A stretch of 64,000 nt of DNA, taken from Pseudovibrio exalbescens (GTDB lineage: Bacteria; Pseudomonadota; Alphaproteobacteria; Rhizobiales; Stappiaceae). How positions within the stretch are numbered: position 1 is the stretch's first letter; every line of letters starts with the position of its first letter. The notes beneath the pieces are model-generated. The model made no database searches. It saw only the letters and a program-made list of their open reading frames with translations, and was not told the DNA's origin. A program made the position numbers and the translations under genes. Where the stretch lies: NCBI RefSeq assembly GCF_028737195.1, contig NZ_JAQZAJ010000003.1, positions 248,001 through 312,000 of the forward strand, in the 5' to 3' direction. This document shows, piece by piece, positions 1 to 64,000 of this stretch.

Positions 1-663
1 GTCGATGTCGACTTCAAGATCCAGTGGGTCATCCAGAATACGCCGACGGGTGTATCTGACTTCCTGTTCAACATTCAGGACCCAGAAGCTACCGTGAAAG
101 CAGTTGCTGAATCTGCAATGCGTGAAGTTGTTGGTAGTTCCCGTATTGACTCGATCCTTACCGAAAACCGCGCCCCTATTCAGCAGGGCGTGCAGGACTT
201 GATGCAAGCCACCCTAGACAACTACGGGGCTGGTATTCAGGTTCGTGACGTTCAGATGCAGAAGGTCGACCCTCCTGCGCAGGTAATTGAGGCTTTCCGT
301 GACGTTCAGGCTGCGCGCGCCGATCAGGAGCGTATCCAGAACGAGGCGCAGGCCTACGCAAACCGCATTGTTCCAGAAGCACGTGGTGAAGCGGCTCGTA
401 TTACTGAAGCTGCTCAAGCTTACCGTGATCAGACCATCGCTCAGGCAGAAGGTCAGGCACAGCGGTTTACCAAGGTTTACGAAGAGTACACCAAGGCACC
501 AGACGTGACCCGTCAGCGTCTCTATCTGGAGACCATGGAAGAGGTCCTGAGCAAGAACCAGAAGATCATAATCGATGGTGAAGGTTCTTCAAGCGGTGTG
601 TTGCCATACTTGCCGCTGGATCAGTTGAACCGTCGTACTGGCGCAACCGGAGGTAATAACTAA
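1..663 (+). CDS. hflK: HflK, C-terminal part (partial at window start)
   Basis: This is the C-terminal 220 residues of an HflK-type SPFH/band-7 protein. The frame is open from base 1, so the true start lies upstream of the window. HflK and HflC form a membrane complex facing the periplasm that modulates the FtsH protease. The visible part holds the end of the band-7 domain and a long Ala/Glu/Arg-rich helix (EARGEAARITEAAQAY and following), typical of the HflK coiled-coil segment. The stop codon overlaps the start of hflC by one base (TAATG), so the two are translationally coupled. Identity rests on the pairing with hflC and the C-terminal sequence. Confidence 0.93.
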   Translation, partial: VDVDFKIQWVIQNTPTGVSDFLFNIQDPEATVKAVAESAMREVVGSSRIDSILTENRAPIQQGVQDLMQATLDNYGAGIQVRDVQMQKVDPPAQVIEAFRDVQAARADQERIQNEAQAYANRIVPEARGEAARITEAAQAYRDQTIAQAEGQAQRFTKVYEEYTKAPDVTRQRLYLETMEEVLSKNQKIIIDGEGSSSGVLPYLPLDQLNRRTGATGGNN

Positions 664-1577
664 TGAAAAGCGGTATTCTTGGTATCGTAATAGCCGTTGT
701 CGCGCTGGTCCTCTATTGGTCCGTGTACATCGTGAATCCAGCCCAGCAGGCTCTGGTTCTGCAGTTTGGTGAGGTTCGCGGTCAGGCGACTGAACCAGGT
801 CTCAAGTTCAAATGGCCATGGGAAAACGTTGTTTACATCGATAAGCGTATTCTTGACCTGAACATGCCGGTTCTTGAAGCGATTGCTTCTGACAAGAAGC
901 GTCTTCTGGTCGATGCGTTTGCGCGCTATCGCATCAGTGATCCGATCAAGTTCTACCAGTCGGTGAATAACGTGGAAGAAGGTTCCCGTCGTCTGGCGAC
1001 ATTCCTTCAGTCTTCACTGCGTCAGGAACTCGCGAAAGCAAGCTTGAACCAGATCGTTCGCGATGAGCGTGCCGAACTGATGGAAAAGACCCGTCAGGAC
1101 GTGGACCTTCGCGCGGATAACATCGGTATCGATGTGGTGGATGTGAAGATCCGTCGCGCGGATCTGCCGGAAGCCAACTCTCAGGCAATCTTCCGCCGTA
1201 TGCAGACGGAACGTGAGCGTGAAGCGACCGAAATCCGTGCGCAGGGTGAAGAGCAGGCACGCCGTATTCGCTCCCGCGCGGATCGCGATGCGACCGTCAT
1301 CGTGGCGAACGCACAGCGTGATGCTGACATCGTGCGTGGTGATGGTGATGCGCGCCGGAACGAGATCTTTGCTCAAGCCTACAACAAGGATCGTGACTTC
1401 TTCGAGTTTTATCGTTCCATGCAGGCTTACAGATCCTCCATGAACGGTGGCAACACCTCCTTGGTGCTGTCTCCAGACTCAGAGTTCTTCCGGTTCTTCC
1501 AGAACTCTAGCGGTTCCGCATCGGCTCCGGCAACGTCCGCTGCAGCGACAGCCACAGGTACGGCTTCCGCACAATGA
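663..1577 (+). CDS. hflC: HflC, SPFH-domain modulator of FtsH protease
   Basis: This 304-residue protein has one N-terminal membrane anchor (about residues 4-22), then a band-7/SPFH domain containing NPAQQALVLQFGEVRG, and a helical Arg/Glu-rich segment around residues 170-230. It ends in an Ala/Ser/Thr-rich tail. It is the partner of HflK in the complex that restrains FtsH-dependent degradation of membrane proteins. Start and stop are both overlapped by the neighbours: the hflK stop overlaps its start, and the DUF2065 gene starts within its stop. This marks a tight three-gene unit. Length and order match the usual alphaproteobacterial hflKC operon. Confidence 0.96.
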   Translation: MKSGILGIVIAVVALVLYWSVYIVNPAQQALVLQFGEVRGQATEPGLKFKWPWENVVYIDKRILDLNMPVLEAIASDKKRLLVDAFARYRISDPIKFYQSVNNVEEGSRRLATFLQSSLRQELAKASLNQIVRDERAELMEKTRQDVDLRADNIGIDVVDVKIRRADLPEANSQAIFRRMQTEREREATEIRAQGEEQARRIRSRADRDATVIVANAQRDADIVRGDGDARRNEIFAQAYNKDRDFFEFYRSMQAYRSSMNGGNTSLVLSPDSEFFRFFQNSSGSASAPATSAAATATGTASAQ

Positions 1578-1765
1578 GTGATCTGATTGTGGCGTTGGGT
1601 CTGGTTCTGGTGATCGAAGGGATCGTCTATGCTCTGGCCCCAACCCACATGAAGGACATCTTCCTGAAGATGCAGGAAGTTCCTGAGCAAACACTGAGGA
1701 TTGGAGGGCTGGTTGCGATCGCTATCGGATTTGTTGTTGTCTGGTTTGTCCGTTCCGGCGGATAG
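1574..1765 (+). CDS. DUF2065 family small membrane protein
   Basis: This 63-residue protein starts with an ATGA overlap on the hflC stop codon. It has two hydrophobic helices (about residues 3-20 and 43-59) separated by a short polar loop with HMKDIFLKMQEVPEQTLR. It matches the DUF2065 family, which is regularly found directly after hflC in proteobacteria. The function is unknown. The conserved position suggests an accessory role to the HflKC-FtsH system, but that is inference from neighbourhood only. Confidence 0.9.
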   Translation: MSDLIVALGLVLVIEGIVYALAPTHMKDIFLKMQEVPEQTLRIGGLVAIAIGFVVVWFVRSGG

Positions 1766-1917
1766 GGAGCAACTCAAGCCTTTGGGATTGGGCTGGCACT
1801 ACTGGAAATTTTCATAAAAGTGATCACTTGCCCGCGCTTTGTTAACCAAGGCGCGGGCAAATTGCATTTCAGAGCGTGTAAATTAGAATGCACTGGTGCA
1901 GTTTGAGGAGTAGGCCG

Positions 1918-3399
1918 ATGGCCCGTGTGTTTCGCCGGAGCAGTCCGGGACGATTTTTCAAAGCCCTAACCGTTGCAGCCGCACTGACCGTGGCCATGGT
2001 GACCGCGCCGGTGTCCCATGCACAGGGACCGGCCTCGGTTGCAGATCTGGCTGAAAACCTGGCAGATGCGGTGGTCAACATCTCGACCGCGCAGAATGTG
2101 AGTGGTCAACGGGCATTGCCATTGCCGCAGGTTCCGGAAGGCTCGCCCTTTCAGGAGTTTTTCGAAGAGTTTTTCAATAACCAGCAGCCAGACGCTGACC
2201 GGCCGCGCCGGGTGCAGTCTCTTGGGTCAGGTTTTGTCATTGACGGCATTGAAGGCATCATCGTTACCAACAATCACGTGATTGAAGGGGCTGACGAGAT
2301 TACCGTCAACTTCAATGATGGCACGAAGCTCAGCGCTGAACTGATCGGTACAGACGAAAAGACGGATCTGGCTGTTCTGAAAGTGACGCCGCACAAGGAG
2401 CTTGATGCGGTCAACTTTGGCAGCTCTGATAATCTTCGCGTCGGCGACTGGGTGATGGCGATTGGCAACCCTTTCGGCCTTGGCGGTACGGTGACCGTAG
2501 GCATCGTTTCCGCGCGCAATCGTGACATAAACGCCGGCCCTTATGACAATTTCATTCAAACCGACGCAAGTATCAACAGAGGCAACTCAGGTGGTCCGCT
2601 GTTCAACATGGATGGTCAGGTTGTCGGCATAAACACGGCAATATTCTCCCCTTCAGGCGGTTCTATCGGCATTGGATTTGCCATTCCAGCGGACACGGCT
2701 ACACGCGTTATTGGCCAGCTCAGAGAGTTTGGTGAGACACGTCGCGGTTGGCTTGGCGTCCGTATTCAGGAAGTAACTGATGAAATTGCTGAGGGCTTGG
2801 GCATGGACCGGGCGCGTGGCGCGTTGGTCGCTGGCGTGACTGAAGACGGACCTGCGAACCTATCTGGTATCGAGCCCGGTGATGTTATCCTCTCTTTCAA
2901 TGGCCGTCTGGTTCCCGAAATGCGGGACCTGCCGCGCATGGTGGCAAACACGACTATTGGAGCCACCGTGCCAGTGATCATTCTGCGCCGCGGCGAAGAA
3001 GTTGCAATGGATGTTACCCTTGGCAAACTGGAGGAAATGGCCAGCATCGCCCAAGCAGAGGCAGTTGAGGATGGCGATGAGGTGCCGCAAGACAAGGCTG
3101 TGGTTCTTGGATTGACACTTGCCACCATTAATGAAGAGCTGCGGGAGCAGTTCACATTGAGTGCGGAGGTAAAGGGCGTTGTGGTCGTGAACGTGGAAGC
3201 GGGCAGCGCTGCAGAGGACAAGCGGATTCGTCCAGGCGATGTGCTGGTCGAGGTGGCGCAAGAGCCTGTGAACAGCCCGGCCGATGTTCAGGCCGAAGTG
3301 CAGAAACTGCGCGATGAAGATCGGCGATCAGCCTTGCTGTTATTATCGAACGGGGCGGGTGAACTTCGCTTTGTGGCGGTACGTATCGACGCCAACTAG
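1918..3399 (+). CDS. Do/DegP-family periplasmic serine endoprotease
   Basis: This 493-residue protein has an N-terminal signal peptide (Ala-rich core at about 16-35, cleavage after SHAQ). A trypsin-like protease domain follows, with the triad readable as His120 (TNNHVI), Asp150 (KTDLAVL) and Ser224 (RGNSGGPL), and then two PDZ domains. It degrades or refolds damaged envelope proteins. An upstream in-frame ATG at 1888 exists, but the ATG at 1918 has GAGGAG seven bases before it and gives a proper signal peptide, so it is preferred. It follows the hflKC unit after about 150 bp. DegP, DegQ and MucD subtypes cannot be told apart here. Confidence 0.95.
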   Translation: MARVFRRSSPGRFFKALTVAAALTVAMVTAPVSHAQGPASVADLAENLADAVVNISTAQNVSGQRALPLPQVPEGSPFQEFFEEFFNNQQPDADRPRRVQSLGSGFVIDGIEGIIVTNNHVIEGADEITVNFNDGTKLSAELIGTDEKTDLAVLKVTPHKELDAVNFGSSDNLRVGDWVMAIGNPFGLGGTVTVGIVSARNRDINAGPYDNFIQTDASINRGNSGGPLFNMDGQVVGINTAIFSPSGGSIGIGFAIPADTATRVIGQLREFGETRRGWLGVRIQEVTDEIAEGLGMDRARGALVAGVTEDGPANLSGIEPGDVILSFNGRLVPEMRDLPRMVANTTIGATVPVIILRRGEEVAMDVTLGKLEEMASIAQAEAVEDGDEVPQDKAVVLGLTLATINEELREQFTLSAEVKGVVVVNVEAGSAAEDKRIRPGDVLVEVAQEPVNSPADVQAEVQKLRDEDRRSALLLLSNGAGELRFVAVRIDAN

Positions 3400-3417
3400 T
3401 TCCCCACAAACCTTGTG

Positions 3418-3446
3418 AAAAAGCCGCCAAGTGGGCGGCTTTTTTG
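3418..3446. terminator. Rho-independent terminator between protease gene and serB
   Basis: An 8-bp GC-rich stem (AGCCGCC against GGCGGCT) is flanked by an A-run on the left and a T-run on the right. It can therefore stop transcription of the protease gene on the + strand and probably of convergent serB on the - strand. It lies between the two stop codons. Confidence 0.85.
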
Positions 3447-4340
3447 CTAGTCGGTTACAAACTCTTCCGCGTTGTAACCCTGAATGTAGAGCAGGGCGGT
3501 CAAGTCCGAGTGGTCTATGCGCATGTCAGCTTGTGCAGCTACTGCGGGCTTTGCATAGAATGCCGCGCCGATGCCAGCGCGCTCCAGCATGGCGAGGTCG
3601 TTGGCACCATCGCCTACCGCGATCACATCATCGGGCTCGATCTTCTTCTCGCTTAGCAGCTCGTTCAGGCGGTCCAGCTTGGCCTGCTTGCCGAGGATTG
3701 GCATTTGCACTGTGCCGGTGAGCTTTCCGGCTTCTTCAAGAAGGGTGTTGGCGCGGTTTTCGTCAAAGCCAATCTTCTCGGCGATCTTGGAGGTAAAGAC
3801 TGTGAACCCCCCGGAAACGAGGGCGGCATACCCAAGGTTTGCTTTCATGGTCTGGACCAACGTCCGTCCCCCGGGCGTCAAGGTAATGCGCTCGGCTATG
3901 ACCTTTTCCACGACGGAGCTGTCGAGCCCTTTGAGCAGGGCAACGCGTTCCTGCAGGGCGGGTTCAAACTCGATTTCTCCCCGCATGGCACGTTCCGTAA
4001 TGGCGGCGATCGTGTCCTTAAGGCCCAGCTCCGCAGCCAGTTCGTCAATGCACTCTTGACCGATCATGGTTGAATCCATGTCAGCAATAAGCAGGCGCTT
4101 TCGTCGGTTGGTCGCAGGCTGAACGAACAAATCCACCGGCGTTTCACCAAGGGCTGAGCGCAGCGTATCTGTTGCCTCTGAGACCGAAAGGGCTTGCGTT
4201 GTGAAGATATCCGCTGCAATACCCGGGTTGAGCCATTCATGACGCGTCTCGCCCGGCACAAGGGCGGCGAGTTTTTCAATCAGCGCGTCATCTACTGCAG
4301 GATTTGCTGGACTGGATATGAGCGTAACAACAAAGGACAT
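3447..4340 (-). CDS. serB: Phosphoserine phosphatase SerB
   Basis: This 297-residue HAD-superfamily enzyme catalyses the last step of L-serine synthesis, O-phosphoserine to serine. The catalytic DxDST motif is at residues 87-91 (ADMDST), followed by GQECIDELA. The late HAD motif reads GDGANDLAMLERAG. The first 75 or so residues form an ACT-like N-terminal region, as in long proteobacterial SerB. The start has GAGAG a few bases upstream. The 5' end overlaps the start of divergent miaA by 23 bp, so the two promoters must lie inside each other's coding sequence. Confidence 0.95.
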   Translation of the reverse strand: MSFVVTLISSPANPAVDDALIEKLAALVPGETRHEWLNPGIAADIFTTQALSVSEATDTLRSALGETPVDLFVQPATNRRKRLLIADMDSTMIGQECIDELAAELGLKDTIAAITERAMRGEIEFEPALQERVALLKGLDSSVVEKVIAERITLTPGGRTLVQTMKANLGYAALVSGGFTVFTSKIAEKIGFDENRANTLLEEAGKLTGTVQMPILGKQAKLDRLNELLSEKKIEPDDVIAVGDGANDLAMLERAGIGAAFYAKPAVAAQADMRIDHSDLTALLYIQGYNAEEFVTD

Positions 4341-5307
4341 AAGCAGCTCTCAAAATTTGGGGACCGACGGGAAACAGGAAAAGCCCGTAGCAGTGTTGAT
4401 AGCGGGCCCCACCGCCAGCGGCAAGACGGCATTGTCCATTGACCTCGCAAAAGAACTCAACGGTTTGATCGTAAATGCAGATTCCATGCAGATTTACCGA
4501 GATCTGGAGATCTTGAGCGCGCGCCCGTCGCGGGAAGAAGTGGCGGAAGCGCCGCATCATCTGTTCGGATATGTTCCTCTTGATGAGCCTTATAGCGTTA
4601 TGCGCTGGCATGAGGATTTTAAAAAGGTCTTCAATGCAGCACGGGTAGAAAACCGTCCAGTGATCGTGGTGGGCGGCACTGGATTGTACTTCAAGGCATT
4701 GACTGAAGGCTTCTCTCTTATGCCCGATATCCCTGAAGACATTCGGGGAAAGTGGCGGGCTTTAGGCGAGGCGAGTGATGGCGCCGCCCTTCATGGCATC
4801 CTCCAAGAGAGGGACAGTGTGATGGCGGAGCGTTTGCGTCCTTCTGATCGCCAGCGTGTTGTGCGTGCGCTAGAGGTGCTGGAAGGAACGGGGAAGTCGC
4901 TAAGCTATTGGCAGCAAAGCAGGTCTGAGCCTTTGGTTCCTACGGGGCGGGCCATCTGTGTGGTGCTGGATCCTGATCGTGCCGCTCTGCATGAGCGCAT
5001 TCATCGCCGGTTTGACATGATGGTCGAACAAGGCGCGATTGGGGAGGCCACCACAATTGCCGAAATGCAGTTGGATCCGGGGCTGACCAGTTTGAGAGCC
5101 ATTGGCTTGTCGCAGTTGGCAGCAGCGTCTGAGGGGGGGCTGTCTCTTGAGGAGGCTATTGAAAAAGCCAAAACCGAAACAAGGCGATACGCTAAGCGTC
5201 AGACCACCTTCTTTCGCGGGCAGCTCAGCGGTTGGGAAAGGCTTGATCCGTTAGATGAGAACGCGGTGCGCGCGTTCCGAAACAGGACGGTTTCGGCATT
5301 TTCTTGA
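4318..5307 (+). CDS. miaA: tRNA dimethylallyltransferase MiaA
   Basis: This 329-residue enzyme transfers a dimethylallyl group to A37 of tRNAs that read codons starting with U. The P-loop GPTASGKT is at residues 30-37 and the substrate motif NADSMQIYRDL is at about 54-64. The conserved GGTGLYFKALTEG and RRYAKRQTTFFRGQ are also present. The predicted ATG at 4318 lies inside divergent serB and lacks a clear ribosome binding site; the extra 20 residues before the conserved domain could be shorter in reality. No better ATG lies close to the P-loop, so the start stays uncertain. Confidence 0.95.
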   Translation: MSVTTKDISSSQNLGTDGKQEKPVAVLIAGPTASGKTALSIDLAKELNGLIVNADSMQIYRDLEILSARPSREEVAEAPHHLFGYVPLDEPYSVMRWHEDFKKVFNAARVENRPVIVVGGTGLYFKALTEGFSLMPDIPEDIRGKWRALGEASDGAALHGILQERDSVMAERLRPSDRQRVVRALEVLEGTGKSLSYWQQSRSEPLVPTGRAICVVLDPDRAALHERIHRRFDMMVEQGAIGEATTIAEMQLDPGLTSLRAIGLSQLAAASEGGLSLEEAIEKAKTETRRYAKRQTTFFRGQLSGWERLDPLDENAVRAFRNRTVSAFS

Positions 5308-5747
5308 CCGGAGAATGTGGCGATTGGGGCAGGGTTTAGAGAGTCAAGAAAAAAACTTTACGATTACTGTCAAAATTAGCGAATATTCTTGGTGACAGAC
5401 GCGAATAAGTTGAGTAAATAATGCCCTCTCTTCTGAGGGTTATGTGGCCTAACCCGTTGATATTGCAGTATATTGTAAGCTTTTGAGCTAAGAGTTACAG
5501 ATGCGGCGGAGCTGAAGCTCCAGATATTGGGCTGGCGTTGTTTAAGAACTGCGCCGGCCCAATTCGTTTGAGCCTGCCACACCACCTTACCTTAAAGTAA
5601 TCATAGTCTCGGCCATATTTCATCGCATTCGGAAAGTACCTCTTACGCCGTCGCCGGGGCACCTTCTGCATCCCCCCAACGCCTCGGTGATGCACCAGTA
5701 GAGACTGCCACAGAAGCGGTCCAACTGAAGCCAAAGGAGGCATGCAC
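5308..5747. other. 440-bp intergenic region with two hairpins, no recognised gene
   Basis: No convincing protein gene is seen between miaA and the following GNAT gene. The left part is AT-rich. A small hairpin (CCCTC, loop, GAGGG) lies near 5423-5438. A stronger stem lies at 5527-5537 / 5552-5562 (TTGGGCTGGCG against CGCCGGCCCAA, one G-U pair, 14-nt loop). Neither is followed by a T-run. It could hold a small RNA or a 5' leader, but no known RNA family is recognised. Confidence 0.35.
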
Positions 5748-6284
5748 ATGGTGAGTATGAACAGTCTCGAAACCAAACGGTTGAGAGCTCGGACCTTCGC
5801 CAAGCAGGATCTAACTGAACTTCAGGAATTACATCGAGATCCGGAAGTTAACCGGTATCTCTTCCCTAAAGGACCATGGGACAGCGAAACTTGTAGGGTG
5901 AAGCTGTCTGAGTTCATGAATCAGCAGAAGAAATACGGTTTCGGCATCTGGCGCCTTGAGACACATGGCGGGCAGTTTGTCGGTTGGGCAGGTTTTGCGC
6001 TCTTCGAAGAAACCGCAGAAGTGGAGCTTCAATACGCCTTCAGACAGCCCCTGTGGGGCATTGGGCTTGGCACCGAGGTGACACAGGCTCTGACAGAATG
6101 GTTTTTTGAAAACACCTATTTTACGCATCTCATTGCCCGGGTGCACCCGGACAACCTTCCGGTCAAGCTCGTCTTGATGCGCGAAGGCCTTCACTTCCGC
6201 GAGACGCGGACAGTGGCGGGAGAGCCGCAAGAAATCTATCAGGTCCTTAGCCCGGCCTGCCAGAGATTGGCGCTGTCAGCTTAA
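5748..6284 (+). CDS. GNAT-family N-acetyltransferase (RimJ/RimL-like)
   Basis: This 178-residue protein has the RimJ/RimL-type opening LETKRLRARTF and the internal FVGWAGFALFEE strand. The acetyl-CoA region follows around GIGLGTEVTQAL, and then HPDNLPVKLVLMREG, typical of this acetyltransferase group. The substrate is not predictable; relatives acetylate ribosomal protein N-termini, amino acids or antibiotics. ATGs exist at 5742, 5748 and 5757. The one at 5748 has AAAGGAGG exactly seven bases upstream and is preferred, because 5742 is too close to it. It is monocistronic and ends at a strong bidirectional terminator. Confidence 0.88.
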   Translation: MVSMNSLETKRLRARTFAKQDLTELQELHRDPEVNRYLFPKGPWDSETCRVKLSEFMNQQKKYGFGIWRLETHGGQFVGWAGFALFEETAEVELQYAFRQPLWGIGLGTEVTQALTEWFFENTYFTHLIARVHPDNLPVKLVLMREGLHFRETRTVAGEPQEIYQVLSPACQRLALSA

Positions 6285-6307
6285 CCCCCGCCTGACAGTC
6301 GAAAAAA

Positions 6308-6345
6308 TAAAACCCCGCCGTTGGTTTGGCGGGGTTTCGTGTTTT
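6308..6345. terminator. Bidirectional rho-independent terminator (GNAT / leuA)
   Basis: A 10-bp perfect stem (AAACCCCGCC against GGCGGGGTTT) with an 8-base loop separates two convergent genes. A-rich sequence on the left and T-rich on the right let it serve both strands. Confidence 0.88.
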
Positions 6346-6375
6346 AGCAGACTCGGAATGGTCCTTGGTTGTTGA

Positions 6376-7932
6376 CTAGCTGGCAATGGCATCGTCGACA
6401 TTGACAATGCGCTGTGAGCGGATGGCCAGTTTGTTGAGGGCCGATACATAGGCACGGGCTGAGGCAACCAGTGTGTCGGTATCTGCGCCCTTGCCAGTTG
6501 CGATCTTTCCGCTGTCCTCAAGGCGCACTGACACCTCTGCCTGCGCGTCGGTGCCTTCAGTCACTGCATTTACCTGATAGAGCTGCAGAGTGGCCTCGTG
6601 CGGCCAGATCGCCTTGATGGCGTTGAAGGTGGCATCTACAGGGCCATCACCCGTTGCTTCGCGGGTTTCATGGCGTCCGTCGATGTCCATGGTCAAAATG
6701 GCCTTCTGTGGGCCTCCTGTGCCTGCAATGACCGTCAGCGCAATCACCTTCACGGTCTCGCCCTGAATGGTGATTTCATCCTCGACCAACGCTTCAATGT
6801 CTTCGTCGTAGACGTTCTTCTTGCGGTCAGCCAGCTCCTTGAAGCGGCGGAACGCCTCCTGGAAGGCATTGTCGCCCAAGTCATAGCCCAGTTCCACCAG
6901 CTTGTCCTTAAAGGCATGGCGGCCAGAGTGTTTGCCCATCACCAGCGAGGTTGCGCGAACACCCACGTCTTCAGGACGCATGATTTCGTAGGTCTCTGCG
7001 TTCTTCAGCATGCCGTCCTGATGAATGCCGCTTTCGTGCGCAAAGGCGTTCTTGCCAACGATGGCTTTGTTGTACTGAACCGGGAAGGAGGAGACAGCGG
7101 AGACCAGCTTGGAAGCGCGGGTCAGATAGACAGGGTCTACCTTGCTGGCATATGGCAGAATGTCGTTTCGAGTACGCACTGCCATGACGATTTCTTCCAG
7201 CGCCGCATTGCCTGCACGTTCACCCAGTCCGTTGATCGTACACTCGATCTGACGGGCACCGCCCGCAACACCGGCCAGCGAGTTGGCAACAGCCAGTCCC
7301 AAATCGTTGTGACAATGAACGGAGAAGACGGCTTTGTCTGAGTTCGGCACGTTGGCACGGATCTGTTCGAACATCTCCCGATATTCTTGCGGTACGGCGT
7401 AGCCCACGGTGTCTGGCAAGTTGATGGTGGTGGCACCTGCCGCAATTGCAGCTTCCACGCAGCGGCTCAGATACTCGATCGGAGTGCGTGTTGCATCCAT
7501 TGCTGACCATTCCACGTCATCAATCAGGTTGCGAGCCTGCGCGACGGTGCGTTGAATGATCTCCAGCACTTCGTCTTCAGTTTTGTTCATCTGATGCTGC
7601 AAATGAATCGGCGACGTGGAGACGAAGGTGTGAATGCGGCCGCGTTCGGCATTGCGAACGGCCTCACCAGCTCGATCGATATCGGCGGAGATAGCCCGCG
7701 CCAGACCCGCAATCACAGCGTTTTTGGAGCGTCTTGCAATTTCCGATACGGCTTCAAAGTCGCCGTTGGACGCAATCGGGAACCCTGCTTCGATGATGTC
7801 GACACCCATGGTGTCCAGCAGTTCGGCGACCTGCAGCTTCTCTTCCAAGGTCATGGAAGCGCCCGGCGACTGCTCGCCATCACGCAGGGTTGTATCGAAA
7901 ATTACTACTTGGTCGTTGGATGCAGCTGACAT
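6376..7932 (-). CDS. leuA: 2-isopropylmalate synthase LeuA
   Basis: This 518-residue enzyme condenses 2-oxoisovalerate with acetyl-CoA, the committing step of leucine synthesis. The HMGL-like TIM barrel opens with IFDTTLRDGEQSPG at about residues 10-23 and contains the metal-binding HCHNDLGLA. The C-terminal LeuA allosteric domain (leucine feedback) runs from about residue 390 to the end. A longer in-frame extension to 8043 exists, but the ATG at 7932 has AAGGA eight bases upstream and gives the normal length. The region upstream carries a leucine-rich leader peptide, so attenuation is likely. Confidence 0.96.
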   Translation of the reverse strand: MSAASNDQVVIFDTTLRDGEQSPGASMTLEEKLQVAELLDTMGVDIIEAGFPIASNGDFEAVSEIARRSKNAVIAGLARAISADIDRAGEAVRNAERGRIHTFVSTSPIHLQHQMNKTEDEVLEIIQRTVAQARNLIDDVEWSAMDATRTPIEYLSRCVEAAIAAGATTINLPDTVGYAVPQEYREMFEQIRANVPNSDKAVFSVHCHNDLGLAVANSLAGVAGGARQIECTINGLGERAGNAALEEIVMAVRTRNDILPYASKVDPVYLTRASKLVSAVSSFPVQYNKAIVGKNAFAHESGIHQDGMLKNAETYEIMRPEDVGVRATSLVMGKHSGRHAFKDKLVELGYDLGDNAFQEAFRRFKELADRKKNVYDEDIEALVEDEITIQGETVKVIALTVIAGTGGPQKAILTMDIDGRHETREATGDGPVDATFNAIKAIWPHEATLQLYQVNAVTEGTDAQAEVSVRLEDSGKIATGKGADTDTLVASARAYVSALNKLAIRSQRIVNVDDAIAS

Positions 7933-8113
7933 TCCGTGTGTCCTTCCCTCAGCCCCTATAAGGGTGCCCTCTGGTGGTCCTGCCTGTTTTGATTGAGTTT
8001 TGCGCGTCAGGGGACCGAAAAAATGATCTTCTTGTGGTGACATGTTCCCCTAAGTGCCCGCCCAGATACGGGGCTGCCGACGCTCAGGGGCATCTAAGTA
8101 GAAGAAGATCCAT
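7933..8113 (-). promoter_or_regulatory. leuA leader region, candidate leucine attenuator
   Basis: This region contains the short leader frame (8084-8113) and alternative RNA pairings. The CCCCUGAG just after the leader's Leu codons can pair with CUUAGGGG downstream. The same AGGGGA can instead pair with UCCCCUGA further down. Such mutually exclusive stems are what attenuation needs. A U-run lies at about 8018-8023, but the stem in front of it is weak, so a classic terminator is not obvious. The mechanism could also be translational. Confidence 0.6.
8084..8113 (-). CDS. leuA leader peptide (MDLLLLRCP)
   Basis: A nine-residue frame, ATG GAT CTT CTT CTA CTT AGA TGC CCC TGA, has four leucine codons in a row and lies 151 bases before the leuA start on the same strand. 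Runs of the end-product amino acid are the hallmark of attenuator leader peptides. Leucine attenuation upstream of leuA has been proposed for alphaproteobacteria in comparative studies. No strong ribosome binding site is visible before the ATG, which is the main weakness. The frame is also open further upstream (to 8302). Confidence 0.65.
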   Translation of the reverse strand: MDLLLLRCP

Positions 8114-8378
8114 AGCTAGAAGGCCGGCGCGGAGGTTCGCGTCGTTGGTAGCAATCAGATTGTCGCGTGTTGCGATCATCTCTGGTCGTGTGCCTTCTAA
8201 TTTGGTTGCGCCTTGGCGGCGCAGGTCATTACTGCCTGATTGTCTTGCCAGCTTGGTGACAACACTTAAAACAGTGGTAGCTGATCCTGCGCCCTGTGAC
8301 AAGATGAAGCTTTGATGGCTTTAAAGTGAGTTTTGCTCAAGAGAACTCCCAACCAAGCTCATGGGTTGTGTTTTTTAC

Positions 8379-9290
8379 CTAAAAGAACAGCTCACCCCGC
8401 CCGGTCAGAACCGCTTGTCCGCCAATACGTTGCGCTCTGATTTGCCCGTTCTCCACGTCGATCTCCAGGTCAATGTGAGAGGGGCGGTTCATGAAGAAAC
8501 CCTGCTCGACTGTGAGTTGGAGGGTGCCATCCAACGGCTCATCGAAAGCCTGAATAACGCCGCCAAAAGCTGCGACAGCCGATCCGGTTGCCGCATCTTC
8601 CCAAACCGATGTGTCGTTGATGAACATACGCGCTTGAAAGGAAGAATCAGCTCCTTGCGTTTCGCGGCAGTAGACGTAAATCGCATTGTGGTCTGGGGAG
8701 CCGAAGGCGTCTTTCCAGAGTGCCCTGTTCGGCTTAACGGTGCTCAGCACAGCCAGATCGCGCACCGGAACGAATGCATAGTGAACACCTGCGCTCATGG
8801 TGGAGGGGCGATGGTTTTCAAATCCGATTTCGGTTGTATCTATGCCAAGGCAGCTGGCGATCAGATCTGTCTCGCCAATCGGTAAGGAAGGGGCCGGGAG
8901 CTTGGGCACATCGAACTCTGCAAAGCCAGCAGCGCCCTGTTTAAGCACGACGCCGCAGCGCAAGAGCCCGATTTCTTCTTCCAATACCACGACGGCATCC
9001 TGCTCCGGGGCGTCGGTGCCAAACCGTTCTGTCGCCAACAGAACAGCGGTTCCAACGGTCGGGTGGCCAGCAAACGGCAGTTCACCGAAGGGTGTGAAAA
9101 TGCGCAGCTTGGCCGAGTGGGCGGGATTGGCCGGTGGCAGCACGAACACTGTTTCGGAGAGATTGAACTCCTTGGCAATGGCCTGCATCTGCTGATCACC
9201 AAGGTCCTCGCTGTCCAGAACAACGGCCAACTGGTTTCCCTGCAAAGGCGTGTTCGTGAAGACGTCCAGAAGTGCGTAGCGACGTTTCAT
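8379..9290 (-). CDS. PhzF-family epimerase/isomerase-like protein
   Basis: This 303-residue protein has the twin-barrel PhzF fold signatures. The N-terminus is MKRRYALLDVFTNTPLQGNQ. The conserved NLSETVFV holds the likely catalytic Glu46. FAGHPTVGTAVLL follows in the first half and EDAATGSAVAAFGG in the second. Family members include PhzF of phenazine synthesis and diaminopimelate epimerase-like enzymes. Most, like this lone gene, have no known substrate, and no phenazine genes are nearby. The ATG at 9290 has GGAG nine bases upstream; a TTG at 9326 is less likely. Confidence 0.9.
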   Translation of the reverse strand: MKRRYALLDVFTNTPLQGNQLAVVLDSEDLGDQQMQAIAKEFNLSETVFVLPPANPAHSAKLRIFTPFGELPFAGHPTVGTAVLLATERFGTDAPEQDAVVVLEEEIGLLRCGVVLKQGAAGFAEFDVPKLPAPSLPIGETDLIASCLGIDTTEIGFENHRPSTMSAGVHYAFVPVRDLAVLSTVKPNRALWKDAFGSPDHNAIYVYCRETQGADSSFQARMFINDTSVWEDAATGSAVAAFGGVIQAFDEPLDGTLQLTVEQGFFMNRPSHIDLEIDVENGQIRAQRIGGQAVLTGRGELFF

Positions 9291-9376
9291 GGAAATTTTC
9301 TCCAAGGACTCAAAGGTTTCGCTCAAGGCTCGGCTAACAGGTTAAGCAGGACACGGACCTTTTTGCCAGTGCTGAT

Positions 9377-10540
9377 TTAGTTGGAACCGTTAGAAAGCAA
9401 CTTGGCAACGATGCTGACTGCGTAGGGAGGGATATTATGCGGGGCAAGGTCTGCCATTGATCGCACGATGATGACATCGTCCAGCTCTGGAAACTCAAGG
9501 GCTTTATTGTGTGCAAGGATTGCCGAGCGCATCTCTTGGGCAGACATGGGAACGAAGTATTCCTGGGCGACACACACACGTGGTCCGTCTTCGATCAGAA
9601 ACAGACGGCCTGCTTCTGCGCGGTCTGGATGTATGCCGGTTTCCTCCAGCATCTCACGCCGGATGGAACCGAGCACATCAATCGTGCCATCGGTCTTGAT
9701 GTCTTGTTCATCCAAGTTGCCACCGGGAAAGTAGACCTGACCACCTGTGGAGGTGTGCGACGCCATTTGGCCAAGTATCACGGTGCCATCTGCGGCGCGC
9801 AGGGTGGCGCACCCAAACATGTTCTTCACGTTGATGTCCGGATACCCCCAATCACGCCACGCCATGAAACTGGCATACTGGCAGCGGGAGAAAACTGCAG
9901 AGAGGACACCGTTCTCCGCCTTGAGATTCACAGCCTTGAGAACCGTACCGTTCCACGATTTGGGCTTTGCGGCGACAAGTTTCTGCCAGTGCGCGGCGAT
10001 CTCCGCTTCATGGGCTGCTTCAAAGCCCCATGGCTTGTCATTGAGCTTTAGATCAAGAGCTTCAAGCGCCACTACCTGCGGCGTCACTGACCGCTCCATG
10101 AAGTGAAGCTCGCCGCCGTTTTTGAAGGCACTTTGGGCCGTGCGCGTGGTGAGGAAACCGCGGGCGGCGTAAAACCCGACTGCGTTGGGGTCTGACTTCA
10201 GTTTGATTGTTTTGGCGCGTGCCATTTTGGCGTCTTCAAGGATCACCTCAAAAAGCCATGAGCCGATACCCTGTCGCTTCAATTCCGGTTCCACGAAGAG
10301 GTGATCCAGAGTGTAGTCACCATTTTCTTCCAGTTTCCCGGTTGCAAAACCAAGGATCTGTTCGCCTCTTTTGGCGATGAACGCCCTGCCATCCGCGGTG
10401 TCTTCTATGCCGATGGCCCAGTTCGCGCGGAAAAGCGCCATGTCTTCAGTCTCATAGCCCCACGATGCTTTCGAGCGATGCATGAGCGCTGTGAGGCGAT
10501 CGGTGTCTGCAGCGGTGGCTCTTTGAATATGGGGATGCAT
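9377..10540 (-). CDS. GNAT acetyltransferase - NUDIX hydrolase fusion
   Basis: This 387-residue two-domain protein is unusual. Residues 1 to about 155 are a GNAT domain, with LDHLFVEPELKRQGIGSWLF as the acetyl-CoA loop and KSDPNAVGFYAARGF near its end. After a linker comes a NUDIX domain from about 225 to the end. The NUDIX box has a G at the start (PGGN), an insertion, and then REMLEETGI, which keeps the metal-binding REUxEExGU core. It could acetylate and hydrolyse related nucleotide-linked substrates, but neither substrate can be named. It is monocistronic on the - strand, downstream of a divergent Sel1-repeat gene. Confidence 0.85.
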   Translation of the reverse strand: MHPHIQRATAADTDRLTALMHRSKASWGYETEDMALFRANWAIGIEDTADGRAFIAKRGEQILGFATGKLEENGDYTLDHLFVEPELKRQGIGSWLFEVILEDAKMARAKTIKLKSDPNAVGFYAARGFLTTRTAQSAFKNGGELHFMERSVTPQVVALEALDLKLNDKPWGFEAAHEAEIAAHWQKLVAAKPKSWNGTVLKAVNLKAENGVLSAVFSRCQYASFMAWRDWGYPDINVKNMFGCATLRAADGTVILGQMASHTSTGGQVYFPGGNLDEQDIKTDGTIDVLGSIRREMLEETGIHPDRAEAGRLFLIEDGPRVCVAQEYFVPMSAQEMRSAILAHNKALEFPELDDVIIVRSMADLAPHNIPPYAVSIVAKLLSNGSN

Positions 10541-10827
10541 GAGACCTCAGCGTCCGATAGAATTTCTCGACATGGCTTTGACTATAATTAACGCATGGAC
10601 CAGATATTAAGTGGCAGCGTTCGTCGTCCCCTGAAAAGAGCTGTGGTGAACAATATAAGGCACCTAAAACGGTCACATTTGCCCGAAAAGGAGAGGCCTT
10701 CAAGAATTACAGGGACGCAGTTTTCATGTTGGCTAACCGTGCTTCGCTAGATTGCTCAATGAGTTGGCCGCATGTTACGGTAATGTTCGATACTCCGGCA
10801 GCTACGGCTGGTTAGGCACTAGAGCCC

Positions 10828-12294
10828 ATGCGTTTGGCTTTGAAACTCGTATCTGCAGTTTTGTTTCCCACGGCGGTGATTGCGGCTAAAGCCTCAGCTT
10901 CCGAGGCGGATGTTCCTTTGGCTGAGCCCAAGGCTTTCGAGCAGCCCGCCCCAGCGGAGTTGGGTGTAAGGCTTCAGATGTTGGGCCAAGAGCTGCAGGA
11001 AAAGACCGGGATTGCGCTGTCAGAGAACGCGCGGATCTTTCGCCTGCAAAGCGAAGCGGAGGCTGGCAATGCGGAAGCGGTGTTCCAGTTGGGGCTTGCC
11101 TATGAGACAGGACGAGGTGTCGATCAGGACTACATCAAGGCCTATGCGCTCTACAAGCAGGCGCGGGATATGGGCATTACCGCAGCACTGACCAATCTCG
11201 CAGGCATTTTGAAATCCGGCCCAGCCTCCATGCAGGATCTGGAACTGGCTCATGAGCTGTTTCAAGAGGCGGCAAACCTTGGTGACTATTGGGCGCAGAA
11301 CAATCTTGGCCTGATGTACCTTAACGGCGAGGGCGTGGAGAAAAATCCGGAGTTGGCCCTTCGCTGGATCACCGAAGCGCACAATGCGGGCCTTGCTCAG
11401 GCAACGGCCAACCTTGCGGGGTTTTATCGGCAGGGGCTTGGCACAAAGCCAGACCACGAGAAAGCCCGGTTTCTTTATGAGGAAGCGGCGCGGCGCGGCG
11501 CTGCAGAAGCGCATTTGCCCCTTGGTGAGATGTATGAGTTCGGTGAGGGCGGGCCTGCTGACCTGCAACAAGCCATTCAGCACTACCAGATGGCGGCGGA
11601 TGCAGGGGATGCGCTGGGCTTGCACTATGTGGGCACGCTCTATGAAGAAGGAGCGGGCCTGCCGCAAAACCTGAACATGGCTGCCCGCTACTACCGCCGT
11701 GCAGCGGATCGCGGTTTGGCGCAGTCACAGTATACCCTCGGACGGCTTTACCTTAATGGCGCCGGTGTTGACCAAGACCCTGAGGAGGCAATCAAACTCT
11801 ATCAGGCGGCGGCTGATCAAGGATTCGGTCAAGCGCTTAATGATCTGGGTGTGCTTTATGAGACCGGCCAGTTCGTGCCGCAAGACACGGCACGGGCGAT
11901 TGCCTACTATGAGGCTGCGAGCGAGACCTTTCCGTTCGCACTGACCAATCTCGGCCTTGCTTACATCAGCGGTGCAGGGGTGAAGCAGGATGTTGACCGG
12001 GCGCTGAGGTATTTCGAGCAAGCTGCGGAGCGCGGTGAGCCGCAAGGCGAGGTGTTTCTTGGGAAGATCTACCTAGAAGGGTTCGCCGTTCAGCAAGATG
12101 GCGAGAAGGCAATCTCCTACCTCAAGTCGGCGGCTTTGAAGGGCGATCCCGAAGCGTTTCATCTGCTTGCCTGGTGCTATGAGACCGGTACCTTCCTCAA
12201 CAAAGACCTAGAAAAGGCCCTGGAGCTGTACAAGCTGGCAGCGGATGCGGGTTTCCCGGCCGCCTTTGAGGCCGTTGAGCGCTTGAGCCAGTAG
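10828..12294 (+). CDS. Sel1-repeat (TPR-like) secreted protein
   Basis: This 488-residue protein has an N-terminal signal peptide (about residues 1-25, ending near KASA). About eleven tandem Sel1-like repeats of roughly 36 residues follow, each carrying patterns such as AEAVFQLGLAYETGRGVDQD or YWAQNNLGLMYLNGEGVEKN. Sel1 repeats form a superhelical scaffold for protein-protein contacts, often in the periplasm in envelope signalling, exopolysaccharide control or host interaction (for example ExoR and HcpA types). No enzyme domain is present. Start: the ATG at 10828 has only a weak ribosome binding site, but the signal peptide supports it. Confidence 0.9.
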   Translation: MRLALKLVSAVLFPTAVIAAKASASEADVPLAEPKAFEQPAPAELGVRLQMLGQELQEKTGIALSENARIFRLQSEAEAGNAEAVFQLGLAYETGRGVDQDYIKAYALYKQARDMGITAALTNLAGILKSGPASMQDLELAHELFQEAANLGDYWAQNNLGLMYLNGEGVEKNPELALRWITEAHNAGLAQATANLAGFYRQGLGTKPDHEKARFLYEEAARRGAAEAHLPLGEMYEFGEGGPADLQQAIQHYQMAADAGDALGLHYVGTLYEEGAGLPQNLNMAARYYRRAADRGLAQSQYTLGRLYLNGAGVDQDPEEAIKLYQAAADQGFGQALNDLGVLYETGQFVPQDTARAIAYYEAASETFPFALTNLGLAYISGAGVKQDVDRALRYFEQAAERGEPQGEVFLGKIYLEGFAVQQDGEKAISYLKSAALKGDPEAFHLLAWCYETGTFLNKDLEKALELYKLAADAGFPAAFEAVERLSQ

Positions 12295-12359
12295 ACCATG
12301 GCGTGGGGCCGTTTGAGCAGCTCGTCATTATGCGTTCCTTGCCCTCTGTCCCATCGCTA

Positions 12360-14348
12360 TCAACCCGCCTTGTCCAAGGGCACTGGTGTAACCATGGGGA
12401 ACCAGAAGTCGAAAGTGTCCAGCATGTCGAGCAGGGCTTTCAATGGGGCGGGGTCGCCCTGAATTTGGAGGGTTCCGTCTTCAATTGCCTTCTCGAATGT
12501 GGTTTCACCCAGAAGGACGTTGTTCAGGTCGCTTCGGTTCAGGGTGATCGTGGCTGCAGCATCTGGTGCGTGGTGGCCTTCGATGTGATTGAGAGTGGCA
12601 TTCTGTAGCTCCAGCACGTAAGTCTGGTTGGTGTCTGCAAAGACCCAGTTGAGCTTGAACTCCTTGGCTCCGGCCTTCTTGTAGTTCAGCCGCATGGCCA
12701 CATAGTCGAACAACAGGTCCAGATCCATGGCGCGGACGGTATCCGGGCTGGCGGTGGTGGGTGCCGGGAGTTCTTTCACGCCGTTTCGCAGTTCCTGTGC
12801 TCCGGTAAGGTAAAAATTGCGCCAAGGTCCGGATTCAGCCTGATAGCCCATTTGCTCCAGCGCGTCTGCCTGAAGGTTCTTGGCTTCTTGATTGTCTGGT
12901 TCTGCGAAGACCAGGTGGTTCACGACCTCCGCCACCCAGCGATAGTCACCCTCCTCATAGCTTTCGCGGGCTTTTTGGAGCAGGGCATCTGGCCCTCCCA
13001 TGAACTCCACATAGCGCTTTGCCGCGTCTCTTTCGGTGTGTTTGTGCAAGCTGGCCGGGTTGCCATCAAACCAGCCCAGATAGTGCACGTATGTGGATTT
13101 TATGTTGTGATTGCTGGTGCCGTAGTATCCGCGCGCGGACCAGTTGTTCCTCAGTCCGCTAGGCATCTCGATCATCTCTGCGATCTCGGTCTTGTGGAAC
13201 CCGTGATTCAAGAGGCGGAGCGGTTGATCGTTGATGAAGCGGTACAAATTGCGTTGTCCGCGCAGGTGCTCCAGCACGCGATCATTCCCTTTGAGGGACC
13301 AGTGGTGCGGGGCAAACAGCACCTCAACCCGGTTGCCGTACTCATAAATGGTTTCATTGATGTACTTTGACCAAGCGAGAGGATCGCGGATCTTCGCACC
13401 GCGCAGGGAATAGGTGTTGTGCAGTGTATGGACAGCATCTTCTGCAGTGCAAAGCGCCCTGAGTTGGGAAATGTAGAAGAACATTTCTGAGGGCGCTTCC
13501 GAGTTTGGTGCCATAAGAAAACGGAGGGTCAGGCCATCAATCTGTCTGGTTTCACCTGTCTTGGTGATGACATCAGTCGGCGGAATAAGCGTTATGGTGC
13601 CGGTGGAGGTGGTCGGACCAAGGCCTGCGCCCACTTGACCCTGCGGGCCATACGGCAAGAGGTTTCCATACATGTAACTGGCACGGCGGCTCATGGCATT
13701 TCCCGCCATGACGTTTTCGGCGATGGCGTGCTCCAGGAAACCTTCCGGGGCGTAGATCTTCACGGTGCCATTGGTCACGTCCGCTTGGTCGACAACGCCG
13801 CGCACCCCGCCATAGTGGTCCACGTGGCTGTGGGTGTAGATGACAGCGATCACCGGTTTGCGTGGCCGGTGTTCATAGTAGAAATCCAGGGCATATCTGG
13901 CCGTCTCCTGCGAAATCAGCGGATCGACGACGATAATGCCGGTGTCTCCTTCAATGAAAGTGATGTTGGAAAGGTCTGCAGCGCGGACCTGATAGATGCG
14001 GTTTGAGACTTGGAAAAGGCCGCTGATTGTAACCAGTTGAGATTGTCGCCACAGACTTGGATTCACGGTGTCCGGTGCGACCGACCCTTGCATGATGAAA
14101 TCAAATTTTCGGAGGTCGTATACCACCTCTCCATTCGCGTTCTTCACTACGCCATTGTTCGGTAGTGGCGCTATGAAGCCTTCCCTTGCCTCCGAAAAAC
14201 TTCTCGTATCGTTGAACGGCAGTGTCTGAAGCAGGCGTTCATAGTTCTCACGGGTTTCTGGGGAAGGTGCGTTTGGCTGCGCGAGTGCAGCAGAGACGGA
14301 GAGTGGCAGCGCCAAGCAGAGCAACAGGGCGAGAGAAAAACGGCGCAT
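12360..14348 (-). CDS. SdsA/YjcS-type alkyl sulfatase (MBL fold)
   Basis: This 662-residue enzyme has a signal peptide (cleavage near ALAQ, residue 24). It carries a metallo-beta-lactamase domain with the zinc motif THSHVDHYG at residues 172-180, followed by the alkylsulfatase dimerisation domain and a C-terminal SCP2-like domain (about 540-655). This is the domain order of secreted linear primary alkyl sulfatases such as Pseudomonas SdsA1, which release sulfate from alkyl sulfates. Periplasmic or extracellular location is expected. It is convergent with the Sel1-repeat gene. The family assignment is firm; the natural substrate is not known. Confidence 0.92.
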   Translation of the reverse strand: MRRFSLALLLCLALPLSVSAALAQPNAPSPETRENYERLLQTLPFNDTRSFSEAREGFIAPLPNNGVVKNANGEVVYDLRKFDFIMQGSVAPDTVNPSLWRQSQLVTISGLFQVSNRIYQVRAADLSNITFIEGDTGIIVVDPLISQETARYALDFYYEHRPRKPVIAVIYTHSHVDHYGGVRGVVDQADVTNGTVKIYAPEGFLEHAIAENVMAGNAMSRRASYMYGNLLPYGPQGQVGAGLGPTTSTGTITLIPPTDVITKTGETRQIDGLTLRFLMAPNSEAPSEMFFYISQLRALCTAEDAVHTLHNTYSLRGAKIRDPLAWSKYINETIYEYGNRVEVLFAPHHWSLKGNDRVLEHLRGQRNLYRFINDQPLRLLNHGFHKTEIAEMIEMPSGLRNNWSARGYYGTSNHNIKSTYVHYLGWFDGNPASLHKHTERDAAKRYVEFMGGPDALLQKARESYEEGDYRWVAEVVNHLVFAEPDNQEAKNLQADALEQMGYQAESGPWRNFYLTGAQELRNGVKELPAPTTASPDTVRAMDLDLLFDYVAMRLNYKKAGAKEFKLNWVFADTNQTYVLELQNATLNHIEGHHAPDAAATITLNRSDLNNVLLGETTFEKAIEDGTLQIQGDPAPLKALLDMLDTFDFWFPMVTPVPLDKAG

Positions 14349-14463
14349 GGGGTTTGAGCCTCCATTTGTTTTTCTCGAAAGCTAGACGGCGGGGGGGAAG
14401 AGTCAATCAAGAGCTTAGTTGAACTGGCGAGTGCAGTTAATGAAAGCATAGCCGCAGACCAGG

Positions 14464-14889
14464 TTATCTTTCCTCATAGGCCTGTGGGGTCTTCAGGTCG
14501 AGCCGACGTTCAGGATCTGCGATGTCTTTGAAACCGAACTGACGATAGAGACCGTGGGCGTCGTCAGTGATGAGGGAGAGGCGCCTCAGATCCTTAAGGT
14601 CGGGGTGCGAAACGACGGCTTCAATCAGCTTTTTCGAAATACCCTGGCCCCGATGCGCTGGCAGCACGAAGACATCTGCCAGATAACCAAAGGTGGCGTA
14701 GTCGGTGATCACACGAGCAAACCCTACTTGTTCGCTGCCAGATGCATAGGCTCCGAAACACAGGGAGTTTTCAATGGATCTGGCTACAATTGCCTTTGGT
14801 ATGCCTTTGGCCCAGTAGGAAACCTCGGAGAGGAAGTGGTGAATGCAATAAAGGTCCAGACGGGACTTGTCCGAAGAGATCTCATACAT
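14464..14889 (-). CDS. GNAT-family N-acetyltransferase
   Basis: This 141-residue single-domain GNAT has the internal strand FARVITDYATFGYLADVFV and the acetyl-CoA binding loop HRGQGISKKLIEAVV. The terminal YRQFGFKDI strand-helix is also present. It resembles the YafP/ElaA-like small GNATs whose substrates are unknown. It lies 115 bp from the alkyl sulfatase start on the same strand, so the two are not clearly an operon. The start ATG at 14889 follows a GAGCAGCC-like stretch without an ideal ribosome binding site. Confidence 0.87.
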   Translation of the reverse strand: MYEISSDKSRLDLYCIHHFLSEVSYWAKGIPKAIVARSIENSLCFGAYASGSEQVGFARVITDYATFGYLADVFVLPAHRGQGISKKLIEAVVSHPDLKDLRRLSLITDDAHGLYRQFGFKDIADPERRLDLKTPQAYEER

Positions 14890-15000
14890 GGATGGCTGCT
14901 CAGGGCTTGGTTGGCGAGATTTTTAACTTGTAGACGGTGAGCCTTGCTCAGTTCCATGGCAAGCTCAAGTGTTCAGATTGCCTGCAAGGGGCACTGAACC

Positions 15001-15030
15001 AAAAACAGCCCGGCAAAAGCCGAGCTGTTT
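15001..15030 (-). terminator. Rho-independent terminator of ilvC
   Basis: Read on the - strand, an 11-bp stem (AACAGCTCGGC against GCCGGGCTGTT, one G-U pair) with a four-base loop runs into TTTTT directly after the ilvC stop. Confidence 0.85.
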
Positions 15031-15056
15031 CTGAAACTGAGAGTTTGTTGCAAAGA

Positions 15057-16845
<1,789 letters not shown>

Positions 16846-16850
16846 AATCA

Positions 16851-16864
16851 GTACCGTACGGTAC
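16851..16864. promoter_or_regulatory. Palindromic operator GTACCGTACGGTAC
   Basis: A perfect 14-bp inverted repeat sits right at the expected transcription start of the TetR gene, a few bases ahead of its longest possible start codon. TetR dimers bind sites of this size and symmetry, so this is the natural candidate for autorepression. Confidence 0.7.
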
Positions 16865-16871
16865 GGTTCTT

Positions 16872-16900
16872 GGTATATACCCGCACCCGTTGGTGGTCAA
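16872..16900 (-). promoter_or_regulatory. Candidate sigma-70 promoter of the TetR gene
   Basis: On the - strand, TTGACC and TATACC are separated by exactly 17 bases. The -10 box lies in a second small palindrome (GGTATATACC, 16872-16881). The palindromic operator follows directly downstream, so a bound repressor would block initiation. Confidence 0.6.
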
Positions 16901-16926
16901 GCGGAAACTTCATGAGGAGGTTCATC

Positions 16927-16992
16927 ATGGTGGCCGGATCAGTGGCAGCTCCAGCAGTGTTTGAAATTTTCTCAAATCGGTTAGCGTGCTGA
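16927..16992 (+). CDS. Possible 21-residue small protein
   Basis: A short frame, MVAGSVAAPAVFEIFSNRLAC, has a near-perfect ribosome binding site (GAGGAGG at 16914-16920, six bases before the ATG). An in-frame ATG at 16912 would give 26 residues. It lies in the spacer between the TetR gene and the lipase gene, divergent from the former. No homology can be judged at this length. It may equally be a chance frame. Confidence 0.3.
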   Translation: MVAGSVAAPAVFEIFSNRLAC

Positions 16993-17115
16993 TTTGATGG
17001 GAAATTGGTATTAATTTCAATGCACTAGGAAATCTCGGGTAAGTTGGATTTTGGTTCTATTGCCGTATGTGTGTTGAGCAATTCATGGTCTTTTCGCCAA
17101 CATTTTGGAGGGACT

Positions 17116-18648
17116 ATGTCAATTTTTGAATACAAGGGCCAGGACGCGACGGCACTGGTTGGAGATGCATTGGATCTCATGAGCTATAGCTATCATGGAC
17201 TCTCGGATGCACTGGGTGTTGCCTATCAGCAAACCGGGTTCTCGCTGGCGACTGCGTGGAAGGCGCTGTTCTTGGAAGGCGAAGATGCTGGTCTCCTGAC
17301 AGGAGAGAGCGAGCAAGCAGCACGAGACAAGATCGAGAGCAAGGGGTGGACGGTTCTGACCCCTGAGGCGCTTGGCTTTGATGGTGCGACGATTGACCGG
17401 AATGGCACGTTTCAGGGAGAGACGTTCAAGTTCAAGAATGCGCAGGCGGACGTTCTGGCCAAGTACGATGACGCAGGCAATGTCATTCAGGTTGGCCTGG
17501 CGTTTCGCGGGACAACGGGGACCATCGACAATATTGTGACGGATACGATTGGGGATGTGATCGATTACCTCGAGTTCCTCAAGAGTGAGCCGCATTATGT
17601 CGAAGAGGCTTTTGGTGGCCTGCTTGCCTCGCTGAAGAACTTTATGGAAGCCAATGGTCTGGAAGCTGAGGATCTTGTTGTAACAGGACATTCGCTCGGC
17701 GGCGGTGCTGTCACCAACATGGCCGAGCAGAGCGACGGGTTTCTTGATGGTTTCTTTGTTGGAGCCAATTATCTCGGCTTTGCCTCCCACTATGCGCCGG
17801 AAGATGGCAGTTCAGTGCTTGATAGCGGCGCGGAGATTTTCAGCATTGATTTAGAAAACGATCCTGTCCCCTCCGTGATTTCTGAGAGGGGCGTCGATAT
17901 CACTGGCAATGATACGGACTACGAATATGACACCAGCAACATTGTGCTTTTCAACGATCTTTACGACACGCCGCTGTATTGGGATGGCGGAAACATCTTG
18001 AACCTCACCACGTGGTCTGCGCATCTGCCGTTCGCCTACGAGACGGTCGTGGAGGCTTTGCAGGCTTCTCAGTTCAGCGGAGAGATGGATCGCGACAGCC
18101 TCGTGATCATCTCTGGCCTCTCGGAGCGGCGGAAAGGAGACACGTGGGTTGAGGACATCAGTATTCCATTGGACACCACGGGGCACTATGGCGATAGCGC
18201 CTACATTCTCGGGTCGGCGACAGATGATCTTCTTAGAGGAAACAGATCGGACGATACTCTGGAAGGTTTTTCGGGTGACGACTTCCTGAGAGGTGAGGGT
18301 GGCAATGACCGCTTGCTGGGCGGCGATGGGAACGACCGGCTGGAAGGCGGGAACGGCGATGACGTTCTGTTTGATGGCGCGGGCACGGATGTGCTGATCG
18401 GCGGCAATGGCGCCGATACCTTCGTTTTCGCAAAGGATGGTGCAACGGATGTGATTGAGTTCTTCAATGCGTCTGAGGACGTCATTGATCTCAGCGATGC
18501 AGGGATCACCTCTCTATCCGAGGTGGAGCTTATCCAGGGGTCTCTTTGGGATGCAGTCACCATTCGTTATGGGGACGAGGAAATCAAGGTGTCTGGAACC
18601 TTGCTGATGGCGTCGCAGTTCAGCGATGGCAACTTCCTGTTTGCATAA
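17116..18648 (+). CDS. Family I.3 RTX lipase, type I secreted
   Basis: This 510-residue enzyme has an N-terminal alpha/beta-hydrolase domain like Pseudomonas and Serratia family I.3 lipases (opening MSIFEYKGQDA, then YSYHGLS). The nucleophile is Ser193 in GHSLGGG. Glycine-rich calcium-binding RTX nonapeptides follow at about residues 375-435 (for example GGNDRLLGGDGNDRLEGG). There is no N-terminal signal peptide, and the C-terminus ends in a hydrophobic tail (DGNFLFA), as expected for type I secretion. The ATG at 17116 has GGAGGG just upstream. No ABC/MFP/TolC export genes are adjacent, so the exporter must be elsewhere. Confidence 0.92.
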   Translation: MSIFEYKGQDATALVGDALDLMSYSYHGLSDALGVAYQQTGFSLATAWKALFLEGEDAGLLTGESEQAARDKIESKGWTVLTPEALGFDGATIDRNGTFQGETFKFKNAQADVLAKYDDAGNVIQVGLAFRGTTGTIDNIVTDTIGDVIDYLEFLKSEPHYVEEAFGGLLASLKNFMEANGLEAEDLVVTGHSLGGGAVTNMAEQSDGFLDGFFVGANYLGFASHYAPEDGSSVLDSGAEIFSIDLENDPVPSVISERGVDITGNDTDYEYDTSNIVLFNDLYDTPLYWDGGNILNLTTWSAHLPFAYETVVEALQASQFSGEMDRDSLVIISGLSERRKGDTWVEDISIPLDTTGHYGDSAYILGSATDDLLRGNRSDDTLEGFSGDDFLRGEGGNDRLLGGDGNDRLEGGNGDDVLFDGAGTDVLIGGNGADTFVFAKDGATDVIEFFNASEDVIDLSDAGITSLSEVELIQGSLWDAVTIRYGDEEIKVSGTLLMASQFSDGNFLFA

Positions 18649-18670
18649 TAGCTCAAGCCTTCTCAACGGA

Positions 18671-18696
18671 ACCTGCGGCGCGGATGCGCCGCAGGT
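18671..18696. terminator. Hairpin between convergent lipase and BCCT genes
   Basis: A perfect 11-bp stem (ACCTGCGGCGC against GCGCCGCAGGT) with a 4-base loop lies just past the lipase stop. It has no T-run on either side, so it may be a weak terminator or an RNA 3'-end stabiliser. Confidence 0.5.
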
Positions 18697-18707
18697 GTGC
18701 GCCGGTT

Positions 18708-20339
18708 CTACTTGGGCTCGTTCATGAGGCCCTTCAACAGGGCAAAGCAGGCCAACAAGAGCAGGATTGCGAAGGGGAAGCCCGTTGAGACGGCCATGGC
18801 TTGAAGCGCCCCAAGGCCCCCACCCAACAGCAGCGTAATGGCTACCAAACCTTCAAATATGCACCAGAATACCCGCTGGGAGACGGGGGCATTTACCTTG
18901 CCGCCTGCTGTAATGGTGTCGATGACCAGCGAGCCCGAGTCCGAAGAGGTCACGAAGAACACGATCACCAGCACGATGCCGATGAAAGATGTGATCTGAA
19001 CTAGCGGCAGCTCAGCAAGCATGGTGAACAGCTTGAGTTCCAGTGGTGCGTCCTTAACTGCGAGATAGCCGTCATTCAGGATCTGAGAAAGGGCTGTGCC
19101 GCCAAATGCTGTCATCCATAGCACGCAGACCGTGGATGGGATGAGGAGCACGCAGACCACAAACTCTCGAACCGTGCGCCCCCGGCTGACACGCGCAATG
19201 AACATGCCGACGAAAGGTGACCAGCTAATCCACCAAGCCCAGTAGAACGCAGTCCAGCCTTGGCGGAAATTGTCATCCTCTCGGCCAAAGGGGTTGGAAA
19301 GGCTCGGTAGATACTCGATGTATGCGGCCAAGTTCTTGAAGAACCCTGTCGCAAGTACCAGTGTCGGCCCGACGAAGATGACGAAGAACATGAGCAACGC
19401 TGCAAGCAACATGTTCATCTCGGAAAGGCGCTTCACGCCGCCATCAAGGCCGGCCAGGACCGAGATCAAAGCAACGGCTGTGATCGCAACGATCAAGGTG
19501 ATCTTCGAGGTGTCTGTTACCGGAATGCCAAACAGGAACTCCAGTCCCGCGTTGGCTTGTTCTGCGCCAAAGCCCAACGAGGTTGCAAGTCCGAACAAAG
19601 TGGCGAAAACCGCAAGTATATCAATAATATGCCCCGGCCAACCCCATACGCGTTCTCCCAGTAGTGGGTAGAAAATGGACCGCATGGTTAGCGGAAGCCC
19701 CTTGTTGAAGCTGAAAATTGCCAGAGACAAAGCAACGATCGCGTAGATCGCCCAAGGATGAAGGCCCCAGTGAAAAATGGTGGCCGCCATTCCAAGGCGG
19801 ATCGCTTCCTCGTTTGTGACTGCAGCGCCCAGAGGGGCCCAATCTGTTCGCACATCACCTTCAACAACGGTGCCACCGATGGAGGACGCGTAGTGCGATA
19901 TGGGCTCTGATACACCAAAGAACATCAACCCAATACCCATGCCGGCTGCAAACAGCATGGCAAACCAACCGGTGTAACTGTAGTCAGGGGTTGCCTCTTT
20001 CCCTCCGATACGGACATTGCCGAGAGGCGTGATGACCAAGGCAAAACATAAAATGACGAATACGTTGGCGGCGCTCAGAAAGAACCAATCAAATGTGGAG
20101 GTCAGGTAAGTTCGCAGGTCATTGAAAAGGGGCTCCACGCTTGTTCTGAGCGTCAGTGTGATCACAACAAAGGTGGCAATGGTCATGCCGGAGATCAGGA
20201 AGACAGGGTTGTGAACATCCAAGCCCAGTGGGCCGACCTGTGCGGTAATGTTGTCCTGACCAACCTCGTATTCCGTATCGATGATGTCTGCGGCACCTTC
20301 CGGTTCCGGAATTGCCAGCTCTTCGGGTTGTTCTGACAT
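18708..20339 (-). CDS. BCCT-family betaine/choline/carnitine transporter
   Basis: This 543-residue inner-membrane transporter has about twelve predicted helices. It carries the BCCT signature region WWISWSPFVGMFIARVSRGR and the glycine-rich GMGIGLMFFGVSEP. It imports compatible solutes such as glycine betaine, choline or related quaternary amines with sodium or protons; the exact substrate cannot be told. A longer frame to 20417 exists, but the ATG at 20339 has GGAGG eight bases upstream. The upstream usp gene ends 14 bp before it, so the pair is an operon. The N-terminal 45 residues are acidic and hydrophilic. Confidence 0.93.
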   Translation of the reverse strand: MSEQPEELAIPEPEGAADIIDTEYEVGQDNITAQVGPLGLDVHNPVFLISGMTIATFVVITLTLRTSVEPLFNDLRTYLTSTFDWFFLSAANVFVILCFALVITPLGNVRIGGKEATPDYSYTGWFAMLFAAGMGIGLMFFGVSEPISHYASSIGGTVVEGDVRTDWAPLGAAVTNEEAIRLGMAATIFHWGLHPWAIYAIVALSLAIFSFNKGLPLTMRSIFYPLLGERVWGWPGHIIDILAVFATLFGLATSLGFGAEQANAGLEFLFGIPVTDTSKITLIVAITAVALISVLAGLDGGVKRLSEMNMLLAALLMFFVIFVGPTLVLATGFFKNLAAYIEYLPSLSNPFGREDDNFRQGWTAFYWAWWISWSPFVGMFIARVSRGRTVREFVVCVLLIPSTVCVLWMTAFGGTALSQILNDGYLAVKDAPLELKLFTMLAELPLVQITSFIGIVLVIVFFVTSSDSGSLVIDTITAGGKVNAPVSQRVFWCIFEGLVAITLLLGGGLGALQAMAVSTGFPFAILLLLACFALLKGLMNEPK

Positions 20340-20353
20340 AGCTTGCCTCCGGA

Positions 20354-20767
20354 TTATCTGATGACCATGACCGAGATGTTGGCTCTGGATGCGACGGTGC
20401 CGCCATGGGATGCCCAAAACCGGTCTGCGAAGGTTGGGACATGGGATGAGATGACAATCAGGTCAGCGCCCAATTTCACTGAGGCCTCCACCAATGTTTC
20501 GTTGAGGTCTGTCGCGGGGTCGTGGCTTGCGAAAGTTCTTGCCTCTGTTTCGATCCCATGCAGGTCCGCTTGCTTGGCGGCGAACGCCTCCAGTTTGTGC
20601 TGAAACTCTGCGGGGTTGTGGGCCACAGCTGTGGGTGTGGCTTCTGTCACGCCAACGTAGAGAACCTTCGCGTTGTAGGTCTTTGCCAGCTTTCCTGAAA
20701 CATCGAGTGCTTTATCAAGAATTTCTTGATGTGCAAGGTCAACAGGAACCATAATTTTTTCGAACAT
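20354..20767 (-). CDS. UspA-family universal stress protein
   Basis: This 137-residue protein has the UspA fold start (MFEKIMVPVDLAH). Near the end, ADLIVISSHVPTFADRFWASHGGTV replaces the common GxxGxxxxxxxGS nucleotide loop with a variant, so ATP binding is uncertain. The ATG at 20767 has GGAGGT upstream. It is co-transcribed with the BCCT transporter that follows. A Usp next to a compatible-solute or TRAP transporter is a recurring arrangement, and it may tune transport to energy state; that is inference. Confidence 0.9.
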   Translation of the reverse strand: MFEKIMVPVDLAHQEILDKALDVSGKLAKTYNAKVLYVGVTEATPTAVAHNPAEFQHKLEAFAAKQADLHGIETEARTFASHDPATDLNETLVEASVKLGADLIVISSHVPTFADRFWASHGGTVASRANISVMVIR

Positions 20768-20955
20768 GATACCTCCCGAGATCCAATTTATTTCAAAAAA
20801 CAAGCGTAGTACTTAGAAGAGTAATCTGTCACTCTCTGAAATTATAGCACGTATCTAGGGAATGTGATCCGTTACGAGTATATTATTATAAAATAATTTG
20901 CAGTTGGAGGCCATTACATCAATGAATCTATAAAGTTATCTCTGCGTCAGAAAAT

Positions 20956-20982
20956 GAAAAAGCCGAGGCTGGGCCTCGGCTC
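20956..20982 (-). terminator. Rho-independent terminator of pdxJ
   Basis: On the - strand, an 8-bp stem (AGCCGAGG against CCTCGGCT, five-base loop) is followed by TTTTTC shortly after the pdxJ stop. Confidence 0.85.
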
Positions 20983-21017
20983 TTACTGCAATCTTGCTTT
21001 GTGATGATTTGTTATAA

Positions 21018-21770
21018 TCAATCAATTTCCTTCAGGGCGCGCCGGAAGCGGTTGACGCTCTCTTTGAAGCCGTAGATCAGGGAATCTGCAACAAAGCCAT
21101 GGCCAATAGACATCTCGGTGATGTAGGGCGCGCGGGTAATGAGGGCAGGGATGTTGTCAACGGTAAGGTCATGGCCAGCGTTGACATCAAGGCCCAGATC
21201 GCGGGCTGCTTCTGCCGTTGCAATCACCTTGTCGAGTTCAGCTTCTGCCGCCACCTTGTCGCCGTAACAGGCACCATAAGGGCCCGTGTAAATTTCAATG
21301 CGCTCGGTGCCGACTTCCTTGGCAAGAGCCGGTTGGGATGGATCGGGGTCCACAAACAAAGAGGTGCGAACGCCCCAGCTCTTGGCCTTGGAGATCACGT
21401 CCTTCAACAGCTCAGCGTTTGCCTCAAAATCCCAGCCATGGTCTGAGGTGGTCTGGGTAGGGTCATCAGGAACATAAAGAACCTGCGCGGGGCGGTTCTT
21501 TTCCACCAGCTCCAGGAACTCAGCGGATGGATAGCCTTCCAGGCACAGCTCTGCACTGGGGAAACTGGTGCGGATCAACTGAGTGATGTTTTCAACGTCT
21601 GTCTTACGGATGTGACGTTCGTCCGGGCGTGGATGAACGGTGATGCCCTTTGCGCCAGAAGTCAGCGCAATCCTTGCCATGTCTGTTACGCTTGGCCATG
21701 GAACATCGCGGCGGTTGCGCAGCACCGCCACAGCATTGACATTTACGGAAAGGCGGCTCGGAGTGCTCAT
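21018..21770 (-). CDS. pdxJ: Pyridoxine 5'-phosphate synthase PdxJ
   Basis: This 250-residue TIM-barrel enzyme makes pyridoxine 5'-phosphate from 1-deoxyxylulose 5-phosphate and 3-amino-2-oxopropyl phosphate in the DXP-dependent vitamin B6 pathway. The N-terminal RLSVNVNAVAVLRNRR and GITVHPRPDERHI segments are strongly conserved family motifs. The GHDLTVDN and EMSIGHGFVADSLIYG segments near the end also fit. Length is normal. It lies directly downstream of ilvH but is separated from it by a strong terminator, so it is transcribed on its own. Confidence 0.96.
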   Translation of the reverse strand: MSTPSRLSVNVNAVAVLRNRRDVPWPSVTDMARIALTSGAKGITVHPRPDERHIRKTDVENITQLIRTSFPSAELCLEGYPSAEFLELVEKNRPAQVLYVPDDPTQTTSDHGWDFEANAELLKDVISKAKSWGVRTSLFVDPDPSQPALAKEVGTERIEIYTGPYGACYGDKVAAEAELDKVIATAEAARDLGLDVNAGHDLTVDNIPALITRAPYITEMSIGHGFVADSLIYGFKESVNRFRRALKEID

Positions 21771-21794
21771 TGGATTACCTGTTGTTTTTTAGAC

Positions 21795-21827
21795 AAAAAA
21801 GGCGACCGAGACGGACCGCGGTCGCCG
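21795..21827 (-). terminator. Rho-independent terminator of the ilvIH operon
   Basis: On the - strand, an 8-bp stem (GGCGACCG against CGGTCGCC) with a 10-base loop is followed by TTTTTT. It closes the ilvI-ilvH transcript before pdxJ. Confidence 0.88.
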
Positions 21828-21856
21828 AATCTGTTTTCCGGTGCAGGATCCTAATT

Positions 21857-22444
21857 CTAATAGGCCTGACTAGATAGTCCTTCTGGTCCTCTATTTAGGG
21901 CTGCAACGCCAGTCCGGGAAACTTCTACTAGGCCAAGTGGTCGCATGATGTCGATGAACTGTTCAATCTTGCTGCTCCGGCCTGTGATCTCAAAAACGAA
22001 GTGCTCGGTGGTGGCATCAATCACCGTCGCTTTGAAGGCTTCACTAAGGCGCAGGGCCTCCAGCCGCTTTTCACCAGAGCCAGTCACTTTCACGAGCGCG
22101 AGTTCTCGTTCCAGAGGCTTATCCTGTTTGAAGCGACGTGCTGCAACTGTCAGGTCTCGCACACGGTGAACGGGAACAAGCCGGTCAAGTTGATGGCGTA
22201 TTTGCTCGATGATCTGCGGTGTACCTGTTGTCACGATGGTAACGCGAGACAGGTGACGTTCGTGCTCGGTTTCTGACACGCTGAGCGAGTCGATATTGTA
22301 GCCACGACCGGAAAACAGGCCAATGACACGGGCGAGTACGCCCGGTTCGTTGTCCACGATAACGGACAGAGTATGGGTTTCCTGTGTGTCGCTGACTTCA
22401 GCTAGGAAGTAGGCCGATAGGGCGTCTGGATTTTGTGCGTTCAT
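21857..22444 (-). CDS. ilvH: Acetolactate synthase small (regulatory) subunit IlvH
   Basis: This 195-residue subunit confers valine feedback on acetolactate synthase. The ACT domain is at about residues 25-100 (HTLSVIVDNEPGVLARVIGLF) and the C-terminal ALS_ss_C domain includes EITGRSSKIEQFIDIM. The ATG at 22444 follows GGGGGAGAG at good distance; an ATG at 22459 overlaps that site and is less likely. It starts 18 bp after the ilvI stop, consistent with a single transcript under the upstream attenuator. Confidence 0.96.
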   Translation of the reverse strand: MNAQNPDALSAYFLAEVSDTQETHTLSVIVDNEPGVLARVIGLFSGRGYNIDSLSVSETEHERHLSRVTIVTTGTPQIIEQIRHQLDRLVPVHRVRDLTVAARRFKQDKPLERELALVKVTGSGEKRLEALRLSEAFKATVIDATTEHFVFEITGRSSKIEQFIDIMRPLGLVEVSRTGVAALNRGPEGLSSQAY

Positions 22445-22462
22445 GGTTCTCTCCCCCATCCC

Positions 22463-24232
22463 TCACACGAGGGCCTTTCCTTCTTTGCCGATGGCATTGG
22501 CGACCGCTTCATCCGTTGCTTCATCAGGAAGCAGCATCTCGTTGTGTGCCTTGCCTGATGGTATCATCGGGAAGCAGTTTGCCAGTTGAGCGACGCAGCA
22601 ATCAAACAAGACAGGGCCTGGCGTTGCAATCATTTCTGCAATGGCATCATCAAGTTCATCCGGTTTGGTGACGCGGAAGCCCTTGCCGCCGTACGCCTCT
22701 GCTAGCTTGACGAAGTCTGGCAGGCTGTCGGTGTAGGAGTGTGAAAGACGGTTGCCGTGGAGCAGCTGCTGCCACTGGCGCACCATGCCCATGTAGCTGT
22801 TGTTCAGGATAAAGGTCTTTGGCGACAAGCCATGCTGAACTGCTGTCGACATTTCTTGAATGTTCATCAGGATGGAGGCGTCGCCAGCAACGTTGATACA
22901 GGTCGCGTTCGGGTGCGCCACCTGGGCACCAATGGCAGCAGGGAGGCCGTAGCCCATGGTTCCAAAGCCGCCTGAGGTAAGCCAGCGGTTTGGCTCCTCA
23001 AAGTCGATGAACTGAGCCGCCCACATCTGGTGCTGACCCACTTCCGTTGAGATGTATACGTCCTTGCCCTTGATTGCCTCGTTCAGGCGCTGCAAGGCGT
23101 ATTGCGGCATGATCACCTCTTCGCTTGGGCGATAGGCCAGCGAATTGCGCGCGCGCCACTTGTCGATCTGTTGCTTCCAGATCTTTACCTCGCTGCGCGG
23201 GGTGAAGCTGGATGAGCGCCAGATGCGCACCATGTCTTCCAGAACGTGTGCCACATCACCGACAATGGGAATATCAACGTGAACGATTTTGTTGATGGAA
23301 GACGGATCAACGTCGATATGGACTTTCTTGGAGTTCGGTGAAAACGCATCAAGGCGCCCGGTGATACGGTCATCAAAGCGGGCACCGATGCAGATCATGA
23401 CGTCACAGCCGTGCATGGCCATGTTGGCTTCGTAGGTGCCGTGCATGCCCAGCATGCCAAGCCACTCGGGGCCTGAGGCGGGATATGCACCCAACCCCAT
23501 CAAGGTGGATGTTACAGGAAAGCCGGTCAATTTAACAAACTCGCGCAGCAGCTGGCTTGCTGCCGGGCCAGAGTTGATGACGCCGCCGCCCGTATAGAGG
23601 ACAGGGCGCTGGGCTGTCGCCAGCAACTCGACTGCCGCTCGGATTGCGGTCATGTCGCCTTTTGTTGGCGGGTTGTAGCTTTTGTGCTGAACGTGGATGG
23701 ACTTGGGGCCTTCGTATGTGCCGGTGGCAAACTGAACATCCTTTGGAATGTCAACCACAACCGGGCCAGGACGACCGGTTGTGGCGACATAAAAGGCTTC
23801 ATGAATGATGCGAGGCAGATCCTCGATCTTCTTTACCAGCCAGTTGTGTTTGGTACAGGGGCGGGTGATGCCGACGGTGTCGCATTCTTGAAAGGCGTCG
23901 GAGCCAACCAGATTGGTTGGAACCTGACCGGTGATGCAGACAAGGGGGATGGAATCGAGCATTGCATCGGTGAGGGCGGTGACCATGTTGGTGGCACCAG
24001 GCCCCGAGGTCACCAGCGCGACGCCTGGTTTGCCAGTGCTTCGCGCATATCCTTCTGCTGCATGTCCGGCGCCCTGCTCATGCCGTACAAGGATATGTGC
24101 AATGTCGTCTTGTTGAATGAGTTCGTCGTAGATCGGAAGCACAGCGCCGCCCGGATAACCGAAAACGTGCTTAACTTCCTGATCCCGCAAGGCTTGGAGA
24201 ACCATCTCCGCGCCAGTCATCTCCCGTTCCAT
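22463..24232 (-). CDS. ilvI: Acetolactate synthase large subunit (IlvI/IlvB type)
   Basis: This 589-residue thiamine-diphosphate enzyme forms 2-acetolactate or 2-aceto-2-hydroxybutyrate, the first common step of branched-chain amino acid synthesis. The N-terminal PYR domain has GYPGGAVLPIYDEL and the catalytic Glu52 (RHEQGAGHAAEG). The C-terminal PP domain has GDASILMNIQEMSTA. FAD-binding middle domain features are present. It is co-transcribed with ilvH. The start ATG is preceded by AAGGACGAAGG. The 5' region holds a leader peptide and terminator, so expression should fall when charged Ile/Leu/Val tRNAs are plentiful. Confidence 0.97.
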   Translation of the reverse strand: MEREMTGAEMVLQALRDQEVKHVFGYPGGAVLPIYDELIQQDDIAHILVRHEQGAGHAAEGYARSTGKPGVALVTSGPGATNMVTALTDAMLDSIPLVCITGQVPTNLVGSDAFQECDTVGITRPCTKHNWLVKKIEDLPRIIHEAFYVATTGRPGPVVVDIPKDVQFATGTYEGPKSIHVQHKSYNPPTKGDMTAIRAAVELLATAQRPVLYTGGGVINSGPAASQLLREFVKLTGFPVTSTLMGLGAYPASGPEWLGMLGMHGTYEANMAMHGCDVMICIGARFDDRITGRLDAFSPNSKKVHIDVDPSSINKIVHVDIPIVGDVAHVLEDMVRIWRSSSFTPRSEVKIWKQQIDKWRARNSLAYRPSEEVIMPQYALQRLNEAIKGKDVYISTEVGQHQMWAAQFIDFEEPNRWLTSGGFGTMGYGLPAAIGAQVAHPNATCINVAGDASILMNIQEMSTAVQHGLSPKTFILNNSYMGMVRQWQQLLHGNRLSHSYTDSLPDFVKLAEAYGGKGFRVTKPDELDDAIAEMIATPGPVLFDCCVAQLANCFPMIPSGKAHNEMLLPDEATDEAVANAIGKEGKALV

Positions 24233-24293
24233 TGCCTTCGTCCTTGTCTGCGCCCTCTTTGGGGTGTTCCCGACTGGGTCTTGATTTAGCCAA

Positions 24294-24318
24294 TAAAAAA
24301 GGAGCCCTTAAGGCTCCT
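24294..24318 (-). terminator. Attenuator terminator ahead of ilvI
   Basis: On the - strand, GGAGCC TTAAG GGCTCC is followed by TTTTTT. It lies between the leader peptide and ilvI, not after a gene, which is the classical position of an attenuator terminator. Confidence 0.88.
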
Positions 24319-24337
24319 GCGCGCGTCTAACCGTTCC

Positions 24338-24355
24338 GAGTGACCTAACTCACTC
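24338..24355 (-). promoter_or_regulatory. Attenuator pause hairpin over the leader stop codon
   Basis: GAGTGA and TCACTC form a 6-bp stem with a 6-base loop that contains the leader peptide's stop codon. Flanking GCGCGTC / GACGCGC can pair across it. A ribosome at the leader stop would melt this stem, so it fits the 1:2 pause structure of amino acid attenuators. Confidence 0.65.
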
Positions 24356-24404
24356 CGGCGACGCGCTTTCCCACCACGATAAGAAGAATAGATGCGAGCT
24401 TCAT
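24345..24404 (-). CDS. ilvIH leader peptide (19 residues, ILLIVV)
   Basis: The frame encodes MKLASILLIVVGKRVAGVS. Six consecutive branched-chain residues (Ile-Leu-Leu-Ile-Val-Val) match the products of the pathway, as in known ilv leaders. It ends inside the pause hairpin and is followed about 27 bases later by the terminator stem. The ribosome binding site is not obvious (AATAAAA precedes the ATG), but the full arrangement leaves little doubt. Confidence 0.88.
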   Translation of the reverse strand: MKLASILLIVVGKRVAGVS

Positions 24405-24477
24405 TTTTATTGAAGGCCGGAGCCTATCTCCTCAATCTGATAGTGGTCGGGCGTCACCCGTTACAATGCGTAGGTGA

Positions 24478-24507
24478 ACACTACTGTGTGGTTCTAAAAA
24501 ACGTCAA
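24478..24507 (-). promoter_or_regulatory. Candidate promoter of the ilvIH leader
   Basis: On the - strand, TTGACG and TAGTGT are 18 bases apart, about 75 bases before the leader ATG. The -35 match is strong and the -10 weak. Confidence 0.5.
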
Positions 24508-24741
24508 GCTTTTTTATCGAAAATTGCGCCGAGGGTGGGGCTATGTTTTCTGAGATTTCGTCACTGTTATTTGAGGCCAGCTAAACATGGCTCAAAGCCT
24601 AGGGTTGCTTTGGAGTTCTTGGGCGATGGTCATATGTTCCGCTTGAGGTATATCTGCCAGCTGCGTCTCGTTAAAATGCTTAGTTATCATAGTGTTGAGG
24701 CCAGTTCCCCACAGACGTTTGAAACTTTTATGAAAGAAGGG

Positions 24742-24770
24742 TTGCGCTTTCAAATTAGCACCGATATATA
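24742..24770 (+). promoter_or_regulatory. Candidate promoter of the tRNA-Lys pair
   Basis: TTGCGC and TATATA are separated by 17 bases, and the -10 box ends 23 bases before the first tRNA. The region from 24508 to here (about 230 bp) shows no gene. Confidence 0.55.
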
Positions 24771-24793
24771 CCCGCCATCGCTTCGGCGCTGTT

Positions 24794-24869
24794 GGGTGTA
24801 TAGCTCAGTTGGTAGAGCAGCTGACTCTTAATCAGCCGGTCCTGGGTTCGAATCCCCGTGCACCCACCA
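24794..24869 (+). tRNA. tRNA-Lys (anticodon CTT), first copy
   Basis: This 76-base cloverleaf includes an encoded CCA. The acceptor stem is GGGTGTA / TGCACCC, the D-arm AGCTCAGTTGGTAGAGC, the anticodon loop CTCTTAA with anticodon CTT, and the T-loop GGTTCGAATCC. It is identical base for base to the second copy 61 bases downstream. Confidence 0.97.
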
Positions 24870-24930
24870 TCACTTCTTCCCTGAAGTGTTTTGCGTCGAT
24901 AGCCCTTTCGGATACACTGCCGAGAACAGT

Positions 24931-25006
24931 GGGTGTATAGCTCAGTTGGTAGAGCAGCTGACTCTTAATCAGCCGGTCCTGGGTTCGAATCCCCGTGCAC
25001 CCACCA
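24931..25006 (+). tRNA. tRNA-Lys (anticodon CTT), second copy
   Basis: An exact 76-base repeat of the tRNA at 24794-24869, again with encoded CCA. The 61-base spacer between the copies is not repeated, so only the tRNA itself is duplicated. The two are probably one transcript. Confidence 0.97.
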
Positions 25007-25384
25007 CTTTCTTCCCCGAAAATATGTAGAACATGATCAGCGTCGAGCATTTGGTGTTTTGACCTCGTATCGTCCTGTAAAGGCCTTTGAGCTGGATACT
25101 CGCCATGACTGGTGTCAGGGCGACGGAGCTGGCATTTGGTGTGGAGGCGTTCACATCAGGGCGCATTTCGCGTTTTTTAGACTCATTATTTTGCCCTTTG
25201 GGCTCCTTTAATTGTTAAGGGGCGCTCAAGTTGGTTGTAGTGCCGCTCGACCTTCATCTCTAAGTTGTTCACATTTATTAATGCAACCTAAGATTGTCTT
25301 TGCGTGGTTATGGATCTGGCCGTTGCCGGTCTAATTGCTTGCTCTGCAACCGAAATTTCTTCCTAACATTCGCAGAATGCCTTT

Positions 25385-25413
25385 AGGTTGTATATTGTCT
25401 TTTTATACAACCT
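25385..25413. promoter_or_regulatory. Perfect 10-bp inverted repeat, candidate operator
   Basis: AGGTTGTATA and TATACAACCT are separated by 9 bases. A centre-to-centre distance of about two helical turns suits a dimeric DNA-binding protein; a hairpin in RNA is the alternative. It lies about 150 bp upstream of the sigma factor gene. Confidence 0.6.
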
Positions 25414-25467
25414 ATCAGAATTGGGTGTTTACCTGAAGTCTTTCGCAGTTAATTCTGTAATTTGCTA

Positions 25468-25498
25468 AAGTATAAATTTTGAAATCTGAAGTATAAAT
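25468..25498. repeat. Direct repeat AAGTATAAAT, 21-bp period
   Basis: Two exact copies start at 25468 and 25489, exactly two helical turns apart, about 65 bp before the sigma gene start. The TATAAAT part could also act as a -10 element. Confidence 0.55.
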
Positions 25499-25561
25499 CA
25501 TGATTTCACGAATTAAGACATGCCTCGTCTAAGTTTATATCTTTCAGAATGGGGTGTTTTT

Positions 25562-26128
25562 ATGTCTTTATATTCCAAAAAATCGTCTCTGCCGATAGAA
25601 GAGGGCAGGGGAATGGACTATTTGTGGGCATGTTGGGTGGATTGTAAGCCTCTTCTCAAAGGTCGTGCCCTGAGGTTGACCAACGGAGATCATGATGCCG
25701 CAGAAGAGTTGTTGTCAGCAACGATTTTAAAAGCTGCGAACCACTTCAGCGGCAGGCCAGTAGAGCTGCGTGACCCGAAAGCCTTCTTCATGTTCGCTCT
25801 GAAGAACGAGTTCATCAGCCAGTATCGAAAGAAGCGCCACGAGTTCAAGCATCGCGATACCGAGTTGGATGTTCATGAGGACCGGGTTGCTCAGGGAGAT
25901 TGGGAGGCGCGTGGCCAGGAAAAGGAGCTGGTGACGCGCGAAGAGCTTACCCGTTTGCAAGGTGCTCTTACAGACCTGCCGCCAATCTATCGGGAGATTT
26001 TCTCGATGAAGTTTGTAGAGGAGCGGTCGTATCCCGAAATCTCAGAGGTCTTGGAGATCTCACAAGCTCTAGCTCGAAAACGGGTTCAGTTTTTGCGGCA
26101 GAAGTTGAGGGTCATTGTCGCGGATTAA
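25562..26128 (+). CDS. ECF-like sigma-70 family factor of the reb locus
   Basis: This 188-residue protein is built like an ECF sigma factor. Region 2 contains DAAEELLSATILKAANHF and DPKAFFMFALKNEFISQYRKK. A short variable linker follows, then a region 4 helix-turn-helix (LPPIYREIFSMKFVEERSYPEISEVL, then ISQALARKRVQFLRQKL). No anti-sigma gene is next to it. The start is taken as the ATG at 25562 (GGGGT upstream); the ATG at 25613 with AGGGGA close by is possible. It heads the reb cluster, in the same direction and 86 bp before the first reb gene, so it probably drives R-body expression. Sigma factors or regulators near reb genes are a reported pattern. Confidence 0.88.
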   Translation: MSLYSKKSSLPIEEGRGMDYLWACWVDCKPLLKGRALRLTNGDHDAAEELLSATILKAANHFSGRPVELRDPKAFFMFALKNEFISQYRKKRHEFKHRDTELDVHEDRVAQGDWEARGQEKELVTREELTRLQGALTDLPPIYREIFSMKFVEERSYPEISEVLEISQALARKRVQFLRQKLRVIVAD

Positions 26129-26214
26129 ACCGGAAGACGTGGGCGCGGCTTCACAGGCCTGTGAGGACCGCGTCCAACTGAATGGTTAACAATTCCAACA
26201 GCGAGGAACAACAG

Positions 26215-26442
26215 ATGGCAGATGAAACCGTAAACCCGCAAATAACCGATGCGGTGACGCAGACCAATGTGAAGGTCGTAGCAGAGTCGCCATCTCAGGC
26301 GATTGCAAGTCTTTATCAGGTGGTTAGCCATGCCACTGGTTTGTCTGTACAGAACGCGACGCACAGTCAGCAGGCAATGAATCAGATAACTGCGGCGGTC
26401 ATCTCCAAGGGTGTTCAGCTGATCATGGACATCAAAGGTTGA
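26215..26442 (+). CDS. RebB-type R-body protein (75 residues)
   Basis: This small protein has the Reb core: VNPQITDAVTQTNVKVVAESP, then QAIASLYQVVSHATGLSVQNATHSQQ. It lacks the C-terminal third seen in the two later Reb proteins of this locus, including their GVMQIYSMDT segment, and ends with GVQLIMDIKG. RebB-family proteins (Pfam killing trait) are the building blocks or assembly factors of R-bodies. The ATG at 26215 has GAGGAA upstream and aligns with the starts of the paralogues; the ATG at 26182 is therefore rejected. Confidence 0.88.
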   Translation: MADETVNPQITDAVTQTNVKVVAESPSQAIASLYQVVSHATGLSVQNATHSQQAMNQITAAVISKGVQLIMDIKG

Positions 26443-26470
26443 CACAGCAACCTGAGGGTGGGGCGCAAGG

Positions 26471-27397
26471 ATGCAGAGCGCAGAGCGGAGTCTGGGGCAT
26501 AACTCTTTCCTCAACGCGGCGGAAAGGCGAAAGCAACTCATTGCCGGGTTGATGAACAATGATGCAGGTGGGCATTCCATGCAGAACGGGGCTGGCGATG
26601 CTGGTGCTGAAAAGCCCAGTGCTGAAGATCTGATTTCCGAGATAGAAGAGCGCGCAAAGACCAACGGAATCTACTTGCCGGATGGTTTCTTGAGAAATCC
26701 TGAGGCAGTGCGTTTGGGTTCCGAAAGTCGTGCCAACGCAAATGGCGTAAATGGTGCATCTGCCTTGAACGGTGGCGGCAGTCACAAATCTCCTAGGCTC
26801 GCGTCTAATTCAGCAGTACCGGAGAGCTTACAGGTTAATGGCGCTGACAACGAGCCATCTGACGAAACTACTCCGAAGAGTAATGATGATGAAGCTTCGA
26901 GCTCACCTGCGCAGGCTGGAGGTCAAGGCGGTGGTGGAGGCGATGGAGGCAATGGAGGTGACGGCGACGGTTCATCACCGAAAGATGCGAAGGAAGACCC
27001 TATGCCAGGCAATGCGCTAACGACGACTTCAGCGCCGGACACATCCAAGCTCAACCAGCAGGTCGTTCAGGCCGTTCAGTTCACAAACTATGAGAACGCA
27101 AACTATCTGCCGGAGATGATTTCGGCTCCTGCTGAGGTGATGGCGACGCAGACCGCAGGCCATGCAACGCAGAATGCAGAAAGCTACATGAACGGCATCA
27201 TGCAGATTGCCGTAGCCGCCCAGGCCGTTGTTGCCGCCAAGATTGCCGAGAACCCGGCAGAAGCTTCAGTGGATGCTGAAGCTTTGACCCAGCTGCAAGC
27301 CATGGTGACTGCCGCGATCACTGCGTTTGGCGATGCGAGCACCACTGCTGGAACCGCAGCCAAGACAATCATTACGGATACCAAGGTGAGTAGCTAA
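26471..27397 (+). CDS. Large Reb-associated protein with Reb-like C-terminal domain
   Basis: This 308-residue protein has a helical N-terminus (1-85). A long low-complexity segment rich in Asn, Ser, Glu and Gly follows, with a Gly/Asp tract at about 150-168. The Ala-rich C-terminal part begins near residue 191. The segment LNQQVVQAVQFTNYENANYLP, then APAEVMATQTAGHATQNAE, resembles the Reb repeat pattern (xxAVxxTN, APAxxM, QNA). The ATG at 26471 has AAGG too close; the start may be elsewhere. It sits 28 bp after the first reb gene. It could be a structural, anchoring or targeting R-body component. The Reb-like call is by eye. Confidence 0.7.
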   Translation: MQSAERSLGHNSFLNAAERRKQLIAGLMNNDAGGHSMQNGAGDAGAEKPSAEDLISEIEERAKTNGIYLPDGFLRNPEAVRLGSESRANANGVNGASALNGGGSHKSPRLASNSAVPESLQVNGADNEPSDETTPKSNDDEASSSPAQAGGQGGGGGDGGNGGDGDGSSPKDAKEDPMPGNALTTTSAPDTSKLNQQVVQAVQFTNYENANYLPEMISAPAEVMATQTAGHATQNAESYMNGIMQIAVAAQAVVAAKIAENPAEASVDAEALTQLQAMVTAAITAFGDASTTAGTAAKTIITDTKVSS

Positions 27398-27423
27398 AGC
27401 CCGGTTGGATGGAGTGGACAGTC

Positions 27424-27621
27424 ATGGCGGACCAAACAAGTCAGGAAAACGCAACGCAAGGTGCGCCAGGCCAAACGCCACCTTCAGGCAGTACTGCCGA
27501 GAACAAGCTGTTTTCAGATGCGTTCATGACGGCCCTCAAGGCGGGCGTTCAGCTTTCAAAAAAGGAGCAGCTTCTCTTGTTCGTGATGCTGCAATACCTG
27601 CGCAAGCAGAGAGGCAACTAG
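27424..27621 (+). CDS. Small protein of the reb locus, 65 residues
   Basis: The N-terminal half is polar and Gln/Ser/Pro-rich. The C-terminal half is an amphipathic helix (AFMTALKAGVQLSKKEQLLL, then FVMLQYLRKQRGN). GGAG lies upstream of the ATG at 27424. The family is not recognised. Its position between the 308-residue Reb-like gene (27-bp gap) and the following small genes, all on the same strand, marks it as part of the reb transcript. It has no signal peptide and no enzyme motif. Confidence 0.65.
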   Translation: MADQTSQENATQGAPGQTPPSGSTAENKLFSDAFMTALKAGVQLSKKEQLLLFVMLQYLRKQRGN

Positions 27622-27653
27622 CGCTGTCCTGCCAACTCAATTGGAGAAAGCCC

Positions 27654-28049
27654 ATGGAGAGAGACATCAACTACATCCGAGAGGAGTTGGACGAGGTGAC
27701 GCTGACGCACCTGCGCCGCTGGATTGTTCTTCTTGAGGAGGCGCAAGGCAAGGAGCGCCCCTGTGAAATCCAGCACAACTCCCTGCCGGGATACCTAGCC
27801 TATCTCAACAGTGCCCGAAATGCGCTCTGCCGTGCCGAGGTTCTCGCCGGCTCCACGTTTGAGGAGACAGCAAGTGTCCGTGTGGAAGTGGATGAACGCG
27901 TCATGGATGAAGAGTTGATCACTGAAGAGGGTGAGATCGACGTCCATGAAGAGATTGTGGAAGAGTTTATCGAAAAGGAGAGGGTCTATGAGCGGTCAGG
28001 ACGATCCCGCGAGTGCGGTCGGGCAAGGGGAGAGCGCGGCCGGAGCTGA
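27654..28049 (+). CDS. Unknown 131-residue acidic protein of the reb locus
   Basis: The frame begins at an ATG with GGAG seven bases upstream. The N-terminal 75 residues look like a helical domain (DINYIREELDEVTLTHLRRW, then EEAQGKERPCEIQHN). Residues 80-120 are very acidic, with a Val/Glu-rich stretch around EELITEEGEIDVHEE. The C-terminus turns Arg/Gly-rich. The last 62 bases overlap the next gene in another frame, so the Arg-rich tail is probably a by-product of that overlap. No family is recognised; a role in R-body production is inferred only from position. Confidence 0.6.
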   Translation: MERDINYIREELDEVTLTHLRRWIVLLEEAQGKERPCEIQHNSLPGYLAYLNSARNALCRAEVLAGSTFEETASVRVEVDERVMDEELITEEGEIDVHEEIVEEFIEKERVYERSGRSRECGRARGERGRS

Positions 28050-28626
28050 TAACTCATCAGCCCAGCAGGCAAGTCAAACGCAACCCAACGAAGCGCCCGT
28101 GGATCAGGTTGCTGCGGCCCAGAAGCAGGTAGAACAGGCGCTACAGAATTTTCAGGCGCTCAAGCAGTCAATTCCCAATCTGAAGCAGGTCGTCGCTGAG
28201 ATGAAGCAGCAGCAGGTGGATGTTGAGCAGGCAAGCCAACACATCAGTTCAAGCGCCCAGGCGGTCATGCAAGAGGTAGATAGTGCGGTGAAGCAGATGA
28301 ATGCGACCGTGCAGGGCGAGGTAAACTCTATGCTTCACGGATTGCCGCAGGAGCCAAGTGCTCAGCCGGCCTCATCGCCGCAGGAGCAAAGCAGCTCAGC
28401 CTCTACGCCGCCACCTCAGACAAAGCAAGCGCAAGCTCAACCTGCTGCGACTGCGCAAGCCACCCAGACGATGGCAACCCAGCACCCGCAAACAGCGATT
28501 GCAAGTCAGGTGGCTGATGCGATGCGGCAGATTATCCGAAATGAGGTGCAGCAGGCTGTCTCGGAACAGATCGCCCCTCTGGCGGCAGAGATCAGTAAAA
28601 TTGTCTCAAGCTCTCGGTCTCGTTAA
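27988..28626 (+). CDS. Unknown 212-residue coiled-coil, Gln-rich protein of the reb locus
   Basis: The start at 27988 has AAGGAGAGG upstream, inside the end of the previous gene (62-bp overlap, different frame), so translation is likely coupled. Residues 45-125 form a long heptad-like helix (VEQALQNFQALKQSIPNLKQ and onward). A Gln/Ser/Pro/Ala-rich disordered linker follows at about 125-185, then a terminal helix (VADAMRQIIRNEVQQAVSEQ). The Gln/Ala composition resembles Reb proteins, but no Reb motif is clear. It could be a scaffold or chaperone-like component; the function is unknown. Confidence 0.65.
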   Translation: MSGQDDPASAVGQGESAAGADNSSAQQASQTQPNEAPVDQVAAAQKQVEQALQNFQALKQSIPNLKQVVAEMKQQQVDVEQASQHISSSAQAVMQEVDSAVKQMNATVQGEVNSMLHGLPQEPSAQPASSPQEQSSSASTPPPQTKQAQAQPAATAQATQTMATQHPQTAIASQVADAMRQIIRNEVQQAVSEQIAPLAAEISKIVSSSRSR

Positions 28627-28732
28627 GTATTAGAGGTGTTTTCAGGGTCTGAATTTGGTTTCACAAGAAAAAGAAAATTGCGTCTTAGTAGCTGTACACA
28701 ATTTGTACTGAATTCTCACAGGAGACAGATTT

Positions 28733-29053
28733 ATGGCAGATCCAACTACTGTAAGCCCAATGGTTACAGATGCAGTAACACAGTCGAACGTGAAGGTTAT
28801 TGCAGAAGCGCCAGCAATGGCCATGGGCAGTATCTTTCAGACCATGTCGCACTCAACCGGCATCTTGTTTGAGAATGCGGTGTCGGCTGCACAGCAGCAG
28901 ACCACTCTGTCTCAAGCCGCGTCTAACCAGGGTGTCATGCAGATCTACTCAATGGACACCATGGCGGGTGCCGGTGCCACTGAGAAGGTGGCACAGAGCG
29001 GTGAAGCTGACAACCTGACCACGCTGCTGACCGTACTGCAGTCTTTTACCTAA
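28733..29053 (+). CDS. RebB-type R-body protein (106 residues)
   Basis: This is a full-length RebB-family protein. The pattern runs VSPMVTDAVTQSNVKVIAEAP, AMAMGSIFQTMSHSTGILFEN, AVSAAQQQ and GVMQIYSMDTM. This is the Reb core, in which small hydrophobic helices assemble into the R-body ribbon in Caedibacter. AGGAGA lies eight bases before the ATG. The 106-bp gap after the previous gene contains GTACA(N5)TGTAC, which could be part of a separate promoter for the last two genes. About 88% identical by eye to the next gene. Confidence 0.93.
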   Translation: MADPTTVSPMVTDAVTQSNVKVIAEAPAMAMGSIFQTMSHSTGILFENAVSAAQQQTTLSQAASNQGVMQIYSMDTMAGAGATEKVAQSGEADNLTTLLTVLQSFT

Positions 29054-29171
29054 TACCTGACATTCGGGCTTTAGAGCTCATCTATCTGGCCTCGGCAATC
29101 AGTCTCTAGTTGTGTTTCAATGCCGTAACTGCCGGGCGCCACCCTTGATTATCACTGAGGAGACCTAAGAA

Positions 29172-29504
29172 ATGGCAGATCCAACAACCGTGAACCCGAT
29201 GATCACCGACGCTGTGACACAGTCCAACGTCAAGGTGGTCGGTGAGGCCCCGGCAATGGCCATGGGCAGCTTGTTCCAGAGCATGGCACACTCAACCGGT
29301 ATCCTGTTTGAGAACGCTGTATCTGCTGCACAGCAGCAGAACACCCTTTCTCAAGCTGCAACCAACCAGGGTGTTATGCAGATCTATTCCATGGATACCA
29401 TGGCTGGTGCAGGCGCAACCGAGAAAGTGGCTCAAAGCGGTACCGCAGACAATCTGACAACCATGCTGACCGTTCTGCAGGCACTGGGCAACACTGGCCG
29501 ATAA
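29172..29504 (+). CDS. RebB-type R-body protein (110 residues), near-duplicate
   Basis: This protein is almost the same as the one at 28733. Only about a dozen of 104 aligned residues differ (for example VNPMITDAVTQ against VSPMVTDAVTQ), plus a four- to six-residue extension (GNTGR). It has its own strong GGAGA ribosome binding site. A recent tandem duplication is likely. In known R-body systems several Reb paralogues are needed together, so the pair may be functionally distinct. A terminator follows and closes the reb transcript. Confidence 0.93.
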   Translation: MADPTTVNPMITDAVTQSNVKVVGEAPAMAMGSLFQSMAHSTGILFENAVSAAQQQNTLSQAATNQGVMQIYSMDTMAGAGATEKVAQSGTADNLTTMLTVLQALGNTGR

Positions 29505-29525
29505 GCTTGCATCATGAGAACCTAG

Positions 29526-29560
29526 AAAGTGCTGTCATTGTCGGCAGCACTTTTCTTTTG
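29526..29560 (+). terminator. Rho-independent terminator of the reb locus
   Basis: A 9-bp stem (AAAGTGCTG against CAGCACTTT) with a 10-base loop runs into TTTTCTTTT, 21 bases after the last reb stop. Confidence 0.87.
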
Positions 29561-29637
29561 GTCGGAGCTCTTCACATCTGGGTGTTTTTCGGTATATAGC
29601 GCGCTAGTCATTAACCCGAATAATTCAAAAGCTCTGC

Positions 29638-30423
29638 ATGCCCCAAGTTCTTGTTGTCGCCCTCTATAAATTTGTTCCCTTTGAAGACTTCGAAAGTCAC
29701 AGGGAGCCCCTTCTGGAGTTCTGCAAAGCACGCGATATTCGCGGCAGCTTGCTGATTGCTAAAGAGGGCATGAACGGAACTGTGGCAGGCGAGGAGAAAC
29801 ACGTTCGGGACCTTTTGGACCATATAAAAAGCGATCCCCGCTTTGCCGATTTGACGCACAAAGAGTCTTGGGCTGAGCGTATTCCTTTCCGCCGTATGAA
29901 GGTCCGCTTGAAGAAAGAGATCGTCAATATGGGCCTCCCGACGATCGATCCACGGCAAACGGTGGGCACCTATGTGAAACCGGAGGATTGGAACGCGCTG
30001 ATCAGTGATCCGGATGTTGTCGTTATTGATACCCGGAATGATTACGAAGTGGCGATGGGTACATTCGAGCGTGCCATTGATCCGGAAACGGAAACCTTCA
30101 AAGAGTTTCCGGATTGGGTCAAAGAACATGGTGAACTGAAGCAAGCCAAGAAAGTAGCGATGTTCTGCACCGGCGGTATACGCTGCGAAAAGGCGACAGC
30201 CCTCATGCTGGAAGAGGGGTATGACGAGGTTTACCACTTGGAAGGTGGCATTCTGAACTATCTGGAAAAAGTGCCTGAGGAACAGAGCCTCTGGAAGGGA
30301 GAGTGTTTTGTATTCGATGACCGCGTATCAGTTGATCATGCCTTGAAGCCAGTTTGGGGCAAGAACGTGCCAGAAAAGACGCGAAAGATCCTTGCTGACT
30401 ACATGATCAACGACGACGATTGA
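29638..30423 (+). CDS. trhO: tRNA uridine-34 hydroxylase TrhO (rhodanese-like)
   Basis: This 261-residue protein is of the YceA/TrhO family. An N-terminal acylphosphatase-like domain ([27 protein letters not shown]) is followed by a rhodanese domain with the active cysteine Cys177 in [10 protein letters not shown]. TrhO hydroxylates U34 of certain tRNAs to 5-hydroxyuridine with molecular oxygen, the first step toward cmo5U/mo5U. It stands alone after the reb terminator. It starts at an ATG without a strong ribosome binding site, but the start agrees with the family. Confidence 0.93.
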
Positions 30424-30427
30424 AGGC

Positions 30428-30460
30428 AAAGCTCTCCCGAGAGTCCTCGAGAGAGCTTTT
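30428..30460 (+). terminator. Rho-independent terminator of trhO
   Basis: AAAGCTCTC and GAGAGCTTT form a 9-bp stem followed by T's, immediately after the trhO stop and before the convergent gene. Confidence 0.75.
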
Positions 30461-30463
30461 GAA

Positions 30464-31339
30464 TTATCCGAAACGGTGGCTTGGAACACCCTTTGCCCCC
30501 GGGGTCATTACAAAGACGCTGCCGGAGAGTGGGTATTTGGTCATGAGTTCCGGATCGCTGTGCGGTTTGAGCGTTGTGACCACCAGATGATCCAGATCGG
30601 GGCCCGCAAAGCAGGGCATTGTCGGGCGTGGCGCTGGCATTCCGATGGACATGATCAGGTTCCCGCTCGGTGAAAAGCAGTTGACGTTGCCCGCGGAAAC
30701 ACCGGCACTCCAGTAATTTCCGTCGGCATCGATGGTCCCTCCATCCGGGCGTCCCAGCGTGTTGTCCAATTGGAGATACTGTGTGCGGTTGCTCAAGGCT
30801 CCCGTTGTCGGGTCAAAATCATAACGATCAACGCGGCCTGTGCTTGAGTCTGAATGGAACATCTGACTTCCATCTGGGGACCACGCCAGACCATTGGAAA
30901 CATGGATCTCCTCGGCAATCTTGCTAACGGTTCCGTCAGGCGCCACGCGGTAGAGTGTTGCAATTGGCTTGCGCGGCGAACGGTCATCCATTGTTCCAAC
31001 CCAGAACGCACCATCAGGGCCAACTTTGCCGTCGTTCAGTCGGGTGCGGTCGTCGTTGGCTTCGATTTGGACGAGTACTTCTCGCGCACCGGTTTCCTTG
31101 TCGAACAAAAGGATTTCGTCGTGATGGGCCACAATCAGGCCTCCATCCTTGCACAGGCCAAAAGAGCCAACTGTCTTTTCGAAGACCCAGCTGCGTAGCG
31201 CCTGTGTTTCCCAGTCAAAAGCCCAAATCGCATGGCCGAGAATGTCGCAGAATAGCAGTGTGTTGGTGTGATCGTCCCAAACCGCGCCTTCGGCAAGGTC
31301 AAAACGGGGTGGGGTAAGACTTGTAATGGGGTCGACCAA
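30464..31339 (-). CDS. SMP-30/gluconolactonase/LRE family protein
   Basis: This 291-residue six-bladed propeller protein has the family markers EGAVWDDHTNTLLFCDILG near the N-terminus (metal-binding Glu), RLNDGKVGPDGAFWVGTM in the middle, and VSNGLAWSPDGSQMFHSDS. Members hydrolyse sugar lactones or act on other lactones in sugar catabolism. The sequence alone does not name the substrate. Start is TTG at 31339 (AGGAG about ten bases upstream). It is not adjacent to a sugar operon, though zwf and eda lie about 6 kb away. Confidence 0.9.
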   Translation of the reverse strand: MVDPITSLTPPRFDLAEGAVWDDHTNTLLFCDILGHAIWAFDWETQALRSWVFEKTVGSFGLCKDGGLIVAHHDEILLFDKETGAREVLVQIEANDDRTRLNDGKVGPDGAFWVGTMDDRSPRKPIATLYRVAPDGTVSKIAEEIHVSNGLAWSPDGSQMFHSDSSTGRVDRYDFDPTTGALSNRTQYLQLDNTLGRPDGGTIDADGNYWSAGVSAGNVNCFSPSGNLIMSIGMPAPRPTMPCFAGPDLDHLVVTTLKPHSDPELMTKYPLSGSVFVMTPGAKGVPSHRFG

Positions 31340-31463
31340 GGTTATGTGCTCCTGACGGCGTTGGATTGGAGAAGCCTTTATACGGCGTTACCCTTTTGCG
31401 GTCGAGGCGAAGGACGCCATCGAGGCTGAATTGGCCGTATCCTTGACGCTTTTTCCTTGTTTT

Positions 31464-31973
31464 TCAAAGCGAAATAGGAAAAGCTGTACCTTGCTTGATG
31501 GACCGAATGGCAAACGACGACCGCATCTTGGCCACGCCCGGTAGACGTGTGAGGTGCTGGCGGTGTATACGCTCGAAGTCAGCGGGATCTTCGGCTGCAA
31601 TCCGCAGTAGATAGTCCGCATCACCGCCCATCAAGTGGCACTCAATGATCTCTGGAGAGGCTGCGACGGACCGCTCGAAGGCCTGCAGCGCATCCTCTGA
31701 CTGGGAGGCCAGTGAGATCTCGACGAAGACGCTCATACTGCGGCCAATCTTCTCCGGATTGAGGATGGCCACGTAACGATCAATGATACCCGCGGCTTCG
31801 AGTGCCCGAACCCGTCGCAGGCAGGCGGACGCCGATAGGCTCACCTTTGATGCCAGATCCGAGTTGGGTATCCGTCCATCTGCCTGAAGATGTTTCAGGA
31901 TTTGCAGATCGATTTTATCGATTTTCACTTTTTGCGATGCTTTCGAATTATGTTCGAAGAATCCTCTATTCAT
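31464..31973 (-). CDS. Lrp/AsnC-family regulator, divergent from ald
   Basis: This 169-residue protein has an N-terminal helix-turn-helix (IDLQILKHLQADGRIPNSDL, ASACLRRVRALEAAGII). A C-terminal RAM domain (MSVFVEISLASQSEDALQAF, ECHLMGGDADYLLRI) binds an amino acid effector. Divergent Lrp regulators next to alanine dehydrogenase (AldR type) normally activate ald in response to alanine. The ATG at 31973 is taken because the upstream extension would overlap the ald leader; no clear ribosome binding site is visible. Two TTCGAA hexamers 11 bp apart (31942-31958) lie in its first codons. Confidence 0.92.
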   Translation of the reverse strand: MNRGFFEHNSKASQKVKIDKIDLQILKHLQADGRIPNSDLASKVSLSASACLRRVRALEAAGIIDRYVAILNPEKIGRSMSVFVEISLASQSEDALQAFERSVAASPEIIECHLMGGDADYLLRIAAEDPADFERIHRQHLTRLPGVAKMRSSFAIRSIKQGTAFPISL

Positions 31974-32089
31974 TGCAATAATGACGCGATTTATTTGTGA
32001 TGTCAGTAGATATTTGCAAGCACCTTCGCCTGATACATCTCTACTTTTTCGTGGAACCACATATTTCATCGCCGCATAGGGAGACAAAA

Positions 32090-33205
32090 ATGCGTGTAGG
32101 TGTGCCCAAGGAGATCAAGAACCACGAGTATCGTGTTGGGTTGACCCCAGACAATGTCCGCGAGGTGGTCGCGCACGGTCACTCTGTCCTCATGGAAACA
32201 GGCGCGGGACTTGGCATCAGTGCTGCTGACGAGGAGTATATTGCTGCTGGTGCCGAGATTGCAGCTACTGCGAAGGATGTCTTTGATAACTCCGAAATGA
32301 TCGTGAAGGTCAAAGAACCGCAAGCGGTTGAACGCGCCATGTTGCGTCCAGATCACATCCTCTTTACCTACCTGCATTTGGCTCCCGACCCAGAACAAAC
32401 CGCTGACCTTGTGAAGTCAGGTGCTGTTTGCATTGCTTACGAAACCGTACGCGACACACATGGCCGTCTCCCTCTTCTGGCACCAATGTCTCAGGTTGCA
32501 GGTCGTTTGGCTGTGCAGGCCGGTGCGGCAGCCCTTCAGAAGGCCAATGGTGGCCTGGGCGTGTTGCTTGGCGGTGTTCCGGGTGTGGCTCCTGCCAAGG
32601 TCGTGGTGATTGGTGGCGGCGTGGTTGGCGCACACTCCATTGCAATGGCGTTGGGCCTTGGGGCGGATGTGACGGTTCTGGACAGAGACGTAAATGTATT
32701 GAGCGCGCTTTCCGCACAGTTCGGACCGGCGCTGAAGACTGTCTTCTCCACTCGTGCAAGCCTCGAACAGAACGTACTGGCGGCGGACTTGGTGATTGGT
32801 GCGGTATTGGTTGCTGGTGCGGCTGCGCCAAAGCTGGTAACCGCCGAACACGTTAAGAAGATGAAGGCGGGGTCTGTTCTCGTTGATGTGGCGATCGATC
32901 AGGGCGGCTGCTTTGAAACCTCTCACGCGACGACCCACGCGGATCCGACCTACATTGTCGATGATGTGGTTCACTATTGCGTGGCGAACATGCCGGGCGC
33001 AGTTCCGCGCACTTCCACTGAGGCGCTCAACAACGCAACGCTGCCATATGTTCTAGGCCTTGCTGACCTGGGCTATGAGAAGGCTCTGAAAACCATTCCG
33101 GGTTTCTTGCCGGGTCTCAATGTCTACAAGGGCAAGGTCACGGTTGAGGAAGTTGCCGAAAATCTTGGCTACGAGTACGTTGCCCCCGACGTTGCCCTCG
33201 GCTAG
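32090..33205 (+). CDS. ald: Alanine dehydrogenase
   Basis: This 371-residue NAD-dependent enzyme interconverts L-alanine with pyruvate and ammonia. The opening [20 protein letters not shown] holds the substrate-binding Arg15. The Rossmann loop is [22 protein letters not shown], and [13 protein letters not shown] lies near the end of the NAD domain. AGGGAGA precedes the ATG at 32090; the longer frame from 31997 is not needed. It is divergently arranged with an Lrp-type regulator, its probable activator, with about 116 bp between the two starts. Confidence 0.97.
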
Positions 33206-33222
33206 AGAATAACGACATTGGG

Positions 33223-33249
33223 CAGCAGCGGCACAGGTGTCGCTGCTGT
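33223..33249 (+). terminator. Hairpin after ald
   Basis: CAGCAGCG and CGCTGCTG form an 8-bp stem with a 10-base loop 17 bases past the stop. Only a short T-run (CTTTC) follows, so it is a weak terminator candidate. Confidence 0.45.
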
Positions 33250-33275
33250 GCACTTTCGGCAAATGCGCAAGTTGC

Positions 33276-33539
33276 CTAGCAGTTGTAGTAGTAGGCGTTG
33301 CCATTTCTATCGTAGCCGACACACCGTCTCGGTGTTGTTGCAGCGCCAATGATACTGCCTGCCAAACCGCCAATAACGGCGCCTCCGACTGCTGAACCAA
33401 CATCACCTGTTGCGGCACCAATTGCTGCACCGGTTGCGGCACCCAAGCCGCCACCCACCAAGGCTCTGTCAGTTCTGTTGTATTCACTACAAGCCGAGAG
33501 GCCCGCGCACAGGGCCAGCACTAGAGCGAGTTTCTTCAT
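33276..33539 (-). CDS. Glycine-zipper lipoprotein, 87 residues
   Basis: A lipoprotein signal sequence with a lipobox (GLSAC, Cys17) is followed by a glycine-zipper segment (GGGLGAATGAAIGAATG, AVIGGLAGSIIGAAT) and a short Cys-containing tail (VGYDRNGNAYYYNC). Such proteins sit in the outer or inner membrane and form helical hairpins; a precise function is unknown. It is paralogous to the gene at 33729, with the same architecture and a DRNG/DQNG tail. Convergent with ald. Confidence 0.88.
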   Translation of the reverse strand: MKKLALVLALCAGLSACSEYNRTDRALVGGGLGAATGAAIGAATGDVGSAVGGAVIGGLAGSIIGAATTPRRCVGYDRNGNAYYYNC

Positions 33540-33672
33540 TGTTGTTCTCCTTCGCCCACCCCGCAGGGATGTGATATTACCCTAGCGTCACTTTTGGGTT
33601 TCGTAAATTGCGAAGGTCGCCCGGAAGTTGATGATGGTTAAGCGAAGGCTTTTGTTTTCTTAGAGATCAAAC

Positions 33673-33702
33673 AAAAAGGCCCCGTGGATACGAGGCCTTT
33701 TC
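33673..33702 (-). terminator. Rho-independent terminator of the 89-residue lipoprotein gene
   Basis: On the - strand, AAAGGCCTCG and CGGGGCCTTT form a stem with a short loop, followed by TTG and T's. It closes the 33729 gene before the second lipoprotein gene. Confidence 0.8.
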
Positions 33703-33728
33703 AAAAATTGAAGGTTTAGCTGGGCCTG

Positions 33729-33998
33729 TTATGGGCAGGCGACTGCATATGGGCGTCCATTCTGATCGTATGCCGTGCAATTCTTTGGAGCGGTCTGGTT
33801 GCCGATGATGCCGCCAGCGACGCCACCAATAGCTGCACCAGTCAGAGTTGAGCCCGTGCTGCCACCGGCTACCGCGCCAACAGCTGCACCGGTTGCAGCG
33901 CCAATACCAGCACCTGCCAGTGTGCGGTCACCCTGACTGGATGTATTGCAGCCCGCCAGAGCGAGCAAAGCCACGCTTACAAGAACGATTTTCTTCAT
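33729..33998 (-). CDS. Glycine-zipper lipoprotein, 89 residues
   Basis: Signal peptide with lipobox LAGC (Cys17), then DRTLAGAGIGAATGAAVGAVAGG and AAIGGVAGGIIGNQTAP, a glycine-zipper membrane hairpin, and a Cys-containing tail (CTAYDQNGRPYAVACP). It is a diverged copy of the 33276 gene; the two are separated by about 190 bp and a terminator, so they are transcribed independently. AGGAG lies upstream of the ATG. Function unknown. Confidence 0.88.
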   Translation of the reverse strand: MKKIVLVSVALLALAGCNTSSQGDRTLAGAGIGAATGAAVGAVAGGSTGSTLTGAAIGGVAGGIIGNQTAPKNCTAYDQNGRPYAVACP

Positions 33999-34108
33999 GT
34001 CAAATTCTCCTCAAGCTGCCAGTGCCAGTCACTTCTATGTTCGGAAGGAATACCCGCAGCAAAACTCTACCTAGATTTCATATAAGCAGGATCGTGTTAA
34101 AAGTGTGG

Positions 34109-35752
<1,644 letters not shown>

Positions 35753-35921
35753 TTTGCATCTCCAGTGGTGCCATTTGGTTGGGCCTGGTCGCCTCTTTTG
35801 TGAGGCTGGTGCTGGCATCGGTCTTGGGATCCGATGAAGAGTGAACCGTTTGAGCGGTCCAAGTCAATTAGCTGAGGCGTGCCAATAGTTCGGCACTCCT
35901 CGGGTCGTGTTGGTACCTAAG

Positions 35922-35954
35922 GGCAATAGCCCCTTCATCGGAGGGGCTATTGCC
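35922..35954. terminator. Perfect 12-bp hairpin between eda and pgi
   Basis: GGCAATAGCCCC and GGGGCTATTGCC are separated by 9 bases, just after the eda stop. There is no T-run, so it may end the eda message with low efficiency or protect the 3' end. Confidence 0.5.
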
Positions 35955-35962
35955 GCGGTTGC

Positions 35963-36595
35963 TTAAAGGCTAGCGGCTTCGCGTGCGCGGGTTTCAATAC
36001 CGTCCCAGTCTTCGGCTTCAATGGAGGCTGCATCAGCAATCCAAGAACCGCCTACACAAAGAATGTTTGGCAGCTTGAGGAAGTCTGGTGCCGTAGCCAG
36101 TCCAATGCCGCCGGTCGGGCAGAACTTCGCCTGTGGCAGCGGAGAGGACATGCTCTTGAGGAAAGGTGCGCCGCCAGCAGGAACGGCAGGGAAGAACTTA
36201 AGACGCTGGTAGCCAGCTTCCAGAAGGGTCATCACTTCCGAAACGGTGGAAACGCCGGGCAACAGCGGAACGTCAAAGTTGCTGGCGGCGTCGAGCAAAT
36301 TCTTGGTGAAGCCAGGGGAGACGACAAATGTGGAGCCAGCTTTTACAGCGGCTTCATACTGCGCATGCTCCAGCACAGTTCCTGCGCCGACCATCGCACC
36401 TTCAACTTCTTCTGCAACGGCCTTGATGCAGTCAAGCGCATTTGGTGTGCGGAGTGTAATTTCGATGCTCGGCAGACCACCCTTTACCAAAGCGCGTGCC
36501 ATTCCGACGGCCTTTTTTGGATCGTTCACAACCAGCACAGGGATTACTGGGGCAGCTGTCATCACTGCTTCTACGCGCTCGATGTTCTGAGACAT
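35963..36595 (-). CDS. eda: KDPG/KHG aldolase Eda
   Basis: This 210-residue enzyme splits 2-keto-3-deoxy-6-phosphogluconate to pyruvate and glyceraldehyde 3-phosphate, the last step of the Entner-Doudoroff pathway. Family motifs are EITLRTPNALDCIKAVAEE (catalytic Glu), GAGTVLEHAQYEAAVKAGS, FVVSPGF and RLKFFPA (Schiff-base Lys), and PTGGIG. A ribosome binding site (GAGAAAAAG) lies before the ATG. It lies between pgi and zwf on the same strand. Dehydratase edd and lactonase pgl are not in the window. Confidence 0.96.
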   Translation of the reverse strand: MSQNIERVEAVMTAAPVIPVLVVNDPKKAVGMARALVKGGLPSIEITLRTPNALDCIKAVAEEVEGAMVGAGTVLEHAQYEAAVKAGSTFVVSPGFTKNLLDAASNFDVPLLPGVSTVSEVMTLLEAGYQRLKFFPAVPAGGAPFLKSMSSPLPQAKFCPTGGIGLATAPDFLKLPNILCVGGSWIADAASIEAEDWDGIETRAREAASL

Positions 36596-36959
36596 ATCTT
36601 TTTCTCCATTAGGCTGAATGCGGGGTCCAACCTTGATTGCAACTTGGATTTGACGTCCTGAGAGGTCTGGCGGTGCCGGGACAAAAGTGGCGCATCAAAG
36701 CTGCCGATGCAAAAAAGAAGTGGGGCTTCTCATGCTCGGCGCACCGTTGGCAGGGTTGAGGAACCACTACTTGGGTGCGGATTTGCGCCCTGTAAAAGAT
36801 GGAGAGGCGCACTCCATCATTTCATTCCGTCAGAGCCAGGGTCTCTTCAATCGATTTAAATCATTCAACCGCAGACGTATAGTTCTGAGAGATACCTATA
36901 TATACGGGTGCCTTTAGGGCATATGGCCGGGCCGCGCGTACGCGTGCCCAGCCATGTTT
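36596..36959. other. 364-bp spacer between zwf and eda
   Basis: No gene is supported. A hairpin (ATGGCCGGGC at 36923-36932 and GCCCAGCCAT at 36945-36954, one G-U pair) lies just past the zwf stop. The right-hand part is AT-rich with TATATA-like stretches that may serve eda transcription. Confidence 0.5.
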
Positions 36960-38426
36960 TCAGTCTTCATGCCATGTGCGGCCATCGCGCTCGATCAGCG
37001 CGATAGATGCGGAGGGACCCCATGTGCCCGAAGTGTAGCCCTTGAGGGCTTCCTTGTCGTTTGACCAATGCTCGAGGATCGGATCAATCCACTTCCATGC
37101 AGCCTCTACTTCATCGCGGCGCATGAACAGTGTTTGATTGCCTCGGATCATGTCAAAGATCAGGCGCTCATAGGCGTCCACATTTCGAACCTTGAACGCT
37201 TCGGCAAACGTCATGTCCAATGGCACCTTGCGAAGACGCATGCCACCAGGTCCAGGATCCTTGATCATCAGCTGCATCTTCACGCCCTCATCAGGCTGCA
37301 GGCGAATGATGAGCTGGTTTGCAGAGATGGTGCCGGCTTCCTCCAGGAAAATGGAGTGCGGCAGGTCCTTGAACTGAATGACAATTTCAGACAGTCGTGA
37401 GGCCAAGCGTTTTCCGGTGCGCATATAGAACGGCACACCCGCCCAACGCCAGTTTGCGATTTCCACCTTTGCGGCAACGAAGGTTTCCGTTTGAGAATCC
37501 GGGCTGCCGACCTCTTCCAGATAACCTTGGACTGCTCCTCCGGCAGAAGCGCCAGGCCGATATTGACCGCGCACTGTGTTACGCCGCACGCGCTCCTCAT
37601 CCATCGGGACAAGCGCTTTGAGCACCTTCAGCTTTTCATCTCGAACGCTGTCAGCAGCCATGGACTCGGGAGGTTCCATTGCCACCAGACACAGCAGTTG
37701 GAGGAGGTGGTTCTGCACCATGTCGCGCAACGCGCCAGCGGTGTCGTAGTAGCCCGCACGTTTTTCAACGCCCAGCGTTTCCGCGACAGTGATCTGAACA
37801 TGGTCGATATGTGCGGAGTTCCAGAGCGGTTCGAACATGACGTTGGCAAAGCGCAGCGCCATGAGATTCTGAACCGTTTCCTTGCCCAAGTAGTGGTCGA
37901 TACGAAAGATCTGATGTTCCTTGAACACAGACCCAACAGTTTCGTTCACAGCATGGGCGGATTCGCCATCGCGACCAATTGGCTTTTCAATGGTAACGCG
38001 GGTTTCATCCGTGACCAGATTGTGCTCACCAATGGCTGAGCAGATCGGTCCAAACAGGGAGGGGGCTACGGAAAGGTAGAATGCGCGGTCTATATTCTCG
38101 CGGCCTTTGAGTGTTTCCTCAAGACTTTCCCATCCTGTGTTTTCTTCAACGTTGACGCTCACATATGTGATGCGCTTCAAAAAGCGCTCCATGGACATGT
38201 TGCACAGGTTCGAAACTTGTGCGGCCACGGACTTATGAGCCCAGTCACGATAGTCTTCCGCTGACAAATCCCGGCGCGAAACGGCAATAATGCGGGAGTC
38301 GTCATGTAGTTGCCCATCCAACTCACGGTAATACAGGGCTGGCAGCAGTTTGCGGTGCGCCAAATCCCCGGTCCCACCAAAGACGATGAGATCAAAGGGC
38401 GCAAGCTGCGTCATGCGAACTGGCAT
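36960..38426 (-). CDS. zwf: Glucose-6-phosphate 1-dehydrogenase Zwf
   Basis: This 488-residue NADP(+)-linked enzyme opens the pentose phosphate and Entner-Doudoroff routes. Motifs: the nucleotide-binding loop IVFGGTGDLAHRKLLPALY near the start and the active-site RIDHYLGKETVQNLMALRFAN at about residues 175-195 with the catalytic His-Asp pair. The ATG at 38426 has AGAGG seven bases upstream and is preferred over the TTG at 38432. It is 364 bp from eda with no operon link. The neighbouring pgi, eda and zwf together suggest glucose use via the Entner-Doudoroff pathway. Confidence 0.97.
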   Translation of the reverse strand: MPVRMTQLAPFDLIVFGGTGDLAHRKLLPALYYRELDGQLHDDSRIIAVSRRDLSAEDYRDWAHKSVAAQVSNLCNMSMERFLKRITYVSVNVEENTGWESLEETLKGRENIDRAFYLSVAPSLFGPICSAIGEHNLVTDETRVTIEKPIGRDGESAHAVNETVGSVFKEHQIFRIDHYLGKETVQNLMALRFANVMFEPLWNSAHIDHVQITVAETLGVEKRAGYYDTAGALRDMVQNHLLQLLCLVAMEPPESMAADSVRDEKLKVLKALVPMDEERVRRNTVRGQYRPGASAGGAVQGYLEEVGSPDSQTETFVAAKVEIANWRWAGVPFYMRTGKRLASRLSEIVIQFKDLPHSIFLEEAGTISANQLIIRLQPDEGVKMQLMIKDPGPGGMRLRKVPLDMTFAEAFKVRNVDAYERLIFDMIRGNQTLFMRRDEVEAAWKWIDPILEHWSNDKEALKGYTSGTWGPSASIALIERDGRTWHED

Positions 38427-38803
38427 CGGCAAACCTCTTTCATTTCATTCTCGGAATCGCGGGCTTCTTGCGAGCCTGTTCATTTCCAGATGGCGAAGGA
38501 GCGCCTCTCCTTCGGCCGTTGTGCCCGTTCTAACCCTTGGTGTTAGGAGCTTCGGGTTCTTGTTAGGCGAGATTGAGCAAAATGCAAGCCTAAATGACCA
38601 TTGACAGGTGACAGGCGATTGAATTCGTTTGCGTTCCGCTGCGCGTTCTGTTCACCCAATTGGCGGCTCTGTTGAAACGAATGGTTTAAGTAATCCTGCG
38701 AATGCGTTTAGACTGAAGAAACAGATTTGGAACACCCCCATTTTGCTTGCGCTGCCGCTGCATTTGGGAAACTGCAGAACTCCCCACGAATGACGAGGCC
38801 AAA
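38427..38803. other. 377-bp divergent spacer between zwf and adenine deaminase
   Basis: The two flanking genes diverge here, so both promoters should lie inside it. No coding frame or recognised regulatory element was found by eye. Confidence 0.4.
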
Positions 38804-40516
38804 ATGAACAGCACTTCTCCCGATACTGTTGACCTGACGTCCCGAATTGCCTCAGGCAAAGGCGCGCAAGCTGCGGATCTGGTCTTAAAAAACATTGGGC
38901 TTTTTAGCGTGATCGATGGCAGCGTTACCAACACGGATATCGCAATCACCGATGGTATTATTGTGGGGACGCACGATACCTATGAGGGACGACAGGAGAT
39001 CGACTGCACCGGCAAGATCGCCGTGCCGGGTTTTATCGATACGCATCTGCACATAGAATCGTCGTTGGTCACACCCTTGGAGTTTGACCGGTGCGTACTA
39101 CCCCATGGCGTGACGACCGTAATCTGTGATCCGCATGAGATTGCAAATGTACATGGTGCCAAAGGCATTCAGTTTTTCCTCGATAGTGCCTTGAAGAGTA
39201 TCATGGACATTCGCGTCAACTTGCCGTCGTGTGTGCCCGCAACAGCTTTTGAGACGTCCGGTGCTCAGCTCGAAATCGAAGATCTGTTGCCTTTCAAGGA
39301 TCACCCAAAGGTTATTGGCCTTGCGGAATTCATGAATTTTCCGGGTGTGTTGAATGCAGATGAAAAGGCATTGGCCAAATTGGACGCCTTTCAGAGCGGC
39401 CATATCGATGGTCATGCTCCTTTGGTTACCGGCAAGGCTTTGAATGGTTACCTTTCTGCAGGCATTCGCACGGACCATGAGGCAACAAGCGCACAAGAAG
39501 CACGGGAGAAATTGTCCAAGGGAATGACCATACTCATTCGTGAGGGGTCAGTTTCCAAGGATCTCGATGCACTGGCGCCTGTGCTTGGTCCAGATACCTC
39601 CAGCTTCATGTGCCTTTGCACCGATGACCGCAATCCCCTCGATATTGCAGAGGAGGGACATCTGGACAGCATGATCCGCCGATTGATTGCACACGGCATA
39701 CCAGCAAAAGATGTATATCGCGCAGCGAGTTGGTCTGCCGCCATGACTTTCGGACTGAAAGATCGCGGTTTGCTTGCGCCGGGTTGGAGAGCGGATATCG
39801 TCTTGCTCGATGATCTCGAGGGGTGCGATGTGGCGACCGTTATTGCTGGTGGGCACGTTGTAAGCGACGCGGTTTTTGCAGCGCGCGAAAGTGTTTCCTT
39901 CGGCCACCTGAAAAACAGCGTTCACGCTCCAGAAACCTCGCCATCAAGTTTTGAAGTCGAATGGAAGTCTGACTTGCCTGTCATTGGCGTGAAGGCAGGC
40001 TTGATCTTGACCGAGCATGTGCGCGCAGAGTTGCCGAGCGTGGATGGCAAAGCCGTTTGCGACCTCTCTCAAGACATTGTGAAGGTGGCGGTGGTGGAAC
40101 GCCATGGCAAGAACGGCAACATCGGTTGTGGTTTTGTGTCCGGGTTCGGGCTTCAGCGCGGGGCAATCGCATCTTCAGTTGGTCACGACAGCCACAACAT
40201 CTGTGTTGTTGGCGTGGATGAGGCAGACATGGCAGTGGCGGTAAACCGCCTGAGGGACATACAGGGTGGTTTTGCTGTGGTCGACGATGGCAAAGTGGTT
40301 GCCGAGTTAGCGTTGCCGATTGCGGGCTTGATGAGCGATCAGCCGTTCGAAGACGTGCGTCATGCACTTGAGCACTTGCGGGAGAGGGCGTTCGCTTTGG
40401 GCTGCACCCTGCCAGAGCCGTTCCTCCAAGTCGCATTTCTGCCTCTTCCCGTTATCCCGCATCTGAAGATAACGGATTTCGGTATTTTCGATGTGGACCG
40501 GTTTGCTCTCGCTTAA
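38804..40516 (+). CDS. ade: Adenine deaminase (Ade/AdeC type)
   Basis: This 570-residue amidohydrolase deaminates adenine to hypoxanthine in purine salvage. It has the metal motif [16 protein letters not shown], then [17 protein letters not shown]. The ADE-type C-terminal portion includes [21 protein letters not shown]. Length and domain order match the bacterial adenine deaminase family (distinct from adenosine deaminase-like enzymes). The ATG at 38804 has GAGG upstream; an in-frame ATG at 38747 is less likely. It is divergent from zwf and not grouped with other purine genes. Confidence 0.95.
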
Positions 40517-40604
40517 CCCTAAAACCTCAACGTTTGACCAAGGACATGCGTTCGCACCTTGAAACCTGCGCTGATAATGGAAAAATAGTAAAACTACGAC
40601 CAAG

Positions 40605-40637
40605 GCTGAGTTGACGTTTTCGTAAACGTCGCTCAGT
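40605..40637 (+). terminator. Hairpin after adenine deaminase gene
   Basis: CTGAG-TT-GACGTTT and AAACGTC-G-CTCAG form a bulged 12-bp stem with a 4-base loop about 90 bases after the stop; TCTTTG follows. It may be a terminator or part of the 5' leader of the next gene. Confidence 0.45.
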
Positions 40638-40784
40638 CTTTGATCGTGTGTTTTTTACTTGGGAGCGCCCGCCGGTGGTAGTGGAGGCTGTCTGAATGGC
40701 AGATGCCGCCATGGCGATAATGACGACGCGGTGATAGGCCCGTCGCGACGTGCGCTCTCTGTCACCTATAGGGGGGATCTCAGA

Positions 40785-42446
40785 ATGACGAATGCCGCAG
40801 AGTGGGTTGCCAACTTTAAGCCACGTCCGTTAGGCGACTATTTCGATGACGCTTTGCGGCAATACCCCAACAAGCCTGCCACAGACTTCATGGGAAAGGG
40901 CCTGACCTATCGCCAACTGGGCGACGAGGTGGCCAAGGCCGCCGCAGGCCTTCAGCGCATGGGTTTCAAGAAAGGCGACAAGATTGGCATCTGCCTTCCC
41001 AATACGCCGTACTACACGATCTTCTATTATGCGATCTTGAAAATCGGTGCCACCGTTGTGAACTTCAATCCGCTCTATGTGGAGCGTGAGATTGCGTTCC
41101 AGGCGCGGGACGCTGGTATCAGCACAATGATTACGCTGGACCTTAAGGTTGTTTACGACCGTGTGGAAGCGGTGCGGAACGAAGGTGCGATATCCCGCAT
41201 CATCGTGTGTCCAATGGCCGACCTGCTGCCGCAGCCAAAGAAGCTGCTCTTCACACTGCTGAAGGGTGGGGACCGCGCCAACATTCCTGCTGACGATGCG
41301 CATGTGTTCTACAAGTCTGTCACGGCGAACGACGGCAAGTTTACACCGGCTGAAATCGACCCCAATGAAGACATCGCAATTTTGCAGTATACCGGCGGCA
41401 CAACCGGCGTACCGAAGGGCGCGATGCTAACCCACGCCAACCTGTCTGCAAACATGGAGCAGATGAGGGATCACTTTGTGGGGGCTCAGCCCGGTGAGGA
41501 AAGCAGCCTTTGTGTTATCCCCTTCTTCCATGTGTTCGCGATGACCGTTTCCCAAAACCTGTCGATCCTTATCGGCGCGGAGATGGTCATGATGCCGCGG
41601 TTCGAGATGAAGATGCTGCTTGATACCATTAAGCGGAAGAAGCCCACACTGTTTGCGGGCGTTCCGACGATCTACACGGCGATCAATAACTCCGAACTGA
41701 CCAAGAACTACGATCTGTCTTCGATCCGTATCTGTATGTCGGGTGGTGCGCCGCTTCCGGTTGAAGTCAAGCAGCAGTTTGAAAGTCTGACTGGTTGCGT
41801 TCTGGTGGAGGGCTACGGCCTGACAGAATCTTCGCCTGTTGCCTGTGGTAACCCAATCGACCGTCCGGGCAAGGCTGGTTCAATTGGTGTTCCGGTTGGC
41901 GGAACGCAGGTTCAGTTCCGTAGCCTTGATGATCCGAAGCAGGAAGTCCCAAAGGGCGAGCGCGGCGAGCTGTGTCTCATCGGTCCTCAGATCATGAAGG
42001 GCTACTGGAACCGTCCGGATGAAACAGAGAAGACACTGGAAGACGGCAAAGTCCTGCACACGGGTGATGTTGGTTACGAGGATGAAGACGGTTTCGTGTT
42101 CCTTGTAGACCGTATTAAGGACCTGATCCTCTGTTCCGGTTACAATGTTTATCCGCGTGTGATCGAGGAGGCCATGTACTTGCATCCAGCGGTGGCTGAG
42201 GTGATCGTAATTGCGATCCCTGACGACTATCGTGGGCAGGCGCCGAAGGCGTTTGTAAAGCTGAAGGACGGTCAAACAGCCACAGACGTGGAGCTGAAGA
42301 CTTTCCTCAGAGATCACATCTCCAAGATCGAAATGCCCTCAGTCATTGAGTTCCGCGATGAACTGCCGAAAACACTGGTTGGCAAGCTCTCCAAGAAGGA
42401 ACTGGTGGAAGAGGAAGCAAAGAAGCGCGAGATGGCAAACGCCTAG
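40785..42446 (+). CDS. fadD: Long-chain acyl-CoA synthetase (FadD-type)
   Basis: This 553-residue AMP-binding (ANL) enzyme activates fatty acids to acyl-CoA through an acyl-adenylate. The P-loop-like motif is YTGGTTGVPKGAMLTHANL and the second AMP motif is GYGLTESSP. The C-terminal swivel domain has the conserved GYNVYPRVIEEAMYLHP and a conserved Lys near the end (KTLVGKLSKKEL). A longer frame starts at 40659, but the ATG at 40785 has GGGGGGAT upstream and matches family length. Chain-length preference cannot be read. It ends at a strong terminator. Confidence 0.93.
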   Translation: MTNAAEWVANFKPRPLGDYFDDALRQYPNKPATDFMGKGLTYRQLGDEVAKAAAGLQRMGFKKGDKIGICLPNTPYYTIFYYAILKIGATVVNFNPLYVEREIAFQARDAGISTMITLDLKVVYDRVEAVRNEGAISRIIVCPMADLLPQPKKLLFTLLKGGDRANIPADDAHVFYKSVTANDGKFTPAEIDPNEDIAILQYTGGTTGVPKGAMLTHANLSANMEQMRDHFVGAQPGEESSLCVIPFFHVFAMTVSQNLSILIGAEMVMMPRFEMKMLLDTIKRKKPTLFAGVPTIYTAINNSELTKNYDLSSIRICMSGGAPLPVEVKQQFESLTGCVLVEGYGLTESSPVACGNPIDRPGKAGSIGVPVGGTQVQFRSLDDPKQEVPKGERGELCLIGPQIMKGYWNRPDETEKTLEDGKVLHTGDVGYEDEDGFVFLVDRIKDLILCSGYNVYPRVIEEAMYLHPAVAEVIVIAIPDDYRGQAPKAFVKLKDGQTATDVELKTFLRDHISKIEMPSVIEFRDELPKTLVGKLSKKELVEEEAKKREMANA

Positions 42447-42477
42447 GCTTGTCGAGGGGGACGCTTGTAATTACAGG

Positions 42478-42505
42478 AGGGGAGCTTGCGGGCTCCCCTT
42501 TTTCG
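42478..42505. terminator. Rho-independent terminator of fadD
   Basis: GGGGAGC and GCTCCCC form a 7-bp stem with a six-base loop, followed by TTTTTC. It also lies right at the end of the convergent transporter gene. Confidence 0.85.
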
Positions 42506-42506
42506 T

Positions 42507-43499
42507 TCAGGTTACCTTGTCGGCGACAGGTTGCTGGACGCGGCGCCCACGAACACTCTCGCGGTGCATGGTATAAAGCGAGGCGGAGATAATAATTGCT
42601 GCCCCAATATAGGTGGTCATTTCCGGCCAGACGCCGAAGAAGATAACGCTGATCACTGTGGCGTAGACGATGCGGGTATAGTCAAACGGTGCTATCACCG
42701 TCGCTTCACCTGCTCGAAGCGCACGAATGTTGCTCATCTGCGCGGCCCAGCTTACCGCGCCCAGAGCAGCAAGCAGCATGCATTCGGTAAGGTTTGGTGT
42801 CTGCCAGAAGTAGATACAGAAGGGCAACATGATGAGCCCAACGAGTACCGCCTGATAGGTGAGGATCGTGATCGGCTGGTCCACCTGTGAGACCTTGCGC
42901 ACAATGATGGCTACAAGCGCGGCACAGGCCGAAGCGAGAACCGCCATGAGGCTGTAAATGTTGAGACCAGCTTCTCCGGTCGGTTGCACAATGATGAGAA
43001 CACCAACGAACCCGATGATGGTTGCGGCCCAGCGGTGCACACCAACGATTTCTTTCAAAAGCACAATAGCAAACAGCGTCATGAAGAATGTGCGCGCAAA
43101 GCCGAGCACTGTGCTATCTGCCAAGGGCAGTTCAATCACGGCGCTAAAGCCGAAGAACATGGCGCAAGATGCCAAAATGGTTCTGGCACCGTGGAGGAGC
43201 GGAGCCTTGGTCTTCAAGGAGCCCGGTAGGCCGCTAAAAATCGCTGGCGCGGAGATTAAGGCCATGATGCCTTGGCGGATTGTCAGAACCTGTGTGACAT
43301 GAAGGCGTTCGCCGAGCGCTTTGACGAGCGCAGCCATTATCGCAAACAGCAGGGTTGCAATAAGCGCCCAGAAGATGCCCTTCAAGTTTCCCGGTAATGC
43401 GTTCCAGCGATGATAAAGTCGTTTTTGAAGCGCGCTACTGGCGATGTTTGTGAACCCGTCCTGCGGGTTTTCGTCAAGCATTTGGGAACCTGGAGGCAT
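42507..43499 (-). CDS. DMT/EamA-family transporter
   Basis: This approximately 330-residue integral membrane protein has ten predicted helices and two EamA domains (first around LKGIFWALIATLLFAIMAAL, second around YSLMAVLASACAALVAIIVR). Members export metabolites, amino acids or drugs; the substrate is not predictable. Start candidates are the ATGs at 43499 and 43481 and a GTG at 43550; none has a strong ribosome binding site. It shares about the same fold and length as the transporter at 46311 (for example LPLADSTVLGFARTFFMT against IPLPDATAIGFAAPLIVV). Confidence 0.85.
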   Translation of the reverse strand: MPPGSQMLDENPQDGFTNIASSALQKRLYHRWNALPGNLKGIFWALIATLLFAIMAALVKALGERLHVTQVLTIRQGIMALISAPAIFSGLPGSLKTKAPLLHGARTILASCAMFFGFSAVIELPLADSTVLGFARTFFMTLFAIVLLKEIVGVHRWAATIIGFVGVLIIVQPTGEAGLNIYSLMAVLASACAALVAIIVRKVSQVDQPITILTYQAVLVGLIMLPFCIYFWQTPNLTECMLLAALGAVSWAAQMSNIRALRAGEATVIAPFDYTRIVYATVISVIFFGVWPEMTTYIGAAIIISASLYTMHRESVRGRRVQQPVADKVT

Positions 43500-43760
43500 T
43501 GAGTTGTGAAGTGCGCGAGGAGGGTTCAGGCGTGTCAGTTGGGCAGGCACATCGCTTCATACGCGCTTTGAGATCCTGATACCTAGCGGCTTTTTCAGTG
43601 CCGCGTCAAATGCCCATGGTGTTTGGAGCGGGTTACGCCTATGGGCTGTCTTGCTGTCGTCTGCGCTCTATGTCTAGCATGCGCGTGATTTCCGATGGGG
43701 AAGGTGGCCTTTCCTATCGCTGCCGTTTTGAGCGGACACAAACGTTGTGAGAGGCTTGCT

Positions 43761-46064
43761 ATGAATACCATGATGACCCAGAAGTTCGGTATTGGTGCTC
43801 CCGTTCGCCGGAAAGAAGATGCATCCTTCCTGACAGGGAAGGGGCGCTACACGGACGATATCAAAGCTTCGGGTCAGGTGTTTGGCTTTATGCTGCGGTC
43901 TCCCGTCGCCTTTGCGCGCTTTAAGATCGAGGACATTGAAGAGGCGCTTGGGCTGGAAGGTGTGCATCTCATCCTGACGGCTGCAGATCTTGACGGTGTG
44001 AACCTCATGCCATGTGAAGCGGTGTTGAAGCAGATTGATGGCACCAAGCATCCTGTGCCGCGGCGAGAAGTCTTGTGTTCCTCAATGGTTCGCCATGTGG
44101 GGGATGCTATCGCCTTCATCGTGGCGGACACTGCAGAGATCGCGAAGACGGCGGCGGAGCTGATCCAGATTGACCATGAAGACCTGCCTCCAGCCATTGG
44201 CAGCAAAAGGGCCCTACTGGCGGATACACCCCTGGTTTGGCCTGAGTTCGGTACCAATTCCGCTTTCGTGATCGGTCAAGGTGATCAGGCGAAGGCAGAG
44301 GCTGCGTTTGAAGAGGCAGCGCACGTTACCTCGATCGAGGTGGTAAACAACCGTCTCGTGGCCAACTACATGGAAACAAGAAGTTGCATTGGGGAATATA
44401 GCCCTGAGGATGACAGCTATACTCTGACGACCGGTACGCAGGGCGTTCATGATATGCGGGACATCATCGCTGATAGTATCTTGCATATCGATCGCGCCAA
44501 GTTGCGGGTGATAACCCCGGATGTGGGAGGAGGTTTCGGAACCAAGATCTTCTGCTACCGAGAATACCCGTTGTGTCTGATTGCTTCCAGAAAGCTGGGA
44601 AGACCGGTCAAGTGGACCGGCGAGCGGACGGATCACTTCGTGACGGATTCCCATGGGCGGGACAACGTGAGTACAGCTGAACTTGCCCTCGATGAAGCCG
44701 GGCGCATTCTTGGCCTGAAAGTTCATGTAGTTGCGGATATGGGGGCCTATCTTCATCAGTTCGGCGCAGCAATCCCGCGTATTGGCACGTCGATGTCGCC
44801 AGGGCTCTACGACATTCCTGCGGTTTGGGCAAAGGTGACCGGCGTCTACACCAATACCGTGCCAACGGATGCTTACCGAGGTGCAGGCCGTCCCGAAGCC
44901 GCCTATCTGATCGAGCGCTTGGTTGACAAGGCGGCATCAGAGATCGGCATGGATCCGGTTTCCTTCCGCAAGCTGAACTTCATCAAACCGGAGCAGTTCC
45001 CGTACACCACGCAGCTGAAGCGCATGTACGACACGGGTGACTTCTCCGGGCACCTTTCCAAAGCGATGGAGGAGGCGCAGTGGGATACTTTTTCAGAGCG
45101 TGAGGCGGAGAGTTTGTCGCGCGGTATGTGGCGCGGGATTGGTGTCAGCTCCTACATCGAGGCCTGTGCTTTTCCAGGAGGAGAAGAGGCAACCGTTGAG
45201 CTGAACGAAGATGGTACGGTCACCCTGTTCATTGGCACGCAAACCAATGGACAGGGACATGCCACGGCTTACGGGCAGGTGGTTGCGCAGGAACTGGGTC
45301 TGACCCTTGAAGAAGTTGAACTGGTGCAAGGTGATACGGCACGCATTCGCAAAGGGGATGGGACTGGCGGTTCTCGGTCCATTCCACTTGGTCTGACATC
45401 AACTCTCTCGGCAACGAAAACCTTGGCCCGGCAGATCAAAGAGCTTGCCTCTGAAAAGCTGGAGGTGGGCCTGGAGGATCTTGAGTTGGCAGAGGGTGTT
45501 GTTCGGGTGGTTGGAACGGACCAGCGCCTCTCATTCTCTGAGGTTGCTGCACTTTCACCCGACAAACTTCGGGCGATTGATGAAGTGAAACAAGCGGAAT
45601 GCACATACCCGAATGGCACACACATTTGCGAGCTGGAGATTGATCCGGAGACAGGCATAGTCCAGATCGAGAATTATGTGATCGTTGATGATTTTGGTGT
45701 TACCGTGAACCCGCTTCTCCTTCAGGGACAGGTTCATGGGGGTGCCGTTCAGGCGATCTCTCAGGCGCTGTGCGAGCGGACGGTCTATGATGATGATGGT
45801 CAGCTCCTGACAGCCTCGCTGCTGGACTATCAACTCGCAAGAGCTGCAGACATGCCGAGCTTTAACTTTCAGACACACAATGTGCCTTCCACAACAAATG
45901 CGCTGGGCATAAAGGGGGCAGGTGAGGCCGGCACCATCGGCGCGTGTGCGGCGGTCATGAACGCATTAAACTCAGCCTTGCAAAAGCATGGCGGGGTAGA
46001 GCAGATAGATATGCCCGCAACGCCAGAACGTGTGTGGATGGCAATTCAGAAAGCAAAAGCCTAG
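43761..46064 (+). CDS. CoxL-like molybdopterin-binding subunit (form II)
   Basis: This 767-residue protein is of the xanthine dehydrogenase/CO dehydrogenase large-subunit family. It opens IGAPVRRKEDASFLTGKGRYTDD. The cofactor loop AYRGAGR at residues 371-377 marks form II, not the CO-oxidising form I (AYxCSFR). The conserved KGAGEAGTIG with its catalytic Glu is near the C-terminus. The usual partners (FAD subunit CoxM, 2Fe-2S subunit CoxS) are absent on both sides, so it is an orphan; they may be elsewhere. The ATG at 43761 has GAGAGG upstream. Substrate unknown. Confidence 0.9.
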   Translation: MNTMMTQKFGIGAPVRRKEDASFLTGKGRYTDDIKASGQVFGFMLRSPVAFARFKIEDIEEALGLEGVHLILTAADLDGVNLMPCEAVLKQIDGTKHPVPRREVLCSSMVRHVGDAIAFIVADTAEIAKTAAELIQIDHEDLPPAIGSKRALLADTPLVWPEFGTNSAFVIGQGDQAKAEAAFEEAAHVTSIEVVNNRLVANYMETRSCIGEYSPEDDSYTLTTGTQGVHDMRDIIADSILHIDRAKLRVITPDVGGGFGTKIFCYREYPLCLIASRKLGRPVKWTGERTDHFVTDSHGRDNVSTAELALDEAGRILGLKVHVVADMGAYLHQFGAAIPRIGTSMSPGLYDIPAVWAKVTGVYTNTVPTDAYRGAGRPEAAYLIERLVDKAASEIGMDPVSFRKLNFIKPEQFPYTTQLKRMYDTGDFSGHLSKAMEEAQWDTFSEREAESLSRGMWRGIGVSSYIEACAFPGGEEATVELNEDGTVTLFIGTQTNGQGHATAYGQVVAQELGLTLEEVELVQGDTARIRKGDGTGGSRSIPLGLTSTLSATKTLARQIKELASEKLEVGLEDLELAEGVVRVVGTDQRLSFSEVAALSPDKLRAIDEVKQAECTYPNGTHICELEIDPETGIVQIENYVIVDDFGVTVNPLLLQGQVHGGAVQAISQALCERTVYDDDGQLLTASLLDYQLARAADMPSFNFQTHNVPSTTNALGIKGAGEAGTIGACAAVMNALNSALQKHGGVEQIDMPATPERVWMAIQKAKA

Positions 46065-46310
46065 GCGCATTGAACAAGTCTTGGAATGAATAGGCCGGGC
46101 AGCCTGATTGCATGACTGATATGTCATAAACGCACTTGCTCTTGACAGCGAAGCAAGAGACTAACACCATCTGTGAAGGTGATGCTGCAACAGCATGTTG
46201 CGGGCGTGCCTTCCCGCCTTGCTTCCTCACAAGAAGCACTCTGTCTTTCCTTTTAAAATGCTTGGGTGACCAGCTGGCATTTCTTCGTCTTTTACTGGCC
46301 GATGGTTCCC

Positions 46311-47339
46311 ATGCGCTTTTTAAAAACAGATCCCCACTTTCGCGCCCCAAAACCCAAGATGCCGCCAGACGCCCTGCCTCCAGCAACGGGTGAGGATGCC
46401 CGTCCTCTGATCGGCATTGCGTTCAAGGTCGCCTCTACCTTCAGCTTCTTCATCATGGTCAGTGCAATCAAGCTGGTTTCTGAAGATGTGCCTATCACTC
46501 AGGTGGTGTTTGCGCGCAACTTCTTTGGCATGATTCCTATCCTGATCATGATGATCGTGAATGGCCAATTGATCATTGCTGCAAAGACCAACAGGCCTGG
46601 TACCCACATTTCACGTGCTGTGATTGGGGTAACGGCGATGGTTTGCAATTTCTGGGCGTTGAGTTTGATCCCTCTGCCCGACGCAACCGCCATTGGCTTT
46701 GCTGCGCCGCTTATTGTTGTTGTGCTGGCTGCCTTGGTGTTGAAAGAAACGGTTCGCATCTTCCGTTGGAGCGCGGTGGCCGTAGGTTTTGTCGGAGTTA
46801 TTATCACCGTGTTGCCGCATATGGGGCAGGGCTCGGGTGATACCTTCAGTCAGAACCTTGGCGTCCTACTGGCTTTCGGGGCGGCGTTTTTTGGCGCTGT
46901 AGCGATGATTACCGTTCGCAAGCTTTGTGAGACAGAACGCACGTCGACCATCGTGTTTTGGTTCACTATGGCTTCAACGGGGATGTCGTTCCTCACGCTG
47001 CCGTTGGGTTGGGTCTACCCTGATGTTGCCTGGGTCATGCCTTCCTGGCTGGATATGCTGTTTCTCGTCGGTGTAGGCGTGTTTGGCGGCATTGGGCAGT
47101 TGCTGCTTACACAAAGCTATCGTTTTGCCGATGCCTCAACCGTGGCGCCTTTCGACTACATCAATATGGTCTGGGCGATCGTGTTCGGTTTTTTGATTTT
47201 CGCGGAAGTTCCAACACCGGAGGTGCTTGTCGGTTCAGCGATTGTGATCTCGGCAGGCATATTCGTCATTTACCGAGAACGGAAGTTGGGTTTCGAGCGC
47301 ACCAGGCCGGGTCGCGCGTCCACTCCTTCCAAGTCCTGA
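46311..47339 (+). CDS. DMT/EamA-family transporter
   Basis: This protein of up to 342 residues has two EamA repeats and about ten helices (IGIAFKVASTFSFFIMVSAI, AVIGVTAMVCNFWALSLI, then ILVLLAF-like and VGSAIVISAGIFVIY). The start is uncertain: ATGs at 46266, 46302, 46311 and 46359 are in frame, none with a clear ribosome binding site. The N-terminal 35 residues are hydrophilic and Pro-rich. It is the same family as the 42507 gene, with an intervening molybdoenzyme; the two are about 20-30% similar by eye. Substrate unknown. Confidence 0.83.
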   Translation: MRFLKTDPHFRAPKPKMPPDALPPATGEDARPLIGIAFKVASTFSFFIMVSAIKLVSEDVPITQVVFARNFFGMIPILIMMIVNGQLIIAAKTNRPGTHISRAVIGVTAMVCNFWALSLIPLPDATAIGFAAPLIVVVLAALVLKETVRIFRWSAVAVGFVGVIITVLPHMGQGSGDTFSQNLGVLLAFGAAFFGAVAMITVRKLCETERTSTIVFWFTMASTGMSFLTLPLGWVYPDVAWVMPSWLDMLFLVGVGVFGGIGQLLLTQSYRFADASTVAPFDYINMVWAIVFGFLIFAEVPTPEVLVGSAIVISAGIFVIYRERKLGFERTRPGRASTPSKS

Positions 47340-47343
47340 TGAA

Positions 47344-47368
47344 AAAGACCGGCCTGTGCCGGTCTCTT
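47344..47368 (-). terminator. Rho-independent terminator of the stand-alone AsnC-domain gene
   Basis: On the - strand, AGACCGG and CCGGTCT form a stem with a 6-base loop, followed by TTTTTC. It also separates the convergent transporter gene. Confidence 0.83.
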
Positions 47369-47370
47369 GC

Positions 47371-47607
47371 TTAGAATGCCTTGAAGGTGATGATTGTCTT
47401 GGTGTCTTGAATGCCTTCGAACTGATGGACCTTCTCGCTGACGAAGTGACCAATGTCCTCGCCATCTTCAATGTAAAACTTCACCATCAGGTCGAAGTCA
47501 CCTGATGTGGAGTAAACCTCCGAAGCGATTTCTGCATCTGCGATTTCGTTGGCAACCCGGTAGGTCTCACCAAGCTTGCACTTAATCATCACGAAGAACG
47601 GTGTCAT
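47371..47607 (-). CDS. Stand-alone AsnC/Lrp ligand-binding (RAM) domain protein
   Basis: This 78-residue protein equals the C-terminal domain of an Lrp/AsnC regulator without the DNA-binding half (PFFVMIKCKLGETYRVANEI, then STSGDFDLMVKFYIEDGED, and TKTIITFKAF). Such RAM-only proteins form rings that bind amino acids and may modulate full-length Lrp proteins by co-assembly. There is no remnant of a helix-turn-helix upstream, so it is not a truncation within this window. It is divergent from the thi operon. Confidence 0.9.
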   Translation of the reverse strand: MTPFFVMIKCKLGETYRVANEIADAEIASEVYSTSGDFDLMVKFYIEDGEDIGHFVSEKVHQFEGIQDTKTIITFKAF

Positions 47608-47783
47608 TCTGAAGTCCTCTTGCTCCCCACGTCGCGTTGTTCACGAGTCAGCGCACATCTGAGCGTGTTCCCTTTTGAAAGGCAAGCCATACCAGAGGCT
47701 TCGACCGAGTTCTGTGAGCAGCTTTCAGCACGTTTTCATTTTGCATTGTGTTCCTACGTTGTTTTTGTTAGGCCGATAAACAG

Positions 47784-47876
47784 TCTCATGGGGGTGCCGC
47801 GGTGGCTGAGAGGTCTTTGGACCAACTCCTTGAACCTGATCCGGCTTGTACCGGCGGAGGGAATTGGGATGACGAT
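47784..47876 (+). promoter_or_regulatory. TPP riboswitch (THI element)
   Basis: The consensus is clearly readable: GGGGTGCC, then GGCTGAGAGG, then CTTGAACCTGATCCGG, TACCGGCGGAGGGAA, and closing of P1 by ATGA against TCAT. This is the thiamine pyrophosphate aptamer. It is followed after 40 bases by thiM with a separate ribosome binding site. When TPP is bound, expression of the downstream thiM-thiD unit should fall. Confidence 0.95.
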
Positions 47877-47918
47877 ATTGCCTTGCCGCCTCAGGCCATT
47901 CTTTCGGAGGTGGACACG

Positions 47919-48674
47919 ATGACTGACTTTCACTCAAAGAGCATTTGGGATGTTTATGTGCGCGTGCGCCAGCATGTGCCCAGAGTACATTGCTTGACGA
48001 ATGTTGTGGCACAGGAGTTGACGGCCAACGTGCTGCTAGCAGCTGGCGCGATACCTTCCATGACCATTGCACGGGAAGAAGTGGAGACCTTTGCAGGGTC
48101 TGCCGATGCGCTTCTCGTCAATCTTGGGACGCTTGACGCGGGACGACGCGACAGCATGGCGGCCGCCACCGCTGTGGCAACAGAGAAGGGCATCCCCTGG
48201 GTGCTAGACCCTGTGAAGGTCGACCGATCTCCATTCCGTGCGGACTATGCGATGTCGCAGTTGGCTCAGGGGCCAAGCGTGCTCAAAGCCAACGAAGGTG
48301 AACTGGAGACCCTGAAGGCGGGCCTGACCTTGCCGTTGCAAACCGTGGTGCTTTGCACGGGGGCCGTTGATCGGATTTCCCGGCAGGGCACCCAACTGGG
48401 CCTTCGAAATGGGGCTGAGGTGATGACCCGCGTTACCGCAATGGGCTGCTCCATGGCGGCTCTTGTGGCCGCGTGCTGCGCCGTCGAGGAGGATCATTTG
48501 CTGGCAACCTTGAGTGCGGCCGCAGTCTTTGCTGTCGCCGGGGAGATTGCACACAAGGCCAGCACAGGGCCGGGAAGCTTCACTCCAGCGCTGCTTGATA
48601 CCCTCTACACATTGGAGTGGGATCAGTTTGAGCAAGTGCTAAGATTAGAACAAGAACACACCGAAGAGATTTGA
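47919..48674 (+). CDS. thiM: Hydroxyethylthiazole kinase ThiM
   Basis: This 251-residue kinase phosphorylates 4-methyl-5-(2-hydroxyethyl)thiazole, a thiamine salvage step. Motifs include HCLTNVVAQELTANVLLAAGA at the substrate pocket, LVNLGTLDAGRRDSM and WVLDPVKVDRSPFR. GGAGG precedes the ATG at 47919. A longer frame from 47802 would pass through the riboswitch and is rejected. With thiD downstream and the TPP riboswitch upstream, this is a thiamine-regulated salvage operon. Confidence 0.95.
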   Translation: MTDFHSKSIWDVYVRVRQHVPRVHCLTNVVAQELTANVLLAAGAIPSMTIAREEVETFAGSADALLVNLGTLDAGRRDSMAAATAVATEKGIPWVLDPVKVDRSPFRADYAMSQLAQGPSVLKANEGELETLKAGLTLPLQTVVLCTGAVDRISRQGTQLGLRNGAEVMTRVTAMGCSMAALVAACCAVEEDHLLATLSAAAVFAVAGEIAHKASTGPGSFTPALLDTLYTLEWDQFEQVLRLEQEHTEEI

Positions 48675-48682
48675 GGGGACCA

Positions 48683-49480
48683 ATGACTGCAATCGCTTTG
48701 ACTATTGCTGGATCGGATTCAGGCGGCGGCGCCGGTATTCAAGCGGATTTGAAGGCATTCTCCGCTCTCGGTGTCTATGGTGCCAGTGTTCTGACCGCCC
48801 TTACCGCACAAAATACCAAGGGTGTGACCGGTATTCATTCTGTGCCAGCAGACTTTGTCGGCGCGCAGCTGGATGCCGTTCTGTCGGATTTGGACGTGAA
48901 GGCAATCAAGATCGGTATGTTGTCGCAGCCGGACATCATCGCGGAGATTGCCCGCAAGCTTGATCAGTACGACTGCAAGAAGGTGGTGCTCGACCCTGTC
49001 ATGGTTGCGACATCCGGTGACGTTCTGCTCCAACCGGAAGCGCGTACCAATTTGACAGAGCTTCTGTTTCCGCGTGCGAGCATCATCACACCCAATCTTC
49101 TGGAGGCTGCTTTCCTCTTGGGTGATGATCCGGCCCAAAATGCCGAGGATATTGAACGGCAGGCGGCGGCCCTTCTGAAAATGGGCGCGAAAACCGTGCT
49201 TCTGAAAGGTGGTCACGGTAACGATAATGAAGCCTCGGATTTGTTTTTTTCCGCAGAGCAGTCTAAATGGCTTCGAGCTCCACGTTTTGCCACCGAAAAC
49301 ACCCATGGCACTGGCTGCACCCTGTCTGCTGCAATTGCGGCGGAAATGGCCAAGGGAAAAGCGCTGAGCCCGGCTGTTGAAGCGGCGAAAGCCTACATCA
49401 GCGGTGCGATTGAGATGGCGGACACACTTGAAATTGGCGAAGGGCATGGCCCTGTGCACCACTTCTATAAGTTTTGGTAG
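48683..49480 (+). CDS. thiD: Hydroxymethylpyrimidine (phosphate) kinase ThiD
   Basis: This 265-residue ribokinase-like enzyme phosphorylates 4-amino-5-hydroxymethyl-2-methylpyrimidine and its phosphate. Motifs: TIAGSDSGGGAGIQADLKAF near the start, NTKGVTGI, DPVMVATSGD and the anion-hole GTGCTLSAAIAAEMA. The ATG at 48683 has GAGGGG upstream, 8 bp after the thiM stop. It completes the thiM-thiD pair; thiE, the joining enzyme, is not in the window. Confidence 0.96.
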   Translation: MTAIALTIAGSDSGGGAGIQADLKAFSALGVYGASVLTALTAQNTKGVTGIHSVPADFVGAQLDAVLSDLDVKAIKIGMLSQPDIIAEIARKLDQYDCKKVVLDPVMVATSGDVLLQPEARTNLTELLFPRASIITPNLLEAAFLLGDDPAQNAEDIERQAAALLKMGAKTVLLKGGHGNDNEASDLFFSAEQSKWLRAPRFATENTHGTGCTLSAAIAAEMAKGKALSPAVEAAKAYISGAIEMADTLEIGEGHGPVHHFYKFW

Positions 49481-49492
49481 AAGGTCCGAGAG

Positions 49493-50605
49493 ATGACTGA
49501 AGAATACAACAAAAACGGTATGACGCGCCGCCAGACTTTCAGTCTGGTAGGAGCGGGGGCCGTAGCCGGAACGGCGCTGGCTGCGCCTGCATTGGCGCAA
49601 GAGCAAAACGCGGCGGTGATCGAGTGGAAGATGGTGACTTCATGGCCGAAGGGCCTGCCGGGGCCTGGTCTTTCTGCTCAGCGGGTATGTGACCGCATCA
49701 ACACCATGAGCAATGGGCGTATGCGCGTCCGTTTGTATGCGGCGGGAGAGCTCGTGCCTGCCTTCGAAGTGTTCGATGCGGTTTCTGGTGGCGTGGCCCA
49801 AATGGGGCATTCTGCCTCCTTTTACTGGCAAGGCAAGATGCCAGCTTCCGTGTTTTTCACCACGGTGCCATTTGGCTTGACACCTGAAGAGCACAACACC
49901 TGGATCGAGTATGGTGGTGGTCAAGAATTGTGGGACCGCCTCTATGCTCCCTTTGGGGTGAAGCCATTCATGGCAGGGAATACAGCTGGAACCATGGCCG
50001 GCTGGTTCAAGAAACCGGTGACGTCACTTGAAGATCTGATGGGGTTGAAAATCCGCATTCAGGGATTGGGCGGCGAGATCATGCGCCGTTTGGGTGCAAC
50101 GCCCGTGTCGATGGCATCCTCGGAGATCTATGCGGGTTTTGAGTCCGGCGTTGTCGATGCGGTTGAGTTCCTCGGTCCGTGGAGCGATGCGGCAATGGGC
50201 TTCCAGCAGGTTTCCAAGCACTACTATGGGCCGGGTTTCAACAAGCCGAATGGCACTGGTGAAGCCTTGATCTCGGCCGTCGCATTTGAAGGGCTTTCAG
50301 AGGATCTGCGCCTGATTGTGGAAGAGGCTTGCCGAAGCGAAAATGCTCAGGCGCTGGCAGAAGCAAACTGGATGAATGCGCAGGCGCTGGAAATGCTGAG
50401 TGCGGAAGAGGGTATCAAAACGGACCGGTTCCCGGAGGCCGTGGTGACCGCCATGCGGCAGCTTTCCGCTGAAGTTCTTGAAGAATACGCCTCAAAGGAT
50501 GAATTGACTGCACAGATATTCGAAAGTTATCGCACGGCGATGGCAGTCGTATCTCCGTGGAGTGATTTGTCTTCAGCTGATTATTTGATGGCGCGTCGCA
50601 AATAG
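49493..50605 (+). CDS. TRAP solute-binding protein (DctP/TakP-like), Tat-exported
   Basis: This 370-residue periplasmic binding protein has a twin-arginine signal (MTRRQTFSLVG, RR at residues 12-13), with cleavage near ALAQ. The body is of the TRAP DctP type closest in plan to TakP/FcbT (EWKMVTSWPKGLPGPGLSAQ, IRIQGLGGEIMRRLGATP, VDAVEFLGPWSDAAMGF). It starts 12 bp after thiD, and AAGG lies eight bases before the ATG, so it probably shares the TPP-controlled message. The membrane subunits DctQ and DctM are absent. Ligands of this group are mainly keto-acids or other carboxylates. Confidence 0.92.
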   Translation: MTEEYNKNGMTRRQTFSLVGAGAVAGTALAAPALAQEQNAAVIEWKMVTSWPKGLPGPGLSAQRVCDRINTMSNGRMRVRLYAAGELVPAFEVFDAVSGGVAQMGHSASFYWQGKMPASVFFTTVPFGLTPEEHNTWIEYGGGQELWDRLYAPFGVKPFMAGNTAGTMAGWFKKPVTSLEDLMGLKIRIQGLGGEIMRRLGATPVSMASSEIYAGFESGVVDAVEFLGPWSDAAMGFQQVSKHYYGPGFNKPNGTGEALISAVAFEGLSEDLRLIVEEACRSENAQALAEANWMNAQALEMLSAEEGIKTDRFPEAVVTAMRQLSAEVLEEYASKDELTAQIFESYRTAMAVVSPWSDLSSADYLMARRK

Positions 50606-50674
50606 TTATCCAAGGTCTCACTGGTTTGGGACTGGTAACTACCTGCGAAATTGTTGCAAATTTGTCGAAAGTTC

Positions 50675-50702
50675 ACGGCGGCCTCTGAAAGGGGCCGCCG
50701 TT
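50675..50702 (+). terminator. Hairpin after the thi/TRAP unit
   Basis: ACGGCGGCC and GGCCGCCGT form a 9-bp stem with a 9-base loop. Only TTG follows, so a strong T-run is missing; it may still stop transcription before the next gene. Confidence 0.55.
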
Positions 50703-50777
50703 GTCATGTCTTCCGTTGAGGTTTAACTCAATCACGCCAAACTCGGAAAAGTTACCTCGGGGCATGGGAGGGATGAC

Positions 50778-52058
50778 GTGACCGGCGGCAATCGATATTT
50801 GGCAGCAACGTGCTTAACCGCGCTTCTGTTCACTTCGGGCGAAGCATTGGCGGGGGCGTTCGCTCTGCGCGAACAATCAGCTGCATTTCAGGGACTGTCC
50901 TTTGCGGGCTATGGCACGGCCTCCAACACAATCTCCACGATTTTCTGGAACCCGGCGACCGTCACCGCCCATGACGGGTTGAAGGCTGAGTCCGTAAATT
51001 CGTTCATTCTTCCAAACGGCGATGTTGATACAAACAGCGTGACCGTAGGCGGTATTCCACTTGGGCTTATTCCTGGCGCTGCAACCGGCGAAATCGGGGA
51101 CGTTGGTGTAAATGCGTGGCTGCCAGGCTCATATGGGACCTACCAGTACAACGACCAGATTTATCTGGGGTTTGCGGTGAACGCGCCATACGGGCTGTCA
51201 ACAAAGCCTAACATCATCTCCGCCGGACAGATTTATGCGCGTTCCTCAGAAGTACTCTCTGTCAATGCCACCCCTATGGTTGGGGTGAAGCTCAATGAAA
51301 TGTTCTCTTTTGCCATCGGCCTCCAAGCGCAGTATTTTCAGGTCCGTCTGAAGTCCGCCAGCGGCATTTCCACCACGAGCAGCACGGTTGAGCTGCGCGG
51401 CGAGGACAATGTGGGCTTCGGTGGTACTGCCGGCCTCTTGATCACGCCTCTGCAAGGGACGCAGATCGGCATTGGTTACCGCTCTCCGATCCGGCATGAT
51501 CTTGATGGTCAGCTGAAGGTGGGCGCATCCTCCCAGAACATCAATGCGGATTTGGTGTTGCCAGAGCAGGTCAACGTATCAATCCAGCAAGAAGTGACAC
51601 CAGAGCTCCGGCTAATGGGAACCTTTGAGTGGACGAACTGGAGCCGCTTTGGGAACTTCAACGTTTTCAACCAGTCCGGGATCGTGCTGCCACAGGCTGC
51701 ACTCGGGTTTCAGTACAGCGATGGGTATTTTCTCTCCTTCGGGGCGGAGTATGACTTTGATGAGCATGTAGACGGGCTCACAGTCCGTGCTGGCCTGGGC
51801 TATGAGTGGTCGCCAATCTCCGAGAAGGACCGCAGCATACGGCTTCCTGATACCAATCGCGTATGGGTCAGTGCCGGCGCGAGCTATGAGTACAACGAAA
51901 ACCTCTCGTTTGACCTTGGCTACAGCCATCTCTTTGCCGAGAGCGACGACATCAACATCGGACCGGGTCACCCCGCCTACAATGGAGTGGTGATCTACCA
52001 AGGCGACGTAGAAGCTTCCGTTGATATCATTTCAGCGGCCTTCCGCTACAAGTTCTGA
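50778..52058 (+). CDS. FadL/OmpP1-family outer membrane protein
   Basis: This 426-residue beta-barrel porin imports long-chain fatty acids or other hydrophobic compounds. It has a signal peptide (to about residue 25, ALAGAF) and the family start ALREQSAAFQGLSFAGYGTA with the conserved AFQG/NP region (FWNPATVTAHDGL). Strands continue to the terminal aromatic residue (YKF), the usual outer-membrane insertion signal. The start is GTG at 50778 with GGAGGG upstream; the ATG at 50773 reads straight into a stop codon. Together with fadD in this window it suggests fatty acid use, but it is not linked to fadD. Confidence 0.92.
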   Translation: MTGGNRYLAATCLTALLFTSGEALAGAFALREQSAAFQGLSFAGYGTASNTISTIFWNPATVTAHDGLKAESVNSFILPNGDVDTNSVTVGGIPLGLIPGAATGEIGDVGVNAWLPGSYGTYQYNDQIYLGFAVNAPYGLSTKPNIISAGQIYARSSEVLSVNATPMVGVKLNEMFSFAIGLQAQYFQVRLKSASGISTTSSTVELRGEDNVGFGGTAGLLITPLQGTQIGIGYRSPIRHDLDGQLKVGASSQNINADLVLPEQVNVSIQQEVTPELRLMGTFEWTNWSRFGNFNVFNQSGIVLPQAALGFQYSDGYFLSFGAEYDFDEHVDGLTVRAGLGYEWSPISEKDRSIRLPDTNRVWVSAGASYEYNENLSFDLGYSHLFAESDDINIGPGHPAYNGVVIYQGDVEASVDIISAAFRYKF

Positions 52059-52077
52059 GCAGGGAAAGAGGCCATTT

Positions 52078-52107
52078 GTTAGGGGAGACGCTGGTCACTC
52101 CCCTAAC
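52078..52107. terminator. Hairpin between FadL-like and SDR genes
   Basis: GTTAGGGGAG and CTCCCCTAAC form a perfect 10-bp stem with a 10-base loop between the convergent genes. No clear T-run follows. Confidence 0.55.
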
Positions 52108-52130
52108 TGATCCACGCTTGCACCTCGGCC

Positions 52131-52910
52131 TTAGAAGGCGCTTTGGTAGAGGCCCCCATCCAGCAGGATGTTTTGGCCCGTTATGTATCCGGCATGGACA
52201 GAGCAAAGGAACGCGCAGGTCTGCCCAAACTCTTCGGGGGTTCCAAACCGGCCTGCTGGAACTTCAAGTGCCTGAACTGCCTTGATCTCGTCGAGCGACT
52301 GGCCCGTTTTTTCTGCCTGTCGCGTGAAGCCTCCCTTCAAGCGGTCGGTGTCGAACTTGCCCGGCAAGACACTGTTAATGGTGACGTTATTATGGGCAAC
52401 TTGGCGACAGACGCCCGCCAGAAAGGCAATGAGACCTGCTCGTGCGCCGGAGGACAAATCCAGACCGTCGATAGGGCGCTTGACCGACATGGAGGTGATG
52501 TTGATGATGCGTCCAAAGCGCCGCGCCGACATGCCGTCCACGACCTCTTGGATCAACTCGACTGGCGTGATCATGTTCTGAATGACGCCATTGACCATCT
52601 TGTCCCGGTCCAGCTCTCGGAAATCCATGCGCGGAGGGCCACCGTTGTTGTTGATGAGGATGTCCGGTTCCGGGCAGGCGGCGAGCACCTCTTTTTGACC
52701 TTCTGCGGTCGAGATGTCAGCAGCGACCGCTGTAACGGCGATTCCATAGGTCTTTTGCAGTTCTACTGAGACGACATTCAGGCGGTCTTCGTCGCGGCCG
52801 TTGATCACCAGATCACACCCTGCCTCAGCCAAGGCCTTGGCTGTGCCCAGTCCCAAACCTTTGCTTGAAGCGCACACGATTGCCTTGCGCCCTTTGATCC
52901 CTAAATCCAT
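52131..52910 (-). CDS. Atypical SDR-family protein lacking the catalytic Tyr-Lys pair
   Basis: This 259-residue protein has the SDR Rossmann start VCASSKGLGLGTAKALAEAG and the NNNG motif (ILINNNGGPP). The serine of the active site (INITSMS) is kept. At the place of YxxxK it reads SSGAR (Ser153 and Arg157 replace Tyr and Lys). Proteins with this change are a known side branch of SDRs and are probably poor or altered reductases. The ATG at 52910 has AAGGAGAG upstream. Annotating it as 3-oxoacyl-ACP reductase would be misleading. It is convergent with the FadL gene. Confidence 0.9.
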   Translation of the reverse strand: MDLGIKGRKAIVCASSKGLGLGTAKALAEAGCDLVINGRDEDRLNVVSVELQKTYGIAVTAVAADISTAEGQKEVLAACPEPDILINNNGGPPRMDFRELDRDKMVNGVIQNMITPVELIQEVVDGMSARRFGRIINITSMSVKRPIDGLDLSSGARAGLIAFLAGVCRQVAHNNVTINSVLPGKFDTDRLKGGFTRQAEKTGQSLDEIKAVQALEVPAGRFGTPEEFGQTCAFLCSVHAGYITGQNILLDGGLYQSAF

Positions 52911-53173
52911 CGGTTGTCTCTCCTTCATGGAACCCGATTGTGACGGTAGGCGTTAAACTTTCATTAGGAAAGCTTAATTTGTGACAGATAACACTGTCAA
53001 AAATTTAGCTGGCATGGCAGGCTATTCACAGATTGACGTTTCGGAAATGTGGCGTCCGGCCCCGAAATCTGGCGGTTGTTTGTAGCTGGCAAAATGAGCA
53101 GTCTTAACCTGTCATAATTGGTTCTTATGAATCGTCTTAAAGTCCCGGAGATTTCGTTCCTGGAGGCAGAGTG

Positions 53174-53980
53174 GTGAGCACAGAACCTCAGAACAAGAAG
53201 TTCAGATCTTTATTCATATCTGACGTTCATCTTGGGACCCGAGGGTGCCAGGCGGACCTGCTTCTTGACTTTCTCAAGTATCATGACGCGGATACAATCT
53301 ATCTCGTGGGCGATATTGTGGACGGGTGGCGCTTGCGTCGTTCATGGTATTGGCCGCAGTATCACAACGATGTGGTGCAGAAGATTCTGCGCAAGGGCCG
53401 CAAGGGTGCCCGCATCGTTTATGTTCCAGGCAATCACGATGAGTTCCTGCGTGATTTTCTGGGAACGCATTTTGGCGGCGTGGAAGTGATCGACCAGATC
53501 ATTCACGAAACCGCGGATGGCAAGAAATATCTTGTAATCCATGGGGATCAGTTCGACGTGGTTGTACGCCATGCGAAGTGGCTCGCGTTCTTCGGTGACT
53601 GGGCGTACGTCACGGCGCTGAACATGAACACGATGCTCAACCTGGCTCGTCGCAAGCTAGGCTTGACCTACTGGTCGTTGTCGGCTTGGGCAAAGCTCAA
53701 GGTGAAGAACGCCGTGAACTTCATTGGTTCCTTTGAAGAAGCTCTGGTTGCGGAAGCTGAGCGTCAAGGTGTCGATGGGGTGATCTGCGGGCATATTCAT
53801 CACGCCGCTGACCACATCAAGTTTGGTGTCCACTACATCAATACCGGCGATTGGGTGGAAAGTTGCACGGCAGTTGCCGAGAACCATGACGGATCATTTG
53901 AGGTTATTCGATGGGCCGATCAGCAACGCAATACCGAGGACGCAGCTCAGCCAGTAGCCGGAGAGCAGGTTGCCGCATGA
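53174..53980 (+). CDS. LpxH-like UDP-2,3-diacylglucosamine diphosphatase family metallophosphoesterase
   Basis: This 268-residue protein shows the calcineurin-like metal motifs in order: SDVHLG, GDIVDGWRLRR, GNHDEF, and GHIHHAADH, with a GDQFD near the middle. It is the longer LpxH-like branch seen in alphaproteobacteria, where LpxI is the usual lipid A enzyme, so its exact substrate may differ from LpxH. Start is GTG at 53174 (GGAGG seven bases upstream), or GTG at 53171. Its stop overlaps the glycosyltransferase start (ATGA), so the two are co-translated. Confidence 0.88.
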   Translation: MSTEPQNKKFRSLFISDVHLGTRGCQADLLLDFLKYHDADTIYLVGDIVDGWRLRRSWYWPQYHNDVVQKILRKGRKGARIVYVPGNHDEFLRDFLGTHFGGVEVIDQIIHETADGKKYLVIHGDQFDVVVRHAKWLAFFGDWAYVTALNMNTMLNLARRKLGLTYWSLSAWAKLKVKNAVNFIGSFEEALVAEAERQGVDGVICGHIHHAADHIKFGVHYINTGDWVESCTAVAENHDGSFEVIRWADQQRNTEDAAQPVAGEQVAA

Positions 53981-55044
53981 GCTCAATCCTCATCGTGACA
54001 GACGCATGGCGCCCGCAAATTAACGGTGTCGTGCGCTCTCTGGAGCGCCTAGCAGAGCAGCTGGTCGAAATGGGTCTGCGCGTGGAGTTCCTGACGCCGG
54101 AGAACTTCCGCTCGGTGCCCATGCCGTCCTACCCTGAAATCCGGCTTAGCCTTACACTGCCTTCGGAAGTGCGTCGCCATATTGAAGAGGCGGACTGCGA
54201 TCACCTGCATATCGCGACCGAAGGTCCACTGGGCTTGATGGCGAGGTCGGTGGCGAAGCGAACCGGCAAGGTTTTCACCACCAGCTATCACACACGTTTT
54301 CCCGAATATTTGAATGCTCGTGTGCCGGTACCGGTCGATTGGACGTACGCTTGGCTGCGCCGGTTTCATAACAGTGGCCGGGGCTGCATGGTGGCCACGC
54401 AGACACTCGAAAGCGATCTAAAGACACGCGGGTTCACCAACCTCGTGCGTTGGTCTCGCGGAGTGGATCACACGGTTTTCCGTCCGCTTCAAAGCGATGT
54501 CCTTCAGGGCGTCGAAGGCCCGATTTTCATGAACGTTGGCCGTGTGGCCGTCGAGAAGAACATCGAAGCCTTTTTGAAGCTTGATCTGCCGGGCTCCAAA
54601 GTTGTTGTCGGCGGCGGCCCTCAGCTTGAAGAGCTGCGTTCGGCATATCCAGATGTGGTCTTTACAGGTCCCAAGGAAGGGGATGATCTGGTTGCGCTCT
54701 ACAGTGCCGCAGATGTGTTCGTTTTCCCAAGCCTGACGGACACGTTCGGGAATGTGCTGTTGGAGGCTTTGGCCTGTGGTACGCCAGTTGCGGCTTACCC
54801 AGTCATGGGGCCTGTCGATGTGATTGGCGACTCCGGTGTGGGGGTTCTCGACAAGGATTTGAGAACTGCCTGTCTCGCAGCGCTCGAGATTTCAAGTGAC
54901 GCGTGTCGGGAGTACGCTCTGAAGTATACGTGGCGGGCGAGCGCGGAACAGTTTTTGCGCAATGCTGAACTAGCACATGAAACCTCGCAGGGCTTTTTGC
55001 AAGCGGCCGCCAAGCCGCAACAACAGGTCTTTACGGCTCACTAA
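53977..55044 (+). CDS. GT4-type glycosyltransferase
   Basis: This 355-residue glycosyltransferase has a GT-B fold. The N-terminal domain begins SILIVTDAWRPQINGVVRSLERL and the C-terminal donor domain has the GT4 motif DVFVFPSLTDTFGNVLLEALACGTPVAA (with E-x7-E). It resembles mannosyl- or glucosyltransferases acting on lipid acceptors. It starts in an ATGA overlap with the LpxH-like gene and is 39 bp before the dehydratase gene. The pairing with a lipid phosphatase suggests a glycolipid role. The sugar and acceptor are not predictable. Confidence 0.92.
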   Translation: MSSILIVTDAWRPQINGVVRSLERLAEQLVEMGLRVEFLTPENFRSVPMPSYPEIRLSLTLPSEVRRHIEEADCDHLHIATEGPLGLMARSVAKRTGKVFTTSYHTRFPEYLNARVPVPVDWTYAWLRRFHNSGRGCMVATQTLESDLKTRGFTNLVRWSRGVDHTVFRPLQSDVLQGVEGPIFMNVGRVAVEKNIEAFLKLDLPGSKVVVGGGPQLEELRSAYPDVVFTGPKEGDDLVALYSAADVFVFPSLTDTFGNVLLEALACGTPVAAYPVMGPVDVIGDSGVGVLDKDLRTACLAALEISSDACREYALKYTWRASAEQFLRNAELAHETSQGFLQAAAKPQQQVFTAH

Positions 55045-55083
55045 GCTATGATAAGGTCCCTCTGCTTATCGCAGGGGGCCTTC

Positions 55084-56073
55084 ATGTCTATCGCCAGTTC
55101 AACTCCACTCAGATTTCAAGATATCTTGGAAGCTAGAACCCGCATTTCTAACCATGCGGTGCATACGCCATTGTTGCGCTCCAATGTTCTGGACGAGGTG
55201 ACTGGCGGTCAAATTCTCATCAAGCCCGAATGCCTTCAAAGGACCGGCTCTTTCAAGTTCCGAGGTGCGTTCAACCGGTTGAGCATGATACCGGCTGAAC
55301 AGCGGGGTGCTGGTGTTGTGGCTTGTTCTTCCGGAAACCACGCACAAGGTGTGGCCGCGGCTGCGAAGCTTCTGGGCATGCGGGCGACCATTGTGATGCC
55401 ATCCGATGCGCCGGAGCTCAAACGGCGCCGTACGGCCGCGCTGGGGGCTGAGGTGGTGCTTTATGATCGTCTCCGTGAGGATCGCGACGCCATAGCACAC
55501 GGTATTGCCTCTGAAACCGGCGGTACCTTCGTTCATCCATTCAATGATCCTGGTGTGATCGCCGGGCAAGGAACCGTAGGGCTGGAGCTTTCAGCGCAGG
55601 CGCGTGCAGCAGGTCTTGAGCTTGAAGGAATGGCCGTTTGTACCGGTGGCGGTGGCCTGACCAGTGGCATTGCGCTCGCCTTGGCAGAACTGGAGCCAGA
55701 GTGCGTGCTTCACACCTGCGAGCCGGAAGGTTTTGATGATTATGCGCGTTCGCTTGCGGCCAGTGCGATTGTCAACAATGAACAAGCTGGCGGCTCTGTT
55801 TGTGATGCGGTTCTTACACAGGCGCCCGGTGACGTCGGTTTTGAAATCTTGCGGAAGAGGCGTGTAGTGCCAGCCATCGTCACAGATGAGGAGGCGCTCA
55901 AGGCAGTTGCCTTTGCGTTTACCGAGCTGAAGCTGGTCGTGGAGCCAGGCGGCGCGGTGGCACTGGCTGCGGTGTTGTTCGGTAAAGTGCCAGTGAAAGA
56001 TCGATGCGTTGGCGTTACGCTGTCTGGTGGGAACATTGACCCGGGCATGATGGCCCGAGCCCTATCGCTATAA
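55084..56073 (+). CDS. Threonine/serine dehydratase family, PLP-dependent
   Basis: This 329-residue fold-type II PLP enzyme has the lysine in RTGSFKFRGAFNRLS and the PLP-phosphate loop CTGGGGLTSGIALAL. The catabolic type is indicated by the absence of an ACT regulatory domain. Reactions include threonine or serine dehydration; family members also act on hydroxyectoine and related compounds, and the substrate is not fixed by sequence alone. The ATG at 55084 has AGGGGG upstream. It follows the glycosyltransferase by 39 bp. Confidence 0.93.
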   Translation: MSIASSTPLRFQDILEARTRISNHAVHTPLLRSNVLDEVTGGQILIKPECLQRTGSFKFRGAFNRLSMIPAEQRGAGVVACSSGNHAQGVAAAAKLLGMRATIVMPSDAPELKRRRTAALGAEVVLYDRLREDRDAIAHGIASETGGTFVHPFNDPGVIAGQGTVGLELSAQARAAGLELEGMAVCTGGGGLTSGIALALAELEPECVLHTCEPEGFDDYARSLAASAIVNNEQAGGSVCDAVLTQAPGDVGFEILRKRRVVPAIVTDEEALKAVAFAFTELKLVVEPGGAVALAAVLFGKVPVKDRCVGVTLSGGNIDPGMMARALSL

Positions 56074-56092
56074 GCGGGCGGGCTGCCTCCTG

Positions 56093-57157
56093 TCAGGAGA
56101 ACAGCGCAAGCCTTTCTCCAGTTGAAAGGCGCTCCAGCGGGTCTGAGTTGCTCTTGCGCAAAGGTGCAGGCTCTTCAGCGCCTTTTTCGGCTTCGCTGTC
56201 GGCCTCGAACAGGTCCAGGTCTTCATCCAGTTGTGGCTCGCTCTGGGCGAGGGGAATGATGTTCGCGCCCTCGGAGGCGTTGTTGCCTTCCGTTTCCTGC
56301 TGCTCTTCAGCGGCAGCCTCTACGCCTGCGAAGATCTGTTCCTCTGCGGGAGCATCTTCAAGAGTTTCAGGCTCAACTTCAGCCGTCTCGGCTGGCTCCT
56401 GCGCTTCCTCATCTTCTTCAGGTGCGACGCTGCTAAATGTGTCGAAAAGCGCATCGACGTCAGACTGGTTTACGCCTTCGCCTTCCATCTGCGGCCCGTT
56501 CAGGAGGTGTGCATCCGGGCGCTTGTCCATTGACTTGACACCTTGATCAGTGTCGTCATCCTCTTCAAGTTCATAGCCCTCAACGCCCCAAATACTGATC
56601 ATGCGATCCAACCGCTCTTCCAGATAGTGGAGCACTTGAACGACTTTTTGCGTTCGTTGGCCAGTCAGGTCCTGGAAGGAACAGGACATGAAGATTTCCG
56701 TCGCCTTCTCGTCGATGGCATCACACTGAGCCACATCCTGCGGGTTTTCGCGCAGCGACCAGGCTGCTTCCTGAATGGCCTCCGCAGCTTCCAGAATGGC
56801 TTGTGTGGCATTTTCCGTAGAGGAGACGATGGCATCGAGTTCATTGGATGCCGCCGTAAAGTGATCACCAGTGGTATTGTCGGTTTTGAGGCGCGCAATC
56901 TCTTTCTTTGTGCGAGCAATTGCCTCATTCATTTCGAAGAGGTTCAAGCGTACGCTGTCAAATTCGGAAGGGAACTGGCGAGAACGCATGTACTCTTCCA
57001 AATGCTGAACCGCCTTCAACAATCTCTGGGTTTCTGCTGCTTGGTTCCGCCGGAGGTATTCCGCCAGGAAGCTTCGACCTATGCCGTTTGCACTCAACGC
57101 ATTTTCCAATGCGTCAAACACTTTCTCCGAGATCTGGGTTGGCTTCGACAGCGACAT
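56093..57157 (-). CDS. CheZ-like protein phosphatase with acidic tail
   Basis: This 354-residue protein carries the CheZ helical hairpin with the catalytic motif QDLTGQ at residues 162-167 (Asp163 and Gln167 are the equivalents of the CheY-P phosphatase residues). After residue 185 comes a long acidic, Glu/Ala-rich tail with an aspartate-rich start (EEDDDTDQ), and it ends in a short basic stretch. It is unlinked to any che operon here. It probably dephosphorylates a CheY-like receiver. The ATG at 57157 is used, as 57178 is TTG; the ribosome binding site is GGGGAG at about 12 bases. Convergent with the dehydratase. Confidence 0.87.
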   Translation of the reverse strand: MSLSKPTQISEKVFDALENALSANGIGRSFLAEYLRRNQAAETQRLLKAVQHLEEYMRSRQFPSEFDSVRLNLFEMNEAIARTKKEIARLKTDNTTGDHFTAASNELDAIVSSTENATQAILEAAEAIQEAAWSLRENPQDVAQCDAIDEKATEIFMSCSFQDLTGQRTQKVVQVLHYLEERLDRMISIWGVEGYELEEDDDTDQGVKSMDKRPDAHLLNGPQMEGEGVNQSDVDALFDTFSSVAPEEDEEAQEPAETAEVEPETLEDAPAEEQIFAGVEAAAEEQQETEGNNASEGANIIPLAQSEPQLDEDLDLFEADSEAEKGAEEPAPLRKSNSDPLERLSTGERLALFS

Positions 57158-57354
57158 GAGATTTTTTCTCCCCAGCAACCTAGATTGCCCTGTATAAGTA
57201 ACCGGTGAATGTACCTATGGCTAACAATTGGTTTACAAATCCTAAAATCTTATTAAGGAACCCGTGTTAGATCCCTTCTCCAAGTATCCCCTTGGGGATG
57301 ACTTTCCGCTCGGTACGATCAAAGCCTTTAGCGCTCTTCTGTTTGGAGCAATTA

Positions 57355-58554
57355 ATGACTGTGAATAATCAACAGCGCACCAAGCTGGGGCTTATTATTG
57401 GCATCAGCAGCTTGTTTGCAGCTTACTTCTTTGCGTTCGGGCTGTTCCTGCCTTATTTCCCCGTCTATCTGAAAGACTTGGCATTCACGCCGGTTCAAAT
57501 TGCATTGATTGTTGCAATCCCAAACATAGTGCGGATCGTTGCAACGCCGGTCATGACCGGCATCTCAGATCGTGCGGGGCGACGCCGGTTATCCATCTCT
57601 ATTTTTGCAATTGTCTGCGCGGTCGCATTCGGCGTCATAGCCAATGTGAACACCTATGCCTTGATGGTGGCTGTGGTTGTTGTCATGTCCATTTTCCTTG
57701 CGCCGCTGCAACCGCTTTCCGATGCCTATGCATATGAGGCCGTCAAGAGCAGGGGGCTGGACTATGGTGTGATGCGATCTTGGGGCAGTGCGGCCTTCAT
57801 CGCGGCAACCATGTTCGGCGGCTGGTATCTGGGCCTGTTTGAGTCCGTCCAATTGGTCTACTTCATGGTAGTTGGTTTGGTTGTCATGGCTGTTTTGTCC
57901 TTGCAGCTGCCCGGTATGCCATCTGAACACAGGAAAGCGGCTCAGGGGGCGGCGGACGAAGGCCACGCGAAAGGCGAACTCCAGCGACTTGAGCTTCATA
58001 TTGTCTTGTTCGCCGGGGGGCTGACCCTTGGCAGCATGGCGGGATTGTTCAGTTTCGGGTCGATCTTCTGGCTCAGCCATGGCATCAGCGATACCAATGT
58101 AGGTTTGCTGTGGTCCGCTGGTGTTCTGGCGGAAATTTCCGTGTTCTTGTTGGGGGGGCGTCTGCTTGGGCGCATCGGGCCTCTCGGTTTCATGCTGATT
58201 GGGGCCATAGGCGGAATACTCCGATGGATCGTCTTCCCCCATGCAGATACGTTTGGCAGCGCTTTGGTCGTGCAGCTGATGCATGGCGTCAACTTCGGCA
58301 TGACCCATCTGGGAATGATGGCGTTTTTAGCGGAAGTGGTTTCTGGAAAGCGATTGGGGACGGCACAGGGCCTGTCTCAAACCTACATCGGTTTGTTTAC
58401 CGGAGTTGCCGGTATTACCGCCGGGTGGATTTATGAGGTCAACCCGACCTATGCATTCTATGCCATGGCGGTTGTCGCCGCTGGCGGGAGTATTGTGCTT
58501 GGCTTGTTTTGGGCACGCCTTCGAAGGTTCAGCGGTGAAGTGCCTGCTGGCTGA
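57355..58554 (+). CDS. MFS transporter (HcaT/PP-permease-like)
   Basis: This 399-residue protein has 12 predicted membrane helices and the MFS cytoplasmic motif GISDRAGRRRLSIS between helices 2 and 3. The MFS_1-like group (LacY superfamily, 3-phenylpropionate permease HcaT type) is supported by LPYFPVYLKDL and GIGxxxG-like segments. The substrate is not predictable. The ATG at 57355 has TTGGAG upstream; a longer frame from 57292 is less likely. Divergent from the CheZ-like gene across 197 bp. Confidence 0.88.
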   Translation: MTVNNQQRTKLGLIIGISSLFAAYFFAFGLFLPYFPVYLKDLAFTPVQIALIVAIPNIVRIVATPVMTGISDRAGRRRLSISIFAIVCAVAFGVIANVNTYALMVAVVVVMSIFLAPLQPLSDAYAYEAVKSRGLDYGVMRSWGSAAFIAATMFGGWYLGLFESVQLVYFMVVGLVVMAVLSLQLPGMPSEHRKAAQGAADEGHAKGELQRLELHIVLFAGGLTLGSMAGLFSFGSIFWLSHGISDTNVGLLWSAGVLAEISVFLLGGRLLGRIGPLGFMLIGAIGGILRWIVFPHADTFGSALVVQLMHGVNFGMTHLGMMAFLAEVVSGKRLGTAQGLSQTYIGLFTGVAGITAGWIYEVNPTYAFYAMAVVAAGGSIVLGLFWARLRRFSGEVPAG

Positions 58555-58575
58555 CAGTGCCAGCCAGCGCACTTC
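58537..58575. terminator. Stem overlapping the MFS gene end
   Basis: GAAGTGC at 58537-58543 and GCACTTC at 58569-58575, with a further imperfect GCTGGC / GCCAGC pairing inside, form a stem that spans the stop codon, between convergent MFS and dgcA genes. No T-run follows. Confidence 0.35.
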
Positions 58576-58580
58576 TTGGG

Positions 58581-59564
58581 TTAGCCCCAGAGGCTACGGT
58601 TGGGGGCATGCATGAGGCTGCCCTCAAATGGGATAGGATAGGCGCGGTCTTGTGCAAGCAGCAGCGGGCCGTCCAGATCGACGAAGTCTGCAGCTTGCGC
58701 CAAATAGAATGCTGGCGCCATCGCCAGACTTGAGCCGAGCATGCACCCCACCATGATCGTGAAGTCCAGCTCTTTGGCCTTTTCGATCACTTGAAGACCT
58801 TCCGTCAGGCCGCCGGTCTTGTCGAGCTTGATGTTGACCGCATTGTAGCGGTCCCGCAGTGCTTCAAGGTTGTCGGCTGTGTGAAAGCTCTCGTCGGCGC
58901 AAACCAAGACGGACGTCGTTATCTCGCGCAAAGCCTCATCATTGCCTGCGGCCATCGGTTGTTCAATAAGGGCAACGCCCGCGTTCTCACAGGCCCTCAG
59001 GTTCGCTTCCACGTTGTCGGCAGTCCATCCTTCATTGGCGTCTACGATCAGCTTGCTGTTTGGGGCTGCCGACCGAACGGCCTGAATGCGTTCCACATCA
59101 CCTTCGCCAGCCAGCTTGACCTTGAGGAGTGGGCGGTCTGCTGCCTTCGCCGCATCCTCACGCATTTTCTCTGGTGTGCCGACTGAAATGGTAAAAGCTG
59201 TGGTGAGTGGTTGCGGTGCAGAAAAGCCAAGCAGCTCATGTACTGGCTTGTGGGCACGTTTTGCCTCCAGGTCCCAAAGGGCGCAGTCGAGGGCATTGCG
59301 AGCGGCGCCCGGCTTCATCCTGTCTTGCAGCTCGGCCCGTGTCAGGCCTTCCGCGATTGCAGGCGCCAGTGCCTTGATGTCCTCTGCTACACCGTCAAGG
59401 CTTTCGCCATAGCGAGCATAGGGCACGCACTCGCCAAAGCCCTGATGAATACCGTCCCAGATGTTGACTGTTATTACATGTGCGTGGGTGCGGCTGCCTC
59501 TTGCGATGGCAAAGCCGCCTTCAATTTTGAACGTATCTCTTTCGACGTTCACGACAGGTTTCAT
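58581..59564 (-). CDS. dgcA: N-acetyl-D-glutamate racemase DgcA (enolase superfamily)
   Basis: This 327-residue enolase-superfamily enzyme has the capping domain, then the barrel with DDE-type motifs (KVKLAGEGDVER lysine, LIVDANEGW metal Asp, LIEQPM Glu, CADESF Asp/Glu, INIKLDKTGG). By fold it is a dipeptide-epimerase-like protein. Next to dgcN, it fits the D-glutamate route in which DgcN N-acetylates D-Glu and DgcA racemises it. Its ATG overlaps the dgcN stop (ATGA), so they are coupled. Older labels would call it L-Ala-D/L-Glu epimerase. Confidence 0.88.
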   Translation of the reverse strand: MKPVVNVERDTFKIEGGFAIARGSRTHAHVITVNIWDGIHQGFGECVPYARYGESLDGVAEDIKALAPAIAEGLTRAELQDRMKPGAARNALDCALWDLEAKRAHKPVHELLGFSAPQPLTTAFTISVGTPEKMREDAAKAADRPLLKVKLAGEGDVERIQAVRSAAPNSKLIVDANEGWTADNVEANLRACENAGVALIEQPMAAGNDEALREITTSVLVCADESFHTADNLEALRDRYNAVNIKLDKTGGLTEGLQVIEKAKELDFTIMVGCMLGSSLAMAPAFYLAQAADFVDLDGPLLLAQDRAYPIPFEGSLMHAPNRSLWG

Positions 59565-60574
59565 GGAGCACCAAATTCTTCAGAAAGTCGGAGGACGATT
59601 GGCTCAACGCCAAATCGGATAGGATCGGTTGCCGGCAGGTTATATTCGCGGCTCAATTTGGAAACGTACTCCTTCGCTTCTTTCTCGTCTAGCGCGGCAG
59701 TATTGACCGCGATGCCGATGCAGCGAATACCCGGGTTTGTGAGTTTGCCGAGGGTCATCGTTGCATCGATCACTTGTTGGATGGTTGGCAGTGGGCACTC
59801 CACACCACGCATCTTGGTGCGGGTTGGTTCGTGGCACACGACGAATGCATCCGGCTGTGAGCCATGAAGAAGGCCAAGTGTTACCCCTGCGAAGGAGGGG
59901 TGAAACAGGGAGCCTTGTCCCTCGATGACGTGCCAGTGGTTCTCTGGTGCATCCGGTGAGAGATACTCAGCAGCACCTGCAATAAAGTCGGCAACAACGG
60001 CATCAAGAGCAACGCCTCGGCCGGAAATGAAAACGCCGGTCTGACCCGTTGCGCTGAAGCTGGTGTCATAGCCGTGCGCCCGCATGCCTTGCTCCAGAGC
60101 GAGGGCTGTGTACTTCTTGCCCACCGAGCAATCTGTCCCCATGGCCAGAAGGCGCTTGCCTGTTCGCTTGGTGCCCTGGCCCGTTGGGAATGTCTGGTCG
60201 TTGAGACGTACATTGAAAAGCTTGCGCCCGGTGCGCTGGGCCGCTTCTTTGATGGCAGGCACGTCTTCCAGCCGCATGTGGAGGCCACTTGCAACATCAA
60301 GCCCTGCTTCCAAGGCGTGTATGATGCTCTCCACCCAGTGCTCAGGTAGGACCCCACCGGCATTCACGCAGCCAATAACAAAGGTTTTTGCCCCGCTTTT
60401 CACAGCATATTCAGGGGTAATATCAGGAAGGCCGCTGTCGGCTTTGCAACCTTCAAGTCGAACTTGGCCAAGGCACCAGTCTTTGCGCCAATCCACGATG
60501 CCAAGGCCCGTTTTGGCCGCTAAGTTATCCTGAACATCTCCAAAGAATAGGAGGTATGGGTGTGCTATTTCCAT
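59561..60574 (-). CDS. dgcN: N-acetyltransferase DgcN (DUF1611 family)
   Basis: This 337-residue protein is of the DUF1611 family. It has an N-terminal Rossmann-like domain (PYLLFFGDVQDNLAAKTG) and a P-loop-type segment GTDCSVGKKYTALAL. It also has a middle GQGSLFHPSFAGVTLGLLHG and VVCHEPTRTKMRG. In marine bacteria this family with DgcA catalyses D-glutamate to L-glutamate conversion through N-acetylated intermediates. The ATG at 60574 is chosen because the longer frame to 60637 adds residues without family support. The regulator DgcR is not seen next to it. Confidence 0.87.
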   Translation of the reverse strand: MEIAHPYLLFFGDVQDNLAAKTGLGIVDWRKDWCLGQVRLEGCKADSGLPDITPEYAVKSGAKTFVIGCVNAGGVLPEHWVESIIHALEAGLDVASGLHMRLEDVPAIKEAAQRTGRKLFNVRLNDQTFPTGQGTKRTGKRLLAMGTDCSVGKKYTALALEQGMRAHGYDTSFSATGQTGVFISGRGVALDAVVADFIAGAAEYLSPDAPENHWHVIEGQGSLFHPSFAGVTLGLLHGSQPDAFVVCHEPTRTKMRGVECPLPTIQQVIDATMTLGKLTNPGIRCIGIAVNTAALDEKEAKEYVSKLSREYNLPATDPIRFGVEPIVLRLSEEFGAP

Positions 60575-60685
60575 CTTAGTGTCTCTTATTGTCTCTGAAA
60601 GGTCCGTCTGATTGCTAGACGTGGTTGTTCCCAACACTGTATAGGGTGGGAACGACTATTGGAGCAAGGGGACTGGATTCGGCCC

Positions 60686-61834
60686 ATGGATCTGCAGGTT
60701 CAGACAGATGCGCCACTTCTTGAGGTGGTGAGCGCGGGTGATGGACAGGCCGTCAAGGTCTCTGGCCGCTGGACCATTTTGACCGCAAACATCGCAGAGA
60801 CCTTGATGCAGGGGCTGCCTGCCAAGTGCAGTCTGCGCCATGTGATCATCGACATGGGTAACGTAAAGCAACTCGATACAGCCGGGGCCTGGTTGCTGCA
60901 TAGAATGCGCGCCGACCTTGAGTTTGCCGGTCGTTTTGTTGAGTTGCAAAACGTGGATTCTCGGTACTATGAGCTGTTTGCCGAGATCGAGAAGCACAAC
61001 CCGCGGGTGCCGCCGACAAAGAGGCCTCGGCCATCTCTTGTCGCGCTGTTTGAGCGTACTGGCGAGCTTACTGTTGAGGTGTATCGTGATGCGCTCGCGA
61101 TCTGCCACATTCTCGGCTCTCTGGCCATGGTGATTGCCTGGGCGGTTACAAGCCCACGCCGGATGCGTGCCATTTCCATCGCCGTGCAGTTTGACAAGTC
61201 CTGCATCGGTGCTGTGCCGATCGTAATGCTGATGAGCTTCCTGATAGGTGCTATTATCGCGCAGCAGGGTGGGTTCTATCTGAAGCAGTTTGGTGCCGAC
61301 ATCTTTGTGGTGGACTTGGCGGGCATTCTGGTTCTGCGTGAAATTGGCGTTATTCTCACCGCGATCATGGTTGCGGGTCGCTCTGGTTCGGCATTTACAG
61401 CCGAGTTGGGGTCAATGAAAATGCGCGAAGAGATCGATGCGCTTAATGTGATCGGTCTGCGGGTTACAGAAGTGCTTATTCTGCCCCGCCTGCTGGCGCT
61501 GATGCTGTCCTTGCCGGTGCTTGTGTTCCTGGCCAATATCGCTGCCTTGTTTGGCGCAGGTCTGGTATGTTGGTGGTACCTCGGCATTCCACCTGCGGCG
61601 TTCTTGACGCAGCTGCAGATCGCCATTGATGTCGAGACGCTTATGGTAGGCGTGGTAAAGGCGCCGTTCATGGCCTTGATCATTGGCTTGATCGCATGCG
61701 TAGAAGGCATGAAAGTGAGCGGCTCAGCCGAATCGTTAGGTCTGCACACCACAATGTCAGTGGTGAAAGCGATCTTCCTTGTGATTGTTGTTGATGGCGT
61801 ATTTGCTATGTTCTTTGCTTCCATCGGAATTTGA
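60686..61834 (+). CDS. mlaE: MlaE-type lipid ABC permease with N-terminal STAS domain
   Basis: This 382-residue protein starts with a STAS-like domain (about residues 1-110, VKVSGRWTILTANIAETLM, VIIDMGNVKQLDTAGAWLL). The MlaE permease follows, with the characteristic EIGVILTAIMVAGRSGSAFTAELGSMKMREEIDAL and five to six helices. It belongs to the MCE-linked lipid transport system that moves phospholipids or other lipids across the envelope. Start: the ATG at 60686 has no close ribosome binding site; a TTG at 60659 is an alternative. It is followed by mlaF and mlaD-like genes. Confidence 0.92.
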   Translation: MDLQVQTDAPLLEVVSAGDGQAVKVSGRWTILTANIAETLMQGLPAKCSLRHVIIDMGNVKQLDTAGAWLLHRMRADLEFAGRFVELQNVDSRYYELFAEIEKHNPRVPPTKRPRPSLVALFERTGELTVEVYRDALAICHILGSLAMVIAWAVTSPRRMRAISIAVQFDKSCIGAVPIVMLMSFLIGAIIAQQGGFYLKQFGADIFVVDLAGILVLREIGVILTAIMVAGRSGSAFTAELGSMKMREEIDALNVIGLRVTEVLILPRLLALMLSLPVLVFLANIAALFGAGLVCWWYLGIPPAAFLTQLQIAIDVETLMVGVVKAPFMALIIGLIACVEGMKVSGSAESLGLHTTMSVVKAIFLVIVVDGVFAMFFASIGI

Positions 61835-61853
61835 GGAAAGGTAATCAATCCTC

Positions 61854-62666
61854 ATGAACCAGAGCGGTGCTCAACCCATCCCATTCTCACGCTCGTCAAG
61901 CCCTGCGCTTGGGCGCGACGTGATCTTGAGTGCGCGCGGCGTGGTGGTCGGGTTTGGCACGAAGATGGTGCTGGAAAACCTTGATCTTGACGTTTATCGC
62001 GGTGAAGTACTTGGTTTCGTTGGTGGATCTGGGCAGGGTAAATCCGTTTTGATGCGCACCATTCTTGGGCTAACACCCATGAAGGATGGCAGTATCTCCG
62101 TTTTCGGTAAGGATTTGGGTGAAGCATCTGCTGAAGAACGCACGGCGATCGAGCGGCGCTGGGGTGTTCTTTTCCAGCAAGGCGCGCTGTTTTCATCCCT
62201 GACTGTTCGACAGAATGTTCAGTTTCCAATGCGTGAACATTTGAAACTGTCACAAAGACTTCAGGATGAACTGGCTCTCTTGAAGATCGAGATGGTGGGA
62301 CTGCCGAGAGACGCTGCTGAAAAGTACCCCTCCGAATTGTCCGGGGGCATGATCAAGCGTGCGGCTTTGGCGCGTTCCCTTGCGCTCGATCCAGATCTCG
62401 TGTTTCTGGATGAGCCAACATCCGGTCTGGACCCGATTGGAGCTGCCGAGTTTGACCAGTTGATCTACAAGCTAAAGGAAACGCTTGGATTGACGGTCTA
62501 CATGGTGACCCATGATCTGGACAGCTTGCACACGGTGTGCGATCGAATTGCCGTTTTGGCGGAGAGAAAGGTGCTTGTGACCGGCACTATTGACGACATG
62601 ATGCATTATGACCACCCGTGGGTGAAAGAATACTTTCGGGGTGCCCGCGCCCTCAGAAGGGCGTAA
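61854..62666 (+). CDS. mlaF: MlaF-type lipid ABC ATPase
   Basis: This 270-residue ABC ATPase has Walker A GGSGQGKS at residues 57-64. It also has the signature ELSGGMIKRAALARSLALDPD and Walker B LVFLDEPTSGLDP, with the switch His in THDLDS. The N-terminal 25 residues are a polar extension. It energises the MlaE permease encoded 19 bp upstream, and the MCE protein gene starts 9 bp after its stop. The operon is therefore in the standard order permease, ATPase, MCE. Confidence 0.94.
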   Translation: MNQSGAQPIPFSRSSSPALGRDVILSARGVVVGFGTKMVLENLDLDVYRGEVLGFVGGSGQGKSVLMRTILGLTPMKDGSISVFGKDLGEASAEERTAIERRWGVLFQQGALFSSLTVRQNVQFPMREHLKLSQRLQDELALLKIEMVGLPRDAAEKYPSELSGGMIKRAALARSLALDPDLVFLDEPTSGLDPIGAAEFDQLIYKLKETLGLTVYMVTHDLDSLHTVCDRIAVLAERKVLVTGTIDDMMHYDHPWVKEYFRGARALRRA

Positions 62667-62675
62667 GGAGGACCA

Positions 62676-64000
62676 ATGGAAACCCGGGCCAACAATATTG
62701 CGATTGGTGCATTCGTACTGGCAGTGATTGCTGCCGTCTTCATTTTCATTTTCTGGCTCATGAGCGCCAGCGAGAGCGGCAACCGTCGTGATGTGAAGAT
62801 TGTTTTTCCTGGTGCGGTCACTGGCTTGCCTACTGGTGGGCAGGTGTTGTTCAACGGCATCAAAATTGGTGATGTGGCAAATCTGACCTTTGATCCAAAT
62901 GATCCAAAGCTTGTGGTGGCAACTGTGCGCGTGGATGCGAAGGCGCCACTGCGCAAGGACACCCAAGCCTCTCTGGGTTTTACAGGTCTGACGGGTGTGG
63001 CTTATGTGGATCTTCATGGTGGATCTCAGTCGGCACCGCCGTTGATTGATCCAGACAGCAACGCCGTGCCGGTGATCTATGCAAACCGTAGTCAGTTCGA
63101 GGACCTTCTTGAAGGGGCCAAGGACATACTGGAGAAGGCCGACACCACGCTTGGTTCCATTCAGCAGGTGGTGACCACCAGCTCTCCAGATATCGAAAAG
63201 ACCATTCAAAACGTTGAGAAATTTACCACAGCTCTGGCCAACAACTCAGAAGGTGTAGACCAGTTCATGGCCGGTATGACTGACACGGCCAAGGCACTCA
63301 CAGATCTGTCTGGCCGTATTGGCAATCTGGTTGATCGCGGCGAACAGCTGCTGGCACAGGTGCCGCCGGAGAAAATTGGCGAGATCGTCGGCGATGTTGA
63401 GCAGATTACAACTGAGCTGGCCAATTCTGCTCAGGACGTTAGCGGCGTTGTGGATGCTGCCAAGACCACAGCAGCAGAGCTTCAGCAATTTGCTGAGGGC
63501 TTGAATGGCAGCCTTGATCAGGTCGACAAGATCTTGCAGGCGGTGGAGCCTGACAAGGTCCAGAGCGTATTGACCGGCGCTTCGGATTTTGCTCGCGTGT
63601 TGAGTGATCGCAGCCAAGATATCGACCAGATGGTGGTTTCGGCCAATCACGTTCTGCAGGATGCAGAAACGGTTTCTGCGGAAATTGCAGCCCGTAAAGA
63701 CGACATTGGCAAGATGGTTGACAACGCTTCAGGGGCGTTGGCCGAGGTTAACAGAGCTGCGGCTGAAGCTGGACGTGTGCTTGCAGCTGTCGACAGTGAT
63801 CGAGTTTCAAACATAGTTGCATCCACGGACAAGGTGATTGGCAATTTTGCAGGCCAGGAAGCTCAGATCAATGAAGCTATCGGCTCGATCAATACCGCAG
63901 CGGGCAACGTCAATCAGATCACGGTAGATTTGCAAAAACGGGTCCCTGACGTTGACAAGATGATCAGCGAAGGAACCGAAATCGCCAGCAATCTGAATGC
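62676..64000 (+). CDS. MCE/MlaD-family lipid-binding protein (partial at window end)
   Basis: The frame is open to the end of the window (441 residues seen). Residues 9-30 form one membrane anchor (IGAFVLAVIAAVFIFIFWLM). An MCE domain lies at about 40-120 (VKIVFPGAVTGLPTGGQVLF, NGIKIGDV, GVAYVDLHGG). A long region of heptad-like helices follows (from about 130), typical of the extended MlaD/PqiB-like needle or of the alphaproteobacterial MCE form. AAGGAGG lies five bases before the ATG at 62676. It binds lipids and couples them to the MlaEF transporter. Confidence 0.93.
   Translation, partial: METRANNIAIGAFVLAVIAAVFIFIFWLMSASESGNRRDVKIVFPGAVTGLPTGGQVLFNGIKIGDVANLTFDPNDPKLVVATVRVDAKAPLRKDTQASLGFTGLTGVAYVDLHGGSQSAPPLIDPDSNAVPVIYANRSQFEDLLEGAKDILEKADTTLGSIQQVVTTSSPDIEKTIQNVEKFTTALANNSEGVDQFMAGMTDTAKALTDLSGRIGNLVDRGEQLLAQVPPEKIGEIVGDVEQITTELANSAQDVSGVVDAAKTTAAELQQFAEGLNGSLDQVDKILQAVEPDKVQSVLTGASDFARVLSDRSQDIDQMVVSANHVLQDAETVSAEIAARKDDIGKMVDNASGALAEVNRAAAEAGRVLAAVDSDRVSNIVASTDKVIGNFAGQEAQINEAIGSINTAAGNVNQITVDLQKRVPDVDKMISEGTEIASNLN

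Follow-up and report, generated by a model that had tools for sequence, protein, structure and literature searches.

R-bodies are coiled protein ribbons; few other protein machines unroll on cue. To our knowledge, the switching-on of R-body genes is understood in only a few species.

One example is Labrenzia alexandrii, for which the order ECF sigma factor, reb, four hypothetical genes, reb, reb has been described, together with R-bodies seen by electron microscopy and Reb proteins of 122, 109, and 76 aa (PMC3764935). Orthologous arrangements are reported for Roseibium sp. TrichSKD4 and Polymorphum gilvum (PMC3764935). The class of “Group 2” synteny is described as comprising the sigma factor HP2.3 as well as HP2.1 and HP2.2 (about 205–220 aa), which occur only in taxa with reb genes (HP2.3 as a subfamily) (PMC3583457). 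The cluster of Pseudomonas aeruginosa PA14 contains rebD, rebP1, rebP2, rapA, rcgA, and fecI2. According to the account of that cluster, the rebP1 promoter depends on its sigma factor for activity, RapA and RebP1 are associated, and the system is expressed in 0.26% of the cells (PMC8322103).

The stretch of DNA analyzed here, a window of 64,000 nucleotides from Pseudovibrio exalbescens, contains an R-body (reb) locus on the + strand, and its gene content, gene order, ECF sigma factor gene, and terminator, as proposed in a first-pass annotation, were all confirmed. Three genes encode proteins that match Pfam RebB (PF11747) with 90–103 bits (curated cut-off 24; two such proteins encoded next or almost next to each other suffice for assignment as an R-body locus) and E values of 1e-25 to 1e-29, as the annotation had predicted; they are the only RebB-family proteins in the whole genome. 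The first one is a short protein of 75 aa (26215–26442, E = 1.1e-25), RebD-like by length and place. The listed ORF starts at 26182, but the ATG at 26215 is most likely the true start because the upstream promoter box ends at 26174. The two structural RebB-family proteins, of 106 aa (28733–29053, E = 1.3e-26) and 110 aa (29172–29504, E = 1.2e-29), are 88% identical to one another over 104 aa. The last Reb has 51% identity to the short one over 70 aa and 84% identity to the homologue in locus L052 over 104 aa, and it matches 17 plasmid records. A likeness of Reb to pentatricopeptide repeats in a PDB sequence search (residues 84–110, best E 1.8e-5) was rejected as spurious, as no stretch passes alone.

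The presence of a sigma factor of the locus' own was likewise borne out. The gene (188 aa, 25562–26128, inside a listed ORF at 25520–26128; a start at 25613, giving 171 aa, is also possible) encodes a protein with the regions 2 and 4 and the length of about 190 aa that characterize ECF factors. It matches the NCBIfam sigma70-ECF model TIGR02937 with 74.5 bits (cut-off 42.9) and Sigma70_r4_2 with 43.7 bits (cut-off 25.7), while the value for Sigma70_r2, 23.5 bits, is slightly below the cut-off of 24. The locus is closed by an intrinsic terminator-like hairpin of 12 pairs followed by a T-rich tail (29525–29554, + strand).

We estimated how strictly the neighboring genes are associated with reb genes, which are present in 40 of the 87 genomes of the family and absent from 47. 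The order sigma-reb-308-131-212-reb-reb (numbers denote protein lengths in aa) is kept in 34 of the 39 loci examined, which is above chance; G024 has reb genes, and its full locus was left out of the cluster map. Among the matches listed, the sigma family search scored 265–317 bits in 38 genomes, every one of which carries reb genes; where these are absent, scores did not exceed 43.4 bits. The cluster-specific sigma factor at 265 bits or more is thus found in 38 of the 40 reb genomes and in none of the 47 others, i.e. in the reb-only pattern of the Group 2 sigma factor. Likewise among the matches listed, the 131-aa family is present in 35 of the 87 genomes (35/40 with reb, 0/47 without) and the 212-aa family in 38 (38/40 and 0/47); across the class, the latter is found in 3 of 385 genomes (own included), all with reb genes. 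The expectation that the uncharacterized neighbors are conserved together with reb genes has therefore withstood a comparison that could have disproved it.

The same annotation had also regarded the locus as the best candidate for an undescribed system in the window, and this does not hold. The cluster is a sigma-containing Group 2 R-body locus (PMC3583457) and not an undescribed system, because the same gene order, with R-bodies documented by electron microscopy, was published for L. alexandrii in 2013 (PMC3764935).

The clusters carrying this sigma factor have the motif TTCACA-N15-GCGTC in common. In the window, ECF-type promoter boxes are located on the + strand before the sigma gene (TTCACG-N15-TCGTC, 25505–25529), before the short reb gene (TTCACA-N15-GCGTC, 26150–26174), and before the first structural reb gene (TTCACA-N15-GCGTC, 28660–28684). 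Judged from these boxes, three transcription units (sigma; reb-308-65-131-212; reb-reb) are more likely than the single transcript considered before. The idea that the cluster acts as one system gains support from the shared promoter code.

Figures for the 37 family loci differ between the genes. The short reb gene is preceded by a site with exact spacing in 37 of 37 loci (window included). For the first structural reb gene, the distance between TCAC and CGTC is exactly 16 in 33 of 37 loci, and all 37 have a site if one more base is allowed, as they do over the range of 14–17. Later structural reb genes mostly lack a box (present before the second in 6/35, the third in 0/11, and the fourth in 2/10). 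Of the 37 loci, 24 have a site at the sigma gene (in one case it lies 50 nt into the gene as assigned), and the box is absent at the assigned start in 13. Twelve of the 14 Pseudovibrio-group loci have no sigma-gene box, the exceptions being the window and L045, so that autoregulation is not general in the window's genus.

The 37 family clusters contain 121 sites on the same strand at spacing 16 versus 1–3 at spacings 10–15 and 17–20, and 8 sites on the opposite strand. Outside the family, 34 sites are present in 10 of 10 sigma-bearing clusters. The 17 clusters grouped as having no such sigma factor contain two sites at spacing 16, one in L071 (no sigma gene in the stretch examined) and one in L074 (a contig of 3.5 kb). 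Ruegeria pomeroyi, which has the sigma factor and was examined afterwards, has three sites, 37–39 nt before its genes, and two later-examined clusters without the sigma factor have no exact-spacing site on the reb strand. In Burkholderia pyrrocinia, whose cluster carries a related sigma gene (E = 6e-39), a single exact-spacing site precedes the first structural reb gene; the sigma gene and the short reb gene have none.

The group without this sigma factor is not a clean negative, because four of its members, L073, L078, L080, and L082, have boxes that are one base wider (N17). Their clusters contain six such sites (eight in the whole group), five of which lie 45–66 nt before the longest-ORF reb starts (counted by hand) and the sixth inside a longest-start ORF. 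These four loci have a divergent sigma-like gene in the opposite orientation (E = 1e-19 to 1e-24). The match of the R. pomeroyi sigma factor (E = 1e-24) is no better, and the division into clusters with and without the sigma factor is therefore not clean either. In addition, the motif was first spotted by eye in nine Pseudovibrio-group loci, upstream of the first structural reb gene, and these nine upstream regions are thus not independent of its discovery; the upstream regions of the short reb and sigma genes, the other genera, and the loci outside the family are.

A search of the own genome with the tight motif yielded 14 matches, as did a reversed-pattern control. In the absence of an excess, the boxes alone do not predict targets. 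Two matches fall into the reb locus, and seven of the other 12 were inspected. One is located about 25–35 nt before an ORF of 214 aa that begins like a secreted protein, and another one 114 nt before an ORF of 235 aa. As evidence for a regulon beyond the cluster, these two sites were rejected: neither found further support, and the 19 sites listed for the nearest relative, G018, include none whose spacer is similar.

We consider it highly probable that this is a sigma-controlled Group 2 R-body locus with an autoregulated sigma factor and two operons that encode a ribbon and its assembly factors, leading to unrolling and cell rupture. The ECF sigma factor would recognize TTCACA-N15-GCGTC, raise its own transcription in this species, and turn on two operons, reb(short)-308-65-131-212 and the structural reb pair. 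The products of this pair, which are similar to each other, would polymerize into a coiled ribbon, with which the 308-aa Reb-like protein may associate or which it may cap; the small 65- and 131-aa proteins and the 212-aa coiled coil may act in assembly or loading. Finally, the ribbon would unroll, a step probably triggered by a signal such as the low pH of a predator's vacuole, and break the cell open. Recognition of the promoters by the sigma factor, autoregulation as the switch, ribbon formation in P. exalbescens, and all roles of the accessory proteins are what we infer; observed were the gene content, its conservation, its occurrence together with reb genes exclusively, and the promoter code.

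The sigma factor might exert only partial control, the real switch being a repressor, like PraR in Azorhizobium caulinodans, which dominantly represses reb there according to the published account (PMC5527310). A putative operator lies upstream of the sigma gene, i.e. the inverted repeat TAGGTTGTATA-N9-TATACAACCTA (25384–25414). Of the 37 loci, 13 have a repeat of the type GTTG-N10..20-CAAC in front of the sigma gene, compared to a mean of 2.3 and a maximum of 8 in shuffles, which ignore the kinship of related genomes. Twelve of the 13 are among the 14 Pseudovibrio-group loci, and L045, the nearest relative, carries changes in one arm that are matched in the other (GTTGCATA...TATGCAAC). However, the repeat differs from the published PraR consensus CAAC-N5-GTTG, to which the best match in the window has one mismatch (CAACCTAAGATTG) and which occurs exactly in 2 of 37 loci. 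The missing consensus is weak evidence, because true A. caulinodans sites deviate from it as well (PMC5527310). The promoter boxes stand before the reb genes themselves, which also speaks against a repressor as the decisive element, and we regard such a switch as possible but rather unlikely. A Crp-like regulator (HP2.4, frequent but not universal in Group 2) is not among the cluster's genes. The Crp/Fnr protein of R. pomeroyi has no clear counterpart; the best match in the family has 55 bits and 25% identity, and that in the own genome an E value of 2.4e-4.

The Reb polymer could serve internal storage, stress survival, or a phage-related role and not be used to kill or lyse a predator or host. 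For A. caulinodans wild type, R-bodies are reported only with added 2-oxoglutarate at 26 °C (PMC5527310), and their significance in symbiosis is called unclear in a later paper (PMC8322103). On the other hand, damage to paramecia, nematodes, and plant cells has been reported (PMC8322103, PMC5527310), and the 308-, 65-, 131-, and 212-aa proteins have no convincing match in PHROGs (the weak values for the 212-aa coiled coil, E = 0.0016 and 0.0024, are noise), which makes these roles unlikely.

Among the accessory genes, that of the 308-aa protein (26471–27397, + strand) is found in 37 of 39 loci. The proposed Reb-like C-terminus of this fourth protein stood in part: after a long low-complexity N-terminus, the C-terminal core aligned with the short-Reb profile in hhalign (E = 2.6e-4, probability 42%, score 31.5; shuffled E = 0.43; seven shuffled or unrelated profiles score 6–14) and less well with the structural-Reb profile (E = 0.018, probability 2.6%, score 21.2; controls 7–14), and it has no Pfam match. 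As the profile-profile likeness is weak, the protein is no more than a distant relative of Reb. It resembles the S4/RapA (HP2.1) class by description and has no match among plasmid records.

The 131-aa protein (27654–28049, + strand) is predicted to form a two-helix hairpin (residues 2–86) followed by a disordered charged tail; in the AlphaFold2 model, ten-residue blocks within residues 1–70 have pLDDT values of 77–95. Its gene overlaps by 62 bp with that of the 212-aa coiled-coil protein (27988–28626, + strand), for which helices are predicted at residues 38–61, 65–118, and 167–211 (mean pLDDT 68, pTM 0.32). The 212-aa protein is probably HP2.2 (PMC3583457), judged by its size, reb exclusivity, and cross-class spread, with the published HP2.2 likened by description. 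Its profile has no match in R. pomeroyi (E = 4) or L075 (E = 0.64), where the same place is nevertheless taken by a gene of about that size. Homology of the 131- and 212-aa proteins to Reb was rejected, as hhalign gave E values of 0.26–0.83, similar to controls.

The 65-aa protein (27424–27621, + strand; 70 aa from 27409), with a low-complexity N-terminus and a short hydrophobic/basic C-terminal segment, occupies a slot between the RapA-like and 131-aa genes, in which 26 of 34 loci have small positional equivalents. Leave-one-out profiles were built from 21 of these 26, leaving aside L050, which bears repeats, and four close relatives; 15 of the 21, which still include several close relatives, were recovered at E <1e-3 and 20 at E <0.1. 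Held-out proteins rank 2–7 among 3,075 ORFs, and L053 fails (E = 16, rank 44). In two Inquilinus limosus genomes and L040, the slot holds a family of 493–630-aa proteins, and no gene was found in five loci (gap 89–93 bp). The large extra genes of L104, L111, L040, and L131 have no Pfam match. The slot might be a place where genes for cargo or adaptors of the R-body can be exchanged, all transcribed under a single conserved sigma code, a speculation we regard as doubtful; if it were true, the sigma factor would be the common on-switch of a loadable ribbon. That the 65-, 131-, and 212-aa proteins do not act in assembly but are themselves the cargo, as toxins or effectors, is very unlikely: the 131- and 212-aa families occur in the family only with reb genes among the matches listed and diverge faster than the Reb proteins (60% and 48% versus 92–96% identity to L045), but a helical hairpin and a coiled coil with disordered stretches are predicted, the 131-aa model has no usable PDB match (best E 4.3), and the 212-aa family extends to Luteimonas and Xanthomonas clusters.

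New here are the promoter code common to sigma-bearing clusters, the family-level reb-only occurrence of high-scoring sigma matches and of the 131- and 212-aa families, and the finding that the family has no clear Crp/Fnr counterpart. Extending across several proteobacterial lineages, the code provides a testable model for the control of sigma-bearing clusters, helps to mark neighboring genes that belong to the regulon, and offers a possible route to induce ribbon production in harmless marine strains such as R. pomeroyi. The two reb-exclusive families are concrete candidates for assembly factors.

Compared with known systems, the gene order equals that of Labrenzia (Roseibium) alexandrii DFL-11T, in which the ribbons were seen, whereas here they are predicted from the genes; the sections of that account consulted contain no promoter code, no wider conservation of the four hypothetical genes, and no Reb-like core in one of them (PMC3764935). 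With Group 2, the locus shares the sigma factor and probably a protein of about 205–220 aa, here without HP2.4 beside the cluster, and the Group 2 text, as far as consulted, does not name the 131- and 65-aa genes (PMC3583457). A. caulinodans shares Reb proteins and tight control, but relies on the repressor PraR and the Crp/Fnr activator RebR, with no sigma factor named in the parts consulted (PMC5527310). The megaplasmid of R. pomeroyi DSS-3 (L131) has the order sigma (E = 1e-24), RebB, 270 aa, further gene(s), 100 aa, 207 aa, RebB, RebB and the same promoter boxes. Its 270-aa protein belongs to the 308-aa family (E = 6.5e-37) and its 100-aa protein to the 131-aa family (E = 2.6e-8). It differs in a Crp/Fnr gene before its sigma gene, in the 207-aa protein, which does not match the 212-aa profile, and in a 463-aa gene that replaces the 65-aa one and shows no relation to the large genes found in L104, L111, and L040. 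In PA14, the regulator RcgA is also needed (PMC8322103), whereas nothing in the window's family clearly corresponds to the Crp/Fnr gene of R. pomeroyi; compared by description, the two clusters have in common one short and two long Rebs as well as a sigma factor, the one in PA14 being required, and the 308-aa protein may correspond to the Reb-associated one of PA14 (PMC8322103).

The reading frames, directions and sizes given in the first-pass annotation were present in the sequence. As proposed there, the lead gene of the reb locus (25562-29554, + strand) encodes an ECF-type sigma factor, and a terminator-like hairpin of 12 pairs follows the last reb gene. The suggested HMM search gave three matches to Pfam RebB (E-values 1.1e-25, 1.3e-26 and 1.2e-29), the only ones in the organism's own 4.39 Mb genome. 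Over 104 residues, the two structural Reb proteins share 88% identity. The Reb-like C-terminus ascribed to the 308-aa protein holds in part: no Pfam match was found for this protein, but its C-terminal core aligned distantly to a short-Reb profile (E 2.6e-4, probability 42%, score 31.5), with scores of 6-14 for seven shuffled or unrelated control profiles. The alignment to a structural-Reb profile was weaker (E 0.018, probability 2.6%, score 21.2; controls 7-14). Judged from these alignments, the 308-aa protein is probably a distant Reb relative.

RebB is present in 40 of the 87 genomes of the family Stappiaceae, and 39 of the 40 loci were mapped, i.e. 38 fetched loci and the window (the genome G024 was left out). 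The sigma, 308-aa and 212-aa genes were each detected in 37 of the 39 loci; for the 131-aa gene, the applied profile cut-off gave 34 loci. Neighbour order is kept together with the reb genes, as the earlier reading of the cluster as one system implied: 34 of the 39 loci have the order sigma, short reb, 308-aa, 131-aa, 212-aa and two to four reb genes. In the loci L057 and L067 the two cluster halves are oppositely directed, in L059 the 131-aa gene is not detectable, and L033 and L034 contain reb genes only. The closest relative of the window in the alignments is the locus L045. A rhodanese-like gene (29638-30423 in the window) accompanies the cluster within the fetched stretch of 35 of the 39 loci, suggesting that the cluster has been inherited in place within the family.

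In profile searches, the 131-aa and 212-aa families were found in 35 and 38 of the 87 genomes, respectively. These genomes all belong to the 40 that have reb genes; neither family was found in the 47 without them. The sigma profile scores are bimodal, i.e. 38 genomes, all reb-bearing, have values of 265-317 bits, and the best match in a family genome without reb genes reaches 43.4 bits. At the class level (385 genomes, including the organism's own), RebB occurs in 15 genomes and the 212-aa family in three, each of them reb-bearing. One family genome, G058, has a second reb-type sigma copy (C16:88-627, 185.7 bits) on a contig other than that of the cluster; no second full-length, high-scoring copy occurs in other genomes among the matches listed.

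Nine Pseudovibrio-group loci first revealed two shared promoter-like boxes, located upstream of the first structural reb gene. The pattern TCAC-N14..17-CGTC is present at this position in all 37 sigma-bearing family loci, including the window (dinucleotide shuffles: mean 0.12, maximum 2). It also precedes the sigma gene in 23 of the 37 loci (shuffles: mean 0.44, maximum 3), the short reb gene, at a distance of up to 100 bp, in 25 of 37 (mean 0.15, maximum 2), and the second structural reb gene in 6 of 35. Of the 89 sites with enough flank, 85 have a spacing of exactly 16 and four a spacing of 17; the consensus is TTCACA-N15-GCGTC. Throughout the family clusters, the gene strand has 121 sites at spacing 16 and 1-3 sites at each of the spacings 10-15 and 17-20; the opposite strand has eight sites at spacing 16 (0-16 at other spacings). 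The counts also peak at spacings 9 (9 sites) and 21 (24 sites), which probably represent reb coding sequence.

Sites with the exact spacing precede the short reb gene in all 37 loci, at 33-127 nt, and the first structural reb gene in 33, at 45-85 nt. At the sigma gene they occur in 24 loci, one of which has the site 50 nt inside the assigned start. The 160 nt upstream of the 308-aa, 131-aa and 212-aa genes contain none in any of the 37 loci. The placement therefore predicts three units, i.e. sigma alone, short reb-308-65-131-212, and reb-reb.

TCAC-N16-CGTC occurs only four times in the 64 kb window, always on the + strand and within 3.2 kb of the reb locus: three sites stand before genes (boxes at 25505..25529, 26150..26174 and 28660..28684) and one is inside the 308-aa gene. 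It is the placement of these sites, and not their count, that is unusual (shuffles: mean 2.04, four or more in 13 of 100). The fourth site (26782-26805) might represent an internal promoter; some relatives have sites elsewhere in the same gene. Genome-wide, the boxes are not in excess in the own genome. Outside the reb locus, a perfect box (L126:1141; own genome C21:255640) lies about 25-35 nt before the ORF of a possible secreted protein.

For comparison, ten sigma-bearing clusters outside the family were analyzed (three Inquilinus limosus genomes, Luteimonas aquatica, Xanthomonas sp. GPE 39, and the loci L075, L079, L081, L086 and L087, the last three representing three genomes of a single genus). 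Every one of them contains at least one exact-spacing site, and the total is 34. Two such sites were found in 17 clusters assigned to a group without this type of sigma gene; this group is not a clean negative, because four of its members carry a sigma-like gene of divergent sequence, and their boxes are separated by one additional base. Four plasmid records were examined after the motif counts. The sigma-bearing Ruegeria pomeroyi cluster has three sites 37-39 nt before the short reb, 131-family and first structural reb genes. That of Burkholderia pyrrocinia, also sigma-bearing, has a single exact-spacing site, which precedes the first structural reb gene; its sigma and short reb genes have no such site upstream. 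Azospirillum argentinense and Eleftheria terrae, without a sigma gene in the stretch, have none on the reb strand.

With iterated profiles, the 212-aa family was recovered in the Inquilinus, Xanthomonas, Luteimonas, L079 and L081/L086/L087 clusters; the match in L075 was not significant. The 131-aa family was recovered in the Inquilinus, L075 and L079 clusters, as well as in R. pomeroyi. Taking Inquilinus to be alphaproteobacterial, the clusters with the 131-aa family are all alphaproteobacterial, as far as they are named or placed. The L. aquatica locus also encodes a 545-aa RapA-like protein (L097:4735-6372), the middle of which is a very long Pro-Ser-Ser repeat.

At the sequence level, the 65-aa gene is not conserved by a simple search, which recovered it in 2 of 39 loci. 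Its positional equivalents have a common C-terminal segment, and leave-one-out profiles were run for 21 of them, several being close relatives: 15 were recovered at E<1e-3, the number rises to 20 at E<0.1, and one was missed. The gap between the 308-aa and 131-aa homologues of the locus L050 encodes an 87-aa protein with the conserved C-terminal motif seemingly twice. Large proteins without a Pfam match occupy the place of the 65-aa gene in four loci (L104:3396-5096, L111:6387-8279, L040:6640-8120 and, in R. pomeroyi, L131:3664-5055). The first three are mutually homologous (E 2e-38 or better), and the R. pomeroyi protein is not homologous to them. AlphaFold2 predicts for the 131-aa protein a hairpin of two helices, spanning residues 2-32 and 41-86, followed by a tail modelled at low confidence; block pLDDT values are 77-95 as far as residue 70. 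A comparison with the PDB gave no usable match. Seven homologues (L040, L051, L056, L058, L062, L063 and L064) have cysteine clusters in this tail, e.g. CCPCC, CPCC or CCCC, which are absent from the window's protein and would be compatible with a possible metal site. For the 212-aa protein, helices are predicted at 38-61, 65-118 and 167-211, with low overall confidence.

Just upstream, the locus is adjoined by two tandem tRNA genes (24794-24866 and 24931-25003), which score equally with the Rfam tRNA model (68.8 bits). With CTCTTAATC in its anticodon arm, the repeated sequence points to tRNA-Lys. A sub-threshold match to the Rhizobiales sRNA Atu_C8 (24285-24402, - strand; 39.2 bits versus a gathering threshold of 50, E 2e-5) lies upstream of a gene that we take to be acetolactate-synthase-like.

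A box before the sigma gene would confer positive feedback and thus an all-or-none switch. This box is missing in 13 of the 37 loci, 12 of which belong to the Pseudovibrio group. An inverted repeat (25384-25414 in the window), found in 12 of the 14 Pseudovibrio-group loci, may bind a repressor of sigma; it does not equal the published PraR consensus.

The first-pass annotation had regarded the locus as a candidate for an undescribed system, a view superseded by a 2013 report of the same locus order, together with ribbons, in Labrenzia alexandrii (PMC3764935). The synteny class of such loci was likewise published in 2013 (PMC3583457), and a 2026 survey left the non-Reb neighbours aside by choice (PMC13430693). 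No published description of the promoter code was found in the open-licence literature; the FecI2 motif derived in PMC4362757 could be the same. The new part is thus a better-supported regulatory model for a known kind of cluster. In Pseudomonas aeruginosa PA14, ribbon-gene expression is reported to need the sigma factor of the reb cluster and a regulator and to occur in only 0.26% of the cells, and RapA associates with RebP1 (PMC8322103). Because no protein in the 87 family genomes matches the R. pomeroyi Crp/Fnr regulator better than 55 bits (25% identity), the family clusters seem to run the same plan without a Crp/Fnr partner.
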